Assembly (NCBI RefSeq): GCF_000403135.1
Contig: NZ_AQPN01000020.1
Span: 1 to 64,000, forward strand
DNA from: Arcticibacter svalbardensis MN12-7
GTDB lineage: Bacteria; Bacteroidota; Bacteroidia; Sphingobacteriales; Sphingobacteriaceae
Direction: 5' to 3'
DNA length: 64,000 nucleotides
Positions 1 to 64,000 of this stretch are shown in pieces; the first letter of the stretch is position 1; each line of letters starts with the position of its first letter. A program made the position numbers and the translations under genes. The notes below the pieces were generated by a model. The model was not told the DNA's origin. It searched no databases and worked only from the letters and a program-made list of their open reading frames with translations.

Positions 1-1684
1 ATACTGCCATATTTACTTCACCGGTTGAATGAGACTGGATAAATTGTTTCATCTTCCGTTCTTCTGCAGGATCCGTCTCATTTATTTGGAATGGATCATT
101 TTCAATATCTTCCAGCACGTTTTCTATCGTCCTGGATCGATGTTCTGCTTCTGGAATCAATTCAAAATATTTATCCAGATGAAGGTCATTTCCCCAGTGT
201 TGGACAATTTCATATTCTTCTCCTGGAGCTTTATCTTTACGGTATTCCAAATATTCTTCATACATCTTTTTAGCCTGGTCTTCCTCCAACTTTGTGGGCT
301 TATGGTCAGCTATTAAGTCCACCTTATACAGGTTTTTAAAGTGAAGCGCATTAATAAGATTGAAAATCTTAGACTTGGACAAAATGCCTGGATGCATATT
401 TTTGACAATCTCGGACTTAGTTGTCGCTTCAATACCTTCCTGAATCAATGCCAGCAAGGAAAGAAATTGGAAAGGCCGCAAATTTGGATACCGGTTATAA
501 ATGATATCTTCGATAAAAAGATCAATCGGCGCGTTAAAATTCTGCCGGTTAATACCTTCAAATAATGCGGTTAAAAACGAAGCAATATTTGTTTCTGAAA
601 TTCCTTGTTTTTTCAAACGAATAGCTTCTTTTTCCAGGGCAAAGAAAAAACTATTTTTATGATGCTGCTTTGTAATGTATAGCATATTGACATCTTCAGC
701 CCTTGCATCTTCAGCTAATTCCAAGTGGATCAGTTCATGCATCATCAGGTGTTCGACTGCAGGATAGGTAGATTTGAATTTTACCAGATGATAATTGCGC
801 TTATGGTTTTCTGCAATTTCTAATTTGGCTGCCGTCGGAATGTCATTGTCCTCAATGATTTCAATGGGTTTTCCATATTTTCCATATAGTTCCTTTGCAT
901 ACTTATCTACGATTTCTTTCGCATCAATATCTTTTGTCAGTTGAGTTCCGGCATCAATAGCAAGGTGCAGGCTATTACTATAAAGCCCATCTCTCTTATT
1001 ATTCTTTTCTATAGCAATCAGAGAGCGTTCGAAAGCGATTTTGTAGTTTCCCTGCATATCTGCAGTTAATGCTAAGGCGTACTGAGTATTTGGATAATCG
1101 CCGTTTATTTTGATGGCTCGTTCGAAATAATTAGCCGCTTCTTTGGCCTGTCCGTTTTGCAAAAGGTTTGCACCGATATTATTTAGCGTAATATGATCGT
1201 CAGGTTTAATTCTCAGCACTTCTTCATAATATTTAAGTGCTGTTTCAAGATCTTTTTTGTACTTGGCAAAAATATTACCCATCATTAACAGGCCCCATTC
1301 ATTTTTCGGATTCCATCGAAGCGCATCGATCAAGGCATCTATTGCACCTTCCTGGTCACCTTCTTCAGATAAGATCTGACCCAAAATCCGATGATATTCA
1401 GATATTTGAGGAGAGTCCTTAATCAGTTCAGTCACGTCTCGCTTAGCCTGGGTAAAATGTCCACGTTCACAAAGGGCAGTTAGTTTATCATACCGGCCTT
1501 TTTGCTGAATTATGGTATCATCATCAATTTCAACTACAAGATTGCCGTTTAAAATTGTCACTTTGGGGTTGTACGGTCCTACTGAATAATAGCGTTGAGC
1601 CGCATCTTTCAACTTTTGGTCATCACCAAAGGTGTCAGGAAAAAGATCGTAAAGAAGACTTTCAAGCGGGTGTATTATAGTCAT
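1..1684 (-). CDS. TPR-repeat protein with HELIH metallopeptidase-like motif (partial, C-terminus beyond window)
   Basis: An uninterrupted minus-strand frame runs from an ATG at 1684 off the left edge, giving at least 561 residues. Residues about 60-235 contain several tetratricopeptide-like helical pairs (for example GNIFAKYKKDLETALKYYEE and the repeat after it). Near residue 316 there is HELIH followed by LELAEDA, an HExxH zinc signature followed by acidic residues that could hold the third ligand. After this the protein is helical and charged. No signal peptide is visible, so it is probably cytoplasmic. TPR plus HExxH suggests a protein-binding metallopeptidase, but HExxH can occur by chance and no family is recognised. 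Plus-strand frames over this stretch are short shadows. The C-terminus is missing. Confidence 0.8.
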   Translation of the reverse strand, partial: MTIIHPLESLLYDLFPDTFGDDQKLKDAAQRYYSVGPYNPKVTILNGNLVVEIDDDTIIQQKGRYDKLTALCERGHFTQAKRDVTELIKDSPQISEYHRILGQILSEEGDQEGAIDALIDALRWNPKNEWGLLMMGNIFAKYKKDLETALKYYEEVLRIKPDDHITLNNIGANLLQNGQAKEAANYFERAIKINGDYPNTQYALALTADMQGNYKIAFERSLIAIEKNNKRDGLYSNSLHLAIDAGTQLTKDIDAKEIVDKYAKELYGKYGKPIEIIEDNDIPTAAKLEIAENHKRNYHLVKFKSTYPAVEHLMMHELIHLELAEDARAEDVNMLYITKQHHKNSFFFALEKEAIRLKKQGISETNIASFLTALFEGINRQNFNAPIDLFIEDIIYNRYPNLRPFQFLSLLALIQEGIEATTKSEIVKNMHPGILSKSKIFNLINALHFKNLYKVDLIADHKPTKLEEDQAKKMYEEYLEYRKDKAPGEEYEIVQHWGNDLHLDKYFELIPEAEHRSRTIENVLEDIENDPFQINETDPAEERKMKQFIQSHSTGEVNMAV

Positions 1685-2002
1685 AATGGAAGCGTAACGT
1701 TTTAGTTCAGGTAAATGATCGCATTTATCAAGTTACAAAGTTACAAATTATATCAATATGGATAAACAAGCCTAAGCCTGTCAGTGTTCAAAATCCGGTA
1801 TCCTCCGATCATGGAGAAAATCCAGCGTCAATTCTTATTTATCAAAGCATGGATGTAAGAAAGATAGAAAGGATACCAATTATTTTGTCCAGATTTATCG
1901 CTTATAAGATCCATGAAGAATCTCTTTATATTTTAGTAAAAAGGATGGTGTGTCACTGCTTTTACGGATAAAGAGATCATTGTTTAATTTAAAATCACCA
2001 TT
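1685..2002. other. Divergent intergenic region
   Basis: About 320 bases separate the divergent TPR gene and the S1/P1 nuclease gene, so both promoters should lie here. No open frame of note, no tRNA and no strong inverted repeat were seen. No convincing Bacteroidetes TAnnTTTG element at a proper distance from a TTTG was found. Confidence 0.5.
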
Positions 2003-3124
2003 ATGAAAAAATATTTTGCCGTTGCTTTTATGTTTATTATAGCGATCACTTTAATCTCATGGGGCGCTGCTGGACACAAAACTATTGCAAAAATTGCGGA
2101 AAACCATTTGACTCCCAAAGCAAAAGACGCTATTAAAGTTTTACTGGGAGACGAAAACATGACGGAGGTGGCTCCTTGGGCCGACCAGTTACGTAACGAT
2201 ACTGATTACAAAAATACAGCTGCATGGCATTATTTAAATGTTCCACTTGGTTTAAGCTACGAACAGTTTAGTAAAACAGTTAAAGAACAGGGAGCTAATA
2301 ACATCTATGGGGCCTTGATAAAGTTCGAAGCAGAACTTACAAGCAATACCTCCACTCCTGAGCAAAAGACGGATGCATTGAAATTTATCATCCATTTTGT
2401 TGGTGATATGCACCAGCCCATGCATATTAGCCGGTCAGAAGACAAGGGTGGAAACTCCATACAATTGCAATTTGACGGTAAGGGTACCAATCTGCATAAA
2501 TTATGGGACAGCGGTCTGATCAATAAACAAGGAATGAACTTTACCCAGATGGCAATTACCTATGATAAGACTTCTCCCAGTGAAATTAGCCAATGGCAGA
2601 GTGATTCGCCAATGAAATGGATGTTTGAAAGTTATCTTATAACAGCCAGCCTATATAAAGATGCTGAAAAAAACAACAAGCCAGATGATCGCTATTATCA
2701 GGAAAACATAAAGCTTGTTCAAAAACGTATTGAGATGGGTGGAATACGCTTAGCGGGCACCTTAAATACGCTATTTAAATCCTTCACACCAGCTTTTAAG
2801 AAAGGTATTCCGATAAACACCGAAACAATAACTGTGCCTTCTAAGGACCTTGCCCTTCATTATGGGCAGACCATATTGACAGTTGGTAAGGTATATAGTG
2901 GCCGGTTTATTCAAAGCAATCAGATGACCTTGCTAAATATAGGAGGAGATAACCCTAATCAGGATTTAACAGTTATGATTCAAAGCGAAGACAGAGTTCA
3001 ATTCGGACAGCCTGAAGTTACATTAAAGGGGAAGACAATCCAAATCATAGGAAAGGTGATTGATTACAGGGGTAAACCAGAAATTATTGTGACAGAATCA
3101 GCACAAATAAAAATTATTAAATAA
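2003..3124 (+). CDS. S1/P1-family zinc nuclease with C-terminal OB-fold-like extension
   Basis: A secreted or periplasmic nuclease of the S1/P1 family, which hydrolyses single-stranded DNA or RNA using three zinc ions. The signal peptide (residues 1-19) would be cleaved just before Trp20, which is the N-terminal metal ligand in this family. All nine expected ligands are visible: Trp20, His25, Asp61, His76, His131, Asp135, His141, His165 and Asp169, in the motifs WGAAGHK, WHYLN, HFVGDMHQPMH and NLHKLWDS. The family core ends near residue 270. Residues about 280-373 form an extra beta-rich segment (ending in GKPEIIVTESAQIKI) that resembles the OB-fold appended to some bacterial nucleases. The fold of that tail is inferred. 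The gene is followed after 22 bases by an HNH-type gene on the same strand. Confidence 0.93.
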   Translation: MKKYFAVAFMFIIAITLISWGAAGHKTIAKIAENHLTPKAKDAIKVLLGDENMTEVAPWADQLRNDTDYKNTAAWHYLNVPLGLSYEQFSKTVKEQGANNIYGALIKFEAELTSNTSTPEQKTDALKFIIHFVGDMHQPMHISRSEDKGGNSIQLQFDGKGTNLHKLWDSGLINKQGMNFTQMAITYDKTSPSEISQWQSDSPMKWMFESYLITASLYKDAEKNNKPDDRYYQENIKLVQKRIEMGGIRLAGTLNTLFKSFTPAFKKGIPINTETITVPSKDLALHYGQTILTVGKVYSGRFIQSNQMTLLNIGGDNPNQDLTVMIQSEDRVQFGQPEVTLKGKTIQIIGKVIDYRGKPEIIVTESAQIKIIK

Positions 3125-3146
3125 ACTTTAGATTAATTCAGTACTT

Positions 3147-4187
3147 GTGAACTTACCCTATCAGGAAAATTTACCCGTTAATTTATTAGCGGCTTGTTTC
3201 AATAACACATCGGCTACTTATAAATTTTATTGGTTTTTGTCCATTTTGGAACGCGTGGAATTAGGAGAGACTTCCATTGATAAGAATCATCTTTTTGCCG
3301 AAATGATCTCACATTCCTGGTATACGGTCAATTATTTTCATGTTAGCTTTGGTAAACAGGATAAGCTGCAGCAGGCAATCGAAAAAATAAAAAATGAAGA
3401 GGATCTAACCATAGATGCTGACTCAGGAAGTATCATTAAAAGGCTCTCCAATACAAAAAACAGAAGCACTATCAAAGAACTACGTTATTTTAATTCTGAG
3501 GTTCCCCACCGGTTTCTAAGTCCATGGTTCAAGGCAGACAATGCAAATCTATCCCTCCAGTACTCGCAAGCTTACACCAATAATTGCCTGTATGCTTTGT
3601 TCAAAAACCATATCGAGATCAACCCAGTTTGGGTAGACTATCTGAAAACAAATGCAAGAATGCTGAAAGACTTTTGTTATTGGAACCTGGCTATCTATCT
3701 GCAAACAAAAAATCCAAGCGTCCCTGATATCCCCAATAAACTGATAAAATCTCCTATTCGTAAGAATTTGAACGAACAGCGTAAATTTTGGAATATTGTC
3801 ATAAGTGAAATGGATGGTGTCGATTGCATTTATACAAACAAAAGATTAGTTGTTGGTCAGTATGCTGTCGAGCATTTCATTCCATATGCCTTTGTTTCTC
3901 ATGACCTGATTTGGAATCTGATACCTGCTGACCCTTCTTTTAATAGTTCTAAAAGTGATAAGCTTCCTGTTCTTGACAAATACTTTGAGCCATTTTATCT
4001 ATTGCAGCAAAACGCCGTAGAAATTATTCAGCTGAAAGCACCAAAAAATAAGTTCCTCCAAGACTACCTGACCATATTCCCTTCATTAGAAAAGGAGCAT
4101 CTCAATTATCAAAAATTCCGGGAGCAGTTTCAACCGATGGTTACCATTGCGAGTAATAACGGCTTTGAGTTTTTAAAGTCATATTAA
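3147..4187 (+). CDS. HNH endonuclease domain protein
   Basis: A 346-residue protein with a C-terminal HNH-type motif: AVEHFIPYAFVSHDLIWNLI followed by NSSKSD (residues about 240-270), giving Glu242-His243, Asn257, Asn266 and Lys269. This pattern (E/DHFIPxxFVxHDxxWNL...NSSKS) is typical of a Bacteroidota HNH family whose N-terminal 200 residues are helical and carry YKFYWFL near residue 25. The start is a GTG at 3147, supported by the typical N-terminal LPY motif. No zinc-binding CxxC knuckle is visible. The close spacing to the S1/P1 nuclease suggests co-transcription. Target and physiological role are unknown; a restriction or defence role is possible but not shown. Confidence 0.8.
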   Translation: MNLPYQENLPVNLLAACFNNTSATYKFYWFLSILERVELGETSIDKNHLFAEMISHSWYTVNYFHVSFGKQDKLQQAIEKIKNEEDLTIDADSGSIIKRLSNTKNRSTIKELRYFNSEVPHRFLSPWFKADNANLSLQYSQAYTNNCLYALFKNHIEINPVWVDYLKTNARMLKDFCYWNLAIYLQTKNPSVPDIPNKLIKSPIRKNLNEQRKFWNIVISEMDGVDCIYTNKRLVVGQYAVEHFIPYAFVSHDLIWNLIPADPSFNSSKSDKLPVLDKYFEPFYLLQQNAVEIIQLKAPKNKFLQDYLTIFPSLEKEHLNYQKFREQFQPMVTIASNNGFEFLKSY

Positions 4188-4839
4188 TTAAGTTACTAAG
4201 ACTCAAACTATTTACTATTTACTTACCTATACTTAACCCATCATTGGACATAAAAATAAAGAAAGAGAGATTTGGATTTATACCATAATTTATGATGACA
4301 GGTACCGCTTAGTTTACTGCAATTCTTTGCCTGAAATGTACTGTTGACTAAATAAGTTCTATTGCCGAATTTCTATTTATTCCACATATGATTCATTGCA
4401 CCTTATCAAGCAGATGCAGATTCTTTATACTCGTTGTACAAACTTGTCTGCATAAAACATTTAAATAATGGGGAAATAGATTCTAGTTAAAGATTCCATT
4501 TTAAAAAAAGGTATCGGTTGACTTTGGTCTATGTCTTTTTGATGCTGGTATTTCGGGATGACGAGTGCAAGCGTTCTGGATGAATAGATATTGAAATAAC
4601 CAGCATTATCTAATCTCTAATTGCAGTTGCTGATGTATAATACCAGCTAATGTATGAAAGGCATACAAGAGAATTCCAATACTGTTGCGGCTAAAAACGG
4701 CAATCATAATGCTAATCGAAAAGTCTTAAGCTATAGCAAAGTCCCAGCCTAAGAATGCAAGAGCTGATCTTAAGGTTTCAAGCAAGTCGTACCAAGACAA
4801 TTATACTTTTCTACCTTACATATTTATATTTAAAGAAAA
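4188..4839. other. Gene-poor stretch between convergent genes
   Basis: About 650 AT-rich bases between the HNH gene and a convergent gene. No frame of useful length in either strand, no tRNA, no obvious insertion-sequence end. It may contain decayed sequence, but I see nothing that can be named. Confidence 0.5.
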
Positions 4840-4871
4840 GAGCCTGTGTTCATTATCTATGATACAGGCTC
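4840..4871 (-). terminator. Intrinsic terminator for the 4887-5801 gene
   Basis: GAGCCTGT (4840-4847) and ACAGGCTC (4864-4871) form a perfect 8-bp stem. Read on the minus strand the second arm is followed by a T-rich run (TTTTC), as expected 15 bases past the stop codon of the minus-strand gene. Confidence 0.8.
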
Positions 4872-4886
4872 TTGAATCAGTTTAAT

Positions 4887-5801
4887 TTAATTTAAGTGTA
4901 TAAACTCAATACCTCGATAGTGGTCTTTTGCATGATCGAAGAACTCATTTAGTGAGTTGCTATAAGTCTTCACAAAGTCGGTCAAGTCAGCTTTCGGTTT
5001 GTGATACTCTTTATAAATATTCTTCACAATTGCTACTTGTGTCCCGTCATTGAGTAATCTAACTAAAGTCTTGTTGAGGGGATTCAAAATCTTTCCACTT
5101 AGAATATCTTTAGAAATATAATTACTTGCAATAAAGTAGTTATAATGATTTGCATAGCTTCTAGGAGAAGAGATCAGTTTAGCAGGCAAAAGTATTATTG
5201 ATTTACCTTTATAACTTGGTAATTCAAATGTTGCCTTTTCCCATGAACCACTTTTAAAGTCGAAATATTGGTTATTGAATGCTGATGTAGGAATGCCATG
5301 TATAAGACATTGTTCCTTTGTGAACTCCGCAAAAACGTTCTTACAAACGTTTGCAATTGTATCAGACATTATATCCTGGCCTATACCGGTCACAAGTAAA
5401 AGCACATTGTGCGCTTCATTGGTTATAGTTAGTTCATCAGCCCTTGCAAACCTGTTATTTCTCAAAGCATCAAAAATTGTCTCTGCTCTGGTAGCCGAAA
5501 TACCTGCCCCTGTATTTTTACCTGAATACCCTAAATGATATTGGTTTGGCTCATGCAGATGATCAAGAAATTCAAGTCCCTCATGCCTTTGATCAGGGAC
5601 AATAAAATCATGATTTAACTTTACAAAAAAGGCTTTTAACTGATTATAAATTTCATCCACACGCTTATCATTTCGATTGTTGGCAATTAAAAAAGGATCA
5701 ATAAATGCTTTTAAATCACTAATAAGTGGGATATCAATAAACTCAACCGATTGTTCCATCGGTATACCAAACTGTTCTTTAAATGTTTTTTTTTCTATCA
5801 T
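4887..5801 (-). CDS. Conserved-looking protein of unknown function
   Basis: A soluble-looking protein of 304 residues from the ATG at 5801 (starts with MIEKKTFKEQFGIP). An in-frame upstream ATG at 5867 would add 22 residues rich in hydrophobic amino acids; I prefer the inner start because that extension looks like translated leader. No signal peptide, transmembrane segment or catalytic motif is recognised. Visible marks are an early IDIPLISD-KAFIDPFLIA segment and a glycine-rich GYSGKNTGAGIS followed by RAETIFDAL. It has its own terminator, converges on the HNH gene and is separated from the conjugation genes by about 900 gene-free bases. Such solitary proteins at element edges can be defence genes, but there is no direct evidence for that. 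Confidence 0.75.
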   Translation of the reverse strand: MIEKKTFKEQFGIPMEQSVEFIDIPLISDLKAFIDPFLIANNRNDKRVDEIYNQLKAFFVKLNHDFIVPDQRHEGLEFLDHLHEPNQYHLGYSGKNTGAGISATRAETIFDALRNNRFARADELTITNEAHNVLLLVTGIGQDIMSDTIANVCKNVFAEFTKEQCLIHGIPTSAFNNQYFDFKSGSWEKATFELPSYKGKSIILLPAKLISSPRSYANHYNYFIASNYISKDILSGKILNPLNKTLVRLLNDGTQVAIVKNIYKEYHKPKADLTDFVKTYSNSLNEFFDHAKDHYRGIEFIHLN

Positions 5802-6691
5802 TAAATAAATTGTTTTACTCCATAAGAGTAGATAAATACCTAAAATTCTGATGCTAACGGTATACATCCCGACAATTTATTTGACTGTGGCTTTCACTCA
5901 ACAAAGCTTAATAAACACCCCAATAAAGGCGTTAAATTAAATCATATTTCCCTTGTTTAATTAAAAAATTAACGATTACTTTGCAGTTCCAAATACACAC
6001 GTTAATTTAAGGAATAACAGTACTTTCAGGTATTGTAACCTGAGTTGAGATTGCAAGTCTCTAAAGATAAAATCTGTATTGTGCTAGAACACAATTCGGA
6101 CTTCATCTTATTTTTTTGCGTTTTTATATAATTAAAAAACAAATTTACATATAAACATGTGGAATGTGTGTTACATTTATACACACAGTAGGAAAGTTAT
6201 TCACAATCCCAGTTGAATGCCTTATAAGCGATGATAATCACAAAATTTATTTTTAGCTGGCATGGACTTATTAGACACTTTTCTTAGTATTAATGGTTTG
6301 TAAGACAAAATTCACTAAAATAATTAGCCGTTTTTATAGGCTAATTATCGAAATCTTAGTCTATTTAAACTTTTTTAATCTCTACCGTTATAATTTGTAT
6401 ATTTCCTCATATGGATATAAGATCTTGTAAAATCTTCATGCAGCGCTTTTGATTTCTCCAAACAACTGATATAAATCTGGGTGCATACTTATTAGTTTTA
6501 GGTTTAACATCTTCAGTTACATACCTGTCGTCATTCCCCATAAAGATCAGGTTCTATTCATGCAGCATTTTTCCTCATTCCCCTTACCAAACCATCTCTG
6601 TTTTTCTATAGTGAAATTTTACTAAATTTTATCTTTAAAATATGGAAGTCAGTATTGTGATTAGTATACTAACCCAAAAAAGTGAAAAACA
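5802..6691. other. Gene-poor AT-rich stretch, possible element edge
   Basis: About 890 bases without a supported gene. It must hold the promoter of the minus-strand gene ending upstream at 5801. Sequence is very AT-rich, with several short A/T tracts. No tRNA, integrase fragment or clear direct repeat was seen. It is a candidate place for the junction between flanking DNA and the conjugative element, but no att core could be identified. Confidence 0.45.
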
Positions 6692-6718
6692 TAAAAAAAG
6701 GGCCTTACAGCAGCCCTT
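6692..6718 (-). terminator. Intrinsic terminator overlapping the end of the radC-like gene
   Basis: On the minus strand AAGGGC (complement of 6712-6717) pairs with GCCCTT (complement of 6699-6704), followed by seven T (complement of 6692-6698). The stem straddles the stop codon of the RadC-like gene and probably ends the long minus-strand transcript. Confidence 0.8.
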
Positions 6719-7175
6719 CATCAGCAAATGATATAAATCCTTCACTGGTAATAATCAAATGATCAAGTACGGACATATCTAAGAATCCTGCAGCCTGTAT
6801 CAGCTTTCTTGTTAGATTCAGATCCGCCTGGCTTGGTCTAAAACTACCTGAAGGATGATTATGCGCCAGTATAACCGAACTTGCATTGGCTTTCAGCGCG
6901 GCTCCGAAGATTACTTTAGGATCTGCTACTGTTCCGGCTACACCTCCAGTGGATACATTGAAAATACCCAGTACTTTGTTGGCGCGATTTAAAAATAGCA
7001 CTTTAAATTCTTCAATATATTCCATTTTTCCGGCATCCCAGTTCTGTACAAATATAGTGTAGGCGTCTTTTGAACTGCCTATCGCTGGTCTTTCAGATGC
7101 CTTGAATTTAGGTGTATAACTGATAGCAATTTCTGATACCTGGAACAATGAGAGCTGATTTTTGAGCTTTTCCAT
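6705..7175 (-). CDS. RadC-like JAB/MPN domain protein
   Basis: A 156-residue protein with the JAMM metal motif of the RadC family: Glu56, then His105-x-His107 and Asp118 (HxH-x10-D) in AHNHPSGSFRPSQADL. It lacks the N-terminal helix-hairpin-helix region of full-length RadC (about 220 residues), as is usual for the short copies carried on Bacteroidetes conjugative transposons and plasmids. The role is unproven; the family name DNA repair protein is historical. The gene is the last of the minus-strand conjugation block and is separated from the preceding gene by a structured 300-base interval, so it may have its own promoter. Confidence 0.92.
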   Translation of the reverse strand: MEKLKNQLSLFQVSEIAISYTPKFKASERPAIGSSKDAYTIFVQNWDAGKMEYIEEFKVLFLNRANKVLGIFNVSTGGVAGTVADPKVIFGAALKANASSVILAHNHPSGSFRPSQADLNLTRKLIQAAGFLDMSVLDHLIITSEGFISFADEGLL

Positions 7176-7210
7176 AACGTTTGATTTTAAATGATTAAAA
7201 AATTAATTAT

Positions 7211-7350
7211 GGCGCTCTGGCCGGCTTCAGGAGGGACTAAGGCAAGGTGGAGGTGCACTAAAATGTGGAGGCTCCGCCCTTGCGGATACCCATTTTATTG
7301 CACACTACCTTGGCAAAGCGAACCGTGTCCTGACGGTGCCGAACTTGGTG
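7211..7350 (-). ncRNA. Highly structured intergenic element upstream of the radC-like gene
   Basis: The interval contains nested and adjacent inverted repeats. A long imperfect stem joins 7241-7265 with 7291-7314 (blocks CAAGGT, GTGCA and TAAAATG pair). Inside its loop TCCGC-CCTT-GCGGA (7273-7286) forms a second hairpin. Immediately after the long stem ACCGT-GTCCTG-ACGGT (7322-7337) forms a third. The stretch is more GC-rich than other intergenic DNA nearby and lacks a coding frame. It could be a structured leader or small RNA, a protein-binding site, or a transfer-related site. Strand and function are inferred from position only. Confidence 0.4.
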
Positions 7351-7420
7351 CAGATAATTAATAATTAATTCATTCCTGATCCCATGGGGGTGTCAAACGG
7401 CTACTCAAAATACCGGATAC

Positions 7421-7450
7421 AAAAAGAGCCGGATATTTCACCAGCTCTTT
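7421..7450 (-). terminator. Intrinsic terminator after the DUF3945-like gene
   Basis: On the minus strand AAAGAGCTGG pairs with CCGGCTCTTT (7441-7450 with 7423-7432; one G-T pair) around an 8-base loop, and a run of T follows. It lies 26 bases past the stop of the preceding minus-strand gene and probably ends the main tra transcript, leaving the structured element and radC downstream. Confidence 0.82.
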
Positions 7451-7476
7451 ATTATTACACTCTACTCTACAGCAGC

Positions 7477-8550
7477 TTACAAAGATACTTTGCTCTTTTT
7501 GCCTTGCTTCTTCTCCGGATCATCACCTGAGATATCATTCTTCTGTCCCTGCTTTTTTTCGGCCTCCTGGCTGACCTCCTTTCCTATTGTTTCTCTTTTT
7601 ACAACTGACATTTTTTCGTTAAAGACATTGATAGTCTTAAATTGGGGGCTTGCTTCAATAAAGTGACGGGATTCTTTACCGTTAACCGTTGCAGTAATTT
7701 GTTGCTGATTGCCTCGTTGGAGCGATTTCATTAGGGTTTCTTTCTTCTCCGGATCGCTGAGTTCCTTAATGGCATAACGGCTGAGCGTCTTTTCCAGATC
7801 AAAGCCATAACCCTGATGGAACTGTTTTACCTTGTGGTTATTGCGGTCATCCTTATTATCAAAGTCCAGCTGCAGCCAGGCTTTATATTTATCACCGTCC
7901 TTATTCACCAGTTCCTTCTCTACGGAACGGCCATGGAGCATGTTGTAAGCCTCTTTGGCACTTACTCCATTTCCACCGCCCAGGTAAAAAGTTTGCGATT
8001 TGTCCTTGTCCGGGTTCCCTGTTTTTAGTGAGGCGTCCATTTTGTTCAGGAAGTACATATCCGATTGATCCGATTTTCTGAAATGCAGTTTATAATCAGC
8101 CTGGTCCTTAAAATGAGGAAGGCTGATATCCAATTGAAAGGCCGGTTGCTGCTTTTTAATATTCTTTTCCAGGTCTGCATTCAGTTTGGTGTCAAAGCCC
8201 AGATATTTCAGGCTGTCCTGCAGGTAATCTAAATTTTTTGTGTTCATGACTTGATGATTTGGTAAGGGTAAATAATGATGCGTATCGATAAAAGGAGGTG
8301 TATTTTTCTGCAGCAGTACGGCCGTAACGGTATGAAACAGGGGTGCCAGTTTGAGCATGCGCAGGGAAACGGACAATCGTTGATTCTGCTGAATATACCT
8401 GTGAGCCTGTCCATAATAAGGGAAACACATAATTTCCCTGGGAAGGGTGAAGACCGGAAGTTGGTTATAAACAGCCCATTTGTTTCCCCGCGAAATCTGG
8501 CGGTTCAGATGCACATACATATCCAGCAGATCTACAGAAAGTATTCTCAT
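7477..8550 (-). CDS. DUF3945-like conjugative element protein
   Basis: A 357-residue, probably cytoplasmic protein. Residues from about 102 onward (MNTKNLDYLQDSLKYLGF) match the pattern of a common Bacteroidetes conjugative-element protein: a QTFYLGGGNGVSAKEAYNML segment, HQGYGFDLEKTLSRYAIKEL, and a final block with FIEASPQFKTINVFNEKM like that in DUF3945 proteins, then a lysine-rich tail. The in-frame first 101 residues (from ATG at 8550) are not part of that pattern. I keep the long form because it begins 19 bases after the traN stop, whereas the ATG at 8247 would leave a 320-base gap in a tight operon; the shorter start is a real alternative. The gene occupies the place where traO is expected. 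Confidence 0.75.
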   Translation of the reverse strand: MRILSVDLLDMYVHLNRQISRGNKWAVYNQLPVFTLPREIMCFPYYGQAHRYIQQNQRLSVSLRMLKLAPLFHTVTAVLLQKNTPPFIDTHHYLPLPNHQVMNTKNLDYLQDSLKYLGFDTKLNADLEKNIKKQQPAFQLDISLPHFKDQADYKLHFRKSDQSDMYFLNKMDASLKTGNPDKDKSQTFYLGGGNGVSAKEAYNMLHGRSVEKELVNKDGDKYKAWLQLDFDNKDDRNNHKVKQFHQGYGFDLEKTLSRYAIKELSDPEKKETLMKSLQRGNQQQITATVNGKESRHFIEASPQFKTINVFNEKMSVVKRETIGKEVSQEAEKKQGQKNDISGDDPEKKQGKKSKVSL

Positions 8551-8569
8551 ATTTTACAGATCAATGCGG

Positions 8570-9385
8570 TTATTGGGAAAAGGTACTGGCTTTCAGAATA
8601 TCTTTATTGCGCAGGCTTATGTACAGGTTACGTTCCCCGCCCTTTTCCAACAAACTAATATTTAGCTTTTTCTGTTCTGCAAGCGTAAATTGGGGTAAAG
8701 CAAATACAAATGCGCAACTACTTCCAGGTTGAACAACTTTACCGTCATTTGGGTAGATATAAAGCGGCGAAAGTTCCCGCTGCTGGATTGCGGTGCGCTT
8801 CCCTCTTCTAATGTCCGAGAGGGAAAATCGGACAGAGGCTGGCTCATAATTAAGAGGCGATCTGTTGCTCAGTTCTAAACGAAAAAAAAGCGTATTTTCG
8901 AATATAAAAATGCCATTAAGCACCGCTGTAACTAGCCCTGATTTATCCTTTATGCTGATATTTTTATCTGCACCGATCACTTTTTTTGATAGACTGCTTA
9001 GATCTGCATCATTTAATGGCGGCCCTTTTAAGGTAACCATGGGAGTTTTCGCCTGCCCGGATGAAAGCAGGAAAACCGTTTGAGTTGGTTCAGCCTGATA
9101 GCTGAGCTCAAATTCATAAAGTTCTCCACCACGGGTAATAACCGTTAGGTTTGTTGGTTTAAAGCTTTGCCTGGCCGCTTTAACACGCAGCACATTCGAT
9201 GCTTCCGGTACAATCTGCGCCAGAACATCTGCAGATCCACGGTCTGCACTTTTAATGGGGTATGGAAAAACGAGCGTGGTTGTCCTTCCGGTTGTAAGGG
9301 CTAATGGCAGGATGCGCTGTGCCCATGATTGCATAGACTCCATGACCAGAATCATGGCAGAAAAAAAGATGATGAATCGGTTCAT
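8570..9385 (-). CDS. traN: Conjugative transposon protein TraN (DUF4138)
   Basis: A 271-residue secreted or outer-membrane-associated component of the Bacteroidetes type IV transfer apparatus. A signal peptide (residues 1-22, ending SWAQ) is followed by the family start RILPLALTTGRTTTLVFPYP, then SADRGSADVLAQIVPEASNVLRVKAA and a beta-rich C-terminal half, as in DUF4138/TraN proteins. It follows traM after 44 bases in the minus-strand operon. Length is normal to slightly short for the family. Confidence 0.92.
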   Translation of the reverse strand: MNRFIIFFSAMILVMESMQSWAQRILPLALTTGRTTTLVFPYPIKSADRGSADVLAQIVPEASNVLRVKAARQSFKPTNLTVITRGGELYEFELSYQAEPTQTVFLLSSGQAKTPMVTLKGPPLNDADLSSLSKKVIGADKNISIKDKSGLVTAVLNGIFIFENTLFFRLELSNRSPLNYEPASVRFSLSDIRRGKRTAIQQRELSPLYIYPNDGKVVQPGSSCAFVFALPQFTLAEQKKLNISLLEKGGERNLYISLRNKDILKASTFSQ

Positions 9386-9429
9386 AAGTAAACTGTTTAA
9401 TGATTTAAATTATACCTATTTCATTAAGG

Positions 9430-10707
9430 TTATCGTTGCTGGTTATTATTCACCAGCAATACGTGGTAACCGGCCCGGATATCCACTTTGACCTGCTTCA
9501 TTTTTTTTCGAAAAAGCCCTTTCGCTGTTTGAATACCTGCATTTGCAACCTGAGCGGTGAGCGAAGGGTCCAGAGCACTCAACTCCAGGCCTTGCATCGC
9601 CTGCTCTGTTCCTTGTTTTGCAGCATCCATACCCATTACGCCAGGTACCCCTATTCCGGGCAATCCGTCCAGGTCGTATACCGAAAGAGAAACCGGCAGA
9701 ATAGTCGTCCCGGTAAGCAGGCTGCTAATGCTGATCATAAGCCTGTCGCCAGTGAGACTGCAGATTCCGTAAAGAAATCCACCCGAAGGAACCTGTATTC
9801 CCTTCACATACATATCGGTAAGCAACTGAATTTTTACGCTGGCCCCTGTTGTCAGCTTTTGATCTTCGGCAATCATGGCTTCTACCGCCAATCCGGCACC
9901 AACACCTGCTGACGCTACATCTTCCAACCCATAAAAACCGGAATAAACGCCCAAAGAGGAGGCCGAATAAATCCCTGCACTATCCGGCTGTACCTCTTTT
10001 GCTTCCAGCAATGTAATTTCCGGTTGTTCAGAAAAAGCCTGTACAGGAAAAGCCTGGGTGCCGTTTTTGACTGACTTATCTCTGATCCGCTGCTGAACCC
10101 GCTCAGGGTGCTGAATATCCAGGATCTTTTCCATGACGTCATTGATCTGCTTCATTTCAGGATCCTGCCCATCCTCTTTGCCCATATTCTGCATGAGTGA
10201 TTCAAGCCGGTCAACGTTGCGGGTAAAGTCAGGATCAGCAGCGGCAACCTTCTTTACTCCCTGATCAGAAGAAACGGTTTCAGGGCTTTTGCTAATTTCC
10301 TGATTGATCTGTTGAAGCTTCAGCCGGATCCGGCTTTCCTGTGCATCAGGCTGAGTGGCTAACGCCGGGCTCGCCTTCTCCCTGGGCATTTCGCTGTCCA
10401 GGGCATCATTGGTTTCAGAAAATGCGCTAAGCTGACCGAGCACTCCTCCTCCCGATACCTTGGATTTCATCGAATCCTTTTTGGCCTGTTCATACAAGGA
10501 CATTTTATCGAGCTGTTTGTCTCCCAGCTGAGCAGGCGGCAGTTCGTGGTTAAATCCACTAACGGACTGTTGGCTTCCCATGATTTCGGGGTTCTTACCC
10601 CCGCCTAACGCCCAGAAAGCCAGCGTGAGAAAAGGAAGAATCAGCAGGGGCAGCATGAGGTAAAATTTACGCTGCCGCAGAAATTGTTCTGAATGTGTTG
10701 TTTCCAT
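9430..10707 (-). CDS. traM: Conjugative transposon protein TraM
   Basis: A 425-residue VirB10-like bitopic protein of the mating-pore complex. Residues about 16-34 form a single transmembrane helix after a short cytoplasmic N-terminus, residues 40-230 are a low-complexity periplasmic linker rich in Ser, Gln, Asp and Lys, and residues about 230-425 form the conserved C-terminal domain (LLEAKEVQPDSAGIYSAS, then ASVKIQLLTDMYVKGIQVPS and VKVDIRAGYHVLLVN at the end). This arrangement is typical of TraM of CTnDOT-type elements. It lies 15 bases after traL. Confidence 0.93.
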   Translation of the reverse strand: METTHSEQFLRQRKFYLMLPLLILPFLTLAFWALGGGKNPEIMGSQQSVSGFNHELPPAQLGDKQLDKMSLYEQAKKDSMKSKVSGGGVLGQLSAFSETNDALDSEMPREKASPALATQPDAQESRIRLKLQQINQEISKSPETVSSDQGVKKVAAADPDFTRNVDRLESLMQNMGKEDGQDPEMKQINDVMEKILDIQHPERVQQRIRDKSVKNGTQAFPVQAFSEQPEITLLEAKEVQPDSAGIYSASSLGVYSGFYGLEDVASAGVGAGLAVEAMIAEDQKLTTGASVKIQLLTDMYVKGIQVPSGGFLYGICSLTGDRLMISISSLLTGTTILPVSLSVYDLDGLPGIGVPGVMGMDAAKQGTEQAMQGLELSALDPSLTAQVANAGIQTAKGLFRKKMKQVKVDIRAGYHVLLVNNNQQR

Positions 10708-10722
10708 TTTTATATGATTAAA

Positions 10723-10947
10723 TTATTTGAATCCCTTGATCAGGAGATAAAGGCAACAGGCAGCGAAAGCAAGACCTGTCGCCAGTAATAGAATAAGACG
10801 CAGCGACGGAGGTATCCGGAGTATCCCCTCATTCAGAAATGAGGCTATCCGCTGTTGAATCCTGATTATAAAGCTGGCAATAGTACCGGCAAGCCGCTCG
10901 TGTTCTATGGCATACTTTGTTTGTTGAGTCCGGTTAAATAATTTCAT
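10723..10947 (-). CDS. traL: Small membrane protein at the TraL position
   Basis: A 74-residue protein with an amphipathic N-terminal half and one transmembrane helix at about residues 51-70 (LILLLATGLAFAACCLYLLI). Size, topology and location between traK and traM fit the TraL/DUF3989 family of Bacteroidetes conjugative transposons. Sequence identity to the family is not strong enough by eye to be certain, so the call rests mainly on synteny. It starts three bases after the traK stop. Confidence 0.75.
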   Translation of the reverse strand: MKLFNRTQQTKYAIEHERLAGTIASFIIRIQQRIASFLNEGILRIPPSLRLILLLATGLAFAACCLYLLIKGFK

Positions 10948-10950
10948 CCT

Positions 10951-11568
10951 TTATCTTTTTCTGTCTGGTAAATCTTTATTTTCCAAAGTTGACCAGCGCT
11001 CAATCAGGAAGCCATGCGGATTATGGTCGCTTCGGGAGATATGCCGCAAATAGCCCTGAGTCACTAAGGAACGGTAAAGCAGGGAGCTGGAACGGATCAG
11101 TTTCTGCGTGGCATAACAGGTGAAAAAAAACGGGTATTGATCCATATCCAGGCGGATACTGTCCACTGTTATTTCCTGACTGATGTTCCCGGAAATAAGG
11201 CTTGCATAATAACCGCTCTCCCTCAGATTATCGTATTGGGCTTTTGCTGATCCATCAGCCAGATACAAGGCTTTAGTCAGGTTGGAAAGGATCACTTTTT
11301 CATCCGGATCCAATGAGAAAAACCATTGATGAAACATACTGATATGATCCCTGGCCTCTACCGGTATATTGTCTTTCCGATCGGCAGAAAAGGCTTCGAT
11401 GGCTTTACCGTTGGCCAGGATATAGATGCGTTGCTGAGCAGAAGCTACCATTTGGTAACTCTTAAATACAGCATACAAACTTAGTGTCATACAGACTAAC
11501 AACAGTACGATGCTGAAAGCTTTGATGTGCTTAAAAGCAGAGTCGATATTTTTGAGATGTGAAAACAT
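10951..11568 (-). CDS. traK: Conjugative transposon protein TraK
   Basis: A 205-residue VirB8-like bitopic inner-membrane protein. The N-terminus FSHLKNIDSAFKHIKAFSIV and the helix at residues about 17-36, followed by QMVASAQQRIYILANGKAIEA, are characteristic of TraK. The remainder is the periplasmic domain. I place the start at the ATG at 11568, which gives the typical family N-terminus and a 28-base gap after traJ; an upstream in-frame start at 11685 would overlap traJ by about 90 bases and adds residues unlike the family. Confidence 0.92.
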   Translation of the reverse strand: MFSHLKNIDSAFKHIKAFSIVLLLVCMTLSLYAVFKSYQMVASAQQRIYILANGKAIEAFSADRKDNIPVEARDHISMFHQWFFSLDPDEKVILSNLTKALYLADGSAKAQYDNLRESGYYASLISGNISQEITVDSIRLDMDQYPFFFTCYATQKLIRSSSLLYRSLVTQGYLRHISRSDHNPHGFLIERWSTLENKDLPDRKR

Positions 11569-11596
11569 AAAACCTGACTTAGTTGAATTGACTTGT

Positions 11597-12790
11597 TTAA
11601 TTACCTCTGAGTTTATCCTGCATATAACCGGATTTTCCTGAACCTCCTCCTGACTGGCCTGCTCCTGGAGGACTTGAGTGACCATTCTGGCCCTTGAAGC
11701 TGTTCATAATCTGACCCGCTCCGTTCATGACCGAATGTCCTGCAGAGATGGTTTTATTTCCACCATAAGCCATGATTGCGCTAACTTTCTGCAACAGGGC
11801 ATTCCCTCCCCCGGCATGGACGATGTACCCAGCTACATTAGGTACGGTGAAGTAGCCTGCAGTTCCAATAATGAGGAAGATCAGGTATCCGGTGTCCGTG
11901 GCACTAAAAAAAGTATCCCCGGACTGACCAATCTGCGATAAATCCAGTTTGATCATATTTTCCTGTATTTTCCCGGCAATGCTACCGAATATATTGGCCA
12001 CCGGAAGCCAAAGAAACACGTTGACGTAGCGGGCGATCCAGACCGTCAGCGTATGCTGAAAGCCATCAAAGACCGCGAAGCCAAGGACAAGCGGTCCCAT
12101 AATTGCCAGCACAATCAGATAAAAGGTGCGGATGGTATTAATACAGAGCGCAGCCGCTGCATAGACCAGCTGGAGCACTTCGGACATCCATTGTTTGATG
12201 GAGTTGCGGAAGCTATAAGAGGCTTTGGCCATGGCGAACTTGACATCATTTCCAATACTCTCCAGCATTCCTTCTCCATCCTGATCATCCGGATGGCTGT
12301 ATTTATACCACTTTTCCCGGTCACCTTCTCCATCCTGACCGGCATACATTTCCCAGACATCGGATTTCATAATGGCCTCTTCCTTCTTTTTTAATAATAC
12401 CGCGATCGCTTTATCGGAATCCTTGACCATCGCCGCCGTTGCCGTCACGGTGGGTTGAAGGACAGCGTTCATCAGTGCCAGGACAGAAGGAAAAAGCAGG
12501 ATGGCCAATCCCAAAGCAAATGGACGCAATAAGGGATAAAAATCAATGGCCTCAGCTGTTGCCATGCTGCGCCATACACGCGAGGCGATATACCAGAGCG
12601 CAGCAAAACCGGCAATCCCGCGCCCGACGCTGATCAGCCTGGAACAAAGCGGAATCATCTCTGTATAGACCTGATCCAACACGCTCTGCATGCTCCGGAT
12701 CTCGCCTGATAGGCCCTCTGCTTTTACGAACTGGGGTAATAGAAGCCCGAATAGGGAAAACAGAAGAATTATTTTAAATGACTTTTTCAT
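11597..12790 (-). CDS. traJ: Conjugative transposon protein TraJ
   Basis: A 397-residue polytopic inner-membrane protein, VirB6-like, of the transfer channel. A signal-like first segment (residues 1-24) is followed by a helix pair around residues 55-110, a charged central loop with DGEGDREKWYKYSHPDDQDG, and a second group of membrane helices from about 205 to 330. The C-terminus is a Gly/Ser-rich tail. The periplasmic start SGEIRSMQSVLDQVYTEM and the helices around AIMGPLVLGFAVF are typical of TraJ in CTnDOT-type elements. Confidence 0.93.
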   Translation of the reverse strand: MKKSFKIILLFSLFGLLLPQFVKAEGLSGEIRSMQSVLDQVYTEMIPLCSRLISVGRGIAGFAALWYIASRVWRSMATAEAIDFYPLLRPFALGLAILLFPSVLALMNAVLQPTVTATAAMVKDSDKAIAVLLKKKEEAIMKSDVWEMYAGQDGEGDREKWYKYSHPDDQDGEGMLESIGNDVKFAMAKASYSFRNSIKQWMSEVLQLVYAAAALCINTIRTFYLIVLAIMGPLVLGFAVFDGFQHTLTVWIARYVNVFLWLPVANIFGSIAGKIQENMIKLDLSQIGQSGDTFFSATDTGYLIFLIIGTAGYFTVPNVAGYIVHAGGGNALLQKVSAIMAYGGNKTISAGHSVMNGAGQIMNSFKGQNGHSSPPGAGQSGGGSGKSGYMQDKLRGN

Positions 12791-12799
12791 ACCTGTTGA

Positions 12800-13456
12800 T
12801 TAATAGTTCGTGATTTCTGTTTGGTACAGGTCCTGTAGCGTCCGGGTATCCCCTTTTTCTTTGGCCCGTTGTAAAGAAATGATCTTTGCCTGGTTATTGA
12901 AGTGGCGTAAAAACTGCAATTTATCTTCGGTGTCCTTAAATATCCGGTCAATGGCTTCCAGCCGCTCATCATCTGACATCCGAAGCGTTCCTGCTGTCAG
13001 GATAAGAGCTAGTTCATCCAGGCCTTTCATGCTCTGATCAAACAGCTTGTCGTACACCCGGGACAAATAGTCCAACTCGGTGCTGCTAAAATTCCCCGAA
13101 AGACGGAAGACTTTAAAAGCCTTTTTATATTCGGATACTATCCGGCCCTGATACGAGATGATATCAGCTACCCTCCTGTATTTCTTCACCTGTGGATTTA
13201 CTGCCAGCAATCCATCCAGAAACACCTCATGCATACTGAAGTTTCCCTGAGAAACGTCGCGAACGGCGTTGTAGCCCTTACTTAAAATGGCATATCCGGA
13301 CTTCATTTCGGAAAGTATATTTTTAAACTGAGTCAACTTTTCAAAATTCAGCAGAAGCTGCTGGGCTTCGGTAGATTGTGAGCGTACGGGAGAAGCCCAA
13401 AAACAGGGTAATGCTAAAAGGAATAAAAGGACGTTTTTATTGGGTCTCATAATCAT
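12800..13456 (-). CDS. Secreted TraI-like conjugation protein (copy 3)
   Basis: A 218-residue protein with a signal peptide (residues 1-26, VRSQS) and an otherwise helical sequence. It shares the layout of the two genes transcribed before it: an early LxxFxKLxQFKNIL segment with a GY(A/N) element, SRVYDKLFDQSMKGLDELALIL, LRMSDDERLEAIDRIF and FLRHFNNQAKIISLQRAKEKG near the end. These positions align with MEEVYSGILDASLKNMDQIM and FNNQNVMLSLQRSKS in the third-upstream gene, so the three are diverged paralogs of the Bacteroidetes TraI family. It overlaps the upstream gene by 20 bases and ends 9 bases before traJ. Confidence 0.82.
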   Translation of the reverse strand: MIMRPNKNVLLFLLALPCFWASPVRSQSTEAQQLLLNFEKLTQFKNILSEMKSGYAILSKGYNAVRDVSQGNFSMHEVFLDGLLAVNPQVKKYRRVADIISYQGRIVSEYKKAFKVFRLSGNFSSTELDYLSRVYDKLFDQSMKGLDELALILTAGTLRMSDDERLEAIDRIFKDTEDKLQFLRHFNNQAKIISLQRAKEKGDTRTLQDLYQTEITNY

Positions 13457-14099
13457 TCGTGTTTAGTGGTATTCCATAAAGCGCAGCTGTACCTTGCAGC
13501 TCACTTTGCCCGTGTTGTCTTTGCTGGGAAAGGAGTGCTACTTCGTTGGCAAAACTTTTACTGAAACGAAATTTATCTGCAATAGACAGGTATGTCTTCT
13601 GCAAACGGTCCAATCGTTCGCCGTCACTCAAGTCCAGCTTAGATGTACTGATGAGCAGCAGATAGTCTTCCAGTTCCTGATCACATGCCCTGAGCAAATC
13701 AGTCCTGACCTTTTCGGTATATTCCCGTTCAGCAGGCTTCAGGTTCGTAACCTTCCTTACTGAATTCATATTCCGCATGATTCCCGCCTGCCAACCTAGC
13801 AGTTCTACAGCAGAAATACTATTGGCTACCATCGGATTAACCGTTTTTAAAGAGGCAAAAAACGTTTTGTGTAATACCTGTTCATCTCCGGTAATTGCCC
13901 CGAACAACCCCAATCCGCTTTCCGCTATTTCATATCCCTTTTTTAAATAGCCGGTATAGACATTTAAGGCGGCAATCTGGGCAAGCAGGTATTTTTTTTG
14001 TGTTTTCTTTTGTTTAAAAAATTCATCCCAGGTTTGGGCTGAGCCATGCAGAGAAATCCCAGAAAACAGAAGCAGTAGTACAAACATTTTCTTATTCAT
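13437..14099 (-). CDS. Secreted TraI-like conjugation protein (copy 2)
   Basis: A 220-residue protein with a signal peptide ending HGSAQ (about residue 22). The mature part begins WDEFFKQKKTQKKYLLAQIA and contains NVYTGYLKKGYEIAESGLGL. It has the same helical plan as its two neighbours, with KLDLSDGERLDRLQKTY and FRFSKSFANEVALLSQQRQ corresponding to the DDERLEAIDRIF and NNQAKIISLQRA positions of copy 3. Bacteroidetes transfer operons often carry one or two such proteins next to traI; the exact role is unknown, presumably periplasmic and part of pore assembly. Start and end overlap or nearly touch neighbours, consistent with translational coupling. Confidence 0.82.
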   Translation of the reverse strand: MNKKMFVLLLLFSGISLHGSAQTWDEFFKQKKTQKKYLLAQIAALNVYTGYLKKGYEIAESGLGLFGAITGDEQVLHKTFFASLKTVNPMVANSISAVELLGWQAGIMRNMNSVRKVTNLKPAEREYTEKVRTDLLRACDQELEDYLLLISTSKLDLSDGERLDRLQKTYLSIADKFRFSKSFANEVALLSQQRQHGQSELQGTAALYGIPLNTNDYETQ

Positions 14100-14107
14100 C
14101 GTTTTAA

Positions 14108-14791
14108 CTAGTTTATGCCATAAAGCCTTTTTACTGAATTGATCTCGGCCGTTGATTTTGAACGCTGTAAGCTCAACATGACATTTTGATTATTGAACTG
14201 CTTCAAATCCGTGTAGTTGGTTTGAATTTCGTCTGCAGCCGCATTGATAATCTTCAGTCGCTGGGCATCATTCATACTGGTATTAAAGGCGTTCAGTACC
14301 AACATGATCTGATCCATATTTTTTAAACTGGCATCCAGAATTCCGGAATACACTTCTTCCATATAATTCAACTCTTTGAGGGTAAAATGTTCATCCTGTC
14401 GAATGAGGTTCCATGCCCTGTTGTATTCATTTACAAGTGCCAGTTGTAAGGAGGTCATTTCTTTGATGCGCTGATAGTAGGAAATGGCCGCTTTGACTTT
14501 CCAGAGTTCCTGGAAATAGTTCCCATACAATTCCTTTTGCCGTTCAGACCATCCGGCAATTTCTTGTAGTTTCAGTTTTGAAAGCTGATTTTCCAGCACT
14601 TTCTGGGCATTTTGCAGCCAGATTGTTTCATTTTGCATCCGCTGGATCTTTAGATCAACCGCCTTGATCACTTTTTTAACGCCGGCTTTGATCACCTCCA
14701 GCACAGCGATCTGGGCATTACTCTCCTGTGAGGGAAAAGAAACCAGAAGGAGCATCAGACTGATGGGCATGATAATTCTGTAGTGTCTCAT
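14108..14791 (-). CDS. traI: Conjugal transfer protein TraI (Bacteroidetes type)
   Basis: A 227-residue secreted protein. After a signal peptide (residues 1-26, ending SNAQ) it begins IAVLEVIKAGVKKVIKAVDL, then KIQRMQNETIWLQNAQKVLEN, the standard N-terminus of the TraI family in CTnDOT-like elements. It continues as a helical protein with WNLIRQDEHFTLKELNYMEE and ends LKQFNNQNVMLSLQRSKS. This TraI is unrelated to the F-plasmid relaxase of the same name. It follows the VirB4-type ATPase gene traG by 23 bases and is the first of three related genes in a row. Confidence 0.9.
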   Translation of the reverse strand: MRHYRIIMPISLMLLLVSFPSQESNAQIAVLEVIKAGVKKVIKAVDLKIQRMQNETIWLQNAQKVLENQLSKLKLQEIAGWSERQKELYGNYFQELWKVKAAISYYQRIKEMTSLQLALVNEYNRAWNLIRQDEHFTLKELNYMEEVYSGILDASLKNMDQIMLVLNAFNTSMNDAQRLKIINAAADEIQTNYTDLKQFNNQNVMLSLQRSKSTAEINSVKRLYGIN

Positions 14792-14814
14792 ATTCGTTTC
14801 AATTAATAAGTTCG

Positions 14815-17334
14815 TTATCCGGCAAGCCCTGCTTTTTCTTTCCTTATTTCAGCAGCAAGCCTGGCAATGCCCTTTTCCATACTGCCCTGTTCCAGGGCAT
14901 ACCGCATGACCTTTATTTTTTCCGTTTCTTCGGTGGTATAGGCAAAATATTCTTCGGTGGATACTTCAGTTCGGAATACCTTACTTTTCTGTCCTCCCAG
15001 GCTGATGAATACTTCCCGGTAATTCAGCCTAGGGTCGTTGGCTTTGTTAATGGAAAGAATTTGTGCTTTTTCCTTTTCGGTCAGCCCCAGTAGCTCCTGG
15101 ATTTGCTCAAACTTGTTTTGGTATTTGCTCTGGTCCAGCAGTATCTTACAATCACTATTGTTGATAATAGCCTGTTTTACTATCGGGGAGCTGATGATAT
15201 CTTCTACTTCCTGGGTCACAACGATGGCCTCACCGAAAAACTTACGCACCGTTTTAAAGAGATATTTAATATACTGAGCCATACCCTCTTTAGCTATCGC
15301 TTTCCAAGCTTCTTCGATTAGAATCATCTTGCGTACCCCTTTCAGCTTCCTCATTTTGGAAATAAACACTTCCATAATGATCAGGGTCACTACCGGAAAG
15401 AGCACTGGATGATCTTTCACATTGTCCAGCTCGAAGACAATGAAACGCTCTTTCAGCAGGTTTAGGTTCTCTCTGGAATTCAACAGGTAGTCAAACTCGC
15501 CTCCCTGAAAATAGGGGTTTAGTACATAAAGGAAATTAGCCAAATCGAATTCTTTCTCCTTCACTTGCCGCTCGAGCAGCCTGGCCGAATAGCCATCCCG
15601 AACGAAGGCGTAAAAGGAGTTGAAGCAGGGAAATACATCTGGATTTAAAGCCAGAAACTCAAAAAACAGCGTTACAGCATCCGAAACGGCTACGTATTCC
15701 GAACGGCTATACAGTTCATCATCTTTTTTCCATAGAGCCAGCAGCAATGTTTTAATACTTTCCTTCTTTTCTGTATCCAGCACATCTCCTTCCGAAAGGA
15801 AAAAGGGATTAAAGCAGATTGGCTTCTTTTCTTCATAAGTAAAGTAATAACCACCTACAAGATCACAAAGTCCTTTGTAACTGTGACCAACATCTACCAG
15901 CACAATATGAGTACCCATTTCGTAGTAACTGCGCACCATATGATTGGTAAAAAAGGATTTCCCGCTACCTGAAGGTCCCAGGATAAACTTATTGCGGTTG
16001 CTGATTAGGCCTAGTTTAACGGGTTCATCGGAGATATCTACCTGTACCGGTCTACCGTTAAGCCGCTCGCCCAGCCGAAAGGCTGAAGGACTTTTGGAAG
16101 AACGGTAGCCAGATTCCAGGTTAAGAAAACAGGTGGCCTGCTCCAAAAAAGTATCGAAGGTATCGTTCATCGGAAAGTCTGCTTCATTACCGGGCAATCC
16201 GGACCAGAAGATCTGCGCGGCCCCATCTGTTTCCAGTTTAGGACTGGCATCCATCTGTACCAGCGCAGAGCTAACGAGCGTTTTCAATTCCGGCAAGCTG
16301 GCCTTATCTTCGGTCCACACGAGCAGGTTTACATGGGCTTTAACAGGAAGCCGCTGACCAGAGATCGCTTCATTCAGAAAGTCATGTGTGGCGTCTCTTG
16401 CAATCGAATTTTCACGGGAATAGGCCGACAGTGATTGCAGGCGCAATCTTTTACTTTCCAGCGTTTTCATTGTTTTTGCCGCATCCTGAATAAAAATATA
16501 CTGGTTCATGATATGATTGCAAGGCAGTAACAGCCCTATTGAAGAAGCAAATCCGGTGCTAAAACGAGTCTTATCTGTACTGTATTTATCGTAATTGACC
16601 CTTGATCCGCAAAATCCGGGAAGATCTTCTGCATCTGCCAATGTGTAAAGCAGGCAATTCTTGTCCCCCACCCGAATTTCTTGGTTGAGATGAATATCCT
16701 GAAGTACAGGCAGACCATCCTGCCCTTGCAGGAAACAATATTTTTCCAATATCCCTGCTTTCTCTTTTGATCCGCTAAGCTCATCATTACCGAGTCTTCG
16801 CAGCTGAACAAATCCGCTGTCAGTCAGAATGCGGCAAAATTGCCCGGCCTTGTCTGAAAAATCATCTAACAGGATTTGATCTATCCCCTGCCTGGGTACA
16901 ATAGAGGAGCGCAGTATATTGGAAAATGAAGAACTTGAAAGCCGCCTTCCTGCAGGTTGTTTAGTCAGCATGATCGTACAGCTGTGATCCAGATATTTCC
17001 GCCCTAAAAAAAAGCGGTCACTTGACTGATTAAGAAAAGACTTCCTTCCCTGATCTTTTGGCTGAAATGAACGCTCGCTGAAAAAATCCTGTTTGTGAAA
17101 TATCGAATGTTTAGGCAATACCTTGATCGCCTTAATTAGTATCTGGTGAAACTCTTCATATTCTTTATCTGAAAGTGAAAAGATTTCGGGTAATATAGCC
17201 TGATAAGCAAAAGTAATGTCTCCCTGCATACTGAGTATAGCATCATGTTCTAATTTGGAAATAGGGAGCATCTTTTCGATGGGGATACCTTTCCGGCCTG
17301 AGCCTGCTGAATAAAAAACGTTACTGCTCTGCAT
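14815..17334 (-). CDS. traG: TraG, VirB4-type conjugation ATPase
   Basis: An 839-residue cytoplasmic ATPase that powers assembly of the transfer channel. Walker A is GPSGSGKS at residues 453-460, followed by HMVRSYYEMGTHIVLVDVGH and a Walker B region around MILIEEAWKAIAKEGMAQYI with the adjoining KTVRKFFGEAIVVTQEVEDI. The N-terminal half (residues 1-430) is the TraG/VirB4 domain, including KMLPISKLEHDAILSMQGDI near the start. Length is typical for TraG of Bacteroidetes elements (about 800-840). The ATG overlaps the end of traF by 14 bases. Confidence 0.95.
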   Translation of the reverse strand: MQSSNVFYSAGSGRKGIPIEKMLPISKLEHDAILSMQGDITFAYQAILPEIFSLSDKEYEEFHQILIKAIKVLPKHSIFHKQDFFSERSFQPKDQGRKSFLNQSSDRFFLGRKYLDHSCTIMLTKQPAGRRLSSSSFSNILRSSIVPRQGIDQILLDDFSDKAGQFCRILTDSGFVQLRRLGNDELSGSKEKAGILEKYCFLQGQDGLPVLQDIHLNQEIRVGDKNCLLYTLADAEDLPGFCGSRVNYDKYSTDKTRFSTGFASSIGLLLPCNHIMNQYIFIQDAAKTMKTLESKRLRLQSLSAYSRENSIARDATHDFLNEAISGQRLPVKAHVNLLVWTEDKASLPELKTLVSSALVQMDASPKLETDGAAQIFWSGLPGNEADFPMNDTFDTFLEQATCFLNLESGYRSSKSPSAFRLGERLNGRPVQVDISDEPVKLGLISNRNKFILGPSGSGKSFFTNHMVRSYYEMGTHIVLVDVGHSYKGLCDLVGGYYFTYEEKKPICFNPFFLSEGDVLDTEKKESIKTLLLALWKKDDELYSRSEYVAVSDAVTLFFEFLALNPDVFPCFNSFYAFVRDGYSARLLERQVKEKEFDLANFLYVLNPYFQGGEFDYLLNSRENLNLLKERFIVFELDNVKDHPVLFPVVTLIIMEVFISKMRKLKGVRKMILIEEAWKAIAKEGMAQYIKYLFKTVRKFFGEAIVVTQEVEDIISSPIVKQAIINNSDCKILLDQSKYQNKFEQIQELLGLTEKEKAQILSINKANDPRLNYREVFISLGGQKSKVFRTEVSTEEYFAYTTEETEKIKVMRYALEQGSMEKGIARLAAEIRKEKAGLAG

Positions 17335-17650
17335 GGTTACTGAGTTTAAAAAATGTTTGACGGGAACGGAACTTCAGGAAAGCAGGGATCCTTCCTTTTG
17401 CCCTTTTCTTCATCAGACCATACTGCCCGTAAGTATGACTGAGATGAAAAACGGTCATAAATAAAGTGGCGCCGGATCCCAGCACCAGAAAAAGACAGAG
17501 ATACATATTGACCCCAGCAATATACAGCAGGGCAAAAAGGATAAGAAGAGTCACCAATCCTACGGCCAGATATGCGATATACTGCCCTTTCAGTCCCTGG
17601 AATTCCATGGCTTTATTGATGCCTTTGTTGATCTGATAAACGGAACTCAT
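17321..17650 (-). CDS. traF: Conjugative transposon protein TraF (DUF4133)
   Basis: A 109-residue VirB3-like inner-membrane protein. The start at 17650 gives the family N-terminus SSVYQINKGINKAMEFQGLK, followed by two adjacent transmembrane helices (residues about 26-46 and 48-70) and a basic C-terminus KKRAKGRIPAFLKFRSRQTF. An in-frame start 45 bases upstream is less likely. The 3' end overlaps traG, and traE ends 60 bases upstream. Confidence 0.92.
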   Translation of the reverse strand: MSSVYQINKGINKAMEFQGLKGQYIAYLAVGLVTLLILFALLYIAGVNMYLCLFLVLGSGATLFMTVFHLSHTYGQYGLMKKRAKGRIPAFLKFRSRQTFFKLSNHAEQ

Positions 17651-17710
17651 AACAATAAAATAATAAAGAATGATCGAAATTGGATCCTTCCGCATGGGAA
17701 GGATCCGGGA

Positions 17711-18058
17711 CTATATGCCAAAGAAGCTTTTCAATACGGTAGCTACCACCACCAAAAAGATACAGCTGCCAAACCAGGCGGCCGCTACCTGACTGGTATC
17801 GGGCTCTCCTCCGCTCCATTTTTGGTACACTTTTACTGCTCCGATCAGGCCGACAACAGCACCCACAGCATACATCAGACTGGTGCCGGTATCAAAATAA
17901 CTCTTGACTTTGGTCGTGGCTTCCTGTATACCAGCATTTCCATCACCTCCATCCTGCGCGGAAGCAGTGCTTTCTACAAAAAATATAAAGGCAGCAGCTA
18001 AAAGGGATTTAACTTTTGAAGCATGGCCTGCATAAAAAAATTGATTTAGCTTTTTCAT
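17711..18058 (-). CDS. traE: Conjugative transposon protein TraE (DUF4134)
   Basis: A 115-residue VirB2-like pilin candidate. A long signal sequence (to about residue 35, TASAQ) is followed by GIQEATTKVKSYFDTGTSLM, then two hydrophobic helices (about residues 58-80 and 92-113) separated by KVYQKWSGGEPDTSQVAAAW. This is the DUF4134 pattern. The start at 18058 gives a normal signal peptide; a longer in-frame version to 18121 would overlap the upstream gene by 16 bases. Confidence 0.92.
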   Translation of the reverse strand: MKKLNQFFYAGHASKVKSLLAAAFIFFVESTASAQDGGDGNAGIQEATTKVKSYFDTGTSLMYAVGAVVGLIGAVKVYQKWSGGEPDTSQVAAAWFGSCIFLVVVATVLKSFFGI

Positions 18059-18105
18059 CGTTATGGGTTTAAACATGAAGATATTTTGAATTAAAAAGCG
18101 CGTGG

Positions 18106-18702
18106 TTAGGAAGACCAGCATTGTTCCAGATCCTCCCTGGTAAGCGTAAAGGATAGATTTGCTTTTGATTGATCCAGGATAAACAGGTTCACCACTTCAA
18201 TCAGATGACTTTTTGCCACATTTTGATATTTAGAACTGAGCAGCATGAACAGGGATATGAATTCCTCCCTGACGGCCTCACCGGACATGCTGAACAACGT
18301 TTTCAGATCCTGAAGTAAATCAGCAATATTGCCCAGTAACAAATCATCTGTCGCGGGAAGCGGCTTCTGGCTTGTGGTTGTCAATTCAGACGCTAAACCA
18401 TTGCTAAGTTCATCATCTTGTTCAGCATCCTCCAGCTGATCAACTTCCCTATCTTCATCCGCTGGAGCAAAATAAAGTTCTTCAGCTGTTGAAGTAAGCT
18501 GACCTTTTTGCTCCATGGCAGCGCCCATTACAGAGCGCTCTGCAGAACGGCCACCAGGGTCAATATGTTGATCGTCCATTTTCCGAATGAATCGTAGCTG
18601 TATATCCTTACGAAAGAAAAGAATTAAAATGATCAGATAATAAAGCAATCCTGCCGAAAGGATAAACAGGATAAAATGTTGCCAGGTGAATTGTGCCATC
18701 AT
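18106..18702 (-). CDS. Membrane-anchored protein, first gene of the tra operon
   Basis: A 198-residue protein with one N-terminal transmembrane helix (residues about 9-30), an acidic low-complexity middle (EDREVDQLEDAEQDDELSNG) and a helical C-terminal domain with NIADLLQDLKTLFSMSGEAV and VREEFISLFMLLSSKYQNVA. Proteins of this layout occupy the place just before traE in Sphingobacteriaceae elements, the traD position. I do not recognise a named domain. It is the first minus-strand gene after a 180-base divergent region, so the operon promoter should lie immediately upstream. Confidence 0.8.
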   Translation of the reverse strand: MMAQFTWQHFILFILSAGLLYYLIILILFFRKDIQLRFIRKMDDQHIDPGGRSAERSVMGAAMEQKGQLTSTAEELYFAPADEDREVDQLEDAEQDDELSNGLASELTTTSQKPLPATDDLLLGNIADLLQDLKTLFSMSGEAVREEFISLFMLLSSKYQNVAKSHLIEVVNLFILDQSKANLSFTLTREDLEQCWSS

Positions 18703-18883
18703 TGTCTTGTATTTAGTTTACAAGAGCAAATTTGCAGGCTGATGACAAGGAGATTACTTAGGGGCCCCTTAGGCTAAGTATGATTTGTAGTTTGACAACG
18801 GTTGCGATAAGCTGATCAAAACCCTTTCTTTGTAATTCTGTTTAACAGCAATATCAATTTAGTTTCAATATCAATCTTCAAAT
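18703..18883. promoter_or_regulatory. Divergent promoter region between tra operon and lipoprotein gene
   Basis: This 181-base interval must hold the promoters for the minus-strand tra operon and the plus-strand lipoprotein. It contains ACTTAG (18756-18761) and CTAAGT (18774-18779) as a 6-bp inverted repeat around a GGGGCCCC palindrome (18761-18768), a striking GC-rich dyad in AT-rich surroundings and a candidate regulator-binding site. No clear TTTG/TAnnTTTG pair was found. Confidence 0.45.
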
Positions 18884-19432
18884 ATGAAAAAGCTTTTGAT
18901 TCCCCTGATCTGTTTGCTTATTGCCGGTTGTTCCTCGAAAGAATTAACCCGTGAGCAGGCGCTGGAACTGATACGCCTGGAGCTAAAATACCCCAAAGTT
19001 CTTGATTATGACCTTTATGCTGGAGACCCCAAATACGGCAGAAATGTACTGGATGCAGGCCTTGAAAAAGAAGGATATGTTAAGGTTAACCGTACTGTAA
19101 AACTGGGCGAAATGGGAACAAAACCGATTGTTGAATTTACGCATAAGGCAGAACCATACTTCCTTCCCACATCTGCTAAAGATAAAAAGATACAGATTCA
19201 AAAAGTGAAAATTGCAGATGTAGAACTGACCGCTGTAACAGGATTAAAAATGGTGAATGATAATAAAAATGCAGTTGCCGAGTATACCACAACCTACAAG
19301 AATTTGACTCCCTTTTCAATATTGATCAATAAAAAACTAGAGCCCGTCAACACTCATAAAGCGTATTTATCACTATATGAAGACGGATGGAGAATAGAAA
19401 AAAATCCTGGTATGGAATTTCTAGGTAAATGA
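18884..19432 (+). CDS. Small lipoprotein of unknown function in the conjugation region
   Basis: A 182-residue predicted lipoprotein. The signal peptide ends in LLIAGC with the lipidated Cys16, followed by SSKELTREQALELIRLEL. The rest is a mixed alpha/beta domain with no recognised motif. It is the only plus-strand gene inside the tra/rte region and is divergent from the tra operon. Because it sits alone between the tra operon and rteC, it may be an accessory surface-exclusion or entry function, but that is a guess from context. Transcription ends at the strong hairpin that begins within its stop codon. Confidence 0.8.
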   Translation: MKKLLIPLICLLIAGCSSKELTREQALELIRLELKYPKVLDYDLYAGDPKYGRNVLDAGLEKEGYVKVNRTVKLGEMGTKPIVEFTHKAEPYFLPTSAKDKKIQIQKVKIADVELTAVTGLKMVNDNKNAVAEYTTTYKNLTPFSILINKKLEPVNTHKAYLSLYEDGWRIEKNPGMEFLGK

Positions 19433-19476
19433 GGCTGTTAAACGGAGTGCTGCAAAGCACTCCGTTTAACAGCCTC
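19431..19476. terminator. Perfect 21-bp hairpin with GCAA loop, bidirectional terminator
   Basis: 19431-19451 and 19456-19476 are perfect reverse complements (GAGGCTGTTAAACGGAGTGCT in the first arm, split here by reference only) with a GCAA tetraloop of the GNRA class. The hairpin starts on the second base of the lipoprotein stop codon and ends 22 bases before the convergent rteC stop. There is no long T tract on either side, so it may end transcription in both directions mainly by stem strength. Confidence 0.8.
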
Positions 19477-19498
19477 TAGACTTTCTCACGAAAAGGAA

Positions 19499-20350
19499 TT
19501 ATTTAGCATCCAGTTCATCCAGCTTTTCCCTAACGTTTTCCATCATCTCTTTCAGAAGTCTTATGCTGCCGCTTTTTCGGTAACGTATGCTCTGCGAGAA
19601 CAGCAGCGAATAATTACCCAATTTCACATCAAAGAGTTTTTCGAAGGTATCGGCAATTTCCTTGATATCGACTTTGCCGTAATTGAAGACTCCTGTTAGT
19701 TGCAGCCCATAGATCAGCTCCACCAGGTCTATCGCCTTGGCCGTCCAGCGAAGTGTCCTTTTACTCTTTGATGAAACCAGCAAGTCATTTGGCTGATTTT
19801 CAAGCAGCCGAATTGATTTTTCCAGGTACCCGGTCAGCATGCCGTTGGCCAGAATGCGTGAAACCGTATAATCCGCTTCTGTTGAAAGGCGTTCATCACG
19901 GTCTATCTTAGAGGTGCTGAAAGAATGTGGTAGATCAAAGCTTCCACGAACAAAAAGTTTTTCGTCCAGAAAAGAAAAGTTACCCCTGTAGTAATGATAT
20001 AATGCACTATGGCAGTCATAGAAACGTTTGATAGAAGCCAGTTCTTTTTCATAATGAATGCGTATATCATGAGTGCTTCCCTGAGGTTTCTTTAATTCAA
20101 TCAGGTCTATATAAGAATAGTAAAGTAACAGACTGACAAACCGGGGCTTGATCTCCTTGAAAAAATAGATTTCTTCCTGCTGGTCATCAAAACGATAGTC
20201 GATCAGCTTATTAGTGAGTTCGGTCAGGGATTCCCTTATCATGGTAACACATTCCCTCCTTTTTACAGGATCATATTGAAGCCCTGCATCATCTGCTAAT
20301 TCGATCCTGCGCACCAGGTTTTTGTAAAGTTGTTCAGCGTAAGTTTTCAT
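19499..20350 (-). CDS. rteC: RteC family protein
   Basis: A 283-residue cytoplasmic protein of the RteC family. In CTnDOT, RteC is a DNA-binding regulator required for expression of the excision genes. Recognisable blocks are EEIYFFKEIKPRFVSLLLYY near residue 60, the FYDCHSALYHYYRGN segment, and a C-terminal region with KWTAKAIDLVELIYGL-like order (here RWTAKAIDLVELIYGLQLTG) and FEKLFDVKLGNYSLLF followed by IRYRKSGSIRLLKEMMENV. Its target site should lie near excision genes outside this window. Neither rteA/rteB nor tetQ is present, so the inducing signal differs from CTnDOT. Confidence 0.93.
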   Translation of the reverse strand: MKTYAEQLYKNLVRRIELADDAGLQYDPVKRRECVTMIRESLTELTNKLIDYRFDDQQEEIYFFKEIKPRFVSLLLYYSYIDLIELKKPQGSTHDIRIHYEKELASIKRFYDCHSALYHYYRGNFSFLDEKLFVRGSFDLPHSFSTSKIDRDERLSTEADYTVSRILANGMLTGYLEKSIRLLENQPNDLLVSSKSKRTLRWTAKAIDLVELIYGLQLTGVFNYGKVDIKEIADTFEKLFDVKLGNYSLLFSQSIRYRKSGSIRLLKEMMENVREKLDELDAK

Positions 20351-20896
20351 AGATGTAAATCTTTAATTTGTGAACATTGCTCCCTGCTTTCTTGTCAAGC
20401 CGGAAATAAGCCAATGAAAAACAAATTCAGTATCAGATCTTCGGCTAACTTTAATTCGGGTACACCTATGCTTATGCAGTGTAAACGAAATAGCATCATT
20501 TCTACCGCCAAATAGACAAATTGCAATTATGCCCATTGTATAACACTGATAATGAATCCGTAACAGGAATCTAAACTCTAAATAAAAACGAGAAATTAAA
20601 AGTGTCCAAGGTTGCTTTTCGGGATCAGTAGCCTATCATTAAATACATCCAGTTTGCATATTTCAGCCGTTTCAGGGTGTCTTTTATACAGTAAAATTAA
20701 ATGTTACTGAGTAAAAATTCCACTGAAACGAAACACGAACAAGTCTATAATGGACATCATTTACCTGCTCATTTTATCTATTATCGATTTATTTTGCCTC
20801 CTCTAAGGACACCTAAAATAATGGACGAATACCTTTCCTGACCGTGAATTGGAGACAATATCTTACCTCATTTTGCAACCTTGGACACTTTTTAGA
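20351..20896. other. Intergenic stretch at the start of the cargo block
   Basis: About 550 bases between divergent rteC and the Crp-type gene. No supported gene; the short plus frame at 20330-20515 has no coding character. This marks the change from conjugation genes to cargo and could contain an old insertion junction, but no repeat or IS remnant was identified. Confidence 0.45.
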
Positions 20897-20940
20897 ATCG
20901 CATATTGTCACTTCTTTTGCCGGAATAAATGATATGCGAT
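20897..20940 (+). promoter_or_regulatory. Inverted repeat spanning the Crp-type gene's start codon
   Basis: ATCGCATAT (20897-20905) and ATATGCGAT (20932-20940) are perfect 9-bp inverted repeats; the second arm includes the first two bases of the ATG at 20939. It could be an autoregulatory binding site or an RNA hairpin hiding the start codon. Confidence 0.5.
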
Positions 20941-21523
20941 GAAATTTTCCAATTTTCTAAAAAAGCTGAGTCGCTTCGGAACCCTAAGTGCTGAGCTAAG
21001 TGACATTCTGATTTCCGAATTGAGCGAATACCAGTTTGAGCGGGGAGATCTTTTAGTGAATCCCAGGGAAGTAAAAAAACATGAAATCTATTATATTGAA
21101 AAGGGAATGGTCAGAGGTTGTGACAACTATCGGGGAAAACGCATTTCCATTTGGATTGCAGGCAGGGACAGCCTCCTGACGGTGCAAAACTTAAAAGGAA
21201 GAAGCATTTTTATTGAGCAGATGCATTTTCTACTGGACACCACCCTGTATGTACTAGACCTGGAAAAAGTCTTAAAACACATTTCAGAATACCCCGAAAT
21301 GACATCTTTACTGGCCAATATTTTGTATCAAAGCATACTAGAAGGAAAACAAAGAGAACATCTGTTGCGGCTCTATCCTGAGGACAAAGTACATTATATG
21401 GAAAAGAACGATGCCCTGGCGATCAACTCCACCAACCTTGAAGCCATCGCTTCTTATCTTAATCTTTCCAGAAGGCATTTCATCCGCATCAGAAGTAAGA
21501 TTCCCAGACGAAAAGATTTCTAA
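20939..21523 (+). CDS. Crp/Fnr-type transcription regulator
   Basis: A 194-residue regulator. The N-terminal cyclic-nucleotide-binding-like beta-roll includes YQFERGDLLVNPREVKKHEI, YYIEKGMVRGCDNYRGKR and RSIFIEQMHFLLDTTLYVLD. The C-terminal part has DKVHYMEKN and a short helix-turn-helix, LEAIASYLNLSRRHFIRIRS. This layout is the common Bacteroidota Crp-like type, where the canonical cAMP-binding phosphate cassette is not conserved, so the ligand is unknown. It lies 190 bases upstream of the MauE-like gene and may control that gene or the opposing SusCD operon. Confidence 0.88.
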   Translation: MKFSNFLKKLSRFGTLSAELSDILISELSEYQFERGDLLVNPREVKKHEIYYIEKGMVRGCDNYRGKRISIWIAGRDSLLTVQNLKGRSIFIEQMHFLLDTTLYVLDLEKVLKHISEYPEMTSLLANILYQSILEGKQREHLLRLYPEDKVHYMEKNDALAINSTNLEAIASYLNLSRRHFIRIRSKIPRRKDF

Positions 21524-21710
21524 GGCAACCATATACAGCAATTTCATCGTGCCATTTGTCACCCTGCAATGTGCCAACAAACAGCGAAATAAACGCCATT
21601 TGCCAGCTTAATTTTTGCAGGCCTCCCCTATCTTTATAACAAGGATATCAAACGGTAGATTAACGAAATAAGAGATTTCTAATCGCTGGCAGATTACAAA
21701 TCATGAAAAG

Positions 21711-22187
21711 ATGAATACTATAAGTATGCAAAAACGTCAATGGATATTAGAGATATGTGCTTTTCTTTTAGCTCTGCTGTTTGTCTACACCGGGATGAGT
21801 AAAGCGGTTAACCTGGAAAAATTTCATAACGAAATTAACAATCAACCTTTTAACAATGTATGGACTCCGTATCTGACCTTGGGAATACCTGCCTCAGAAC
21901 TTCTGCTAACTGTGCTGGTTTTATGGCCAAAGACAAGGCTTATTGGTTTTTATGGTTCTTTTCTACTGATGGCAACTTTTACGATCTATGTTGCCTTAGT
22001 AACATTCAATTTTTACGAGCGTATTCCTTGCGGCTGCGCAACAGCATTTGAAAAACTGAGCTGGCCTCAGCATTTGATACTGAATTCTTTTTTTATGCTA
22101 ATAGCCTTAACCGGAATATACATGGAAAGAAAACAAAGAAAAAATATTCATTTATTCGATGCAAAATCTGATGCCAAAGGCTTATAA
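21711..22187 (+). CDS. MauE/DoxX-like membrane protein
   Basis: A 158-residue protein with four predicted transmembrane helices: LLALLFVYTGMSKAVNLEKF contains the first, then ELLLTVLVLWP, LLMATFTIYVALVTF and LILNSFFMLIALTGIYM. Between helices three and four it has a PCGCATAF cysteine pair. This is the pattern of MauE/DoxX-like proteins of Bacteroidota, thought to take part in thiol or quinone redox chemistry at the inner membrane; MauE itself helps disulfide formation in methylamine dehydrogenase. The gene pairs with a small secreted DUF6520-like peptide and faces a thioredoxin-SusD-SusC operon. The substrate is unknown. Confidence 0.88.
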   Translation: MNTISMQKRQWILEICAFLLALLFVYTGMSKAVNLEKFHNEINNQPFNNVWTPYLTLGIPASELLLTVLVLWPKTRLIGFYGSFLLMATFTIYVALVTFNFYERIPCGCATAFEKLSWPQHLILNSFFMLIALTGIYMERKQRKNIHLFDAKSDAKGL

Positions 22188-22263
22188 AATATTCTATGCG
22201 CAACGAATCAGGGGAAACCGAAAACCTGAAAGAGAGTAGGTGATTTATCTAAAAATTAAAGTT

Positions 22264-22578
22264 ATGAACAGAGATCACAGTAAGCTCTTAAAAAGAGTAC
22301 GAATTTCTTTATTTGCATTAACAGCAATGTTAGGCGTAAGCACAGCAATGGCTATGAAGATGGAGCATAAACGGGCAATCCAGAGCTACAGGTTTATATC
22401 TGAGGAACCGAATCGTTATGTTGTTCAGCAAGCAGCATTAGCTGCTGATTCATACGATTGTAATACCAATCCTTCCAGTATTTGTACTATTGAATCAAGC
22501 ACTGCTCCTGTGTTAATGGGCGGACAATACAAACTTGAAAAAACTTCTTCAAGTTTAACACCGGGCGTCTTTGAATAG
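22264..22578 (+). CDS. DUF6520-like small secreted protein
   Basis: A 104-residue protein from the ATG at 22264 (an upstream in-frame start at 22240 is less likely). It has a signal-like segment (SLFALTAMLGVSTAMAM), then a short mature part with two cysteines, DCNTNPSSICT, and no other recognised motif. Size, N-terminal export signal and the CNxxPxxxC element match DUF6520 proteins, which in Sphingobacteriaceae usually lie next to MauE-like genes. Function is unknown. A bidirectional terminator follows 17 bases after the stop. Confidence 0.8.
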   Translation: MNRDHSKLLKRVRISLFALTAMLGVSTAMAMKMEHKRAIQSYRFISEEPNRYVVQQAALAADSYDCNTNPSSICTIESSTAPVLMGGQYKLEKTSSSLTPGVFE

Positions 22579-22595
22579 CGTCAATCACCAATGTT

Positions 22596-22629
22596 AAGAG
22601 ACTGCATCCATGAACAGATGCAGTCTCTT
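22596..22629. terminator. Bidirectional terminator between convergent genes
   Basis: AAGAGACTGCATC (22596-22608) and GATGCAGTCTCTT (22617-22629) form a perfect 13-bp stem with an 8-base loop, A/T-rich on both sides. It lies between the plus-strand DUF6520-like gene and the minus-strand thioredoxin gene. Confidence 0.85.
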
Positions 22630-22641
22630 ATTTTATATAAT

Positions 22642-24120
22642 CTACATGGCAACGGCCGATTCAATGACATTCTTTAATCTTTCTATTCCACCTGTCCGAA
22701 GATCAGAATACCGGTTAGAGAATATCTTTCCATTTTTATCGATTAACAATGTCCAGGGACAGCTGCTTACCTTGTAATGAGCAATAACAGGATCCTTTGT
22801 ACCTCTCCCTCCTGTATAGAGATTAATAGCATGGTCAGAGGTATACATTTTACTGTCAAGGCTTTTTAACCAGACAGCTTTGCTGCGATCAATAGAAACC
22901 GATATAAAGACCACATCCCTTCTATCTTTAAAGTGTTCTTCAACTGAGGATAGCATATTCGTAAAATATTTCTTACATGCCCCGCAACCTGAAAACCAGA
23001 AATCCATCATCACTACCTTTCCTTTAAAATCGCTTAACTTCACTGTCTTCCCTTCCATATCCTGAAGAGAAAAGTTATATGCAACGCTTCCCTTTGATAA
23101 AGCCCCGTATAACTCCTGTACTTCCCGGGCAAGATAAGGGGTTTGCACCCTCATTATTGCATCTTCCATTATTTCCGGACTCACTGATGAAGCATTGCGG
23201 AGAAGATAAAGTGTAATTAGTTTGTCACGTGCATTTCCGTCAGTATAGTCCGTCAGAATCTGCGAATAGATTTCAGATTTATCTTCCTTATTCAATACAT
23301 TAAGTGACATATAACGCTCTATCAGAAACAGCGGGTAATACTTCGATATTGCAATAATTTCAGGACGAATGGAGTCTCTGGAGGCAGGTATTGCCGTTTC
23401 CTGAAAATCCTTTTCAATTATGCCTGTCCTGAGTTTCAATATTTCAATCTGCCCGATCAGGTCTGCCTTCAGCAATTCAGATGCATTAAAAGTCAACATG
23501 ATTTTTAAGCTGCTTATGAGATCTAGTCCCAGCACTTTTTTCTGATCGGTTGTTAGTCTTTCATTCTGCACGATCCTGTCGAGCTCCTCACGAAACGCGA
23601 ATTTAGCTGAGCCCCTACCTTCAAAGATATGTGTATACTGTTTGATGTATTTAGTTCCGAATACTTCCATTTCCGGCAAACGTCCCAGCGTATTACTATT
23701 GACCATATGATCGGAGGGGATATATGTGGTATCTTTTAGAATATGAACGGTTACACTGTCACCGGGTTCTATTAGGTATAAGGTAAGCATGTCCAGGTAA
23801 CGGGTACCAGCCCCTATGCCTTCTTTCTTGCATAAAGAAAAATAGGCTGGTTTGTTGAAGGGATCAATCAAAAAATCAAATTCCCCATTTTTAAGGGTAG
23901 CGAACTGCTCCTCATGTTGTTTATTCGCATCCGTTATGTTACTCAGCACATTTGAATAAATCAGCACCCTTAGCGTATCTGAAGGCTTAGCATCGGGCAT
24001 CACTACCCTGAGGTATGCAGGTCTCAACTTCGCTTCTAGAGACCGGGCAGTTATTACAAAAGGAAACAATAGCAGAAAAACTGCTAAAGGAAGCGTATAT
24101 AAATAGTTCTTTTTTTTCAT
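22642..24120 (-). CDS. TlpA-type thioredoxin-fold protein with large N-terminal domain
   Basis: A 492-residue exported protein. A signal peptide (residues about 1-26) leads to a 320-residue beta/helical N-terminal region of unknown fold, then a C-terminal TlpA/AhpC-TSA thioredoxin domain from about residue 347 (YNFSLQDMEGKTVKLSDFKG). The active site is FWFSGCGACKKY with Cys379-Gly-Ala-Cys382, and the cis-proline is in SSCPWTLLIDKNGKIF. Such proteins reduce or rearrange disulfides in the periplasm and are commonly last in SusC-SusD operons of Bacteroidota. The start codon overlaps the end of the susD-like gene by one base, so translation is coupled. Confidence 0.92.
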   Translation of the reverse strand: MKKKNYLYTLPLAVFLLLFPFVITARSLEAKLRPAYLRVVMPDAKPSDTLRVLIYSNVLSNITDANKQHEEQFATLKNGEFDFLIDPFNKPAYFSLCKKEGIGAGTRYLDMLTLYLIEPGDSVTVHILKDTTYIPSDHMVNSNTLGRLPEMEVFGTKYIKQYTHIFEGRGSAKFAFREELDRIVQNERLTTDQKKVLGLDLISSLKIMLTFNASELLKADLIGQIEILKLRTGIIEKDFQETAIPASRDSIRPEIIAISKYYPLFLIERYMSLNVLNKEDKSEIYSQILTDYTDGNARDKLITLYLLRNASSVSPEIMEDAIMRVQTPYLAREVQELYGALSKGSVAYNFSLQDMEGKTVKLSDFKGKVVMMDFWFSGCGACKKYFTNMLSSVEEHFKDRRDVVFISVSIDRSKAVWLKSLDSKMYTSDHAINLYTGGRGTKDPVIAHYKVSSCPWTLLIDKNGKIFSNRYSDLRTGGIERLKNVIESAVAM

Positions 24121-25499
24121 TAACGTAAATTTTGTTCCATTGTATTATATCGTAATTCATCATCCGGAATCGGAAATACATACCTCAGGTCTTCCGGCGG
24201 CAGTATATATTCTACGCCGTTCACGGTATGACTGATCGACTTTGCAAACCTGGGGTCACTATTCAACCGCCTGAGATCTTCCCACCTTAATTGCCCGGTA
24301 TAAGGAAGTTCTTTTCGACGCTCAGTCAATACAATCTTCAAAGCCTCCTCAGCATCAGTAGTAGAATAGGGCTGAAAGAGCTCTGGCTTAAATCTGTTTT
24401 TAAGTAGCTTGTTTAAAATATCAAGTCCTTCGGCGATATGGTTAAGCCGGATATTGGCCTCGGCATTAATTAAATAAACCTCATTGGAGGCTAAACCCGC
24501 AAACTGCCGGGTACTGCCGGTCAGCGATCCTTTGAATGTCACTCTCCCTGTGCCATAATCCCTGTAGAAAATCCCTTTCCTGAGATCACCGGGAAGATAC
24601 TGCTGATACAAATTGGGATTCACAGTATTGCGCGAATCACTCCTGAGGATTCCATATCCAAGGCTCTCGGCATAAAACAGCATGCCTGGGGGATTGGCAG
24701 CAACCGTTGCAAATTGCCTAGAAACAGATTCTGTCAGCGAATTAAAATCAACAAGGGTATTAAAGGATTGCAATACTTTAGATGAATATATAAGGGCCTG
24801 TTCATAGTTCCCCATTGCCAGATGAACCCTGGCGAGCAGCGCCTGCGCAGCCACACCTGATGGGTGCGTCAAGTGTGAAGGCAATAATGGCAACAAATTT
24901 TCAGCTGTGGAAAGATCCTGAATAATCTGCTCATAAACCGTCTTCACCTGCGATCGGGATATGTTGACATTTACATCCGAACTTAACAATATAGGAATTC
25001 CGGGGTCACTTGCGGCGGTTGAAGGAAGATAAGGCTTACTAAAAGTTTGAACCAATCCGTAAAACGCAAATGAACGAAAAAACAAGGCACTGCCTTTGAT
25101 TTCGTTAAGACGGACAAGATCACCGGGCTCAACAGTAATTTTATCTAGTCCGTCCAGTACTATATTGGCATAACTTATTTTTTGATAGGAATTCAACCAT
25201 TCGGCGTTAGAAGACCCTTCAAACACGTCCTTCTTCCAGATGTAGGCATTACGTTCAGTAACCGTACCTAAAAGCCAATTTGCATCCGTAACCTGAAAGT
25301 TATCTGCACCAATCAATCCTATAGAAGGGTAATCCAGATACATGAGTGGGTTGTCCAGCAAAGACTGGAAGTCCGCTAATTTAGTTGGTACCAAATCGTT
25401 TTTATTTTGTTTGGCATCTAACCAGTCATCTGTTTTGTCACAGCTGCATATCGTTAAAACAAGAAGCAGTGCAATATGTATTTTCGTTTTCATTTTCAA
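24120..25499 (-). CDS. SusD/RagB-family surface lipoprotein
   Basis: A 459-residue outer-membrane lipoprotein that should form the lid of the SusC-type transporter encoded just upstream. The signal peptide contains ALLLVLTICSC with lipidation at about Cys20, and the mature N-terminus DKTDDWLDAKQNKNDLVPTK is typical of the family. TPR-like helices follow (for example AQALLARVHLAMGNYEQALI) and the C-terminal region has ERRKELPYTGQLRWEDLRRL and a final YVFPIPDDELRYNTMEQN, standard SusD end motifs. The ligand cannot be read from the sequence. Confidence 0.95.
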   Translation of the reverse strand: MKMKTKIHIALLLVLTICSCDKTDDWLDAKQNKNDLVPTKLADFQSLLDNPLMYLDYPSIGLIGADNFQVTDANWLLGTVTERNAYIWKKDVFEGSSNAEWLNSYQKISYANIVLDGLDKITVEPGDLVRLNEIKGSALFFRSFAFYGLVQTFSKPYLPSTAASDPGIPILLSSDVNVNISRSQVKTVYEQIIQDLSTAENLLPLLPSHLTHPSGVAAQALLARVHLAMGNYEQALIYSSKVLQSFNTLVDFNSLTESVSRQFATVAANPPGMLFYAESLGYGILRSDSRNTVNPNLYQQYLPGDLRKGIFYRDYGTGRVTFKGSLTGSTRQFAGLASNEVYLINAEANIRLNHIAEGLDILNKLLKNRFKPELFQPYSTTDAEEALKIVLTERRKELPYTGQLRWEDLRRLNSDPRFAKSISHTVNGVEYILPPEDLRYVFPIPDDELRYNTMEQNLR

Positions 25500-25509
25500 A
25501 AATTAAGGG

Positions 25510-28500
25510 TTAGAAATTTGCTTTGATTCCTATAGAAACCGTACGGGGGGCAGTATAATCGGACGATGGAAAATCCGGATCAATCCCAACACGGTTGGCC
25601 TTCCAAAGGACGCCCAGATTATTAGCATAGAGGTACAGAGAAAGACTTGAAAATGGCAATTGCTTCCATTGATAGCGATTCAGTGAGTAAGAAAACTGAA
25701 CATCCTGAAGGCGGATGTGATCTCCTTTTTCAATAGTAGTTTCCGAAAACCTGTAGAAGTCACTCCTGTTGGCATTGGAAGGATAAATAAGGGAAGGAAC
25801 ATCTGTTAATAATTCATCACCGGGCTTCTGCCACCGTCGGTCATAATCTGCCCTGGGCATGGAAATGACGTCCGCATAATTTAAGGTAGTGCTCTGCCGT
25901 CTAAGGAAATAATCAAACTTGAATAAAATGTTAGCGGAAAGGGTAAACCCTTTAAGTGAAAAAGAGTTCATCATAGAACCGTAAACGGAAGGTTTAGCTG
26001 ATCCACTGTAAACCAGGCTATCAACAGGCGTATCATTTATAATAGACTGCCAATTTGTGCTGACCGACCCATTTATTTCGCCCAAGGGATCTCCGTTTGC
26101 AGGATCAAGGCCCTTCCACTTGTAACTGTATAGACCGTATAAAGATTTCCCAACAACAGGAATCAGATAGGAGGCTGTAAGAACTGAATTCTTATAAGAC
26201 AGATCATAACTGATTACGTTATCCCTGGAGTAACTCAGCAGCAAGGTGGTACTCCATTTAAAGCCTCCATCCAGGTTGCGGCTGTTCAAAGTGAGATCCA
26301 GACCATCTGTACGCGTACTGGCGTTATTCCCCCTGAAAGAAGCAAAACCCAAAGAAGGGGCTAGTGGAAAATCGCTGATCAGATCAAGTCCCTCTTTCCT
26401 GTAAATTTCCAGTGTACCGGAAATGCGGTTATGAGCCGTTGCAAAATCAACACCCAAATTGATGTTCTTCACCTTTTCCCACCTCAGGTTAGGATTTGGT
26501 GGCCTGGTGACAATGGAATAAGGAAGGCCTAATACATTTGTGCTAAAATATCGGGCGGTCAGGTAAGCCGAAGCATTATACACATTCCCATTGAAACCAT
26601 ATGTAGCCCTGAATTTCAGATATGGAATCAAATCAAACCGGTAAAATTTCTCACTACTCAGATTCCAACCAAGCCCGGCAGACCAAAGTGGCGTGATCTT
26701 ATCATTGGTCCGTACACCAAAAATATTGGCCCCATCCCGGCGGGCACTCAATGTCGCCGTATACCGGTTATCATAGGTATAAGCGCCGTTTGCATAGTAA
26801 GAAATATACCGGTTAAGCGTGCCCGGAACAAGGCTGTTTAGTGCAGGAAGTGTCCCCGAACCAGAAGGGTTTGTTGGATAAGAATTCGCATAATCCAGAT
26901 TGGTTATCGAAGTTCCGTATTCATCGTCATAACCATAGTAAACCCGGTCTTCTCCAGTCATTTTATTCTCCCTTAACTCAAAGCCGGCTAATCCTGTCAA
27001 CACATGTTTCAGCCTTAAAATACTGTTATAGTTCAATTGGGCTCTAAGATTATTCGATGCCATCTCATTACGACCGAGGTTTAAAATAGCCCCAACTGGA
27101 AAATTATAAGTTATGTTCCCTGAAATATCGTCGATCCCGGCGAACTTATTTATATAATTGCGAACCTCAAACGACTGGGGATCCTGGTAATTTCTTGAAC
27201 TGTTTACCTGCCGCTCATTCTGATAAAGCAGCTCCATATTCAAGCCTCCTCCTAAAATATATTTAAGACCTGTTCTGAGCAGAATATCTCGGGCTCCGGA
27301 GGTATTGTCCGCAAGGCGCAGCTCCTCTAATGGACGATATTCCCAATCCATCAAACCCTTAGCAGCCATGTCTTCTACATAGCTTTTTCTATAAAGCTTC
27401 ACAGTAGAAAGGGGGGTTCCCTGTTCATCTGCCAAAGATGCATACGGATACAGGGTATTGTAATTACCACCAACTGTATTATAGCCCATAGAGACGTTAT
27501 TGTTGATCTTTGAATCTGATTGGGTGTACAAAACGCCAGCAGTGATTTCTAATCTTTTTGACAGGGAATAGGTATTCAACGAATTAATGGTAAGCCTGTC
27601 ACCCTCATTGCGAACCAGGTTACTTCGGTTCTTGTCATAACCGGCAGACAACGTGTAGGATAAATCCTTGCTTCCTCCTCGCAGGGAAAGTGAATACTGC
27701 TGAGCAATACTGGTTTGATACATATACCGGGTATAATCCTTTCTAAGATCCTGCTGGCGCAAAACATTCAGTTTAGACTCCCTGTCCGCTGCAGACAGCC
27801 GAGTGTCTGAGAGAATCTCCACAACAGGAGAGACGGGCGGAAAGTAAGATGTATCACTTAGATCATAACTAAAATATCCTTTATCATAGAGTATTGTTTC
27901 GCCATCGATATAATCGGATGAGCCCAGAAAAAACCTGCTGTAAAATAAATCAGGAACCTCTCCTATTGTCACATTTGAATTGAAGCTGACATCCATGGGA
28001 CGGTTTACCCCCCCCTTTTTTGATGTAATTACCACTACCCCATTAGCAGATCGCGCTCCCCAGATGGATGCCGCCGCTGCGTCCTTCAAAATAGTTACAC
28101 TTTCAATATCATTGGGGTTAATATTATTGATATCTCCATCGTAAGGAAAATTGTCCAGCACAATTAAAGGGTCTGCCGCGCCTTTTGATTCACTATTAGT
28201 CAATAATGTACTTCTTCCCCGGACATTGAAAGTCTCATTACCAGGGCTTTTATCTGTATTAAACAGCACTCCACTGGCAACTCCGTCCAGCCTATCTAGA
28301 ACAGATGAGGAAACTCTTCGGTTAAACAGCGTATTATTAATCTGTACAAAGCTCCCTGTAGCACGTTCCCTTGGCAAGGTCTGGTACCCGGTAGAGATGG
28401 TCACTTCCTTCAGCGTTTCCGTATCTTCTTCCAATAGAATGGCAAAAGGTCCCGAATTAGAAGAACTGTAATCCAGCTTAACGGGCTTAAAACCGACATA

Positions 28501-28791
28501 AGAAATCACAATGGCGCCTTTAACTTGTTTGGAATTGACCATGAACCATCCCTCCTTGTCAGCGTACACGACATTGTTACCACCTTCAAGTTTCACTGTA
28601 GCTCCAGACAGTGGCTTGCCATCAGAGGATGAGGCTACAGTTCCCGTAATGGGATAACCTGTGGTTGGCTGAGCCAGTAAAACAGAATGGTAAAGTGCAA
28701 GTATTATTATGGCAACCCACAAAAGAATTTTTAAATTATGTTGCTTAAATTCAGGGCATAAGTATTCCCTTAAGCTGATTTTCACTTTCAT
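25510..28791 (-). CDS. SusC/RagA-family TonB-linked outer membrane protein (no STN domain)
   Basis: A 1093-residue TonB-dependent transporter. After a signal/anchor segment (to about residue 41) there is a carboxypeptidase-D-like regulatory domain (about 46-122; ITGTVASSSDGKPLSGATVK), the plug domain (about 135-260, containing the SusC motif DPLIVLDNFPYDGDINNINP and SVTILKDAAAASIWGARSAN) and a beta-barrel to the C-terminal aromatic strand. It lacks the STN signalling domain, so it is not expected to signal through a FecR/sigma pair, in line with their absence next to it. It forms an operon with the SusD-like and TlpA-like genes (10-base gap, then overlap). Confidence 0.95.
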   Translation of the reverse strand: MKVKISLREYLCPEFKQHNLKILLWVAIIILALYHSVLLAQPTTGYPITGTVASSSDGKPLSGATVKLEGGNNVVYADKEGWFMVNSKQVKGAIVISYVGFKPVKLDYSSSNSGPFAILLEEDTETLKEVTISTGYQTLPRERATGSFVQINNTLFNRRVSSSVLDRLDGVASGVLFNTDKSPGNETFNVRGRSTLLTNSESKGAADPLIVLDNFPYDGDINNINPNDIESVTILKDAAAASIWGARSANGVVVITSKKGGVNRPMDVSFNSNVTIGEVPDLFYSRFFLGSSDYIDGETILYDKGYFSYDLSDTSYFPPVSPVVEILSDTRLSAADRESKLNVLRQQDLRKDYTRYMYQTSIAQQYSLSLRGGSKDLSYTLSAGYDKNRSNLVRNEGDRLTINSLNTYSLSKRLEITAGVLYTQSDSKINNNVSMGYNTVGGNYNTLYPYASLADEQGTPLSTVKLYRKSYVEDMAAKGLMDWEYRPLEELRLADNTSGARDILLRTGLKYILGGGLNMELLYQNERQVNSSRNYQDPQSFEVRNYINKFAGIDDISGNITYNFPVGAILNLGRNEMASNNLRAQLNYNSILRLKHVLTGLAGFELRENKMTGEDRVYYGYDDEYGTSITNLDYANSYPTNPSGSGTLPALNSLVPGTLNRYISYYANGAYTYDNRYTATLSARRDGANIFGVRTNDKITPLWSAGLGWNLSSEKFYRFDLIPYLKFRATYGFNGNVYNASAYLTARYFSTNVLGLPYSIVTRPPNPNLRWEKVKNINLGVDFATAHNRISGTLEIYRKEGLDLISDFPLAPSLGFASFRGNNASTRTDGLDLTLNSRNLDGGFKWSTTLLLSYSRDNVISYDLSYKNSVLTASYLIPVVGKSLYGLYSYKWKGLDPANGDPLGEINGSVSTNWQSIINDTPVDSLVYSGSAKPSVYGSMMNSFSLKGFTLSANILFKFDYFLRRQSTTLNYADVISMPRADYDRRWQKPGDELLTDVPSLIYPSNANRSDFYRFSETTIEKGDHIRLQDVQFSYSLNRYQWKQLPFSSLSLYLYANNLGVLWKANRVGIDPDFPSSDYTAPRTVSIGIKANF

Positions 28792-28868
28792 GCTTTGATA
28801 TATTATAAGGTCATTAGGTACTTAATGAATAAGAAGATGACTATCTGTTTGATTTAGGTTCAGAAAAG

Positions 28869-29246
28869 CTAAACAGGATTTTTAGGCTTTTTAGCAAAAA
28901 GAATTTTAGATTCGCTGCTGGTGTTAAAATAACAAGAATGCGGCATGTCAGCCCATACCCGAAGCTGCAATCCTAACTTAGGAAAACACCTGCCAGTAAA
29001 AAGAGAATAAAGGAAAGGTAGCAAATAGGCTATCATGTAAGGAGCTAGCTCGTCTTGAGCTTGATCACGATTAGAAATACCCTCTTTACCTAGATTCTTT
29101 TTTGCCCTGCAAGATCTACCACGACACATCCATTTACAAAAAAAAGAAAACATGAAAAGGAAAAGACTAAATACAGCAAAACCATTCCTTCTCTTTCTTG
29201 AGAAAGTAACCCAATTGTAATTAGAGATTTTGTTTTGTCTTTTCAT
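28869..29246 (-). CDS. Doubtful small ORF upstream of susC-like gene
   Basis: A 125-codon frame. Its start, KISNYNWVTFSRKRRNGFAV followed by FSLFLFMFSFF, resembles the signal region of certain Bacteroidota outer-membrane receptors (W-x-TFSRK...AVF), and a hydrophobic stretch follows. The rest, rich in Cys, Arg and Lys, has no recognisable fold. It could be a small membrane peptide, the remnant of a truncated receptor gene, or non-coding. A short inverted repeat lies just before the start codon. I list it with low confidence because nothing else explains this stretch. Confidence 0.25.
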   Translation of the reverse strand: MKRQNKISNYNWVTFSRKRRNGFAVFSLFLFMFSFFCKWMCRGRSCRAKKNLGKEGISNRDQAQDELAPYMIAYLLPFLYSLFTGRCFPKLGLQLRVWADMPHSCYFNTSSESKILFAKKPKNPV

Positions 29247-29475
29247 CCTCGTATAGATTTATACGAGTCTCAGCTATATTTAGGGCACGTTACTATAGCA
29301 GGCCCCAAGATACCGCTATGTTAGGCTTCTGACGGCCGTTGGAACGATATACAATAGGGCCCACAATGCTATAGAACGTACAAAAGTACGCATTATATCA
29401 TCATGGGCATTAATCCTATTGTCTCGTCCAATGTAATTGTCAGAATTTAACATACGAGACTCTTTAATTAACGCC
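29247..29475. promoter_or_regulatory. Repeat-rich intergenic segment
   Basis: The segment carries several small dyads: CTCGTATA-GATT-TATACGAG (29249-29268), CGTAC-AAAA-GTACG (29377-29390), ACAATAGG (29351-29358) facing CCTATTGT (29415-29422), and the direct repeat ATACGAGTCTC / ATACGAGACTC (29262-29272 and 29452-29462). These suggest regulator-binding sites or the ends of a small decayed element. No gene is visible on the plus strand. Confidence 0.4.
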
Positions 29476-29478
29476 AAT

Positions 29479-29496
29479 ATTCTATAAAAATAGAAT
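29479..29496 (+). promoter_or_regulatory. Candidate operator 1 of the XRE regulator
   Basis: ATTCTAT-AAAA-ATAGAAT is a perfect 7-bp inverted repeat with a 4-base spacer. It matches operator 2 (29606-29623) in arm length, spacing and all but one position per arm, and lies in the promoter region of the XRE gene. Confidence 0.55.
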
Positions 29497-29605
29497 AAGT
29501 AATTATTTGCAAATTTTTGACACTGTTTTCATCTACAACTATCTTATTTGCTTCATAATATACTCAAATATAATTATTAAAAATCAAAATATCAACAAAT
29601 TATTT

Positions 29606-29623
29606 ATCCTATTTTAATAGGAT
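29606..29623 (+). promoter_or_regulatory. Candidate operator 2, immediately before the XRE start codon
   Basis: ATCCTAT-TTTA-ATAGGAT is a perfect 7-bp inverted repeat ending two bases before the ATG at 29626. A further half site ATCCTAT occurs at 29413-29419. A binding dimer here would block the ribosome-binding region or the start of transcription, as expected for autorepression. Confidence 0.55.
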
Positions 29624-29625
29624 GC

Positions 29626-30273
29626 ATGAAAATTCGTTTTTCATCAAATTTATTCATGGTATTTCAAGCAAAAGATAAAAAAAATAAAGACCTAAACAAT
29701 GATAATGAATACTTTTTGGAGCAGATAGGCAGGTATCTGCGAACGTTAAGACTAAATGCTGGTTTTTCAAGCATTGAGTCTTTTGCTAATACAATTGAAA
29801 TGTCTTCAACTCAATATGGAGAGTATGAAAAAGGCAAAAATTTGACGCTATTGACATTTAAACGACTACTTCTTGAATTTAATATTAAAGTTGAAGACTG
29901 GTTGAACACAGAGTTATTTACTTCAGATAACAACATTTCTACGCTTATGGAAAGAATGCAACAAACACGAATAGAACAAGTAATAGAACAAGTAAAGTTT
30001 ACCGAAAACATTACCACTTCTCACAAGTTAACACCTAAAGAAATCCAACGATATATTGATATCCTGATCTACTGCCATCAAGCAAGGAGCCGAAATGAAA
30101 TTATTGAAAAGCTGTTAAAAATGGATGACTCCACCAATACCTTTAAACGAGTGGCTGGCAAACTCCTTGATTATGGCTGGATTGAACCGACCGATAAAAA
30201 AAGCCGAAATAGTCCTGTGCAAAGATACGTCACTACAGAAATTGGAAAAAAGGTGTTAAGAATAAATTCATAA
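29626..30273 (+). CDS. XRE-family regulator with C-terminal winged-helix-like domain
   Basis: A 215-residue regulator. Residues about 30-90 form a Cro/CI-type helix-turn-helix: QIGRYLRTLRLNAGFSSIES, then FANTIEMSSTQYGEYEKGKN and LTLLTFKRLLLEFNIKVEDW. Residues about 130-215 look like a winged-helix domain: ITPKEIQRY-type start (here KLTPKEIQRYIDILIYCHQA), RSRNEIIEKLL, RVAGKLLDYGWIEP and YVTTEIGKKVL, as seen at the C-terminus of some Fic-type proteins. The start at 29626 directly follows an inverted repeat; an internal ATG at 29656 is possible. Two matching palindromes upstream suggest self-regulation. It is alone on its strand, between a SusCD operon and an RteC-like gene. Confidence 0.85.
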   Translation: MKIRFSSNLFMVFQAKDKKNKDLNNDNEYFLEQIGRYLRTLRLNAGFSSIESFANTIEMSSTQYGEYEKGKNLTLLTFKRLLLEFNIKVEDWLNTELFTSDNNISTLMERMQQTRIEQVIEQVKFTENITTSHKLTPKEIQRYIDILIYCHQARSRNEIIEKLLKMDDSTNTFKRVAGKLLDYGWIEPTDKKSRNSPVQRYVTTEIGKKVLRINS

Positions 30274-30555
30274 TTTAAACATTAATACCATTAAGATGAG
30301 ATTGAGGATATTACTCTCTGAAACAAGTTAAACAGCAAAAGCAAACTGTGACATGCATCAATTTTAAATTAATGATCATAAAAAGATTGTATACAACAGA
30401 TAATACAAATTATCAATAATTGACATATCATAAAAATCAGAGATCGGAATGGAACTTAGTTCACCAAAGTTCATTCAGTAATAAAGCATACAATGACGTT
30501 ATAGATAAAGTTGTTCATTCAAAAGCCTGCTTTTGGCACCCAATTAAGTCTCAAA

Positions 30556-31740
30556 TCAATCCCGAAAATTATATTTTTCATGGATGAGACTGATCAACAT
30601 TAAAAGAAAATCCTTTACCTTGTGGACCACTTCTTTCGAGGGCGTATATTGTTTGTTTTTTATGCTGTGCCCTGACAAATTATCCTTTCTTAATGTACCT
30701 ATATGATTAGATATAAATTCATGCAGGTCAGCTTTCCGTTTTGTGATAATAAAACCTGATTCCACCAGCAGTCGGGTGAAAAACATCAGTTGTGCTGTTG
30801 TAAATTTTACATGAAAGTAAAAGGGATATGCATTTCGTCCTTTATTGTGATAAGGTCCTTCGTGCAAAGTTTCCGTCTTTTGTAAATACTCCATTTCTTC
30901 TTCAATGTATGTACAGACCATTTGTTTCAAAGAGGGAAGATCAGGATTAAATGCCAATTCAGGTAGTTCCACAAATTGCTTGACGTCCCTTAATATTAGG
31001 AGCAGCTCACGCCTTTGTTCTACGAATGTATCGTGGCGCTGAATCATTACATCAAGCCAGTTCCTTGAATAATCATAAAACTGAATAGCATTAAAATTCA
31101 TGAAATATACCTGCCTGACCAACTTCAGGAAGACAGATTCACTGGACTTTAAGCCTTGAATTACTAGCAGCGAGTTTAGGAAATTTTCAAGATAATCAAA
31201 ATCACGCCAACTACTGAGAATGTACTCCGGATCGCCTTCAATAGAGAAAAGATAATGGGTAATGATGTCAATCAGATCATCGTCAATTTGCCCTGCCTTT
31301 AGAAATTTCAATATAATTTCTCTTTTTTCAGCAATGTCCGTTTGCATATGATGCTTTAATCCTGCAGGTGCCTGAAGTTGAGTATTAAAACTTTCCGAAA
31401 AATTTGCTTTCAAGAACAGAAGCAGGGAAATAATTTCATGAGTAAGCTTTTTAAACACTTCTTTTGATACACTTTGGCTATCGAGGATCCATTCAGCCGC
31501 ATTAAATCCATACAGGTGATCAGCTAGTTGAGTCAGTTCAATCTGAATGCTTTTTATGAATGCATTTGCGGCTGCCTGGTCGTAATCAAAATAGATCTGG
31601 CTAAGCTTGGATTTAAGCACCTGGCATTCTGAAATAAAAGCGATTGTTATGCTACCCTGCTTTCCTGCAGGCAGCTCAAGCAATGCCTGTTCGGTAATCA
31701 AATGAATAAATTGATGTAGATTATTTATTGTTTGTTTCAT
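30556..31740 (-). CDS. RteC-like protein in the cargo block
   Basis: A 394-residue cytoplasmic, helical protein from the ATG at 31740 (an in-frame start at 31791 is less likely). The C-terminal 90 residues resemble the end of Bacteroidota RteC-like proteins: FTTAQLMFFTRLLVESGFII, then LHEFISNHIGTLRKDNLSGH, SIKNKQYTPSKEVVHKVKDF and a final helix. The N-terminal 300 residues are less clear. It is longer than the RteC next to the tra operon (283 residues) and shares little obvious sequence with it. It ends 282 bases from the XRE gene and follows an S41 protease gene on the same strand. A regulatory function is inferred from the family only. Confidence 0.65.
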   Translation of the reverse strand: MKQTINNLHQFIHLITEQALLELPAGKQGSITIAFISECQVLKSKLSQIYFDYDQAAANAFIKSIQIELTQLADHLYGFNAAEWILDSQSVSKEVFKKLTHEIISLLLFLKANFSESFNTQLQAPAGLKHHMQTDIAEKREIILKFLKAGQIDDDLIDIITHYLFSIEGDPEYILSSWRDFDYLENFLNSLLVIQGLKSSESVFLKLVRQVYFMNFNAIQFYDYSRNWLDVMIQRHDTFVEQRRELLLILRDVKQFVELPELAFNPDLPSLKQMVCTYIEEEMEYLQKTETLHEGPYHNKGRNAYPFYFHVKFTTAQLMFFTRLLVESGFIITKRKADLHEFISNHIGTLRKDNLSGHSIKNKQYTPSKEVVHKVKDFLLMLISLIHEKYNFRD

Positions 31741-31858
31741 AAAAAGATGTCTAACTGAATAATGGAACAGATGACTTCCACATCTGATCAATCCTTAAAT
31801 GATCACCCGCAATAAGGCTCAAACAGCCCTTATGCGCTTATCATGTTTTAAAAAATTC

Positions 31859-33250
31859 TTAATGAACTATCGGCAAGAGTTTGCTTACCTCCATATCTTT
31901 TGCTCCAATACTTCGCTGTTCAGCCGAGCTAAAACCGGGTATTGTTCTCATGACCTGTTGGCTTCTGTTCGCTGACTGAGCAACAAAAGAATTCCCTATC
32001 AGCATTAATGCTTTACTAATCAAAGGGTCCTTGGAATCCCCTAAAGGCGTTAGAGGGAGATTAGCTAGTTCTTCTACCATGTTATCCGGTATAATGCCAC
32101 CGGAATAATCTCCTTTTCCTTTTGCATTATAGAGCTTAAAGATAAGCGGATGTAACACATTGCTAAATATTGCGGGAATCCGCTGATCCGTTATTGCAAA
32201 ACTGGCCATATCCTTTCCAATTGTTGTCTCCCCTATTTGCGTAACAGAAATATAAGGCTTTAAGACATTGATCAGTAATTCGGATGCAGAAGCCGTGGCT
32301 GCAGTTGTAAGGAAAATCACCCGTTCCAATTTTAGCCTTCTGCTTGATATAACATCAAAAGACTGTGGTAGGTATATATTTTCATTAATCACATTAAGAA
32401 AACTCTTTACCAATCTTCCTCCATTGGCATTGGCCTGATATATAGCAAAAACCTGTTCTGCTGATACCGGTGCCAACAAAGCGGCAATTTTTGCCGCAGA
32501 GGAAACATCCCCGCCCGGATTATAGCGCAGATCAATAATCAATTCCGAAACCCCTTCTTCTTTAAGCTTGGCCAGCGAATCTAAAACGGCATAATCCTGT
32601 CCTCCGTCAAATTTATTGTAAAAGATGTAGCCTACTTTTTTTGAGCCATTGTTGAATACACGGGTCATATAAACCGGCATTTCATTGAACCTTGAAAAAG
32701 CGATAGTAACCACAGCTCCTTCTTTGAAAAGACTATTTTCAAGCTTGACAGTCTGAAGCTGCACTCCCTTACCCTGTTTAAGGACAAGTTTTACCGAACT
32801 TTCCGTAGAAGCATTGATTTGTATTCCGTTTACAGTTGTGAAAACATCTCCCCTCTTAAGTCCCTGTTTATCCGAAGGGCCACCAGGAGCCACAAGTGTG
32901 ACTACACCAACCCAACCCCTGACATCCGTCAGTAATAATGCGTACTCGAAGCCATACCATGCGAAGGAAGAATATTCTGATTTCACTTCATTCGGATTTT
33001 CCATATAGGAAAAGCGGTCCGATGCATACAAAAGTGATTTAAAAAAAGTATTCCCGTTAACATTGACATCCGGACTGGTTGGTATCTGATTTGCATAGTA
33101 ATAATACACCTTCATACTATCCAGTATCCACTGCTGTTCTTCGGTAAGTATTCCTGAGTTTTCGGATTCTTTCTTACACGCACTGAATGTAAATAGTATA
33201 CCTGTTAATGTATATGCGAAATATAATTTAATTCTCCAGCTCGGCTTCAT
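31859..33250 (-). CDS. S41-family (C-terminal processing) peptidase lipoprotein with PDZ domain
   Basis: A 463-residue serine protease exported as a lipoprotein (LTGILFTFSAC, lipidation near Cys25). Residues about 95-170 form a PDZ domain (GLKRGDVFTTVNGIQI). The S41 core follows, with ELIIDLRYNPGGDVSSA and the catalytic TTAATASASELL, where Ser321 is the expected nucleophile and Lys346 in GETTIGKDMA the general base, 25 residues apart as in CtpA/Prc. Members cut protein C-termini, often in stress or signalling. It is divergent from the FecR-TonB receptor genes and could act on their anti-sigma factor or on imported protein, but that is inference. Confidence 0.93.
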   Translation of the reverse strand: MKPSWRIKLYFAYTLTGILFTFSACKKESENSGILTEEQQWILDSMKVYYYYANQIPTSPDVNVNGNTFFKSLLYASDRFSYMENPNEVKSEYSSFAWYGFEYALLLTDVRGWVGVVTLVAPGGPSDKQGLKRGDVFTTVNGIQINASTESSVKLVLKQGKGVQLQTVKLENSLFKEGAVVTIAFSRFNEMPVYMTRVFNNGSKKVGYIFYNKFDGGQDYAVLDSLAKLKEEGVSELIIDLRYNPGGDVSSAAKIAALLAPVSAEQVFAIYQANANGGRLVKSFLNVINENIYLPQSFDVISSRRLKLERVIFLTTAATASASELLINVLKPYISVTQIGETTIGKDMASFAITDQRIPAIFSNVLHPLIFKLYNAKGKGDYSGGIIPDNMVEELANLPLTPLGDSKDPLISKALMLIGNSFVAQSANRSQQVMRTIPGFSSAEQRSIGAKDMEVSKLLPIVH

Positions 33251-33529
33251 CCTGTTTTGTCCCTCCTATTATAAATCCTTAAACAGGCAGGATTCCCTAT
33301 TGACCCTTATATTTTTATGATTTAAGTACTGGCAGGGGCATTTTAGGTATAAAAAACAAACTTTTAATGGCCCAATTTTTCTTGAAACTTTATTAACCGG
33401 TTTTGCTAAAGCTTTTGAGGTTATCAGTAAAAAAATAAAATTCATATTGCAATAGGGAGTTTGACGTGAATATTGATTAACCCTATACAGGAGCATATTA
33501 AACAAGAGGTCAAAAAGCGATTTCAGAAA

Positions 33530-34516
33530 ATGAATAAGGATCTGTTAAAAAAGTATTTTGAAGGAAAAGCCAGTTTAACTGAAAAGCAGCAGGTATACCA
33601 GTATTTTAAGGGAGAGGATATGACCCTTTTTGATGAATATATCAATGACCAGGAATCTGATCCTTCTATTTTTCCTATAGATCCCGAATATAAAGAGGAA
33701 TTTTATCAAAAGATTCGAAGGCTTATCCCGAAAAAAGCGCCTTCCAAACAAGTCATCACGAGAATAACCCCAATTTTAAAACTGGCGGCAAGTGTTTTAC
33801 TAATTTCCGGTATCGGAAGTCTAATCTGGCTTGGCGCTAGGGCCCCAAACAATGCGCAAAAGCAATTTTTGCTTAAAGCTTTTTACAACAACAGCAGCGT
33901 AATGAGAAAAATGACATTAAGTGACGGGACTTTTGTATGGCTAAATCCCGGAACGACAATAACGTATAATAAAACGAATTATGCTGATACATCAAGAGAA
34001 GTTCAACTTTCCGGGGAAGCTTTTTTTGATGTTGCTCATGACAGCGCCAAGCCCTTTAGAGTTCATACTGGCAATCTTACGACGACTGTTCGGGGAACCG
34101 CATTTAATGTAGAGGCTTATCAAAGGGAAAATACCATGCGAATTATCCTGGTCCGCGGGAATGTAGAAATACAGGCCGGAAACACAAATAGCAAACTTAC
34201 TGCTGGCCAGATGTTACTTTTTGATCAAAGCAAAAAGCATTCTTTTATCAGTCCCATAGATGTAACAAAAAAAGAAGCCCTGTTTACCACTGGCAAAATT
34301 ACATTCGTAGACGTTCCGCTAAAGGATGTGATGGACAGGATGGAGATTGCTTTTAACATTAAAATTATTTGTTCGAGCAAACGCATGCTGATGGATAAAA
34401 CCATAACGGGATCCTATGAGCGGAAGAATGCAGAAGAAACGTTAAAAAGAATTCTATTTATCCATGGTTTAAAATATCACAAAAAAGGCAATAATACTTA
34501 CCTGGTTTATGATTAA
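33530..34516 (+). CDS. FecR-type anti-sigma factor
   Basis: A 328-residue inner-membrane anti-sigma factor. The cytoplasmic N-terminus (LLKKYFEGKASLTEKQQVYQ) should bind an ECF sigma factor, one transmembrane helix follows (ILKLAASVLLISGIGSLIWL, about residues 83-103), and the periplasmic FecR domain contains SDGTFVWLNPGTTITYN, VQLSGEAFFDVAHDSAKPFR and GTAFNVEAY. The C-terminal part has the DUF4974-type segment ITFVDVPLKDVMDRMEIAFN. I start at the ATG at 33530, which gives the usual N-terminus; an in-frame TTG at 33473 is possible. No sigma gene lies upstream; the only nearby candidate is the minus-strand sigma gene at 39996-40559. Confidence 0.93.
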   Translation: MNKDLLKKYFEGKASLTEKQQVYQYFKGEDMTLFDEYINDQESDPSIFPIDPEYKEEFYQKIRRLIPKKAPSKQVITRITPILKLAASVLLISGIGSLIWLGARAPNNAQKQFLLKAFYNNSSVMRKMTLSDGTFVWLNPGTTITYNKTNYADTSREVQLSGEAFFDVAHDSAKPFRVHTGNLTTTVRGTAFNVEAYQRENTMRIILVRGNVEIQAGNTNSKLTAGQMLLFDQSKKHSFISPIDVTKKEALFTTGKITFVDVPLKDVMDRMEIAFNIKIICSSKRMLMDKTITGSYERKNAEETLKRILFIHGLKYHKKGNNTYLVYD

Positions 34517-34556
34517 ACCGAGTTTCAGCTCCACTGAAATGCCACTTCAGTAGCTC

Positions 34557-37500
34557 ATGCGAACATACAGTTTAACCCTATCATTATCTATGCTCCTTAT
34601 TAAAAAAAAGTATACTTATTTACTTTCTATACGACTCCATCTTCCCCTAATTTCCGCCGGATTACTACTCTCTCCTTATTTTTTAAGCGCGCAAATAGTG
34701 CAGCAGCAATCGGAAAAATTCAGTATCAACTTAAAAAACACCTCTCTTTTTACTGTTCTTGAAACCCTCCAGAAACGTACTGATTACCGCTTTTTTTATG
34801 ATAGAAAAGCAGCGAAAAAGTTTAGGATAGAGCAACTAAAATTAGCCAATATTACATTAAATGAGATATTGGACTATCTTAAAGATAATTACCCTATTGC
34901 TTTCCAGCTTCAGCAGCATGAGGTAACGGTACAAATAGAACACCCTGAAATTGCATCCATTAAACAAGAACTACTGGGTAAAACTAAAGAAAAAGTGAAG
35001 GATCTTAATTCAGGAAACCGTTCTTCAACCTTAGATGAAGTATCCATTCATTCAACTGTTTTAAATGGTTCAATTGAGGGATTCTATAAAAATCAGAAAT
35101 TACGAACAGCCATGAGCAATGGAATATCCGCAGCCCAAACTCAGGGATCTCCATATCATGATGCGGCGCTTTTATTAAAGAGAATAAGTGGATTGCAGCT
35201 CCTTAATAACAAATTTGCAATCATCAGGGGCCTGGGTGATCGCTATAATAACTTTGAGTTAAATGGGGCAACTTTGCCCAGCAGTGAGCCTAATCAAAGA
35301 AATTTTTCCTTTGACCTGATTCCAAGTTTTCTGATCGATTATATTATCGTCATCAAAACAGGGCAAGCTGATCAAACAAGCGAATTTACTGGGGGTCTGG
35401 TACAAATTATGACTAAGGATATACCAGGTGAGAATTTCACTAGCCTTGGCATAGAAACGGGTATGAACAGCCGTACGACAGGTAAGTCCTTTATCAGTCT
35501 GGGTAGAAGCGCTAAGAATTATTTAGGTTTCGGAGACACCCGGGTTGAAAAACCGTATGGGATGAGCTTCAGTGAATACGATATACTCCAGCCTCAATTA
35601 GATAATCCCCAAAACATAAAGCAGCGACAACAAGCAGCCTCATTTCTTTCTACAATCCCCAATAATTGGATGATGCACCGTTACATTGCTGAACCTATAA
35701 GAAACTACCAGCTCCAGTTTGGCAGGACTATTCCTTTGGGAACAAAGCGGATGGGCCTGATCGCTTCTGTCAACTACCGGAATGAGCAGGACGCAGATCA
35801 GCACGACCAGTATTATCCCACCATTCAGGATTACAAAGGAACAGATTATTCTTTCACCAGTACCTGGGGCTCTTCATTGAACCTGGCTTATGTAGCTAGC
35901 CAGAACAAAGTAAGTTTTAAAAACACCTATAAGAGGTCATTTAATGACCTCCTTTATGGCTTTAATGGAAGAGATATACTGAATAATGCTGAAGTTAATA
36001 ATTACACCAATACAGTTATCATTAGTCAATTGTATCAGTCCACTCTTTCGGGAGAACACACCTTTGGCCTGAATGGATTAGAATTCAAGTGGCAGGGCAG
36101 CCTTTCCCATCTCGATCGCGAGCAACCCTTTAAGATAATGGACCGAAGAAAGACAGGAAACCCTAATCAGCCGGAGGAATATTATGATTATTACTTTAAT
36201 GACCGTCAGGCCAGTCTTGGTTCGCTATATTATTCTGATCTGAAAGAAAGGTTATATAGCTGGTCGGCCAGTCTGCAAGTCCCGTTGCGGCTTTTTAATA
36301 TGCAACAGAAAATTAAGGCAGGTTACCTGGGTACCTACCGTAAGGCTGTATTTGATGCCAATCTTTATAGAATCAAAACCTTGCCACAAGCCTCAGGCAA
36401 TTTGGTTAATTTTTCGGGATTTGCCTATAATGAGGTATATAATCAGACAAATTTTGCTAATAGTATGCTTTACCTGTACCCCATTTCCGGCAGCGGAAAA
36501 GATGTGTCAGGTAATCTGTCCGGATTAGGATATAGCGGATTTCAACAGCTGAACACCTGGTATGGCATGATTGATTTACAGTTTCCAAATGGGTTTCGCT
36601 TAAACTCCGGGATGAGGTCAGAATTAAACAACCAGCAGGTCTCCAGCTACAATCCTGCCATGAAAACAGATGCCATGACCCGGCTTAATAAATGGGATTG
36701 GCTACCTTCCATGAACCTAGTATACGCCTTGAATAGTAAGGTGAATATTCGTGGTGCATGGTATAAAACGGTTGCAAGGCCAGACCTAAGAGAACTATCT
36801 TACTTTGATTATTTTGATCCGCTGCTGATGAGAAGTATTTCAGGAAGTCATCTTAAAGGGACAGCCGTGTACAACTACGATCTCCGATATGAATACTATC
36901 CTGGTGCTGGTGAAATACTATCTGCCTCCTTATTCTATAAGAAATTCCAAAATCCAATTGAACTTCAGCTGCTGGCTTCGACAGGAAAACCTGCTTACCG
37001 GTATCTGAATCTTAAAGAGGCGGAAGATGTCGGCCTGGAAATAGAATTCAGAAAATCGGCGACCTTTGTTGCCTCAAATTATATTTTTTTTAAACAACTG
37101 TACTTTTCAGGTAGCCTCACCTGGCTAAAAGGCAGAGTCCAGTTAGACCAGTCAATGGATTCAACAGGGACAAATCATAAAAGAGACCGGCCTTTATATG
37201 GCCAGTCGCCTTACATCATCAACTCAGGCCTGGAGTATACAGGAAAGAAATTCGGGCTCAATCTTTTTTATAATCGTTACGGGAAACGGATTATATACGC
37301 CGCTTCCAGTATGTCTGAGAATGAATACGAAAGTCCAAGAGATATGGCGGATCTTCAATTCAGTTGCAAATTATTTAAACAAAAACGAGCCGAATTGAAA
37401 GTAAATGTCATCAATCTACTTAATCAAACCCTGTTTACCTACAAAAACCAGTATGGCCCGGCCCAATCAGCTTATACAGAGAGATCACCCTCTATCCAGG

Positions 37501-37640
37501 ATGCTCCGGGAGTGAGCTATCAGTTAACAGAGGGACAGGCGGATCCTAAAGGAAGTAACTATAACAGTGCCTATGATGTGGTTACCGGGAGAAAAAGATC
37601 AGGCACTACCTGTAGTATTCATTTAAGTTACCGGCTTTAA
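34557..37640 (+). CDS. TonB-dependent receptor with STN signalling domain
   Basis: A 1027-residue outer-membrane receptor. A signal region (to about residue 46) leads to an STN domain (about 55-127; SINLKNTSLFTVLETLQKRT), which transmits ligand binding to FecR. A linker and plug domain follow (about 165-285; AIIRGLGDRYNNFELNGATL and KTGQADQTSEFTGGLVQIMT), then the beta-barrel to the C-terminal SIHLSYRL. It lacks the carboxypeptidase-D domain of SusC proteins and has no SusD partner, so it is a TonB receptor of a different class. The start at 34557 is taken; ATG at 34590 is also possible. It follows the fecR gene by 40 bases. Confidence 0.93.
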   Translation: MRTYSLTLSLSMLLIKKKYTYLLSIRLHLPLISAGLLLSPYFLSAQIVQQQSEKFSINLKNTSLFTVLETLQKRTDYRFFYDRKAAKKFRIEQLKLANITLNEILDYLKDNYPIAFQLQQHEVTVQIEHPEIASIKQELLGKTKEKVKDLNSGNRSSTLDEVSIHSTVLNGSIEGFYKNQKLRTAMSNGISAAQTQGSPYHDAALLLKRISGLQLLNNKFAIIRGLGDRYNNFELNGATLPSSEPNQRNFSFDLIPSFLIDYIIVIKTGQADQTSEFTGGLVQIMTKDIPGENFTSLGIETGMNSRTTGKSFISLGRSAKNYLGFGDTRVEKPYGMSFSEYDILQPQLDNPQNIKQRQQAASFLSTIPNNWMMHRYIAEPIRNYQLQFGRTIPLGTKRMGLIASVNYRNEQDADQHDQYYPTIQDYKGTDYSFTSTWGSSLNLAYVASQNKVSFKNTYKRSFNDLLYGFNGRDILNNAEVNNYTNTVIISQLYQSTLSGEHTFGLNGLEFKWQGSLSHLDREQPFKIMDRRKTGNPNQPEEYYDYYFNDRQASLGSLYYSDLKERLYSWSASLQVPLRLFNMQQKIKAGYLGTYRKAVFDANLYRIKTLPQASGNLVNFSGFAYNEVYNQTNFANSMLYLYPISGSGKDVSGNLSGLGYSGFQQLNTWYGMIDLQFPNGFRLNSGMRSELNNQQVSSYNPAMKTDAMTRLNKWDWLPSMNLVYALNSKVNIRGAWYKTVARPDLRELSYFDYFDPLLMRSISGSHLKGTAVYNYDLRYEYYPGAGEILSASLFYKKFQNPIELQLLASTGKPAYRYLNLKEAEDVGLEIEFRKSATFVASNYIFFKQLYFSGSLTWLKGRVQLDQSMDSTGTNHKRDRPLYGQSPYIINSGLEYTGKKFGLNLFYNRYGKRIIYAASSMSENEYESPRDMADLQFSCKLFKQKRAELKVNVINLLNQTLFTYKNQYGPAQSAYTERSPSIQDAPGVSYQLTEGQADPKGSNYNSAYDVVTGRKRSGTTCSIHLSYRL

Positions 37641-37693
37641 TAAAAACAGGCATCTACTTGCAGCAAAATTACAACACCTAACATAATTTACAC

Positions 37694-39145
37694 ATGAAAA
37701 AAAACATCCTTCTAACCTTTCTATCCATTTTAATATTTGCTTCAGCATGTAAAAAAGATCGCACGAATGGCGCCAGCACCGGAAACTTTAACCGCTCAAC
37801 TTCGGCCTCCCTGGAAGACAACCGCAATATTCCGGATATCACCCAAGTCCTGCCCAACATCATAAATACCTCTACCACATTGACCAATGACCGGGTGTGG
37901 ATTTTAGATGGTCCTACCTTTGTTCTTGATAATGCCATCCTGACTATTGAACCGGGCACTTATATTAAAGGAAAGAAAAAGGTATTGTTTAGTAGCAAAC
38001 CATCTTTTCTGGTCATTACCCGGGGCGCTAAAATTATAGCTAGCGGAACGGAAAGCAGTCCGATTGTCTTTACCAGCGATCAGGTAGCAGGACAGCGTGC
38101 AGCCTCCGATTGGGGTGGATTGGTGTTATTGGGAAATGGCCGAACGAACGTAACGATTACTTCGATTGTTGAAGGGATGCAACTGAGGTACACGTTAGAT
38201 CTTGGTTTACCCGAAAGTGTGCTTCGTTATGGGGGATACAACGAGGCCGACAATTCGGGTTCACTGCAATACGTGCGTATTGAATTCGCTGGTGATGTCG
38301 TTGAGGATGGAGATGAACTCAATAGTCTTACCTTAGCCGGAGTAGGTTCAGGAACCATACTGGATCATATTCAGGTTTCATATGGAGCAGATGATGCTTT
38401 TGCTATGTTTGGGGGAGCTGTAAATGGAAAATACCTGATATCATTCGGTAACAATGATGATGATTTTGATTTCGATCAGGGTTATCAGGGATCGCTACAG
38501 TTTTGCCTGGCGGTAAAAGTTCCTTGTTTAGGTGAATCTATTAATTCAAATGGGATAGAAAGTGACAATATTTCTGCGCCTAGTACCCCGGTTGATGCCA
38601 ACCGGATTACGCTGCCTGTTCTGTCTAACTTTACCGTGCTGGGTGGGCAAAACACACAAACCACTTTATATAGCAACAGTTTTGCCGGATGGTTCCGTGT
38701 CTATTCAGGTTACCGAATCAGTAATTCTATCCTGGCCGGACTAAATGTAGGCATTGACATTTCCGGAGCAACAACAACTAGTAGTTTCGTTGGAAACAGC
38801 TTAATACATGGTTTTACTGCCGCAACCTCGGGAAGCCCTTTTACTTCTGTTACGACAAGCACCGCTAGTAATGTGAATTCATTTATACGACTGGCCAATC
38901 CTTTTAATACAACTATTTGCAGTACAACGAAGCCAATCCCCGATTTTCGTTATCAAATCGTTCCTATCGCTTCACCCGCTGCAAGTGGTGCCGACTTTTC
39001 GGCCATCACTGTCACCCATCCAGGAGGATCCCTAGCTACTTTTGATACTACACCCGTATACAAGGGAGCTTTTGGGAGCACAGCAACAGCCAGATGGGAT
39101 GATAATTGGGCGACCTATACACCGCAGCAAAATCCATACTTATGA
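37694..39145 (+). CDS. Beta-helix-like lipoprotein
   Basis: A 483-residue lipoprotein: signal MKKNILLTFLSILIFASAC with lipidation at Cys19. The mature protein has repeated beta strands with the pattern VWILDGPTFVLDNAILTIEP, GTYIKGKKKV, LVITRGAKIIASGTESSPIV and DWGGLVLLGNGRTNV, typical of a widespread Bacteroidota family of surface proteins with a right-handed beta-helix. The C-terminal half has long loops, with QNPYL at the end. It follows the TonB receptor by 53 bases and overlaps the next lipoprotein gene by four bases (ATGA), so the genes form one unit. It probably helps bind the receptor's substrate. Confidence 0.85.
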   Translation: MKKNILLTFLSILIFASACKKDRTNGASTGNFNRSTSASLEDNRNIPDITQVLPNIINTSTTLTNDRVWILDGPTFVLDNAILTIEPGTYIKGKKKVLFSSKPSFLVITRGAKIIASGTESSPIVFTSDQVAGQRAASDWGGLVLLGNGRTNVTITSIVEGMQLRYTLDLGLPESVLRYGGYNEADNSGSLQYVRIEFAGDVVEDGDELNSLTLAGVGSGTILDHIQVSYGADDAFAMFGGAVNGKYLISFGNNDDDFDFDQGYQGSLQFCLAVKVPCLGESINSNGIESDNISAPSTPVDANRITLPVLSNFTVLGGQNTQTTLYSNSFAGWFRVYSGYRISNSILAGLNVGIDISGATTTSSFVGNSLIHGFTAATSGSPFTSVTTSTASNVNSFIRLANPFNTTICSTTKPIPDFRYQIVPIASPAASGADFSAITVTHPGGSLATFDTTPVYKGAFGSTATARWDDNWATYTPQQNPYL

Positions 39146-39678
39146 GCTCAACTGATACCTGGGTATATGCATTCCGGTCTAGCCATAATAAGAGCAGAAA
39201 CATACCGGCCTGTTATTTTTTATTTTTTATTTTTTCGGCCCTGTTATTTTCCTGTCAAAAGGAAGGCAGGGAAATATTAAGTCCTTCTTTTGGGCAATTA
39301 TCCATACAAATTACGCTTCCTGGACCTACCCAATCGCTTTTGATCGAAGTGGACGGTGTAGTGCAGGATACGATAAAAGGACAAACTTTGAATCTTTTCC
39401 TTGAGACGGGAAAAAGGATACTTTCTATTACCGATCAGCATCATGTTTCCTTACTGGATACAGCTATTAATATAAAGGTTCTAAATCCTGTTAATCTTGT
39501 CGGTTTATATACAGGTTATGCAGTACTCTTTGATGATCTAAACCCTGAATTAAAACCTGATCGGGATAGTCTTTTAATACGTTTTGTTACAACTGATCAG
39601 CAATTACCCGATATGATAGATATCAACCTGTCCTTGTCGGACTTCGCTGGTACGTATATAGCATTAAAAAAGAAATGA
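39142..39678 (+). CDS. Lipoprotein, N-terminal part of a frameshift-split gene
   Basis: A 178-residue product in the zero frame. A long N-terminus precedes the signal ACYFLFFIFSALLFSC (lipidation near Cys38) and a beta-sandwich-like domain, GQLSIQITLPGPTQSLLIEV and onward. The start is the ATG at 39142 overlapping the previous stop (ATGA). The frame ends at TGA just after an A AAA AAG heptamer; a −1 shift there would join it to the following frame, giving a 278-residue lipoprotein. The sequence around the joint (SDFAGTYIALKK then EMKGVRKDRLSNY) reads well as one protein. So this is either a programmed frameshift gene, a single-base loss in the A run, or two separate coupled genes. Confidence 0.7.
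   Translation: MSSTDTWVYAFRSSHNKSRNIPACYFLFFIFSALLFSCQKEGREILSPSFGQLSIQITLPGPTQSLLIEVDGVVQDTIKGQTLNLFLETGKRILSITDQHHVSLLDTAINIKVLNPVNLVGLYTGYAVLFDDLNPELKPDRDSLLIRFVTTDQQLPDMIDINLSLSDFAGTYIALKKK
39666..39672 (+). promoter_or_regulatory. Slippery heptamer A AAA AAG, candidate −1 frameshift site
   Basis: The heptamer sits in the correct zero-frame phase (A66, AAA 67-69, AAG 70-72). A −1 slip gives AAA AAA GAA ATG AAA and enters the open frame that continues to 39977. The zero frame stops at TGA, six bases later. No strong downstream stem-loop is obvious. Confidence 0.45.
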
Positions 39679-39977
39679 AAGGCGTTCGTAAAGACCGGTT
39701 AAGCAATTATATTCAGTTGCCTGATCCCACTACTATTAGTCCTGATTACAGTTCTTTTTATTATGTAATTGAAGCATATGATGCAACTCCCGGACATGAA
39801 TATAAAAAGGTGATGAGTATCGAAAATTCCTCTGTCAGTTTCATTGATTATTCAGGGGATTTCAGCTATTCCTGGGTACCGGGTAATATTATATCTTTTG
39901 GTATTGGTCCGCCGCCAACCGATAGCAGCACAACCATCAGGAATCCTCAGTTGTTATTCCAAAGAAAGGTTCAATAA
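39675..39977 (+). CDS. C-terminal part of the frameshift-split lipoprotein
   Basis: A 100-residue open frame with ATG at 39675 overlapping the preceding stop (ATGA). It has no signal peptide and no recognised domain, only beta-rich sequence (YYVIEAYDATPGHEYKKVMS, VSFIDYSGDFSYSWVPGNII). A secreted-type sequence without its own export signal suggests it belongs to the lipoprotein upstream, reached by −1 frameshift or originally in one frame before a base loss. It ends 19 bases before the convergent sigma-factor gene. Confidence 0.6.
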   Translation: MKGVRKDRLSNYIQLPDPTTISPDYSSFYYVIEAYDATPGHEYKKVMSIENSSVSFIDYSGDFSYSWVPGNIISFGIGPPPTDSSTTIRNPQLLFQRKVQ

Positions 39978-39995
39978 CAAACAAAATAATTATTA

Positions 39996-40559
39996 TCAAA
40001 TAATTGTAAAGTGGCTTAGCAAAATAAACAGCCATCTGGTAGATCCATAATTGGATTTCAGTTGTTTTTTAATTGTCTTATTGGCGTCGTTCAGATGATT
40101 ATCTACCGTTTTAATGGAAATATTCAAAATCTTAGCAATAGTTTTATAACTTAATCCTTCTTCCTTAAACATCTGGTAAACCAGCTTGCGCTTTGCTGGC
40201 AATTTGTCAATGATTTCTTTCAAGACAGACTGAAATTCCTTTTTATCGAATTCAGCTGACAGGTCTGTATCGTCCTCTTTCATCATTAACGTCTGCCCTG
40301 CCAGATCCTGTTTCATTTTACGGTTAATTTCTTTACGGGCATGATTGCGGGCATGAAAATAAAGAAATGGAAAATGATCCTGTCTCCCATCCAGCTCATC
40401 CATTCTGTACCATAGTTTGAGATAGGCTTCCTGAAGAATATCCCGTGTCAATTCTTCACTCTTCAACGACTGAAGAAATATCCGGTATAATTTGTCAAAG
40501 GTTACCTCATATATCCTTCTAAACCTTTGCGCTCTATTTTCATTTTCAGCTGTATCCAT
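39996..40559 (-). CDS. ECF RNA polymerase sigma factor
   Basis: A 187-residue sigma-70 factor of the extracytoplasmic function type. Region 2 includes FDKLYRIFLQSLKSEELTRD and ILQEAYLKLWYRMDEL; region 4 includes KLPAKRKLVYQMFKEEGLSY and TIAKILNISIKTVDNHLNDA, the helix-turn-helix that reads the −35 element. It is convergent with the FecR-TonB receptor-lipoprotein genes and is the likely partner of that FecR, although normally sigma and fecR are adjacent and co-directional. Its promoter lies in the 780-base gap shared with the second sigma gene. Confidence 0.93.
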   Translation of the reverse strand: MDTAENENRAQRFRRIYEVTFDKLYRIFLQSLKSEELTRDILQEAYLKLWYRMDELDGRQDHFPFLYFHARNHARKEINRKMKQDLAGQTLMMKEDDTDLSAEFDKKEFQSVLKEIIDKLPAKRKLVYQMFKEEGLSYKTIAKILNISIKTVDNHLNDANKTIKKQLKSNYGSTRWLFILLSHFTII

Positions 40560-41337
40560 GACATTAATAATACACCAATATAAAAAATCTATCCTGTTTT
40601 ACCCCAAAAAAACTGTCTTTTTGATCTAAATTACAAATAGTTAACATGAAATGAACACCAATTTTGTCTCATTCCAATATAATTCTCCAGTTAGTCATAT
40701 GTTTGCTTTCATTGGGGTCAAATTTTAGCTGAATAATAATACCTGATATCAAAAGCATAGAGAATTTGTCAAAATACATACATTTTAAAATCAATAGTCG
40801 TAAATTTTGGAAGACAATTTATTGTTACCAAAAAGTTTTCACTAAAAATAAATTGACTTGCTTCAGAAAAGCAGCACCTGATTCAGCAACCGGGTTGATG
40901 TTTATGTGAAATTTCTTCCCCATTTTCTAAAATATTATTAACCAATTACAGAAATATACAATTTCATGAAACCAGCAGTTAGAGCAGAAAAGTAATCATA
41001 ACTCCGCCGCTATAACCAGGTCATTCTGAAATACCGGTATATACAATTCGCAGGTAAATTCTCGATTCCCCAAGGAAGAGACTTACAGGAACGACAAGAA
41101 AAAATTTATTAATTTGAAAAAAACACGATCTTCAAAGCTGAAGAAGTCAGCCACTCCTGGTAAGCCCTGAGTAAACAATTTTAAACCTTTTTCTTTAGTT
41201 GGAGGGAGATACCTGCATACTTAAATATAATATTTATCTAAGTTCAGACAATTCCTTAACACAATTGCTTTATTTTGCCCATATAATTTTGATAAACCCA
41301 TAAAACCAGCAGACTTATTCCTAGATTTGTTATTAAC
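40560..41337. other. Long divergent interval between two ECF sigma genes
   Basis: About 780 AT-rich bases without a supported gene. It must contain the promoters of both divergent sigma genes. No tRNA, repeat array or clear operator was seen. The only promoter-like string, TAGATTTG at 41322-41329, lies 9 bases before the plus-strand start and lacks a TTTG at the right spacing. Confidence 0.45.
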
Positions 41338-41922
41338 ATGGAAGTGAACTTGGACGACATGGAAGAAAAGAGATTAGTTTTGCTAAAAAGTGGCAACATA
41401 TCAGCTTTTAGTGAAATTTATAAGACATATGTTGATCAATTGTATTTTTTTATTTTAAAAACTGCCAAATCGCCAAACTTAACTGATGATGTAGTTCAAG
41501 ATACCTTTGTCAAAATTTGGGAATATCGTTCTTTGATTGATCCGACTAAACCCTTCAAACCGTTTTTATATACGGTTGCCCGAAGACATTTATTAAATGT
41601 TTTAAAACGAGCAAGCCATGAGTCTGTAATTGTTGAAGAAATAAAAAGACATACCATTTTTTCTGAAAACGTAACAGATCTTCAGACTGAATATTCTGAA
41701 TGCAGAGGTTTACTCGATGAAGCTATTAATCAACTCGCGCCCCGGTCTAGGGAGGTCTTTGTCCGCTGTAAAATTGATGGGTTTTCTTATAAGGAGGTAG
41801 CTGAGGAATTAGGGATTAGCGAAGGAACTGTAAATAGTCAAATCGTTAAGGCCACGAAATCGATCAAAAGATTTTTTTCCTTACGTGAATTGCTCATCAT
41901 TATTCTTTTAAACTCTTTATAA
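41338..41922 (+). CDS. ECF RNA polymerase sigma factor heading the large transport cluster
   Basis: A 194-residue sigma-70 factor of the Bacteroidota FecI-like ECF type. Region 2: AFSEIYKTYVDQLYFFILKT and DDVVQDTFVKIWEYRSLIDP; region 4: LAPRSREVFVRCKIDGFSYK and EVAEELGISEGTVNSQIVKA. A hydrophobic C-terminal tail (SLRELLIIILLNSL) is usual in this group. The ATG at 41338 is taken; an internal ATG at 41359 is possible. It lies 215 bases before fecR and then the STN-bearing susC-like gene, the standard order for a cell-surface signalling system. Confidence 0.94.
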   Translation: MEVNLDDMEEKRLVLLKSGNISAFSEIYKTYVDQLYFFILKTAKSPNLTDDVVQDTFVKIWEYRSLIDPTKPFKPFLYTVARRHLLNVLKRASHESVIVEEIKRHTIFSENVTDLQTEYSECRGLLDEAINQLAPRSREVFVRCKIDGFSYKEVAEELGISEGTVNSQIVKATKSIKRFFSLRELLIIILLNSL

Positions 41923-42137
41923 GCCTTCTTCTTTATTTAAAGTTCCATTATTAATAGATAATTCTTTAAAAGGTCCTATTTTTTCAAATATAATCTCCGT
42001 TTCAGATAGGAATTCCCGCTTTATTCTCGATTTATCATTTTTAAAATCCAATTATTGACAATAAATACACTTTATTTTAACATTGAGTATATGACATCTC
42101 TTTGTTAATTGTATTAGGTTGAAAAACAGATACAATT

Positions 42138-43310
42138 GTGAATAAGGAAATCATCAGCCTTTTTGAGAGGTTCATTAACGATAGTTGCAGTTCCGAAGAA
42201 TTGATTCAGGTATTTAATTATTTGGAAAAGGGTGAATTTTTGAAAGAATGGGATACCGCCATTGAGGAAGATGCGAATAAATTTATAGTCACAGAAAATA
42301 TTAAGGCGATAGATTCCCATAATAAAGACAGACTTGAAACCCGTATTTTCAATAAAATCCGTAAAGGCAGAATGCTTAACTGGGTTAAGTATTCTGCAGC
42401 AGCCCTCATTCTGTTTACACTTGGGGCTTCTTTACTAATTTATAATAAAGAAAGCTCTTCTGTAAAGATCAAAAAGGAAGTGGCCATAGTGGTAACTCCA
42501 GGAGGCAATGTAGCAACTCTAACATTGGCAGACGGATCCACCATTAAGCTTAATGAGGAACGAAGCGGAAAGCTTGGCGTTCAGGGAAATGCTGCCATTG
42601 TAAAAAAGGGAAGTGGCGAACTGGTTTATCAAACTATTGATAAACTCAACTCTACCCCGACTTATAATACATTATCAACTCCACGCGGAGGGCAATATAA
42701 AATCACACTTCCGGATGGCAGCAGGGCCTGGTTAAATGCCGCTTCGTCAATCGAATACCCAACCGCTTTTAATACGAATGAGAGAAGAGTTAAAATAAAT
42801 GGTGAAGTATATTTTGAAGTAATGCCAAATAAGTCAAAGCCTTTTATTGTGTCAACGGAAGGTCAGGACATCCAAGTTCTGGGCACCCATTTTAATGTGA
42901 ATGCCTACAAAGATGAAGAAGTAATCAGAACAACCTTAATAGAAGGTAGCGTAAAGATTACCCTGCCATCTAATCGCTTTTCCATACTTATTCCAGGACA
43001 ACAAAGCGTTGTCGTACCAGGAACAGATCATATCACTTTAAACAAGGCAGATACAGAAGCAGCCTCAGGCTGGAAGGACGGGAATATTTATTTTAACAAC
43101 ACCGACCTGAAAGGCGTACTGAGGCAATTGGCTCGTTGGTATGATGTGGATATTGATCCATCCGGAATTCCTGAAAGAAAATTAAACGGAATAATCTCAC
43201 GTGATGTAAATCTTTCGGTCGTGCTGCATGCCATAGAAAAAACAAGTGATCTCCGATTAAAAATTGAAAAAAAACCCAATGGAGCAGGAAGGAGAGTATC
43301 TATCGAATAG
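42138..43310 (+). CDS. FecR-type anti-sigma factor
   Basis: A 390-residue anti-sigma factor starting at GTG 42138. The cytoplasmic N-terminus (IISLFERFINDSCSSEELIQ) precedes one transmembrane helix (WVKYSAAALILFTLGASLLI, about residues 80-100). The periplasmic FecR domain has ADGSTIKLNEE, LSTPRGGQYKITLPDGSRAW, GEVYFEVMPNKSKPFIVSTE and GTHFNVNAYKDEE; a DUF4974 segment (IYFNNTDLKGVLRQLARWYD) closes it. It should hold the sigma factor encoded upstream until the STN domain of the SusC-like receptor signals ligand binding. Confidence 0.95.
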   Translation: MNKEIISLFERFINDSCSSEELIQVFNYLEKGEFLKEWDTAIEEDANKFIVTENIKAIDSHNKDRLETRIFNKIRKGRMLNWVKYSAAALILFTLGASLLIYNKESSSVKIKKEVAIVVTPGGNVATLTLADGSTIKLNEERSGKLGVQGNAAIVKKGSGELVYQTIDKLNSTPTYNTLSTPRGGQYKITLPDGSRAWLNAASSIEYPTAFNTNERRVKINGEVYFEVMPNKSKPFIVSTEGQDIQVLGTHFNVNAYKDEEVIRTTLIEGSVKITLPSNRFSILIPGQQSVVVPGTDHITLNKADTEAASGWKDGNIYFNNTDLKGVLRQLARWYDVDIDPSGIPERKLNGIISRDVNLSVVLHAIEKTSDLRLKIEKKPNGAGRRVSIE

Positions 43311-43356
43311 GATATTACACTGATAGAAAATTAAGAAAATTACAAGTCAACAAAAA

Positions 43357-43379
43357 CCCCGATAGTGCAAATATCGGGG
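43357..43379 (-). terminator. Hairpin in the fecR-susC gap with a T tract on the minus strand
   Basis: CCCCGATA (43357-43364) and TATCGGGG (43372-43379) form an 8-bp stem with a 7-base loop. Read on the minus strand it is followed by TTTTTG (complement of 43351-43356); on the plus strand no T tract follows. So as an intrinsic terminator it faces antisense transcription; on the plus strand it would be a stable hairpin in the susC leader. Confidence 0.5.
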
Positions 43380-43470
43380 TACAGGCCAGAAAAGCTGAAC
43401 ACTTTCTGAACCTTGATAAGGATGTAATTTAAACAAATAGAATTTAACAATCCCTTTATTTTTCAAATGT

Positions 43471-46400
43471 ATGAATTTAATAATACCTAAATGGCGGGCA
43501 CCTCTTTTGGCTTTAAGAATCACAACTTTAATCTTATTTACCTGCATACAGGTTAGCGCCAAAGTCTTTTCACAGCCGATTAATATTACAGTCAAAAACG
43601 CATCGATAGAAGACGTATTTAAACAAATCAGAAAACAAAATGGCTACAGCTTTATCTATGAAGAAGGCTATCTGAAAAAAGCTAAACCGGTTACTGTAAC
43701 ATTGGTGAATTCTTCGATTGAAAATGCCATGCAGAAAATTTCATCTGGTCAGCCCTTTACCTTTGAAATTTCAGAAAATTTAATTTATTTGAAGCAATCA
43801 ATTCAAATTCAACTAAAAAAAAATGCACCTCTAATAACAGTGACCGGTAAGGTAACCGATTCTCTGGGAAACACCTTACCAGGTGTTTCGATTTCTTTAA
43901 AGAACCCGTTAAAGTTTGCAAGAACAAATGAAAATGGAATTTTCGTACTGGCAGATGTTCCAGGCGATGGCGTATTTTCTGTTTCAATGATTGGTTTTAG
44001 AACTCAGGAAATCAGTATCAACAACCGAATGAACATTACTATTATCCTGAGAGCTGAAGCCTCTGTCCTGGATGACATTATTATCACTGGAATTTTTGAG
44101 CGAAAAGCAAGCAGCTTTACGGGTGCTGCCGTTACCATTTCCAGGGAGGAGCTTAAGAGAAACGGAAATGCCAATTTATTTCAGACCTTAAAAAATATTT
44201 CGCCCTCTATGGTATTGGATAATTTTGATCAAGGGTCAAACCCCAATGCATTGCCCAATATTCAAATTCGGGGCACATCCACTTTTCCTTCTCAGGAATC
44301 AACTTTGAATTCCAGTTTAAAGGGAAACTTCCTTAAAAATCCAAACGAACCTTTATTTATTCTGGATGGGTTTGAAACAAACATAGAACGGGTACTGGAT
44401 CTGGATATAAACCGTATTGAAAGCGTAACGATCCTTAAAGATGCTGCCTCCAAAGCCCTTTATGGATCTAAAGCTGCTAACGGGGTGATCGTGATTGAAA
44501 CTACTAAAATTTCCTCTAACAAACCCTTGATCACTTATAATTCCAGTTTGGATATCGAATTGCCTGATCTTTCAAGTTACAACCTGACCAATTCGATGGA
44601 AAAATTAGAGGCCGAGCGAATTGATGGTATGTATATCGCCAATCCGGTTACCTACGATCCCCCCTCATCTAATGCAGAATTACAACAACTGTATAACTTC
44701 AGGAGGAAACTGGCCCTTGAAGGCTTAGACACGTACTGGATGGCTAAACCACTGCAAAACGGAATCGGACAAAAACATGGTTTATCTATTGAACTTGGCG
44801 CTGATGCATTGAAGGTTATCGGTGATGTATCTTACAGGGACGTAACCGGAGCAATGATAGGTTCATCCCGTAAGAATTTAAGTGGTAGCATTAGCACATC
44901 TTACCGCTTAAATAATTTTTTATTCAGAAACATTGCCAGCTTAATAAGCAACAGTACTACAGAATCCCCTTATGGTTCCTTTAGTGACTATGTGAAGATG
45001 AACCCGTATTGGAGGGCAGTTAACGAAGACGGGTCTATTCCTTTTTATGCAGAAATAGGACCTAATGGAGAACGTTATACCAATCCCTTATATAACTCAA
45101 CGGTGAACTCAAAAAACACATCGGGTTATTTAAATTTTGTTAACAATTTTTACCTGGAGTGGACCATGTTACCGGGTTTGAAAGCAACCACCCGTGTTGG
45201 CATAGATTTAAGGAATACTGATGCTGATGAGTTTTTCCCATCAGACCATACCATGTTTGACACATATACCGGAGATGATTTAATACGTAAAGGATCGTAT
45301 CAGGTCAACAATGGAAAAAGCACCAATTTATCGGGAGATCTAAATGTTAATTATTCAAAACAGGTAAACAAGAACTTCTATTTTGCAAACGTCGGGTTTA
45401 ATGTGAGCCAACGTGATTACAGCGAACTTATTCATCGTGTTGAAGGCTTTGCAAGCGACCAAATGGATGATATCACGTTTGGACGTGCTTATGCGTTAAA
45501 TTCCAGACCTTCAGGTATAAACGGAATTACCAGGGATATTGGTTTTCTTGCTGTAGGTTCTTACATGTGGGATGAAAGGTTTATTTCAGACCTTACACTT
45601 CGCACCAATGCATCATCCCAATTTGGCGCAGATAAAAGATGGGCTAAATTTTGGAGTTTGGGACTTGGGTGGAATCTGCACAATGAAGACTTCCTGAAGA
45701 ACACAGGTGTCTTTGATAAATTCAAGATCAGAGGCTCGGTAGGTTCAACCGGAAACCAAAACTTCAATTCAAATGCCTCTATTGCCACTTACGAATACTA
45801 TCTGGAGTCACTTTATCAGGGCTATCCAGGTTCTCATCTGGTTAATATGTCAAATGAGGGCTTGCAGTGGGAATCAAAATTTGAATACAATGCGGGCTTG
45901 GATGCAAAAATCAAGAATTTAAATCTTCGCTTTGATTATTACATAGGCTATACGGAAAACCTGCTGACAGATGTTACACTGCCAAACTCCACAGGCTTCG
46001 ATGTCGTGAAAGATAACCTGGGCAGAGTTCAGAATAAAGGCATTGAGCTATTTGCCTCCTACCCTGTTTGGTCTAAAGGCAGAAACTTTGTTAATCTGAA
46101 TTTCGGATTGGAAACCAACAAAAATAAAATTGTAGAGCTTTCAAATGCCATGAAAACCTTTAATAACCGCATGGATGAACTGGCGGCTGATCAATCGAAT
46201 AACCATCCGGTTAAAAAGTATGAAGATGGCATGTCCATGAATGCAATTTGGGCAGTTCCATCCTTGGGTATCGACCCAGCAACAGGAAATGAGATCTACG
46301 TTGACCGGGATGGAAATACAACCTATGAGTGGAATGCAAATGACATGATTGTAGCAGGTAATTCAATGCCTTCCTATCAGGGAGTATTCGGCTTCAATGC

Positions 46401-46860
46401 TGAATATAATCGTATCGGGATTAGCGCTACGGGTCGTTACCTGGGTGGTGGTCAATTATACAATCAAACATTAGTAGACCGGGTCGAAAATGTTGACATG
46501 AACTATAACGTGGATAAAAGAGTGCTTACCGGACGCTGGCAAAAGCCAGGAGATCAGTCTCAGTTTAAACGTTTAGGTCAGTTTTCCAGACCGATTGACG
46601 GCACCAACTCTACGGAATCAGTAGATGAGAAAACCCGTGCAACAACACGGTTTGTTCAGAATAGGAAAGAAATCAATATAGGAGCGATAAATGTTTATTA
46701 TGATTTTGGCCCCAGAGTACTTACCAAGCTTGATTTTCAACGTTTGCGCTTGAGTGCAAATATGAATGAAGTAGCGCAGTTCTCAACTATTCAGATCGAA
46801 AGAGGGCTTTCTTATCCCTTTTCAAGGACAGTTTCCTTTTCCCTATCAGCTACATTTTAA
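43471..46860 (+). CDS. SusC/RagA-family TonB-linked outer membrane protein with STN domain
   Basis: A 1129-residue TonB-dependent transporter. Signal region to about residue 35, STN signalling domain about 38-110 (ITVKNASIEDVFKQIRKQNG), carboxypeptidase-D-like domain about 123-194 (VTGKVTDSLGNTLPGVSISL), plug about 205-345 (with FILDGFETNIERVLDLDINR and ESVTILKDAASKALYGSKAA), then the barrel ending FSRTVSFSLSATF. STN presence couples it to the FecR and sigma factor upstream. With the SusD-like lipoprotein three bases downstream it should form an import complex for a ligand that cannot be read from sequence; peptide or protein is suggested by the M16 peptidase at the end of the cluster. Confidence 0.96.
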   Translation: MNLIIPKWRAPLLALRITTLILFTCIQVSAKVFSQPINITVKNASIEDVFKQIRKQNGYSFIYEEGYLKKAKPVTVTLVNSSIENAMQKISSGQPFTFEISENLIYLKQSIQIQLKKNAPLITVTGKVTDSLGNTLPGVSISLKNPLKFARTNENGIFVLADVPGDGVFSVSMIGFRTQEISINNRMNITIILRAEASVLDDIIITGIFERKASSFTGAAVTISREELKRNGNANLFQTLKNISPSMVLDNFDQGSNPNALPNIQIRGTSTFPSQESTLNSSLKGNFLKNPNEPLFILDGFETNIERVLDLDINRIESVTILKDAASKALYGSKAANGVIVIETTKISSNKPLITYNSSLDIELPDLSSYNLTNSMEKLEAERIDGMYIANPVTYDPPSSNAELQQLYNFRRKLALEGLDTYWMAKPLQNGIGQKHGLSIELGADALKVIGDVSYRDVTGAMIGSSRKNLSGSISTSYRLNNFLFRNIASLISNSTTESPYGSFSDYVKMNPYWRAVNEDGSIPFYAEIGPNGERYTNPLYNSTVNSKNTSGYLNFVNNFYLEWTMLPGLKATTRVGIDLRNTDADEFFPSDHTMFDTYTGDDLIRKGSYQVNNGKSTNLSGDLNVNYSKQVNKNFYFANVGFNVSQRDYSELIHRVEGFASDQMDDITFGRAYALNSRPSGINGITRDIGFLAVGSYMWDERFISDLTLRTNASSQFGADKRWAKFWSLGLGWNLHNEDFLKNTGVFDKFKIRGSVGSTGNQNFNSNASIATYEYYLESLYQGYPGSHLVNMSNEGLQWESKFEYNAGLDAKIKNLNLRFDYYIGYTENLLTDVTLPNSTGFDVVKDNLGRVQNKGIELFASYPVWSKGRNFVNLNFGLETNKNKIVELSNAMKTFNNRMDELAADQSNNHPVKKYEDGMSMNAIWAVPSLGIDPATGNEIYVDRDGNTTYEWNANDMIVAGNSMPSYQGVFGFNAEYNRIGISATGRYLGGGQLYNQTLVDRVENVDMNYNVDKRVLTGRWQKPGDQSQFKRLGQFSRPIDGTNSTESVDEKTRATTRFVQNRKEINIGAINVYYDFGPRVLTKLDFQRLRLSANMNEVAQFSTIQIERGLSYPFSRTVSFSLSATF

Positions 46861-46863
46861 CTA

Positions 46864-48342
46864 ATGAACATCATGAAAGAATTAAAATATTTACTAGTTA
46901 GCTTACTCCTGATCCTGGTAACATCCTCTTGTAAAAAAGGATGGCTTGATGTTACTGCAAGCAACCAGATCAAAGCAGAGGACCAGTTCAAACAAACTTC
47001 GGGATTCAGAGATGCATTAATGGGCGTTTATATTGGAATGACAAACCCGGAATTGTATTCAAGAGACATGACCTGGAACATGGTTGATCTTTTATCACAG
47101 CAATACAATCCTTTAACGGGTTTAGCTCGTTATGACCAGGTACAGCAATTTAATTATCGCTCCATTGAAGCAGTTGACAAAGTCGATGCACTATGGAATA
47201 GAGAATATAATGTAATTGCCAGCACAAATGCAGCTTTAGAGCATCTTGATAAGAGTGAAGGTGTACTGAACACTATTGATCATGCCATTATAAAGGGTGA
47301 ATTACTTGGATTAAGGGCCTTTTTACACTTTGATTTAATTCGACTTTACGGCCACAGCGACTACGCTAAAAGGCCGGAACTTAAAAGTAAATTAACGATT
47401 CCTTATATTCTTAAATTTTCAAAAGATTTAACCCCTCAACTATCTTATGAAGAAACGTTCGCATTGATGGAAAAGGATATTCAGGAAGCACTAGATCTTT
47501 TAAAAGAAGATCCCATTTATAACAATCCTCAGCGTCCGGCAGATTATTATGCTGAGGTGAATCGTAATGGATTTTACAATGATCGCAGCTTTCGAATGAA
47601 TTATTATGCAGTCAAAGCTCTTCAAGCCCGTGTTTTATCCTGGCAAGGAGGTGCAAAGACTGCAGCAGCGGCGATTGCTGCGGAAGAAGTCATCGCTGGT
47701 TCACCTGCCAAACTAATTACACCGGGAGACAATGTTAGCACGGACCGAATTCTATCAAAGGAGCATCTTTTCAGCTTAGATGTGAACGGCTTTGCAGACA
47801 TTGTAAATCCGTTCCTGAATGCAGAATTGACCACGAATTATGATGCCCTATTTATTCCAAACAGTTCAGCCCAGGAAATGTATGAAGCAGGCAATCCGAA
47901 TATCGGCCTGGCTGATGTGCGCTACACAACTTTATTGTCATCACAAGCCAGAGGCATGGTGTCCATTAAATTACTTCAGCCTGCACAGAATACAACATTT
48001 AACAACATCATGCCGCTGATGAAACTTCCGGAAATGTATTATATAGCTGCTGAAAGTTACCTGAGTACAAACCTTGAACAGGCAATTAATTATATCAACA
48101 AGGTTAGGGAAAGCCGCGGAATTGTCGAAAATATTCCTGCTGATGCAGATGTTGCTAAAGTTGAGGAAGAGTTATTTAATGAATACCGAAAAGAATATGT
48201 GAGTGAGGGGCAGTTATTCTTCTTTTATAAGAGGATAGGCAGGCAGCATATCCCAGGTTTATCTGCAGAAACTGCAGGAGATAATATCTACATGATTCCC
48301 TATCCAAATAGTGAAGTGGAGTTTGGAAACAGGGTTCAATAA
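46864..48342 (+). CDS. SusD/RagB-family surface lipoprotein
   Basis: A 492-residue lipoprotein. The signal LLVSLLLILVTSSC ends at Cys23, followed by KKGWLDVTASNQIKAEDQFK and TSGFRDALMGVYIGM, typical of SusD N-termini. TPR-like helices (GELLGLRAFLHFDLIRLYGH) and the ligand-binding insertion follow; the C-terminus reads YRKEYVSEGQLFFFYKRIGR then IPYPNSEVEFGNR, the standard SusD end. A second in-frame ATG at 46873 is equally possible. It pairs with the SusC-like protein encoded immediately upstream. Confidence 0.96.
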   Translation: MNIMKELKYLLVSLLLILVTSSCKKGWLDVTASNQIKAEDQFKQTSGFRDALMGVYIGMTNPELYSRDMTWNMVDLLSQQYNPLTGLARYDQVQQFNYRSIEAVDKVDALWNREYNVIASTNAALEHLDKSEGVLNTIDHAIIKGELLGLRAFLHFDLIRLYGHSDYAKRPELKSKLTIPYILKFSKDLTPQLSYEETFALMEKDIQEALDLLKEDPIYNNPQRPADYYAEVNRNGFYNDRSFRMNYYAVKALQARVLSWQGGAKTAAAAIAAEEVIAGSPAKLITPGDNVSTDRILSKEHLFSLDVNGFADIVNPFLNAELTTNYDALFIPNSSAQEMYEAGNPNIGLADVRYTTLLSSQARGMVSIKLLQPAQNTTFNNIMPLMKLPEMYYIAAESYLSTNLEQAINYINKVRESRGIVENIPADADVAKVEEELFNEYRKEYVSEGQLFFFYKRIGRQHIPGLSAETAGDNIYMIPYPNSEVEFGNRVQ

Positions 48343-48357
48343 TTAAAAGCAAATAAT

Positions 48358-49104
48358 ATGAAAAAGATAAAATTTTTCTTAACTACTTTGGTCTTAATTA
48401 CAGTCATTTTTGGAGGCTGTCAGAAAGACACTATACAAGAATTTAAGGCATTAAGTGCAGTAAATTTCACACAAGTAAGTAATCTGTATTCGATTACCTA
48501 TTCGTTTTTAACGAATCCTTCGGGCGAATACATCCAAATAATTCCTGTAAGTATACTAGGTGATAGTACCGATTATGATCGCAGTTTCAATGTTGAAGTT
48601 GTAAACGATTCGGTGACTACAGCTCCTCCTGAACTTTACGGAATTATTGGTGGAACAGTCAAGGCTGGTCAATTTAATGGAACGTTGTCTGTTAAACTGT
48701 TGAATTCCGAATTATTAAACGATTCTATCGTCACATTAAAATTGAAGATTGTTGATTCCAAAGACTTTAACAAAGGAAATCTGGAATCAAGAGAATTTAT
48801 TGTTAGCTGGACAAACCGAATAATTGTTCCAACGTGGAATGTCTATTTAAGGACCTTCATCACTCCCAAAAGGAGCACACTTGCCTTCCGCTTGTTTTTG
48901 CAAATCTCAGGTTTGACGCAGTTTGGAGCAACTGAGTATAGAAATCTTGGTGCAGCAGGTGTTGAAGCTTTAGGTACGAAATACGGAGACTACATCATGC
49001 AGTGGAACCAAGATCATCCTGATAATATTTTAAGACATGATGACGGGCCTAACGCGGGAGAACCAATAGTAGCCATTTATTATACACATTCTAAATTTGA
49101 CTAA
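48358..49104 (+). CDS. DUF4843 lipoprotein
   Basis: A 248-residue lipoprotein: signal MKKIKFFLTTLVLITVIFGG with lipidation at Cys21. The mature protein begins as a Calx-beta/Ig-like module typical of DUF4843 (SITYSFLTNPSGEYIQIIPV, DRSFNVEVVNDS, VKLLNSELLNDSIVTLKLKI) and ends with a helical region containing GDYIMQWNQDHPDNILRHDD. DUF4843 proteins regularly follow SusC-SusD pairs in Sphingobacteriaceae and Chitinophagaceae and are probably surface-exposed helpers of import. Exact role unknown. Confidence 0.9.
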   Translation: MKKIKFFLTTLVLITVIFGGCQKDTIQEFKALSAVNFTQVSNLYSITYSFLTNPSGEYIQIIPVSILGDSTDYDRSFNVEVVNDSVTTAPPELYGIIGGTVKAGQFNGTLSVKLLNSELLNDSIVTLKLKIVDSKDFNKGNLESREFIVSWTNRIIVPTWNVYLRTFITPKRSTLAFRLFLQISGLTQFGATEYRNLGAAGVEALGTKYGDYIMQWNQDHPDNILRHDDGPNAGEPIVAIYYTHSKFD

Positions 49105-49105
49105 T

Positions 49106-50665
49106 ATGAAATATCATAAAATCACATATAGCATATATGCTTTTTTAGCCTTACTTATAGCACTATCCTCATGTAAGGACGACTTGAGTACCTTGGACAT
49201 AAATAAGATTCCAGGAGTGACTATTGATACAGCAGGACAGAGCAATCTCAACATCTTTCAGTTCGAACATCTGGTCATAACTCCTAAAATAAATGCAGAT
49301 GGCTTGCAATTAACCGATTTAAGTTACGAATGGAAAATTAATATTTCACCAGGAAGCTTAGAGTACGAGGTAATTGGGACAACCCGCGATCTGGATTACG
49401 AAGTTCGCTTAAAACCAACTGAAGCGAATGACTATCATCAGATCCTTTATACGATTACTGATAACAAAACCGGATTGCAATATATAATGGCATGGCCATT
49501 AGCGGTTAGAAATAGTATTTCAGAAGGTTTGGTAATTGCCGAAACCGCTGATGGGATCAATACAGATATAAGCCACATCATGTCTTCCCTTGTAACCCCT
49601 GATTATAATCAGGTCAGTGTAAAGCATAATGTATATTCTTCTATAAACAATGCAACAATTCCAGGAATCATAAAGCAAATGCGCTATACAAATTTAAAAG
49701 CCAATGGTGAGATCATGATGGGTATAACTGGTAATTCCCTGGTAACGATCAAAACGTTAGATTACACGCCTGGACCAAAGAATGAGGATATGTTTTTTAC
49801 TGTTCCGGATGCGATTAAGCCGCAAACCCTTACCGGTGTGTCACAGGTAGATGTTTATGTTGGAAATAACCAGATGCATGGAGTTTGGCTGGCCATATCC
49901 TCAAAGTTTGGACTTCCATTTGCTTCCCCGTATGCAGTGCCAGGCCATATTGCTCTTGACCGAGGTAATAACTATCCTGCCGTAATGCTAAGCTTCTATG
50001 ATGAGGTGAATGGCCGCTTTATTTATCAACCCTCAATAACCTCTTTTGGAGATAGAAATATGTATCCTGTACCATCCAAAAGCGGAGAACCGTTTAACCC
50101 GGGTAGCCTTCCAAATCAAGTAAATCTGGCGGCTGGAGTGACTACAGATGGTGATTATATGCATCTGCTGAAAGATAAAAGCACGGGCAAAGTAGGTCTT
50201 TACATTATTAACGCGGGCCGGAATGATGAAGATTATAACCTCATACCTCCTTATGCAAAAGCAATTTATGATTTATCGAATGCGCCGGATATCAATGAAG
50301 CTATCCACTTTGTTTTGTTGGATGATCAAAAAGTAATGTATTATGCTACCAAAACGAAAATTTATGCCATGTTATATGGAGCATCAACACCTTCTTTTGG
50401 GTTGCGATATACGGCAGCGAACGCAGAGGAGATTACAACCCTTCAAATTTATCAGCAAGCTGATTATCCTTTCCGAAGCGTTGATTTTGATCCACCCTAT
50501 TTATCTACGAATAATAAACAATTAATTATGTCTACTTTCTCGGGAACCGAAGGAAAAGTGTATTTATTACCGATGACAAATCCTGGCGTAGGTAATATTG
50601 ATATTTCAAAAATCACAACCTACGGTGGCTTTAAGAAAATAACTGCAATAGCTCCTCAACTTTAA
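49106..50665 (+). CDS. PKD-like family surface lipoprotein
   Basis: A 519-residue lipoprotein (ATG at 49106; an in-frame TTG at 49097 would overlap the previous gene). Signal ends LALLIALSSC with lipidation at Cys23. N-terminal PKD/Ig-like strands (VITPKINADGLQLTDLSYEW, YHQILYTITDNKTGLQYIMA) are followed by a large beta-rich domain, possibly a propeller, with repeated YxNGN/VxVGNNQ-type turns. Proteins of this kind are consistently found after DUF4843 genes in the same gene set. A terminator-like hairpin follows 13 bases after the stop. Confidence 0.88.
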   Translation: MKYHKITYSIYAFLALLIALSSCKDDLSTLDINKIPGVTIDTAGQSNLNIFQFEHLVITPKINADGLQLTDLSYEWKINISPGSLEYEVIGTTRDLDYEVRLKPTEANDYHQILYTITDNKTGLQYIMAWPLAVRNSISEGLVIAETADGINTDISHIMSSLVTPDYNQVSVKHNVYSSINNATIPGIIKQMRYTNLKANGEIMMGITGNSLVTIKTLDYTPGPKNEDMFFTVPDAIKPQTLTGVSQVDVYVGNNQMHGVWLAISSKFGLPFASPYAVPGHIALDRGNNYPAVMLSFYDEVNGRFIYQPSITSFGDRNMYPVPSKSGEPFNPGSLPNQVNLAAGVTTDGDYMHLLKDKSTGKVGLYIINAGRNDEDYNLIPPYAKAIYDLSNAPDINEAIHFVLLDDQKVMYYATKTKIYAMLYGASTPSFGLRYTAANAEEITTLQIYQQADYPFRSVDFDPPYLSTNNKQLIMSTFSGTEGKVYLLPMTNPGVGNIDISKITTYGGFKKITAIAPQL

Positions 50666-50678
50666 CCTTATAAACAAT

Positions 50679-50718
50679 AAGAGTTGCCTGCTTTACAAAG
50701 AGTGAGGCAACTCTTTAT
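50679..50718 (+). terminator. Intrinsic terminator between surface-import genes and ABC genes
   Basis: AAGAGTTGCCT (50679-50689) and AGGCAACTCTT (50705-50715) form a perfect 11-bp stem followed by TATATTATT. It ends the surface-lipoprotein part and lies only 10 bases before the ATG of the next gene, so it may act as partial terminator or block ribosome access. Confidence 0.75.
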
Positions 50719-50727
50719 ATTATTCTA

Positions 50728-52998
50728 ATGAAGAAAATAATCAAAATAGCCAAACTTGAATTAAGCTTGTTGTTTTATTCCCCAATTGCCTGGCTCATCC
50801 TTGTTATTTATATTATCCAATGCGGTGTAACTTTTACGGATCTGTTATACTCGAGGGAAACAAACCAACAGCTGGGAGCTACATTAGAAAGCTTAACCAT
50901 CGACATTTTTGGTGGTAACAAAGGTTTTTTTGCAGCCGTTCAGGAAAAACTTTTCCTCTATATTCCCTTGTTGACAATGGGTTTGATGAGTCGGGAATTC
51001 AGTAGTGGCTCCATCAAGTTATTATTATCATCTCCCATTACTATTACTCAGATCATCTTGGGCAAATTTACAGCAATGATGGCTTACGGACTTCTTTTAG
51101 CCTCGGTACTTCTAGGCGTTATCCTTGCCGGTTCGATATCCATTGACCATATTGATTTTGGATTTGTTTTAGGCGGGGTTTTGGGGCTCTACTTACTGAT
51201 ATGTGCCTATTCAGCAATTGGTTTATTTATGTCTAGCCTGACATCTTACCAAGTCGTAGCTGCAATAAGCACTCTTGCAGTTTTTGCAGGATTGAAATTT
51301 GTTGGAAACATTGGGCAAAGCATCGCATATGTCCGCGACGTTACCTACTGGATATCCATTGACGGAAGAGCTGATAATTTTATAAATGGTCTAATCAGTA
51401 GTAAAGATGTAATCTATTTTATTTTAGTGATTGGTTTATTTTTAATGCTGACAATCATGCGATTGAACTCAGGCAGAAAGATCAGTACAACGGCAGAAAA
51501 AGCACTTCGTTATTGCCTATTGGTCGTCATGGTTTTACTGGCAGGTTACATGAGCTCAGTGCCGGTTTTCACTGACTACTATGATACAACGCGCTTTAAA
51601 GACAGAACACTAACCACTGAAAGCCAAAACATTATAAAGAAACTGGATGCTCCGGTTACCCTTACAAGTTACGTCAATATCCTGAATCAATATGCGCACC
51701 TTGGTTCTCCAAAATTCAGAAACTTCGAGCTTAGGCAATTTGATCAATATCTTAGATACTTGCCCGATTTAAAAATCAATTATATTACTTACTATGATTC
51801 AACCATGAACATAAACCTAAACGATCCAGGAAAAACACTTGAGGATCGGGCAAAACGTTCAGCAACTGCTTATGGTTATGAGTTTGAAACTATATTAAGC
51901 CCTGCCGAGATTAAGAAACAAATTAACCTCATACCGGAAGAGAACCGCTTTGTGCGAATGGTTGAATATAAAGGAAAAACCACACCCTTACGCATGTTTG
52001 CAGATACGTATGTTTATCCACATGAGGCTGAAATTACGGCGGCATTAAAACGCCTGATTAACAAGCCTGCTATTATCGGTATTTTATCCGGAAACGATGA
52101 ACGAAGCATCGTAAAAACAGGAGATAAAGCCTATCAGAATATAACCACATCAATCAGCTCAAGGTCTGCCTTGATGAATCATGGTTTTGATATACTTGAT
52201 ATCGCAATTGATACCTGTCAAAAGATCCCTGACAGCTTATCCGTATTGGTAATTGCTGACCCTAAAAGCACCTTTTCACCTGAGCAAATAAAAAAAATAG
52301 ATACCTATATCGCATCGGGAGGAAATATTCTAATTGCTGGGGAACCAGGTAAGCAGTCGTTGCTAAATCCACTTGTAAAACAGTTTGACGTTTCGTTTAA
52401 TGATGGGACATTGCTTCAGAAAAGTGAAAAACTAGAACTAGATCTAATCCAGTCACATGCAGCAGAAAAAGCTACTAATAATGGCTTTATACTTCCTGAA
52501 AAGTGGATTATCACTTTGCCGGGTGCTGTGGCGATCAATTACGGAAACAACAATGGCTATAAAGCAAATCCTATTCTGCTCGCCAATAAACCTGATTCCT
52601 GGAATAAAATCGGTTCATTCAATTTAGAAACACAAAAAGTTGCTTTTGATCCAAAAACAGAGAAAAAAGCTGCATTTGTTGTTGCAGTTGCACTCACTAA
52701 AAAGTTTCCTAAAAAAGAACAAAAAGTGTTGATTGCCGGAGATGCTGACTTCATGAGTAACGCTGAACTCTCAAGATTCAATATCCGCAATGCCAACTTT
52801 GATTTTGTTGTGCAATTGTTTAAATGGTTCAGTAATGGAGAATACCCCATTAACACTACACGTCCCGATGCAATTGACAATAAAATAACTATCTCAAGAC
52901 AAGGTATTAATTGGTTAAAAATACTTCTGCTCTGGGTCTTTCCCATTACAATTGGAATCACAGGCAGCATTACTTTAATCAGAAGAAAAAGAAAATAA
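50728..52998 (+). CDS. GldF-GldG-type fusion: ABC permease plus GldG-like domain (copy 1)
   Basis: A 756-residue inner-membrane protein. Residues 1-about 270 form an ABC-2-type permease of the GldF kind with six or seven helices (LELSLLFYSPIAWLILVIYI; REFSSGSIKLLLSSPITITQ; SLTSYQVVAAISTLAVFAGL). The rest is a GldG-like periplasmic part (YYDTTRFKDRTLTTESQNII; VIADPKSTFSPEQIKKIDTY; ASGGNILIAGEPGKQSLLNP) ending with a transmembrane helix. GldA/GldF/GldG form an ABC transporter known from gliding Flavobacteria, where gldF and gldG are separate genes. Here they are fused, and copy 2 lies on the other side of an ATPase gene. Confidence 0.92.
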   Translation: MKKIIKIAKLELSLLFYSPIAWLILVIYIIQCGVTFTDLLYSRETNQQLGATLESLTIDIFGGNKGFFAAVQEKLFLYIPLLTMGLMSREFSSGSIKLLLSSPITITQIILGKFTAMMAYGLLLASVLLGVILAGSISIDHIDFGFVLGGVLGLYLLICAYSAIGLFMSSLTSYQVVAAISTLAVFAGLKFVGNIGQSIAYVRDVTYWISIDGRADNFINGLISSKDVIYFILVIGLFLMLTIMRLNSGRKISTTAEKALRYCLLVVMVLLAGYMSSVPVFTDYYDTTRFKDRTLTTESQNIIKKLDAPVTLTSYVNILNQYAHLGSPKFRNFELRQFDQYLRYLPDLKINYITYYDSTMNINLNDPGKTLEDRAKRSATAYGYEFETILSPAEIKKQINLIPEENRFVRMVEYKGKTTPLRMFADTYVYPHEAEITAALKRLINKPAIIGILSGNDERSIVKTGDKAYQNITTSISSRSALMNHGFDILDIAIDTCQKIPDSLSVLVIADPKSTFSPEQIKKIDTYIASGGNILIAGEPGKQSLLNPLVKQFDVSFNDGTLLQKSEKLELDLIQSHAAEKATNNGFILPEKWIITLPGAVAINYGNNNGYKANPILLANKPDSWNKIGSFNLETQKVAFDPKTEKKAAFVVAVALTKKFPKKEQKVLIAGDADFMSNAELSRFNIRNANFDFVVQLFKWFSNGEYPINTTRPDAIDNKITISRQGINWLKILLLWVFPITIGITGSITLIRRKRK

Positions 52999-53009
52999 AA
53001 AACACAACA

Positions 53010-53945
53010 ATGAAGCAGATCATCGCACAGATTCAGAATCTATCACACCGCTATACTAAAGACTGGGCTGTAAAAAATATAAGTTTTGATATCACTGAAA
53101 AAGGAATTTTAGGTCTTTTAGGTTCAAATGGGGCTGGAAAGTCAACAACTATGAATATCCTTTGCGGGGTAATTAATCAGACAGAAGGAGAGGTATTTAT
53201 TGATGGCATCAATGTCCGGAAAAACCCGGTCGAAGCGAAAAAGCTAATTGGTTTCCTGCCTCAGAAAGCTCCTTTGCATTTAGAACTTACGGTTGACGAA
53301 TATTTAACGCATTGTGCTTATATGCGATCCATTCCAAAAGATAAAATCAAAGAAGCCTTAACACGTGCCAAGGAAAAATGTGGTATCAGTCATTTCAGCA
53401 AAAGGGTATTGAGTAATTTATCCGGAGGGTACCAGCAACGCGTAGGCTTAGCACAGGCGATTATTCATAATCCCAAACTAGTTGTTTTGGATGAACCGAC
53501 AAATGGCCTCGATCCGAATCAGATCATTGAAGTTAGAAAGTTGATTAAGGAGATTGCTGAAGACCGTTCCGTAATCCTTTCTACACACATTTTATCAGAA
53601 GTGCAGGCAACCTGCCATGACATCATTATGATCGAACACGGTCATATTGTTTTTGCAGATACCATGCATGCTTTCGACAATTATATTGAACCAAATACCC
53701 TGATCATTGAACTTGAAGCTAAACCACCACTTGAAGATCTGAACCAAATAGAAGGAGTGACCAGGGTTGATTTCCTTTCTGATACAAAAATCAGGATACA
53801 CTTCAATAGTGGTCCTGAAATCACGAAATCTATAATACAAATATGTGTGGAGAAGGCATGGCCGCTGACAGAAATATATCTTGAAAAAAGTTCCTTGGAT
53901 GGAATATTCGCACAGTTGTCAAAAAAACAAACCCCTACCCTGTAA
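53010..53945 (+). CDS. ABC transporter ATP-binding protein (GldA-like)
   Basis: A 311-residue cytoplasmic ATPase from the ATG at 53010. Walker A is GSNGAGKST (residues 38-46), signature LSGGYQQR (137-144), Walker B LVVLDEPTNGLDP (157-169) and the switch histidine His193 in STHILSE. The C-terminal 85 residues form the extra domain typical of GldA-type and other ABC-2 ATPases. An upstream in-frame start at 52911 would overlap the previous gene. Sitting between two paralogous permease-GldG fusions, one ATPase probably serves both, giving a heteromeric complex. Confidence 0.95.
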   Translation: MKQIIAQIQNLSHRYTKDWAVKNISFDITEKGILGLLGSNGAGKSTTMNILCGVINQTEGEVFIDGINVRKNPVEAKKLIGFLPQKAPLHLELTVDEYLTHCAYMRSIPKDKIKEALTRAKEKCGISHFSKRVLSNLSGGYQQRVGLAQAIIHNPKLVVLDEPTNGLDPNQIIEVRKLIKEIAEDRSVILSTHILSEVQATCHDIIMIEHGHIVFADTMHAFDNYIEPNTLIIELEAKPPLEDLNQIEGVTRVDFLSDTKIRIHFNSGPEITKSIIQICVEKAWPLTEIYLEKSSLDGIFAQLSKKQTPTL

Positions 53946-53956
53946 TAAAAAAACAC

Positions 53957-56221
53957 ATGCAAAAAGTATTTAGGATAGCTCGGTTAGAATTGAGTTTGTT
54001 GTTTTATTCGCCAATCGCCTGGTTGGTTCTTATTATATTCACCATTCAAAGCGGGTTTACATTCACTGATATGTTGTACAGTCAGGAAACATCCCAGCAG
54101 TTGGAACGCCCATTGAATGTTTTAACAAGGGTTCTTTTTTCCGGAGATACAGGAATGTTCAAAGCAGTGCAAGATTCGCTGTATCTGTATATCCCTTTGC
54201 TGACGATGGGATTAATGAGCCGGGAAACCAGTAGTGGCTCGATAAAGCTATTGCTATCCTCCCCCGTCAGACTGCGCCAAATTGTATTTGGGAAATTCTT
54301 TGCCATGATGATCTATTCCCTGCTCCTGGTCGCAATCTTATTTTGCTATTTGATTGCAGCCTATATATCGGTAGAGAACTTAGATGTAAAATTTGTACTG
54401 GGTGGAATCTTGGGGTTGTATTTACTGGTGTGTGCTTATTCTGCTATTGGGCTGTTCATGTCAAGCCTGACATCTTACCAGGTAGTAGCGGCGATCAGTA
54501 CACTTGCTGTGTTAGCAGCACTTAATTTCATCGGAGAAGTTGGCCAGGGCTACGACATTATCCGCGATATCACGTATTGGATTTCCATCTCCGGCAGAAC
54601 AGAGACTATAATCAACGGATTAATAACAAGCAGGGATATTATCTATTTTATATTGATCATAGTACTGTTCCTTTTATTAACGGTTATGAAGTTGAATAAC
54701 GGCAGGGAGCACCGAAGTTCGGCAGCAAAATCTCTTCGGTATTTCGTTTTGGCTTTTGCTATTATAGTTATAGGTTATGTTAGCTCATTACCGGCATTTA
54801 TGGGCTATTACGATACCACGCGTATTAAAGACCAAACCTTTTCAACAAATAGCCAGGAGGTATTAAAAAGAATAAATAAGCCGGTCAGCATTACAACCTA
54901 TGTAAATGTAATTGATTATAGAGCTCTATATGGAGCACCAAAAAACCGGATTGCAGACATTAGTCAGTTTGAAAATTTTCAACGCTTTCTTCCTGAGTTG
55001 AAAATGGATTACGTTTATTATTATGACACCCTTATGTATCGTGACGATACCACTAAGACACTGATTGAAAAGGCAAAAAATAAGGCTGAAGCGAATGGTT
55101 TCAATTTTCAAAAGGTATTAGATCCGGCTCAGATAAAAAGAAAGATTAATTTAATTCCCGAGGAGAATCATCTGGTCAGAATGCTCAGTTACAATGGAAA
55201 GCAAACACCGCTAAGAATGTATGATGATATGTTCGTTTATCCAAAAGAAGCAGAGATTATTGCTGCATTAAAACGTCTGCTGGATGGCCCAGGCCTAGTT
55301 GGCGTTTTAAAAGGCAATAATGAACGGAGTACAGACAAGAATGATGATAAGTCTTATAAAGCGATAACCAAAGGTTTAGGAACAAGAGGTTCTTTAACCA
55401 ATAATGGATTTGAAATTCTTGATGTGTCGCTGCAAAACACGAATGATATTCCAACAGATCTTGTTGTACTGATTATAGCAGATCCCAAAAGTGAATATAG
55501 CCCTGATGAAATTCAGAAAATTCAAAAATACGTAGACTCCGGAGGAAACCTGATTATTGCTGGTGAGCCGGGAAGACAGGGAATTCTAAATCCCATCATT
55601 CAACCCCTGGGTATTTCGTTTATAAACGGAACCCTATTACAGGAAAGTGACAATTTTGATCTCGATCTGATCCAGGCTTCTTTTACCGAAGGCGCAAAAC
55701 AATTAGGTCTAAGTTTCTATGATAAAGCTGTTGTTACTTTTCCAGGTGCTACGGGTTTAAGCTTAAGTGAAAAAAGCAATTTCAAAATGAGACCTCTTTT
55801 AATAGCCGGTAACAATAAAACATGGATTAAAAATGGAGATTTTGATCTGTCTACACAAAAAGTTGCCTTTAATCCGAAAATGGAGAAAAAGGAAAATGTT
55901 CCAGTAGCTGTGGCTTTAAGCAGAAAATTGAAAAACAAAGAACAGAAAATCCTGATCACCTCGGATGCAGACTTTATGAGTAATGTGGAGTTGAACCGCT
56001 TTAATCTCAATACAGTAAACTCATCTTTTGTTATCCGGATGTTCAAATGGTTTAGCAACGGAGAATATCCAGTCAGTATAAATAAAGAGCCGGCAATTGA
56101 TAAAAAAATAGTGGTGTCCAGAGCTGAAATTAATTGGCTAAAGGTAATCTTCTTTGCTATTATCCCAGGGCTAATCGGTGTTTTTGGTGCTGTTACATTA
56201 ATCATTAGAAAAGGAAAATAA
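53957..56221 (+). CDS. GldF-GldG-type fusion: ABC permease plus GldG-like domain (copy 2)
   Basis: A 754-residue paralog of the fusion at 50728-52998 with the same domain order and near-identical key stretches (LELSLLFYSPIAWL; YIPLLTMGLMSRE; SSGSIKLLLSSP; SLTSYQVVAAISTLAV; IADPKSEYSPDEIQKIQKYV; DADFMSNVELNRFN). It clearly arose by duplication and has since diverged, for example in the extracytoplasmic loops. It follows the ATPase gene by 11 bases and precedes the M16 peptidase gene by 9, so all four are one transcript. Confidence 0.92.
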   Translation: MQKVFRIARLELSLLFYSPIAWLVLIIFTIQSGFTFTDMLYSQETSQQLERPLNVLTRVLFSGDTGMFKAVQDSLYLYIPLLTMGLMSRETSSGSIKLLLSSPVRLRQIVFGKFFAMMIYSLLLVAILFCYLIAAYISVENLDVKFVLGGILGLYLLVCAYSAIGLFMSSLTSYQVVAAISTLAVLAALNFIGEVGQGYDIIRDITYWISISGRTETIINGLITSRDIIYFILIIVLFLLLTVMKLNNGREHRSSAAKSLRYFVLAFAIIVIGYVSSLPAFMGYYDTTRIKDQTFSTNSQEVLKRINKPVSITTYVNVIDYRALYGAPKNRIADISQFENFQRFLPELKMDYVYYYDTLMYRDDTTKTLIEKAKNKAEANGFNFQKVLDPAQIKRKINLIPEENHLVRMLSYNGKQTPLRMYDDMFVYPKEAEIIAALKRLLDGPGLVGVLKGNNERSTDKNDDKSYKAITKGLGTRGSLTNNGFEILDVSLQNTNDIPTDLVVLIIADPKSEYSPDEIQKIQKYVDSGGNLIIAGEPGRQGILNPIIQPLGISFINGTLLQESDNFDLDLIQASFTEGAKQLGLSFYDKAVVTFPGATGLSLSEKSNFKMRPLLIAGNNKTWIKNGDFDLSTQKVAFNPKMEKKENVPVAVALSRKLKNKEQKILITSDADFMSNVELNRFNLNTVNSSFVIRMFKWFSNGEYPVSINKEPAIDKKIVVSRAEINWLKVIFFAIIPGLIGVFGAVTLIIRKGK

Positions 56222-56230
56222 ATAAAAAAA

Positions 56231-59071
56231 ATGCTCATAAGAAACGTATTATTATATAGCCTAATTGCTGGATTATTTTTCAGGTCGACCTTGGTTGCAC
56301 AGGAAATCAAGCCTTCTACCCAATCCCTCCAGCTTAAAATCACTCCAGATCAGGCGGAATTGCTTCCCTTGGATCCTGCTGTTAAGACAGGAACCCTTGA
56401 AAATGGATTTCGTTATTTTATTCGCAAAAATATAGAGCCTCAAAAACGCGCTACCTTTTATCTAGCCATGAAAGCCGGGTCCATCTTAGAGAATGAAGAA
56501 GAATTGGGTTTGGCTCATTTTTTAGAACATATGGCCTTCAATGGAACGAAGAACTATCCTAAGAATGAATTAATCAATTATCTGCAGACGAATGGCGTTC
56601 GTTTCGGTGCTGATTTAAATGCCTACACTAGTTTTGACGAAACTGTATATCAGCTTCCAATCCCTACAGATAACCCTGAAATAGTCAAAAATGGAATACA
56701 GATATTGAGGGATTGGAGCCAGAATATCCTGTTGGCAACTGAGGAGATCAATAAAGAGCGAGGGGTAATTATGGAAGAAAAGCGTTTAGGAAAAGGCGCG
56801 GGAGAGCGGATGCAAAGCAAATATTTACCGGTATTGTTCAATCATTCCCGGTATGCTGAACGGCTACCTATTGGGAAGGAAAACATATTATTGAGCTTCA
56901 AACCTGAAACTATCCGCCAATTTTATTCTAAATGGTACCGCCCGGATCTGCAAGCCTTAATTGTTGTTGGCGATATCGATGTAGAAGAAATAGAAAAGTT
57001 AATCATCGCTAAGTTCTCCGACTTAAAAAATCCAAAAGATGCACCGGAAAGGAAGGAATATTCGATTCCTTTGAATGGAAGCAATCAATTTATTTCGGTA
57101 ACTGATAAAGAAAACACATCAACTGTAATACAGGTACTAATGAAACATGACGCTCCTGATTTTAAGACAACTATTGATTTTAGGGAATCACTTAAAAAGG
57201 TCCTTTTTAATAACCTGATGTCGTCAAGAATAAGTGAAATAAGAAAACAAGCAGATCCCCCTTTTTTACAGGGAGGAAGCAGCATTGGCGATTTCATGGC
57301 AGGCCTTGAAGTTGCGTCCGTTGTAGCTTCTGTTAAGCCAGGACAGCTAGAGCGCGGATTTAAGGCTGTTTGGACAGAAACTGAACGAATAAAAAAGTTT
57401 GGTTTTACTCAAACTGAGTTAGACAGAATGAAAAATACGGTCTTAGTTTATCAGGAGTCTTCCTTCAAAGAAAGGGAAAAGACACATTCCAATAACTATG
57501 TAAACGAATATTTAGCACTTTTTTTAAAGGGAAACGCGAGTCCGGGTAAAGAATACGAATATAATTTTTATAAGAATGTTCTGCCTGGAATCATGCTGGA
57601 AGAGGTAAATGCACTTGCAAACAAGTACTTCACAGAATCGAACAGGGATATCCTTGTCATGGCTCCAGAAAGTCAAAAAGACAGCTTACCGGATGAACAA
57701 ACCGTATTAACATGGATTAAAGAAGTAACGTCAACTAAAATACTTGCTTACGATGACGCTGTTTCAGACAAACCGTTAATGGCAAACGAACCCATTCCAG
57801 GCAAGGTCACTTCAGTAAAAGAAATCAAATCCTTAGGAATAAAGGAGCTTACTTTAAGCAATGGAATAAAAGTGGTTTTAAAACCGACCAATTTCAAAAA
57901 TGATGAAATCCTTTTTGGCTCATTTAGTCCTGGAGGAAATTCTTTGTATAGCGATGCGAAATATCAATCGGCTGTTAATGCCGTACCTATTATCGCAAGT
58001 AGTGGCCTTGGTCAGTTTAATTCCAAAGAATTGCCTAAAGTTCTTTCTGGAAAGATGGTTAGTATTTCTCCTTATATCTCTGAACGATATGAAGGCATTA
58101 ACGGGTCAGCTTCTCATGCTGATTTAGAAACTGCAATGAAACTTGTAAATCTATTTTTTACAGAACCACGTGTTGATAGGAATATTTTCGATGGATTAAT
58201 AACGAATTATAAAAGCAGTTTAATAAACCGCAGCAACAGTCCTTCAAGTGTGTTTAGTGACACTGTAAGTGCTATACTTGGAAGTTATCATGTGCGTCGA
58301 ACAGGTCCGAGTATTGAAAAGGCAAATCAGATCTCAATGCCGGAAGCGATGGATATCTATAAAGATCGCTTCGCCGATGCATCAGACTTTATATTCTTTT
58401 TCGTAGGAAGCTTTAAAGTTGATTCAATCCAGCCTTTTTTAGAGAAATATCTGGGTTCTTTACCCTCGATTAACAGACATGAACAATGGCAAGATCTGGG
58501 TATACGAATTCCCAAAGGACGATTCAAAAAAGTAGTCAAAAAGGGATCAGAAGATAAAGCTACTGTACAGCTTGTTTTTAGTGGTGATTATAAATACCGA
58601 GAAAAGGAAAACGTCCATATGGATGCCCTTGAAGAAATACTGAAGATCAGATTAACTGAACGTCTGCGAGAAGACGAAGGCGGCGTTTACACACCAAGCG
58701 CTTCAGTAAGTTATAGCAAAAATCCTTCAAAATACACCATCAGTATTTCCTTTGGATGTGCTCCAGACAATGTAGATAAACTGATTGCCGCTACTCTCGA
58801 TGAAATAGAAAAATTGCAAAAGAATGGTGCTAAGAAGGAAGACCTGATAAAAGTAGTATCGGAATCCAAACGTACCAGAGAAACCAGATCCAAAACTAAT
58901 GGATTTTGGTTAGGTTATTTAAGCGCACAATATCAACTACATGAAGATTTGGATGAATTATTTAGCTATGAAAAACTTTTGGAAAATATAAGTTCTGGTG
59001 ATATCAAAAAGACCTCTATAAGCTACTTATCCATGAAAAACTTTATTCAGTTTATTTTGCTACCAGAATAA
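56231..59071 (+). CDS. M16-family zinc metallopeptidase (PqqL-like)
   Basis: A 946-residue exported peptidase. A signal peptide (to about residue 24) precedes the first M16 domain with the inverted zinc motif HFLEH (His96, Glu99, His100), followed by the distal ligand region ERGVIMEEKRLGKG. Three further M16-type domains follow, the usual layout of the long single-chain clan. Relatives include PqqL of E. coli and FusC of Pectobacterium, which degrade proteins or peptides imported through TonB receptors. It is the last gene of the cluster and is followed by a terminator. Its position makes digestion of the ligand imported by the SusCD pair a reasonable hypothesis. Confidence 0.93.
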   Translation: MLIRNVLLYSLIAGLFFRSTLVAQEIKPSTQSLQLKITPDQAELLPLDPAVKTGTLENGFRYFIRKNIEPQKRATFYLAMKAGSILENEEELGLAHFLEHMAFNGTKNYPKNELINYLQTNGVRFGADLNAYTSFDETVYQLPIPTDNPEIVKNGIQILRDWSQNILLATEEINKERGVIMEEKRLGKGAGERMQSKYLPVLFNHSRYAERLPIGKENILLSFKPETIRQFYSKWYRPDLQALIVVGDIDVEEIEKLIIAKFSDLKNPKDAPERKEYSIPLNGSNQFISVTDKENTSTVIQVLMKHDAPDFKTTIDFRESLKKVLFNNLMSSRISEIRKQADPPFLQGGSSIGDFMAGLEVASVVASVKPGQLERGFKAVWTETERIKKFGFTQTELDRMKNTVLVYQESSFKEREKTHSNNYVNEYLALFLKGNASPGKEYEYNFYKNVLPGIMLEEVNALANKYFTESNRDILVMAPESQKDSLPDEQTVLTWIKEVTSTKILAYDDAVSDKPLMANEPIPGKVTSVKEIKSLGIKELTLSNGIKVVLKPTNFKNDEILFGSFSPGGNSLYSDAKYQSAVNAVPIIASSGLGQFNSKELPKVLSGKMVSISPYISERYEGINGSASHADLETAMKLVNLFFTEPRVDRNIFDGLITNYKSSLINRSNSPSSVFSDTVSAILGSYHVRRTGPSIEKANQISMPEAMDIYKDRFADASDFIFFFVGSFKVDSIQPFLEKYLGSLPSINRHEQWQDLGIRIPKGRFKKVVKKGSEDKATVQLVFSGDYKYREKENVHMDALEEILKIRLTERLREDEGGVYTPSASVSYSKNPSKYTISISFGCAPDNVDKLIAATLDEIEKLQKNGAKKEDLIKVVSESKRTRETRSKTNGFWLGYLSAQYQLHEDLDELFSYEKLLENISSGDIKKTSISYLSMKNFIQFILLPE

Positions 59072-59090
59072 GTATAATAGATTAAAATAT

Positions 59091-59119
59091 AAAAGAGGCT
59101 GTCAACGATAGCCTCTTTT
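59091..59119 (+). terminator. Intrinsic terminator after the M16 peptidase gene
   Basis: AAAAGAGGCT (59091-59100) and AGCCTCTTTT (59110-59119) form a perfect 10-bp stem with a 9-base loop and a T-rich 3' side. It ends the long plus-strand cluster. Confidence 0.88.
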
Positions 59120-59275
59120 ATTATCTGGCTTATCTAAGTTAATTCAACTAGTATTGACGATGATCTCATGAAAAAGAGGTAACGATCGATTAAGGTTTGT
59201 ATCATCTGGTTTACCGTAACTGCTGTAATATGTAATATCGCTAGCAAAGGTGTCGACTGAAGGGTGGCCTTTAAT

Positions 59276-59476
59276 TTAATCTCCTTCTACTAAAATAAAA
59301 ATTTCTTCAACTTTCTTTTCAAAGACGCGTGCAATTTTTAAAGCCAAAATCGTAGATGGAACATATTTATTACTTTCTATAGTATTAATTGTTTGCCTTG
59401 ACACACCAATGCGATAAGCTAGCTCCGCCTGTGTAATGTTTTTTATAGCTCTTTCTACCCGCATGTTATTCTGCAT
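59276..59476 (-). CDS. Small Cro/CI-type HTH regulator
   Basis: A 66-residue XRE-type repressor consisting only of the helix-turn-helix: VERAIKNITQAELAYRIGVS and RQTINTIESNKYVPSTILAL, then a short tail. The start at 59476 gives the N-terminus typical of the family, and overlaps the upstream membrane-protein gene by 11 bases; ATG at 59464 is an alternative. Pairs of such tiny repressors with a small membrane protein are common in Bacteroidota and Firmicutes. It probably regulates its own operon through the repeats at 59938-60010. Confidence 0.9.
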   Translation of the reverse strand: MQNNMRVERAIKNITQAELAYRIGVSRQTINTIESNKYVPSTILALKIARVFEKKVEEIFILVEGD

Positions 59477-59927
59477 CTTCTTCCATTCTAAAGTTCCTTT
59501 GTCTATATAGTATAAATCGGAATCTTACAATAAAGAACAGGAGGATTGTAAACATGTTGTAGATCATTACATTTAGAAAAGCCACGCCATAAATTAAAAT
59601 AACACTTACTGCTAGCAAAATATAGTTAAAGTAGATACTCCATTGTAATGATTCCAGTCTTATCTGTGCAATTTGTTCATCTTCAATTATCTCTTTAGAG
59701 AATCCGATAAACAACAACCCGACTATCATGCCCAGCATTGCTACTTCATCCGTAAAGTTATTATTAAACAATTGTACATTTGAAGATGGGAGTAGTGGAT
59801 TATCAAAACTAAGATAGGTAAATTGAAATTCATTCAACATTATTGCCAGTCCTAAAGCAATTGATGGTATTAAGATGATCCATCCGATGGATCTAAAACG
59901 ATGAGGGAAAAGGTATTTATTTTTCAT
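59466..59927 (-). CDS. Membrane protein paired with an HTH regulator
   Basis: A 153-residue protein with four predicted transmembrane helices (GWIILIPSIALGLAIML; AMLGMIVGLLFIGFS; YFNYILLAVSVILIYG; MFTILLFFIVRFRFIL), joined by a cytoplasmic IIEDEQIAQIRLESLQWSIY segment. The ATG at 59927 gives the common start KNKYLFPHRFRSIGW; a GTG at 59945 is also in frame. Function unknown; the regulator gene overlaps its end, so the two are translated together. Confidence 0.85.
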   Translation of the reverse strand: MKNKYLFPHRFRSIGWIILIPSIALGLAIMLNEFQFTYLSFDNPLLPSSNVQLFNNNFTDEVAMLGMIVGLLFIGFSKEIIEDEQIAQIRLESLQWSIYFNYILLAVSVILIYGVAFLNVMIYNMFTILLFFIVRFRFILYRQRNFRMEEDAE

Positions 59928-59937
59928 GTCAAGTTTA

Positions 59938-60010
59938 TTTGACACAATTATAATTCAAATAATTAAAAAGTCAAACATTCTTTACGTTTAGTACTATTTG
60001 TTTGACAAAT
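59938..60010 (-). promoter_or_regulatory. Three GTCAAA/TTTGAC repeats upstream of the HTH operon
   Basis: TTTGACA (59938-59944), GTCAAAC (59970-59976) and TTTGACAAA (60001-60009, within TTTGTTTGACAAAT) lie about 31 bases apart, three helical turns. They occupy the promoter region of the membrane-protein/HTH pair and are good candidates for the regulator's binding sites. Confidence 0.5.
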
Positions 60011-60141
60011 TTCAATTCCATTGCTAACAACAAAATTCGTATCTGAGAACAGGTTATATATTTCGAAAAAACTTCACCTAAAACCGATGATAGCTCAACT
60101 CAACATTTCATTTAATTTAAAAAGTCCTTGTCGCCAACAGC

Positions 60142-62337
60142 TCACCTTCTGGTATATTTTCCTGACTTTTTAGCTCCTGAAAAAACAGCCAGTCCAGCCT
60201 CCTTCAACTTCTGAAGGTCTTTCTTAACCAGAGCTAAATTCATATTCAAACCAGAGGCCATATCTTGAAGGCCTATTCCGTTATATATTTTCATTAATTC
60301 AAGCTCTTTAAGCAGCCGATCCTTAACCACGGGATCCATTGCTTCAGGAATAAGCTCTTCTATTGTTGCGGGCTTCTTTTGATCTGCTGGTTCCGGTTCA
60401 ATGAGGACTTCTTCTACCAAGTTCAAAATATCCTGCTTAATCATCAGATAATTTTCCTGTATTGACGCACTAGTTACCTTTCTTATCTCTGGCATTTCCT
60501 TATATTGCTTTTCCTCCTTTGCTAAGACAGGATGGTCATTAATGATCTCTGAGTGAAACGCTTTAAGTTTAATTTTTTGTTCCGGATTATCGGCTACCAT
60601 CCCAACGAATTCACCTGAAGACAAAGATGAGATGGTAGAAGGAGGTACAGCAGAATCCAGTTGGGATGAACGACTGACGGATGTATCCGAACTGTTCACA
60701 GAGATACTGTTCCGTTCTTGAATTATTTTACCGAAGCGCTCGGAAAGCTGCTTAGCCGTGTCCCCAGTAACCTGACCACTAATTACATTTCCTGCTATAT
60801 TTAAAATGACTTCGGCTTGCTCTCTTCCGTAATCTTTCTTTAACTGGCTATAGTCCTGGATAGCAAGGGTCGCTGCTACCTTATTGGAGCGGGCAGTAGC
60901 AATCAGGCTGTCCATTCCATTAAAATAAATCGTTGGAAACTCATCAAAGAGAATGCTTGATTTCAATTTACCTTTCTGATTGACCAGCTTGATCATCCGG
61001 GAGATATAAAGCGAAAGCACTGCACCGTATACTTGCTGCTTTTGCGGGTTGTTTCCCATACAGATAATTTTCGGTTTGGCTGGATTATTCAGGTCTAATG
61101 AAAAGTCATTACCAGAAAGCACAAAATACAGTTGAGGGCTGGATAGTCTAGCCATGCTAATCTTGGCGCTTGCCACCTGCCCTTCCAGCTGATCCGTTGC
61201 CTGATTTTTCCATGCTGAGATGAAGGGGTTAATCAGCACCTCTATCTCGGGCTCTGTCTGCAGTACAGGAAAGAGCTTAATATACTCCAATTGCATCAGC
61301 TCAATCACATGTGGAAGCGTGCAATACTTCCCATCCTGATGTTTTCGTAGAAACCAAATTATGGCAGTAACGAAATTGATAGGCGATTCCACAAAGAAGT
61401 CACCCTGCTTTTTGATCCATTCCCTGTTGAGTCCCATCATAATGGTGCGTGAAGCTTCAGTTGCATCCGTGATATCCGACATCGTATCCGGGTCTAGAGG
61501 ATTACAACGGTGTGTATGAGAAAGCCGATCAAAATTAATGACGTAGAATTCAGGCATTACTTCATACTGCTGGGTGTGCAGGTGCAGTGTATTGTAGGCG
61601 ATACGCGAAAGATCATCATATTTAAAGTCATATATAAACATGCTGAAACCTTTCCTGATATGCTGGGTGATCACATGACGAATAACAAAATAAGATTTTC
61701 CTGCTCCCGGTGTACCCAAAACAAGTAAAGCCCGGAAGGGATTAATAATATTGATCCAGCTCTTCCTTTGCTTCCCTTTCAGGTTATACAGTGCAGGAAG
61801 ATTGATCGAATATTCATTTTCCAAAAGCCGTTCTTCCTGGGGGAAGGACTCATTTTGGGTATTGAAAACATCGTTGCTGAGTTTTATTCTTATAAGCCTG
61901 CTAAGATGGGTTCCTCCCGTCAACACCAGAATGTAACCCAAGACAGTAATAGATATATAAATTCCAGCCTGCATATTCAGGCTATTGGATGATATAATCC
62001 TTAAAATCCAATGACTGCAAACAAACAAGACAATGCCAGTTCCTGCGATCCAGAATATACCCGTTATTTTCATCTTTTCATCCTTCTTTCCATTCGCCCC
62101 AATCAGAGAAACCAGTAAAAAAAGCAACACTACCAGCTTTGCTGAGATAACAGACTGAAATATCCCCATCTGGGCTACATGCATAAGCAGCCTATCAAAT
62201 AGCACTTCCGTAAAACCAGCGGCTTGAAAGACATTGTAACAGTACAAATAAAAATGTATGGATAGAATCAACAAACTGAGCAGTCTGGTAAAGTCAATAA
62301 TTTTACGAAGTCCTTGAGTATTTTCCCCGGTTTGCAT
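60142..62337 (-). CDS. mobC: MobC-type coupling protein (VirD4/TraG-like ATPase)
   Basis: A 731-residue type IV coupling protein that connects the relaxosome to the transfer channel. The N-terminal 145 residues contain several membrane helices; the motor domain has Walker A GTPGAGKS (residues 208-215) and Walker B around SILFDEFPTIYFNGMDSLIA. A central QVTGDTAKQLSERFGKIIQE and a C-terminal helical tail (QDMASGLNMNLALVKKDLQK) follow, as in Bacteroidetes MobC proteins. This MobC is unrelated to the small RSF1010 protein of the same name. It follows the relaxase gene by 15 bases. Confidence 0.93.
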   Translation of the reverse strand: MQTGENTQGLRKIIDFTRLLSLLILSIHFYLYCYNVFQAAGFTEVLFDRLLMHVAQMGIFQSVISAKLVVLLFLLVSLIGANGKKDEKMKITGIFWIAGTGIVLFVCSHWILRIISSNSLNMQAGIYISITVLGYILVLTGGTHLSRLIRIKLSNDVFNTQNESFPQEERLLENEYSINLPALYNLKGKQRKSWINIINPFRALLVLGTPGAGKSYFVIRHVITQHIRKGFSMFIYDFKYDDLSRIAYNTLHLHTQQYEVMPEFYVINFDRLSHTHRCNPLDPDTMSDITDATEASRTIMMGLNREWIKKQGDFFVESPINFVTAIIWFLRKHQDGKYCTLPHVIELMQLEYIKLFPVLQTEPEIEVLINPFISAWKNQATDQLEGQVASAKISMARLSSPQLYFVLSGNDFSLDLNNPAKPKIICMGNNPQKQQVYGAVLSLYISRMIKLVNQKGKLKSSILFDEFPTIYFNGMDSLIATARSNKVAATLAIQDYSQLKKDYGREQAEVILNIAGNVISGQVTGDTAKQLSERFGKIIQERNSISVNSSDTSVSRSSQLDSAVPPSTISSLSSGEFVGMVADNPEQKIKLKAFHSEIINDHPVLAKEEKQYKEMPEIRKVTSASIQENYLMIKQDILNLVEEVLIEPEPADQKKPATIEELIPEAMDPVVKDRLLKELELMKIYNGIGLQDMASGLNMNLALVKKDLQKLKEAGLAVFSGAKKSGKYTRR

Positions 62338-62352
62338 AATTCAATTAGATCG

Positions 62353-63681
62353 TTAATGGTGCATCCTTTTTTTTCTTTTACGTTTGAGTTTTGGATCAGG
62401 CCCCTGTTTATCCTCCCATTGTGGTAAAAAAAGTTCATCGGGAAGTGATTCCCTGGTTTTGTTTAATGCCACTATACCTCTTAGAGGATTCTGATCTTTT
62501 TGATGGAAATCCGCACCTGATGGATCCAATTGTTTTTTGCCCGGTTCTGCTACATTATTGAGACTAGTACTTTCAATTCTCTGCCATCCAGTTAAGGATT
62601 TTTCCATCCTGTCATCTGTTATATCCTGTTTAGCAAACCGATCATGAATAGCGGCAGCACTAAATTCTTTTCCAATATCACTGCCTTTGAAAGCGGCCTT
62701 ATGTTTTTGGTCAATATAGGTAACTCCATAAGTAAATCCTTTATCATTTGTATGAAATAGTACTTCGACATCGATCTTCCTACATTCTTTCATCCAGTCA
62801 CCTCGTGTGAGGATAAGTGATGAATCCAGTATTTGGCTCAGCCGCTCCTTGAGCTCTTCCTTCATCGGTTTGCGTATTTCCTTGTTCTGCATAAACCGTT
62901 CTTCCAGACTAGCTAATGTTGGTTTGCCATAAATGATGCTTGCTTTGATGGGGACGCCAATCTTGTTTCCCTTTTCATCCATAAGACTATAGATCAATCC
63001 TTTTTTTTCAAACATCTGCGAATCTGCCTTTCCCCGATCGGCTATAACATTAAATTTTCTCAGGATAGCATTTAATTCGGTCAGACTAGTGTAGTTATAG
63101 CCAGATGTAACGGCTGCAACAATATCAGTAACCGCTCTTTTTGTCTCGGCCTTGCCGTAACTCACCTTATTCAGATCTAAGGGTTTGAGCCTGATGTTTT
63201 CTTCCTGCTTTTTACTTTCGGCTTTAATCAGTCCAAATTCAATCTCTAAGTCCTTTCTGGCTGTTTCTGACCTGGTCCTTCCGATGTTGTGCAAATCTAT
63301 CCGGCTTCCATCGGAACGAATAATCGTACTGACCAGATGAATATGATCATGGGCGGCATCACGATGACGGTAAACCAGGAAAGGCTGATCGCCGAAGCCT
63401 ATCTTTTCCATATAGGCAGAAGCAATCTGCTGCAATAATTCATCATCCGGTTTTTCTGATGGATCAAAGTTGAGTGAGATATGCAGCGTATTTGTTTTTA
63501 CTTTTGGATTCAATTCCATCAGACCTTCGAAACGAGAAAGCTTTTCATAAAAGTTCAGCTCCTGTGCCTCCCTTCCATATCCGGAAGCACCAATACAGGC
63601 CGCCTTCCCCTGCCCGACTTTATGTTCATTATAATTCAACACACCCAATATCCGTTTACCGATCTTTATTTTTGCAACCAT
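62353..63681 (-). CDS. mobB: Relaxase / mobilization nuclease (MobB-type)
   Basis: A 442-residue DNA relaxase that nicks oriT and pilots the DNA strand. The MobA/VirD2-type domain fills residues 1-150: KIKIGKRILGVLNYNEHKV with the probable catalytic Tyr17, and the metal-binding histidines in YRHRDAAHDHIHLVS (His106, His111, His113, His115). A helical C-terminal region with basic tail (KLKRKRKKRMHH) follows. oriT is expected upstream of mobA, outside the window. The start overlaps the end of mobA by 16 bases. Confidence 0.94.
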   Translation of the reverse strand: MVAKIKIGKRILGVLNYNEHKVGQGKAACIGASGYGREAQELNFYEKLSRFEGLMELNPKVKTNTLHISLNFDPSEKPDDELLQQIASAYMEKIGFGDQPFLVYRHRDAAHDHIHLVSTIIRSDGSRIDLHNIGRTRSETARKDLEIEFGLIKAESKKQEENIRLKPLDLNKVSYGKAETKRAVTDIVAAVTSGYNYTSLTELNAILRKFNVIADRGKADSQMFEKKGLIYSLMDEKGNKIGVPIKASIIYGKPTLASLEERFMQNKEIRKPMKEELKERLSQILDSSLILTRGDWMKECRKIDVEVLFHTNDKGFTYGVTYIDQKHKAAFKGSDIGKEFSAAAIHDRFAKQDITDDRMEKSLTGWQRIESTSLNNVAEPGKKQLDPSGADFHQKDQNPLRGIVALNKTRESLPDELFLPQWEDKQGPDPKLKRKRKKRMHH

Positions 63682-64000
63682 TTCTTTGATAATTGAGAAA
63701 TCAGGGAAAGAAGCAGATTCATTTTCACATCGGCCAACTCATACTGTCGGGAGATTTTTGAAGCATAAAATAGTTTCTGCAATTCTTCAGGTGACTGGTG
63801 AAACTGCCGGGTAACCTGGTTTATATTTACGCCAATTGCTTTGATCTCCCGATGCAGTAATATGAGTTGCTCCATCGGGCCGTTCATGGAAGCGTCTTTA
63901 TGAAATACAGTAATATTTTCCTGTGAAAGGATTTTCCGAACCAGCTCTCCGACTGAACGACAGTTGCTTTCCCTGCTCATCTTTTCCAGCCGTTTGAATA
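63666..64000 (-). CDS. mobA: MobA-type relaxosome protein (partial, N-terminus beyond window)
   Basis: The frame stays open to the right edge of the window, with residues F-K-R-L-E-K before the internal Met at 63980, so the true start lies beyond 64000. The visible part, SRESNCRSVGELVRKILSQE then FHKDASMNGPMEQLILLHRE, resembles ribbon-helix-helix relaxosome accessory proteins of Bacteroidetes (CRxxxEYxRKxL pattern). These bind oriT and recruit the relaxase. It overlaps the relaxase gene, as usual. Confidence 0.85.
   Translation of the reverse strand, partial: FKRLEKMSRESNCRSVGELVRKILSQENITVFHKDASMNGPMEQLILLHREIKAIGVNINQVTRQFHQSPEELQKLFYASKISRQYELADVKMNLLLSLISQLSKKWLQK

Follow-up and report, generated by a model that had tools for sequence, protein, structure and literature searches.

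Our study describes a conserved imperfect hairpin directly 5' of a short radC gene, which is probably a single-stranded-DNA promoter of the Frpo kind, recognized by a Bacteroidota sigma factor and switching on establishment genes in the recipient of a conjugative element. The element lies in the window, by which we mean the whole 64 kb stretch of DNA that was analysed. The hairpin is real and conserved, and it is best read as folded DNA and not as RNA; the conserved fold, the strand that folds, the geometry of the promoter-like boxes and the context of genes and strands were established by computation, and are presented here before the model that we build on them.

An imperfect hairpin between the tra genes and radC

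The window carries the genes of a conjugative element, including a relaxase, a coupling protein, tra genes and a short radC, all of them on the minus strand (Table 1). Because the tra genes and radC share this strand, the element lies 5' of radC and past the last tra-side gene, which is where an earlier reading of the window, made from the sequence only, had placed it. The core stem of that sequence-only reading is present letter for letter and proves to be real: RNA folding of positions 7200-7360 gives z-scores of -3.84 on the plus strand and -3.64 on the minus strand, single-stranded-DNA folding of positions 7190-7375 gives -5.13 and -4.14, and on each strand in each analysis none of 200 shuffles is as stable. 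The element reaches further than was first drawn, being closed by a pair of outer AT-rich arms. A second hairpin 3' of the main stem, previously taken as a separate structure, does exist, and the predicted folds merge it with the main stem as a section of one long imperfect stem.

Table 1. Features of the folded element and of its gene neighbourhood, in window positions.
Feature	Position	Strand	Basis
Whole folded element	7190-7374	+ (best-folding strand, opposite radC, presumed transferred)	inverted arms, covariation, stability (DNA z -5.13)
Outer AT-rich arm, gene (template) side	7190-7210	+	inverted repeat with 7354-7374, 81% complementary
Outer AT-rich arm, distal side	7354-7374	+	inverted repeat with 7190-7210
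Core stem, template-side arm	7241-7265	+	stem check and covariation
Core stem, non-template arm	7291-7314	+	stem check and covariation
-33-like box CTTG (relatives mostly TTTG or CTTG)	7309-7312	+	
One-sided bulge that would be extruded; GCAAAGC here, GCGNAGC in 24 of the 30 best-scoring copies	7313-7322	+	
-7-like box GAACTTGG, 4 of 6 consensus letters (relatives mostly TAnnTTTG or GAACTTTG)	7341-7348	+	
Predicted transcription start region, 5' UTR about 35 nt	7208-7212	-	predicted with the -7 box at -12 to -5
radC, a short RadC-like gene with a JAB domain only, predicted to be transcribed from the element	6705-7175	-	PF04002, E 4.9e-37
tra genes TraN/DUF4138, TraM, TraK, TraJ, TraG	8570-17334	- (as radC)	
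Coupling protein (T4CP)	60142-62337	-	PF02534, PF14293
MobB-like relaxase	62353-63681	-	PF03432 over cut-off; NF041325 MobB 290.7 bits, cut-off of 400 not reached

Elsewhere on the contig of the window, to the right of the mobilization genes (L162, 4352-10230), lies a set of genes for DUF262-like, ATPase-like and DNA cytosine methyltransferase-like proteins, as judged by eye, which may be defence or restriction cargo.

The element occurs once in its own genome (one model match), where the other 15 BLAST matches span only 14-22 bases at E 0.7 or worse; it is therefore not a member of a scattered simple repeat family, a possibility against which the sequence-only reading had warned.

The fold is conserved by compensatory change

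A BLAST search of 150 related genomes returned 16 further copies (E <= 3.3e-7) in 12 genomes. Together with one weaker match (L030) these make 17 copies, every one of which lies directly 5' of a radC gene or a radC remnant. Two weak BLAST neighbours (L029 and L031) with no radC were taken as chance, and searches of the plasmids and phages collections gave no DNA relatives of the window copy.

An alignment of 16 copies, including that of the window and leaving out one degenerate copy (L024) and one identical within the element to another (L049, identical to L023), has standard pairs in 86.5% of its pair cells. Changes on both sides of a pair, the compensatory changes that the sequence-only reading had proposed to look for in homologues, occur in 23 of 44 pairs, and 95 cells carry such a change against 37 (sd 4.7) in shuffles. 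Structures slid along the alignment as a control drop to 40-49% paired.

A covariance model built from this alignment finds matches in 51 of the 251 genomes of the family, Sphingobacteriaceae, at E <= 0.01; across the phylum it matches four of 375 genomes at E <= 0.001, its own genome among the four, with no match at that threshold in the other 371. The family genomes gave 81 model-match rows, nine of which are not included in later counts. The set of 71 copies used below derives from 76 model matches in 61 stretches, after four opposite-strand duplicates and one partial match were dropped. Two loci are unusual in their arrangement: one copy (L046, 1501-1669) shows perfect pairing in place of the usual internal loop, as though one arm were a copy of the other, and one short contig (L097, 7974-8134 and 12409-12571) carries two element-plus-radC units that face each other.

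Genes downstream and orientation towards conjugation genes

A simple search for open reading frames (ORFs) finds a downstream gene in 58 of the 71 copies. RadC is by far the most common product (40), followed by N6-methylase-like (6) and ArdC-like (5) proteins and by small or single families (7). The search finds no downstream ORF in the remaining 13, although a radC match is present downstream of three of them, truncated or interrupted in two. Eight low-scoring copies (L081, L082, L083, L085, L087, L130, L134 and L136) are without an ATG-started ORF of at least 50 amino acids close downstream, and may precede very small genes or genes with other start codons. Several copies can also share one stretch: at L080 three copies within about 2.3 kb precede three small genes, one of them coding for a DUF6876 protein, and radC and a gene judged by eye to be UmuC-like are close by; in Cesiribacter sp. 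SM1 (L223) radC and a DUF2958 gene are each preceded by a copy.

The element and its gene keep an almost constant orientation towards the conjugation genes on the same stretch, scored as matches to tra, coupling, relaxase and tra-side DUF proteins. These markers lie on the strand of the downstream gene in 80 of 81 element-marker pairs, or for 28 of 29 elements when counted by element, the exception being a TraG match 9.7 kb away; relaxase-like matches (9/9) and coupling proteins (11/11) are co-oriented throughout. In the F plasmid most leading-region genes are oriented as traM, and the leading genes of ColIb-P9 share the direction of the relaxase genes nikA and nikB and not that of most of the tra/trb genes shown, so that co-orientation with the relaxase is the more telling part of this result. 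The relaxase gene usually enters the recipient last, and it is from this rule, and not from a mapped nic, that we infer the transferred strand to be the template of radC. Two replicons sit badly with a strict leading-region location: on G253:C2 (88 kb) and G286:C2 (60 kb) some 28 and 24 kb, respectively, separate the copies from the relaxase-like match, the copies lying further along the presumed direction of entry.

The strand opposite the gene folds more stably

With DNA parameters the strand opposite the downstream gene is the more stable one in 69 of 71 copies (mean 4.1 kcal/mol). RNA parameters give the same preference in 68 of 71, and because it holds with both sets the preference alone is no proof of DNA. 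The wobble pairs lie on this strand as well. At the stem positions of the coding strand, G-T combinations number 21 against 56 A-C in the 33 best matches and 8 against 23 in the 16-copy alignment, with a weak asymmetry of 41 against 56 in the 43 lower alignment rows; since an A-C combination corresponds to G-T on the complementary strand, it is the strand opposite the gene that carries the wobble.

A further indication comes from the one-sided bulge. Among the 30 copies that score above 110 bits, 24 have the sequence GCGNAGC there, read on the strand opposite the gene. Position N is A in 12 of these copies, C in 6, T in 5 and G in 1, all four bases thus occurring; another of the 30 reads GCGACAGC. 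The other 41 copies, below 110 bits, contain GCGNAGC anywhere in two cases only, and the window's own copy departs from it (Table 1). GNA and GNNA loops closed by G-C pairs are described as extraordinarily stable DNA hairpins, with 78 deg C given for GCGAAGC (PMC4686876), and we therefore take the motif as a mark of folded DNA. The motif also occurs, as GCGAAGC or GCGGAGC, in another large hairpin that precedes short radC genes, on the strand opposite to them, at two further loci (L184 and L185), where the covariance model finds no match.

These observations bear directly on the proposal that the element is an RNA leader of radC on the minus strand, whether riboswitch-like, a thermometer or a protein-binding 5' UTR. 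Such a leader would account for strong covariation directly 5' of a same-strand gene, and it was our first idea once the covariation had been seen; it was dropped because the asymmetry of the wobble pairs, the stability and the GCGNAGC bulge indicate the other strand. The coding strand, which the RNA would represent, is the less stable one under either set of parameters and would hold far fewer G-U than A-C combinations in its 33 best copies, genes unrelated to radC are also preceded by the fold, and Rfam yields no match over the element at the gathering cut-off. A regulatory leader of radC in the form of RNA, one of three options offered by the sequence-only reading, is thus not favoured, and we consider it unlikely.

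The sole Rfam match in the window at the gathering cut-off is a DUF805b RNA (RF02914; 22208-22242, 41 bits). A relaxed scan (E up to 10) gave a CRISPR-repeat match beside the element at E 8.5, and a scan of the 17 relatives' loci (E up to 1) gave two that overlap the element, at E 0.59 to a microRNA family and at E 0.23 to a small Cajal body RNA; the former is put down to chance, as are the latter two, which are far below gathering scores.

The predicted fold brings two promoter-like boxes to a constant spacing

If the folded strand were read towards radC, its distal arm would be the non-template strand and its gene-side arm, which is continuous with the radC template, would be the template. 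On the folding strand a TTTG-like box (mostly TTTG or CTTG), which we take to be the -33 box of Bacteroidota, lies within the paired non-template arm, and a TAnnTTTG-like box lies close to the base of the hairpin. The -33 and -7 boxes of Bacteroidota promoters are some 19-21 apart. TAnnTTTG at -12 to -5 is reported as the sigma-A consensus of Flavobacterium psychrophilum (PMC9723704), and changing the TAnnTTTG box is reported to abolish activity in Bacteroides (PMC4747536).

Measured along the template arm of the predicted fold, the spacing of the two boxes is 19-22 in 55 of 59 measurable copies, whereas the linear spacing in the same copies ranges from 18 to 59 and falls within 19-22 in only 19; the count uses the closest paired TT[TG] box that is at least 17 away along the template arm, and leaves out the 12 of 71 copies that have no measurable box pair. 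Extra bases thus gather on one arm, and the arm that would be read keeps its length. The -7 columns are part of the model that was used to collect the copies, so that the conservation of the boxes themselves is inflated and partly circular; this applies less to the template-arm spacing, which stays constant as the linear distance varies. Unpaired positions make up 56% of the -7 box and 37% of the element as a whole, and the box forms an open bubble in 32 of 68 copies. A model-free scan of 1.5 Mb for this geometry passes 42 of 1618 candidate boxes against 9 in shuffled flanks, in stretches that are rich in model matches, so that the figure is not a genome-wide rate.

The boxes do not serve a divergent gene, since they are followed by a divergent ORF start in only 10 of 68 copies, where the background rate is 0.17. 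The coding strand has promoter-like matches in 8 of 71 copies. A linear TTG-N17-23-TAnnTTTG arrangement is present on the folding strand in 12 of 71, where the boxes could also work in double-stranded DNA and would point away from the gene; many low-scoring copies likewise have a linear spacing of about 21-22 already and could act in double strands. Two of the three copies at L080 (H56 and H57) have no -7-like box by the test applied. The copy in the window has weak boxes and a template-arm spacing of 24, not 21, in its individual fold, and with these imperfect boxes and its GCAAAGC bulge it may be a weak promoter.

Short and long radC genes as controls

A comparison based on the RadC protein separates genes with and without the element. 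Of 80 RadC loci from named genomes, 55 were typed as short or long, with two of the short assignments (L239 and L278) uncertain. Upstream of the short radC genes the covariance model finds a match in 14 of 27 cases (11 at E <= 0.001), and upstream of the long ones, which are presumably chromosomal, in 0 of 28; together with the BLAST copies, all 5' of radC, this bears out the suggestion in the sequence-only reading that the element might recur before radC-type genes. The geometry test, applied upstream of the same genes, passes 9 of 27 short and 0 of 28 long. Three of these passes are without a model match (L240, L242 and L243) and come from a Lentimicrobiaceae MAG and a Bacteroidetes MAG.

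A second set was selected from the radC sites found and comprises 17 short genes, three of them already model-matched, and 20 long ones. Upstream of the short genes the model matches in 5 of 17, and the geometry passes on the expected strand in 6 of 17 and fails in the remaining 11, with no pass among the 17 on the opposite strand; upstream of the long genes the model matches none and the geometry passes 2 of 20, at odd places. A model search of radC loci on Pontibacter, Bacteroides, Pseudomonas and E. coli plasmids gave no match.

Among these model-negative loci, a Bacteroides xylanisolvens plasmid has a long imperfect hairpin (-39.8 kcal/mol, DNA) before its JAB gene (L215, before 5818), and a Pontibacter plasmid has radC and then an ArdC-like gene, both directed towards mobC, in a leading-region-like layout (L214, 6001-12462). 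In pNDM-HK a DUF3085 gene lies directly before the JAB gene (L217, 3472-4405), a pairing described in PMC12826799. The plasmids collection holds RadC/JAB relatives in 2284 plasmid records, 1645 of them typed as conjugative, a frequency that fits with a role of plasmid-type RadC in conjugation.

A model for expression from the entering strand

Our structural and comparative data suggest a model in which the conjugative element enters the recipient as a single strand, and one long imperfect hairpin is formed by the strand opposite radC. From the non-template arm a bulge of some ten bases, which in most of the closest copies carries the GCGNAGC minihairpin, would be extruded and would thereby place the TTTG-like -33 box and the TAnnTTTG-like -7 box some 20 base pairs apart, so that RNA polymerase could transcribe radC at once from the folded strand. 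Synthesis of the second strand would remove the hairpin and turn the promoter off, as in the duplex the boxes of this bulge class would be about 28-32 apart and would point away from radC. Transfer of the folding strand, its use by RNA polymerase, early expression of radC in the recipient and a contribution of RadC to establishment are steps that we infer from the fold, the boxes and the gene context. Of the options in the sequence-only reading, a DNA site used in transfer comes nearest to this model, as a promoter on the transferred strand and not as an oriT.

The same anatomy could belong to a single-strand initiation site, in which the folded strand recruits RNA polymerase or primase to prime the second strand and expression of radC is secondary. 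Frpo is described as doing both, and the title of the Frpo paper names both functions; the repeated copies 5' of different genes, three within about 2.3 kb at L080, suit gene expression better, and we hold priming as the main function to be quite unlikely. A small RNA or antisense RNA from the plus strand, the remaining option of the earlier reading, would agree with the better folding of that strand, RNA parameters included, but the plus-strand boxes lie near its 3' end, so that transcription would leave the element and not cross it, and GCGNAGC is a DNA-type hairpin; this reading is very unlikely. A mobile hairpin repeat or recombination site (REP, attC or IS200-end like), to which an imperfect hairpin beside mobile-element genes might point, was dropped after the single-copy result and is extremely unlikely, the copies being fixed 5' of a gene and no attC-type core being seen by eye.

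Returning to a promoter on the transferred strand, we lean towards the wider view that Bacteroidota conjugative elements have their own family of single-stranded promoters, in which folding sets the box spacing by extruding from 0 to nearly 40 bases, and that the genes behind them, RadC/JAB first among them, serve establishment or anti-defence, so that the element would be a signpost for more such genes. If true, this would explain how such elements could express protective genes on entry, would give plasmid-type RadC a testable role and would provide a sequence handle for finding antidefence genes in Bacteroidota.

Comparison with known systems

The radC motif of Rfam (RF01754) resembles the element in being a conserved structure named after radC, and it also precedes antirestriction, methylase and integrase genes. 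Its covariance model gives no match to the element, at the gathering cut-off or at E up to 10, or to the 17 relatives' loci at E up to 1. Unlike the element, it is listed for Proteobacteria (PMC2864571). The same source treats the STAXI motif, for which its authors suggested single-stranded DNA as a possible form and which is found near SSB and antirestriction genes (PMC2864571); STAXI consists of tandem pseudoknots where the element is a single long stem, and no such Rfam family was matched. The establishment-gene regulatory sequences (EGeRS) of pLS20 are likewise repeated sequences upstream of establishment genes, but their authors reject a single-strand promoter, the transferred strand there being the non-template one (PMC8708921).

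The bench-tested single-stranded promoters that we found in the literature are those of the enterobacterial plasmids F and ColIb-P9, and a literature search for such promoters in Bacteroidota, with subscription journals mostly outside its scope, had none among the matches listed. A survey of leading regions located promoters by similarity to five known Frpo/ssi sequences and, in four islands, by means of sigma-70 boxes (PMC11541004). The words Bacteroid-, RadC and ArdC are absent from its main text, and it places antidefence genes that are among the most prevalent leading-region families on the transferred strand (PMC11541004). In F DNA that is single-stranded, the Frpo hairpins reconstitute -10 and -35 boxes, and early expression in the recipient is described as depending on them (PMC9849209).

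Stretches of R100 and ColIb-P9 were put through the Rfam scan, and that of ColIb-P9 also through the model search. The F plasmid stretch 5' of ssb also folds into one long imperfect hairpin; as its -35 and -10 boxes cannot be assigned from sequence alone, we claim likeness to Frpo for the overall shape only. The window copy finds no match at E 0.01 in the plasmids collection, which holds F. The element is best explained as working like Frpo, with no sequence membership of the Frpo family found.

With Frpo and ssi of F and ColIb-P9, in Enterobacterales, the element has in common an imperfect hairpin that lies on the strand presumed to be transferred and immediately precedes establishment genes (putative ones here), host promoter boxes rebuilt by the fold (as predicted here) and the presence of several copies on some elements. 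It differs from them in having the -33 and -7 boxes of Bacteroidota in place of -35 and -10 boxes, in a box spacing that would be set by an extruded bulge or GNA minihairpin, and in its occurrence mainly in one Bacteroidota family.
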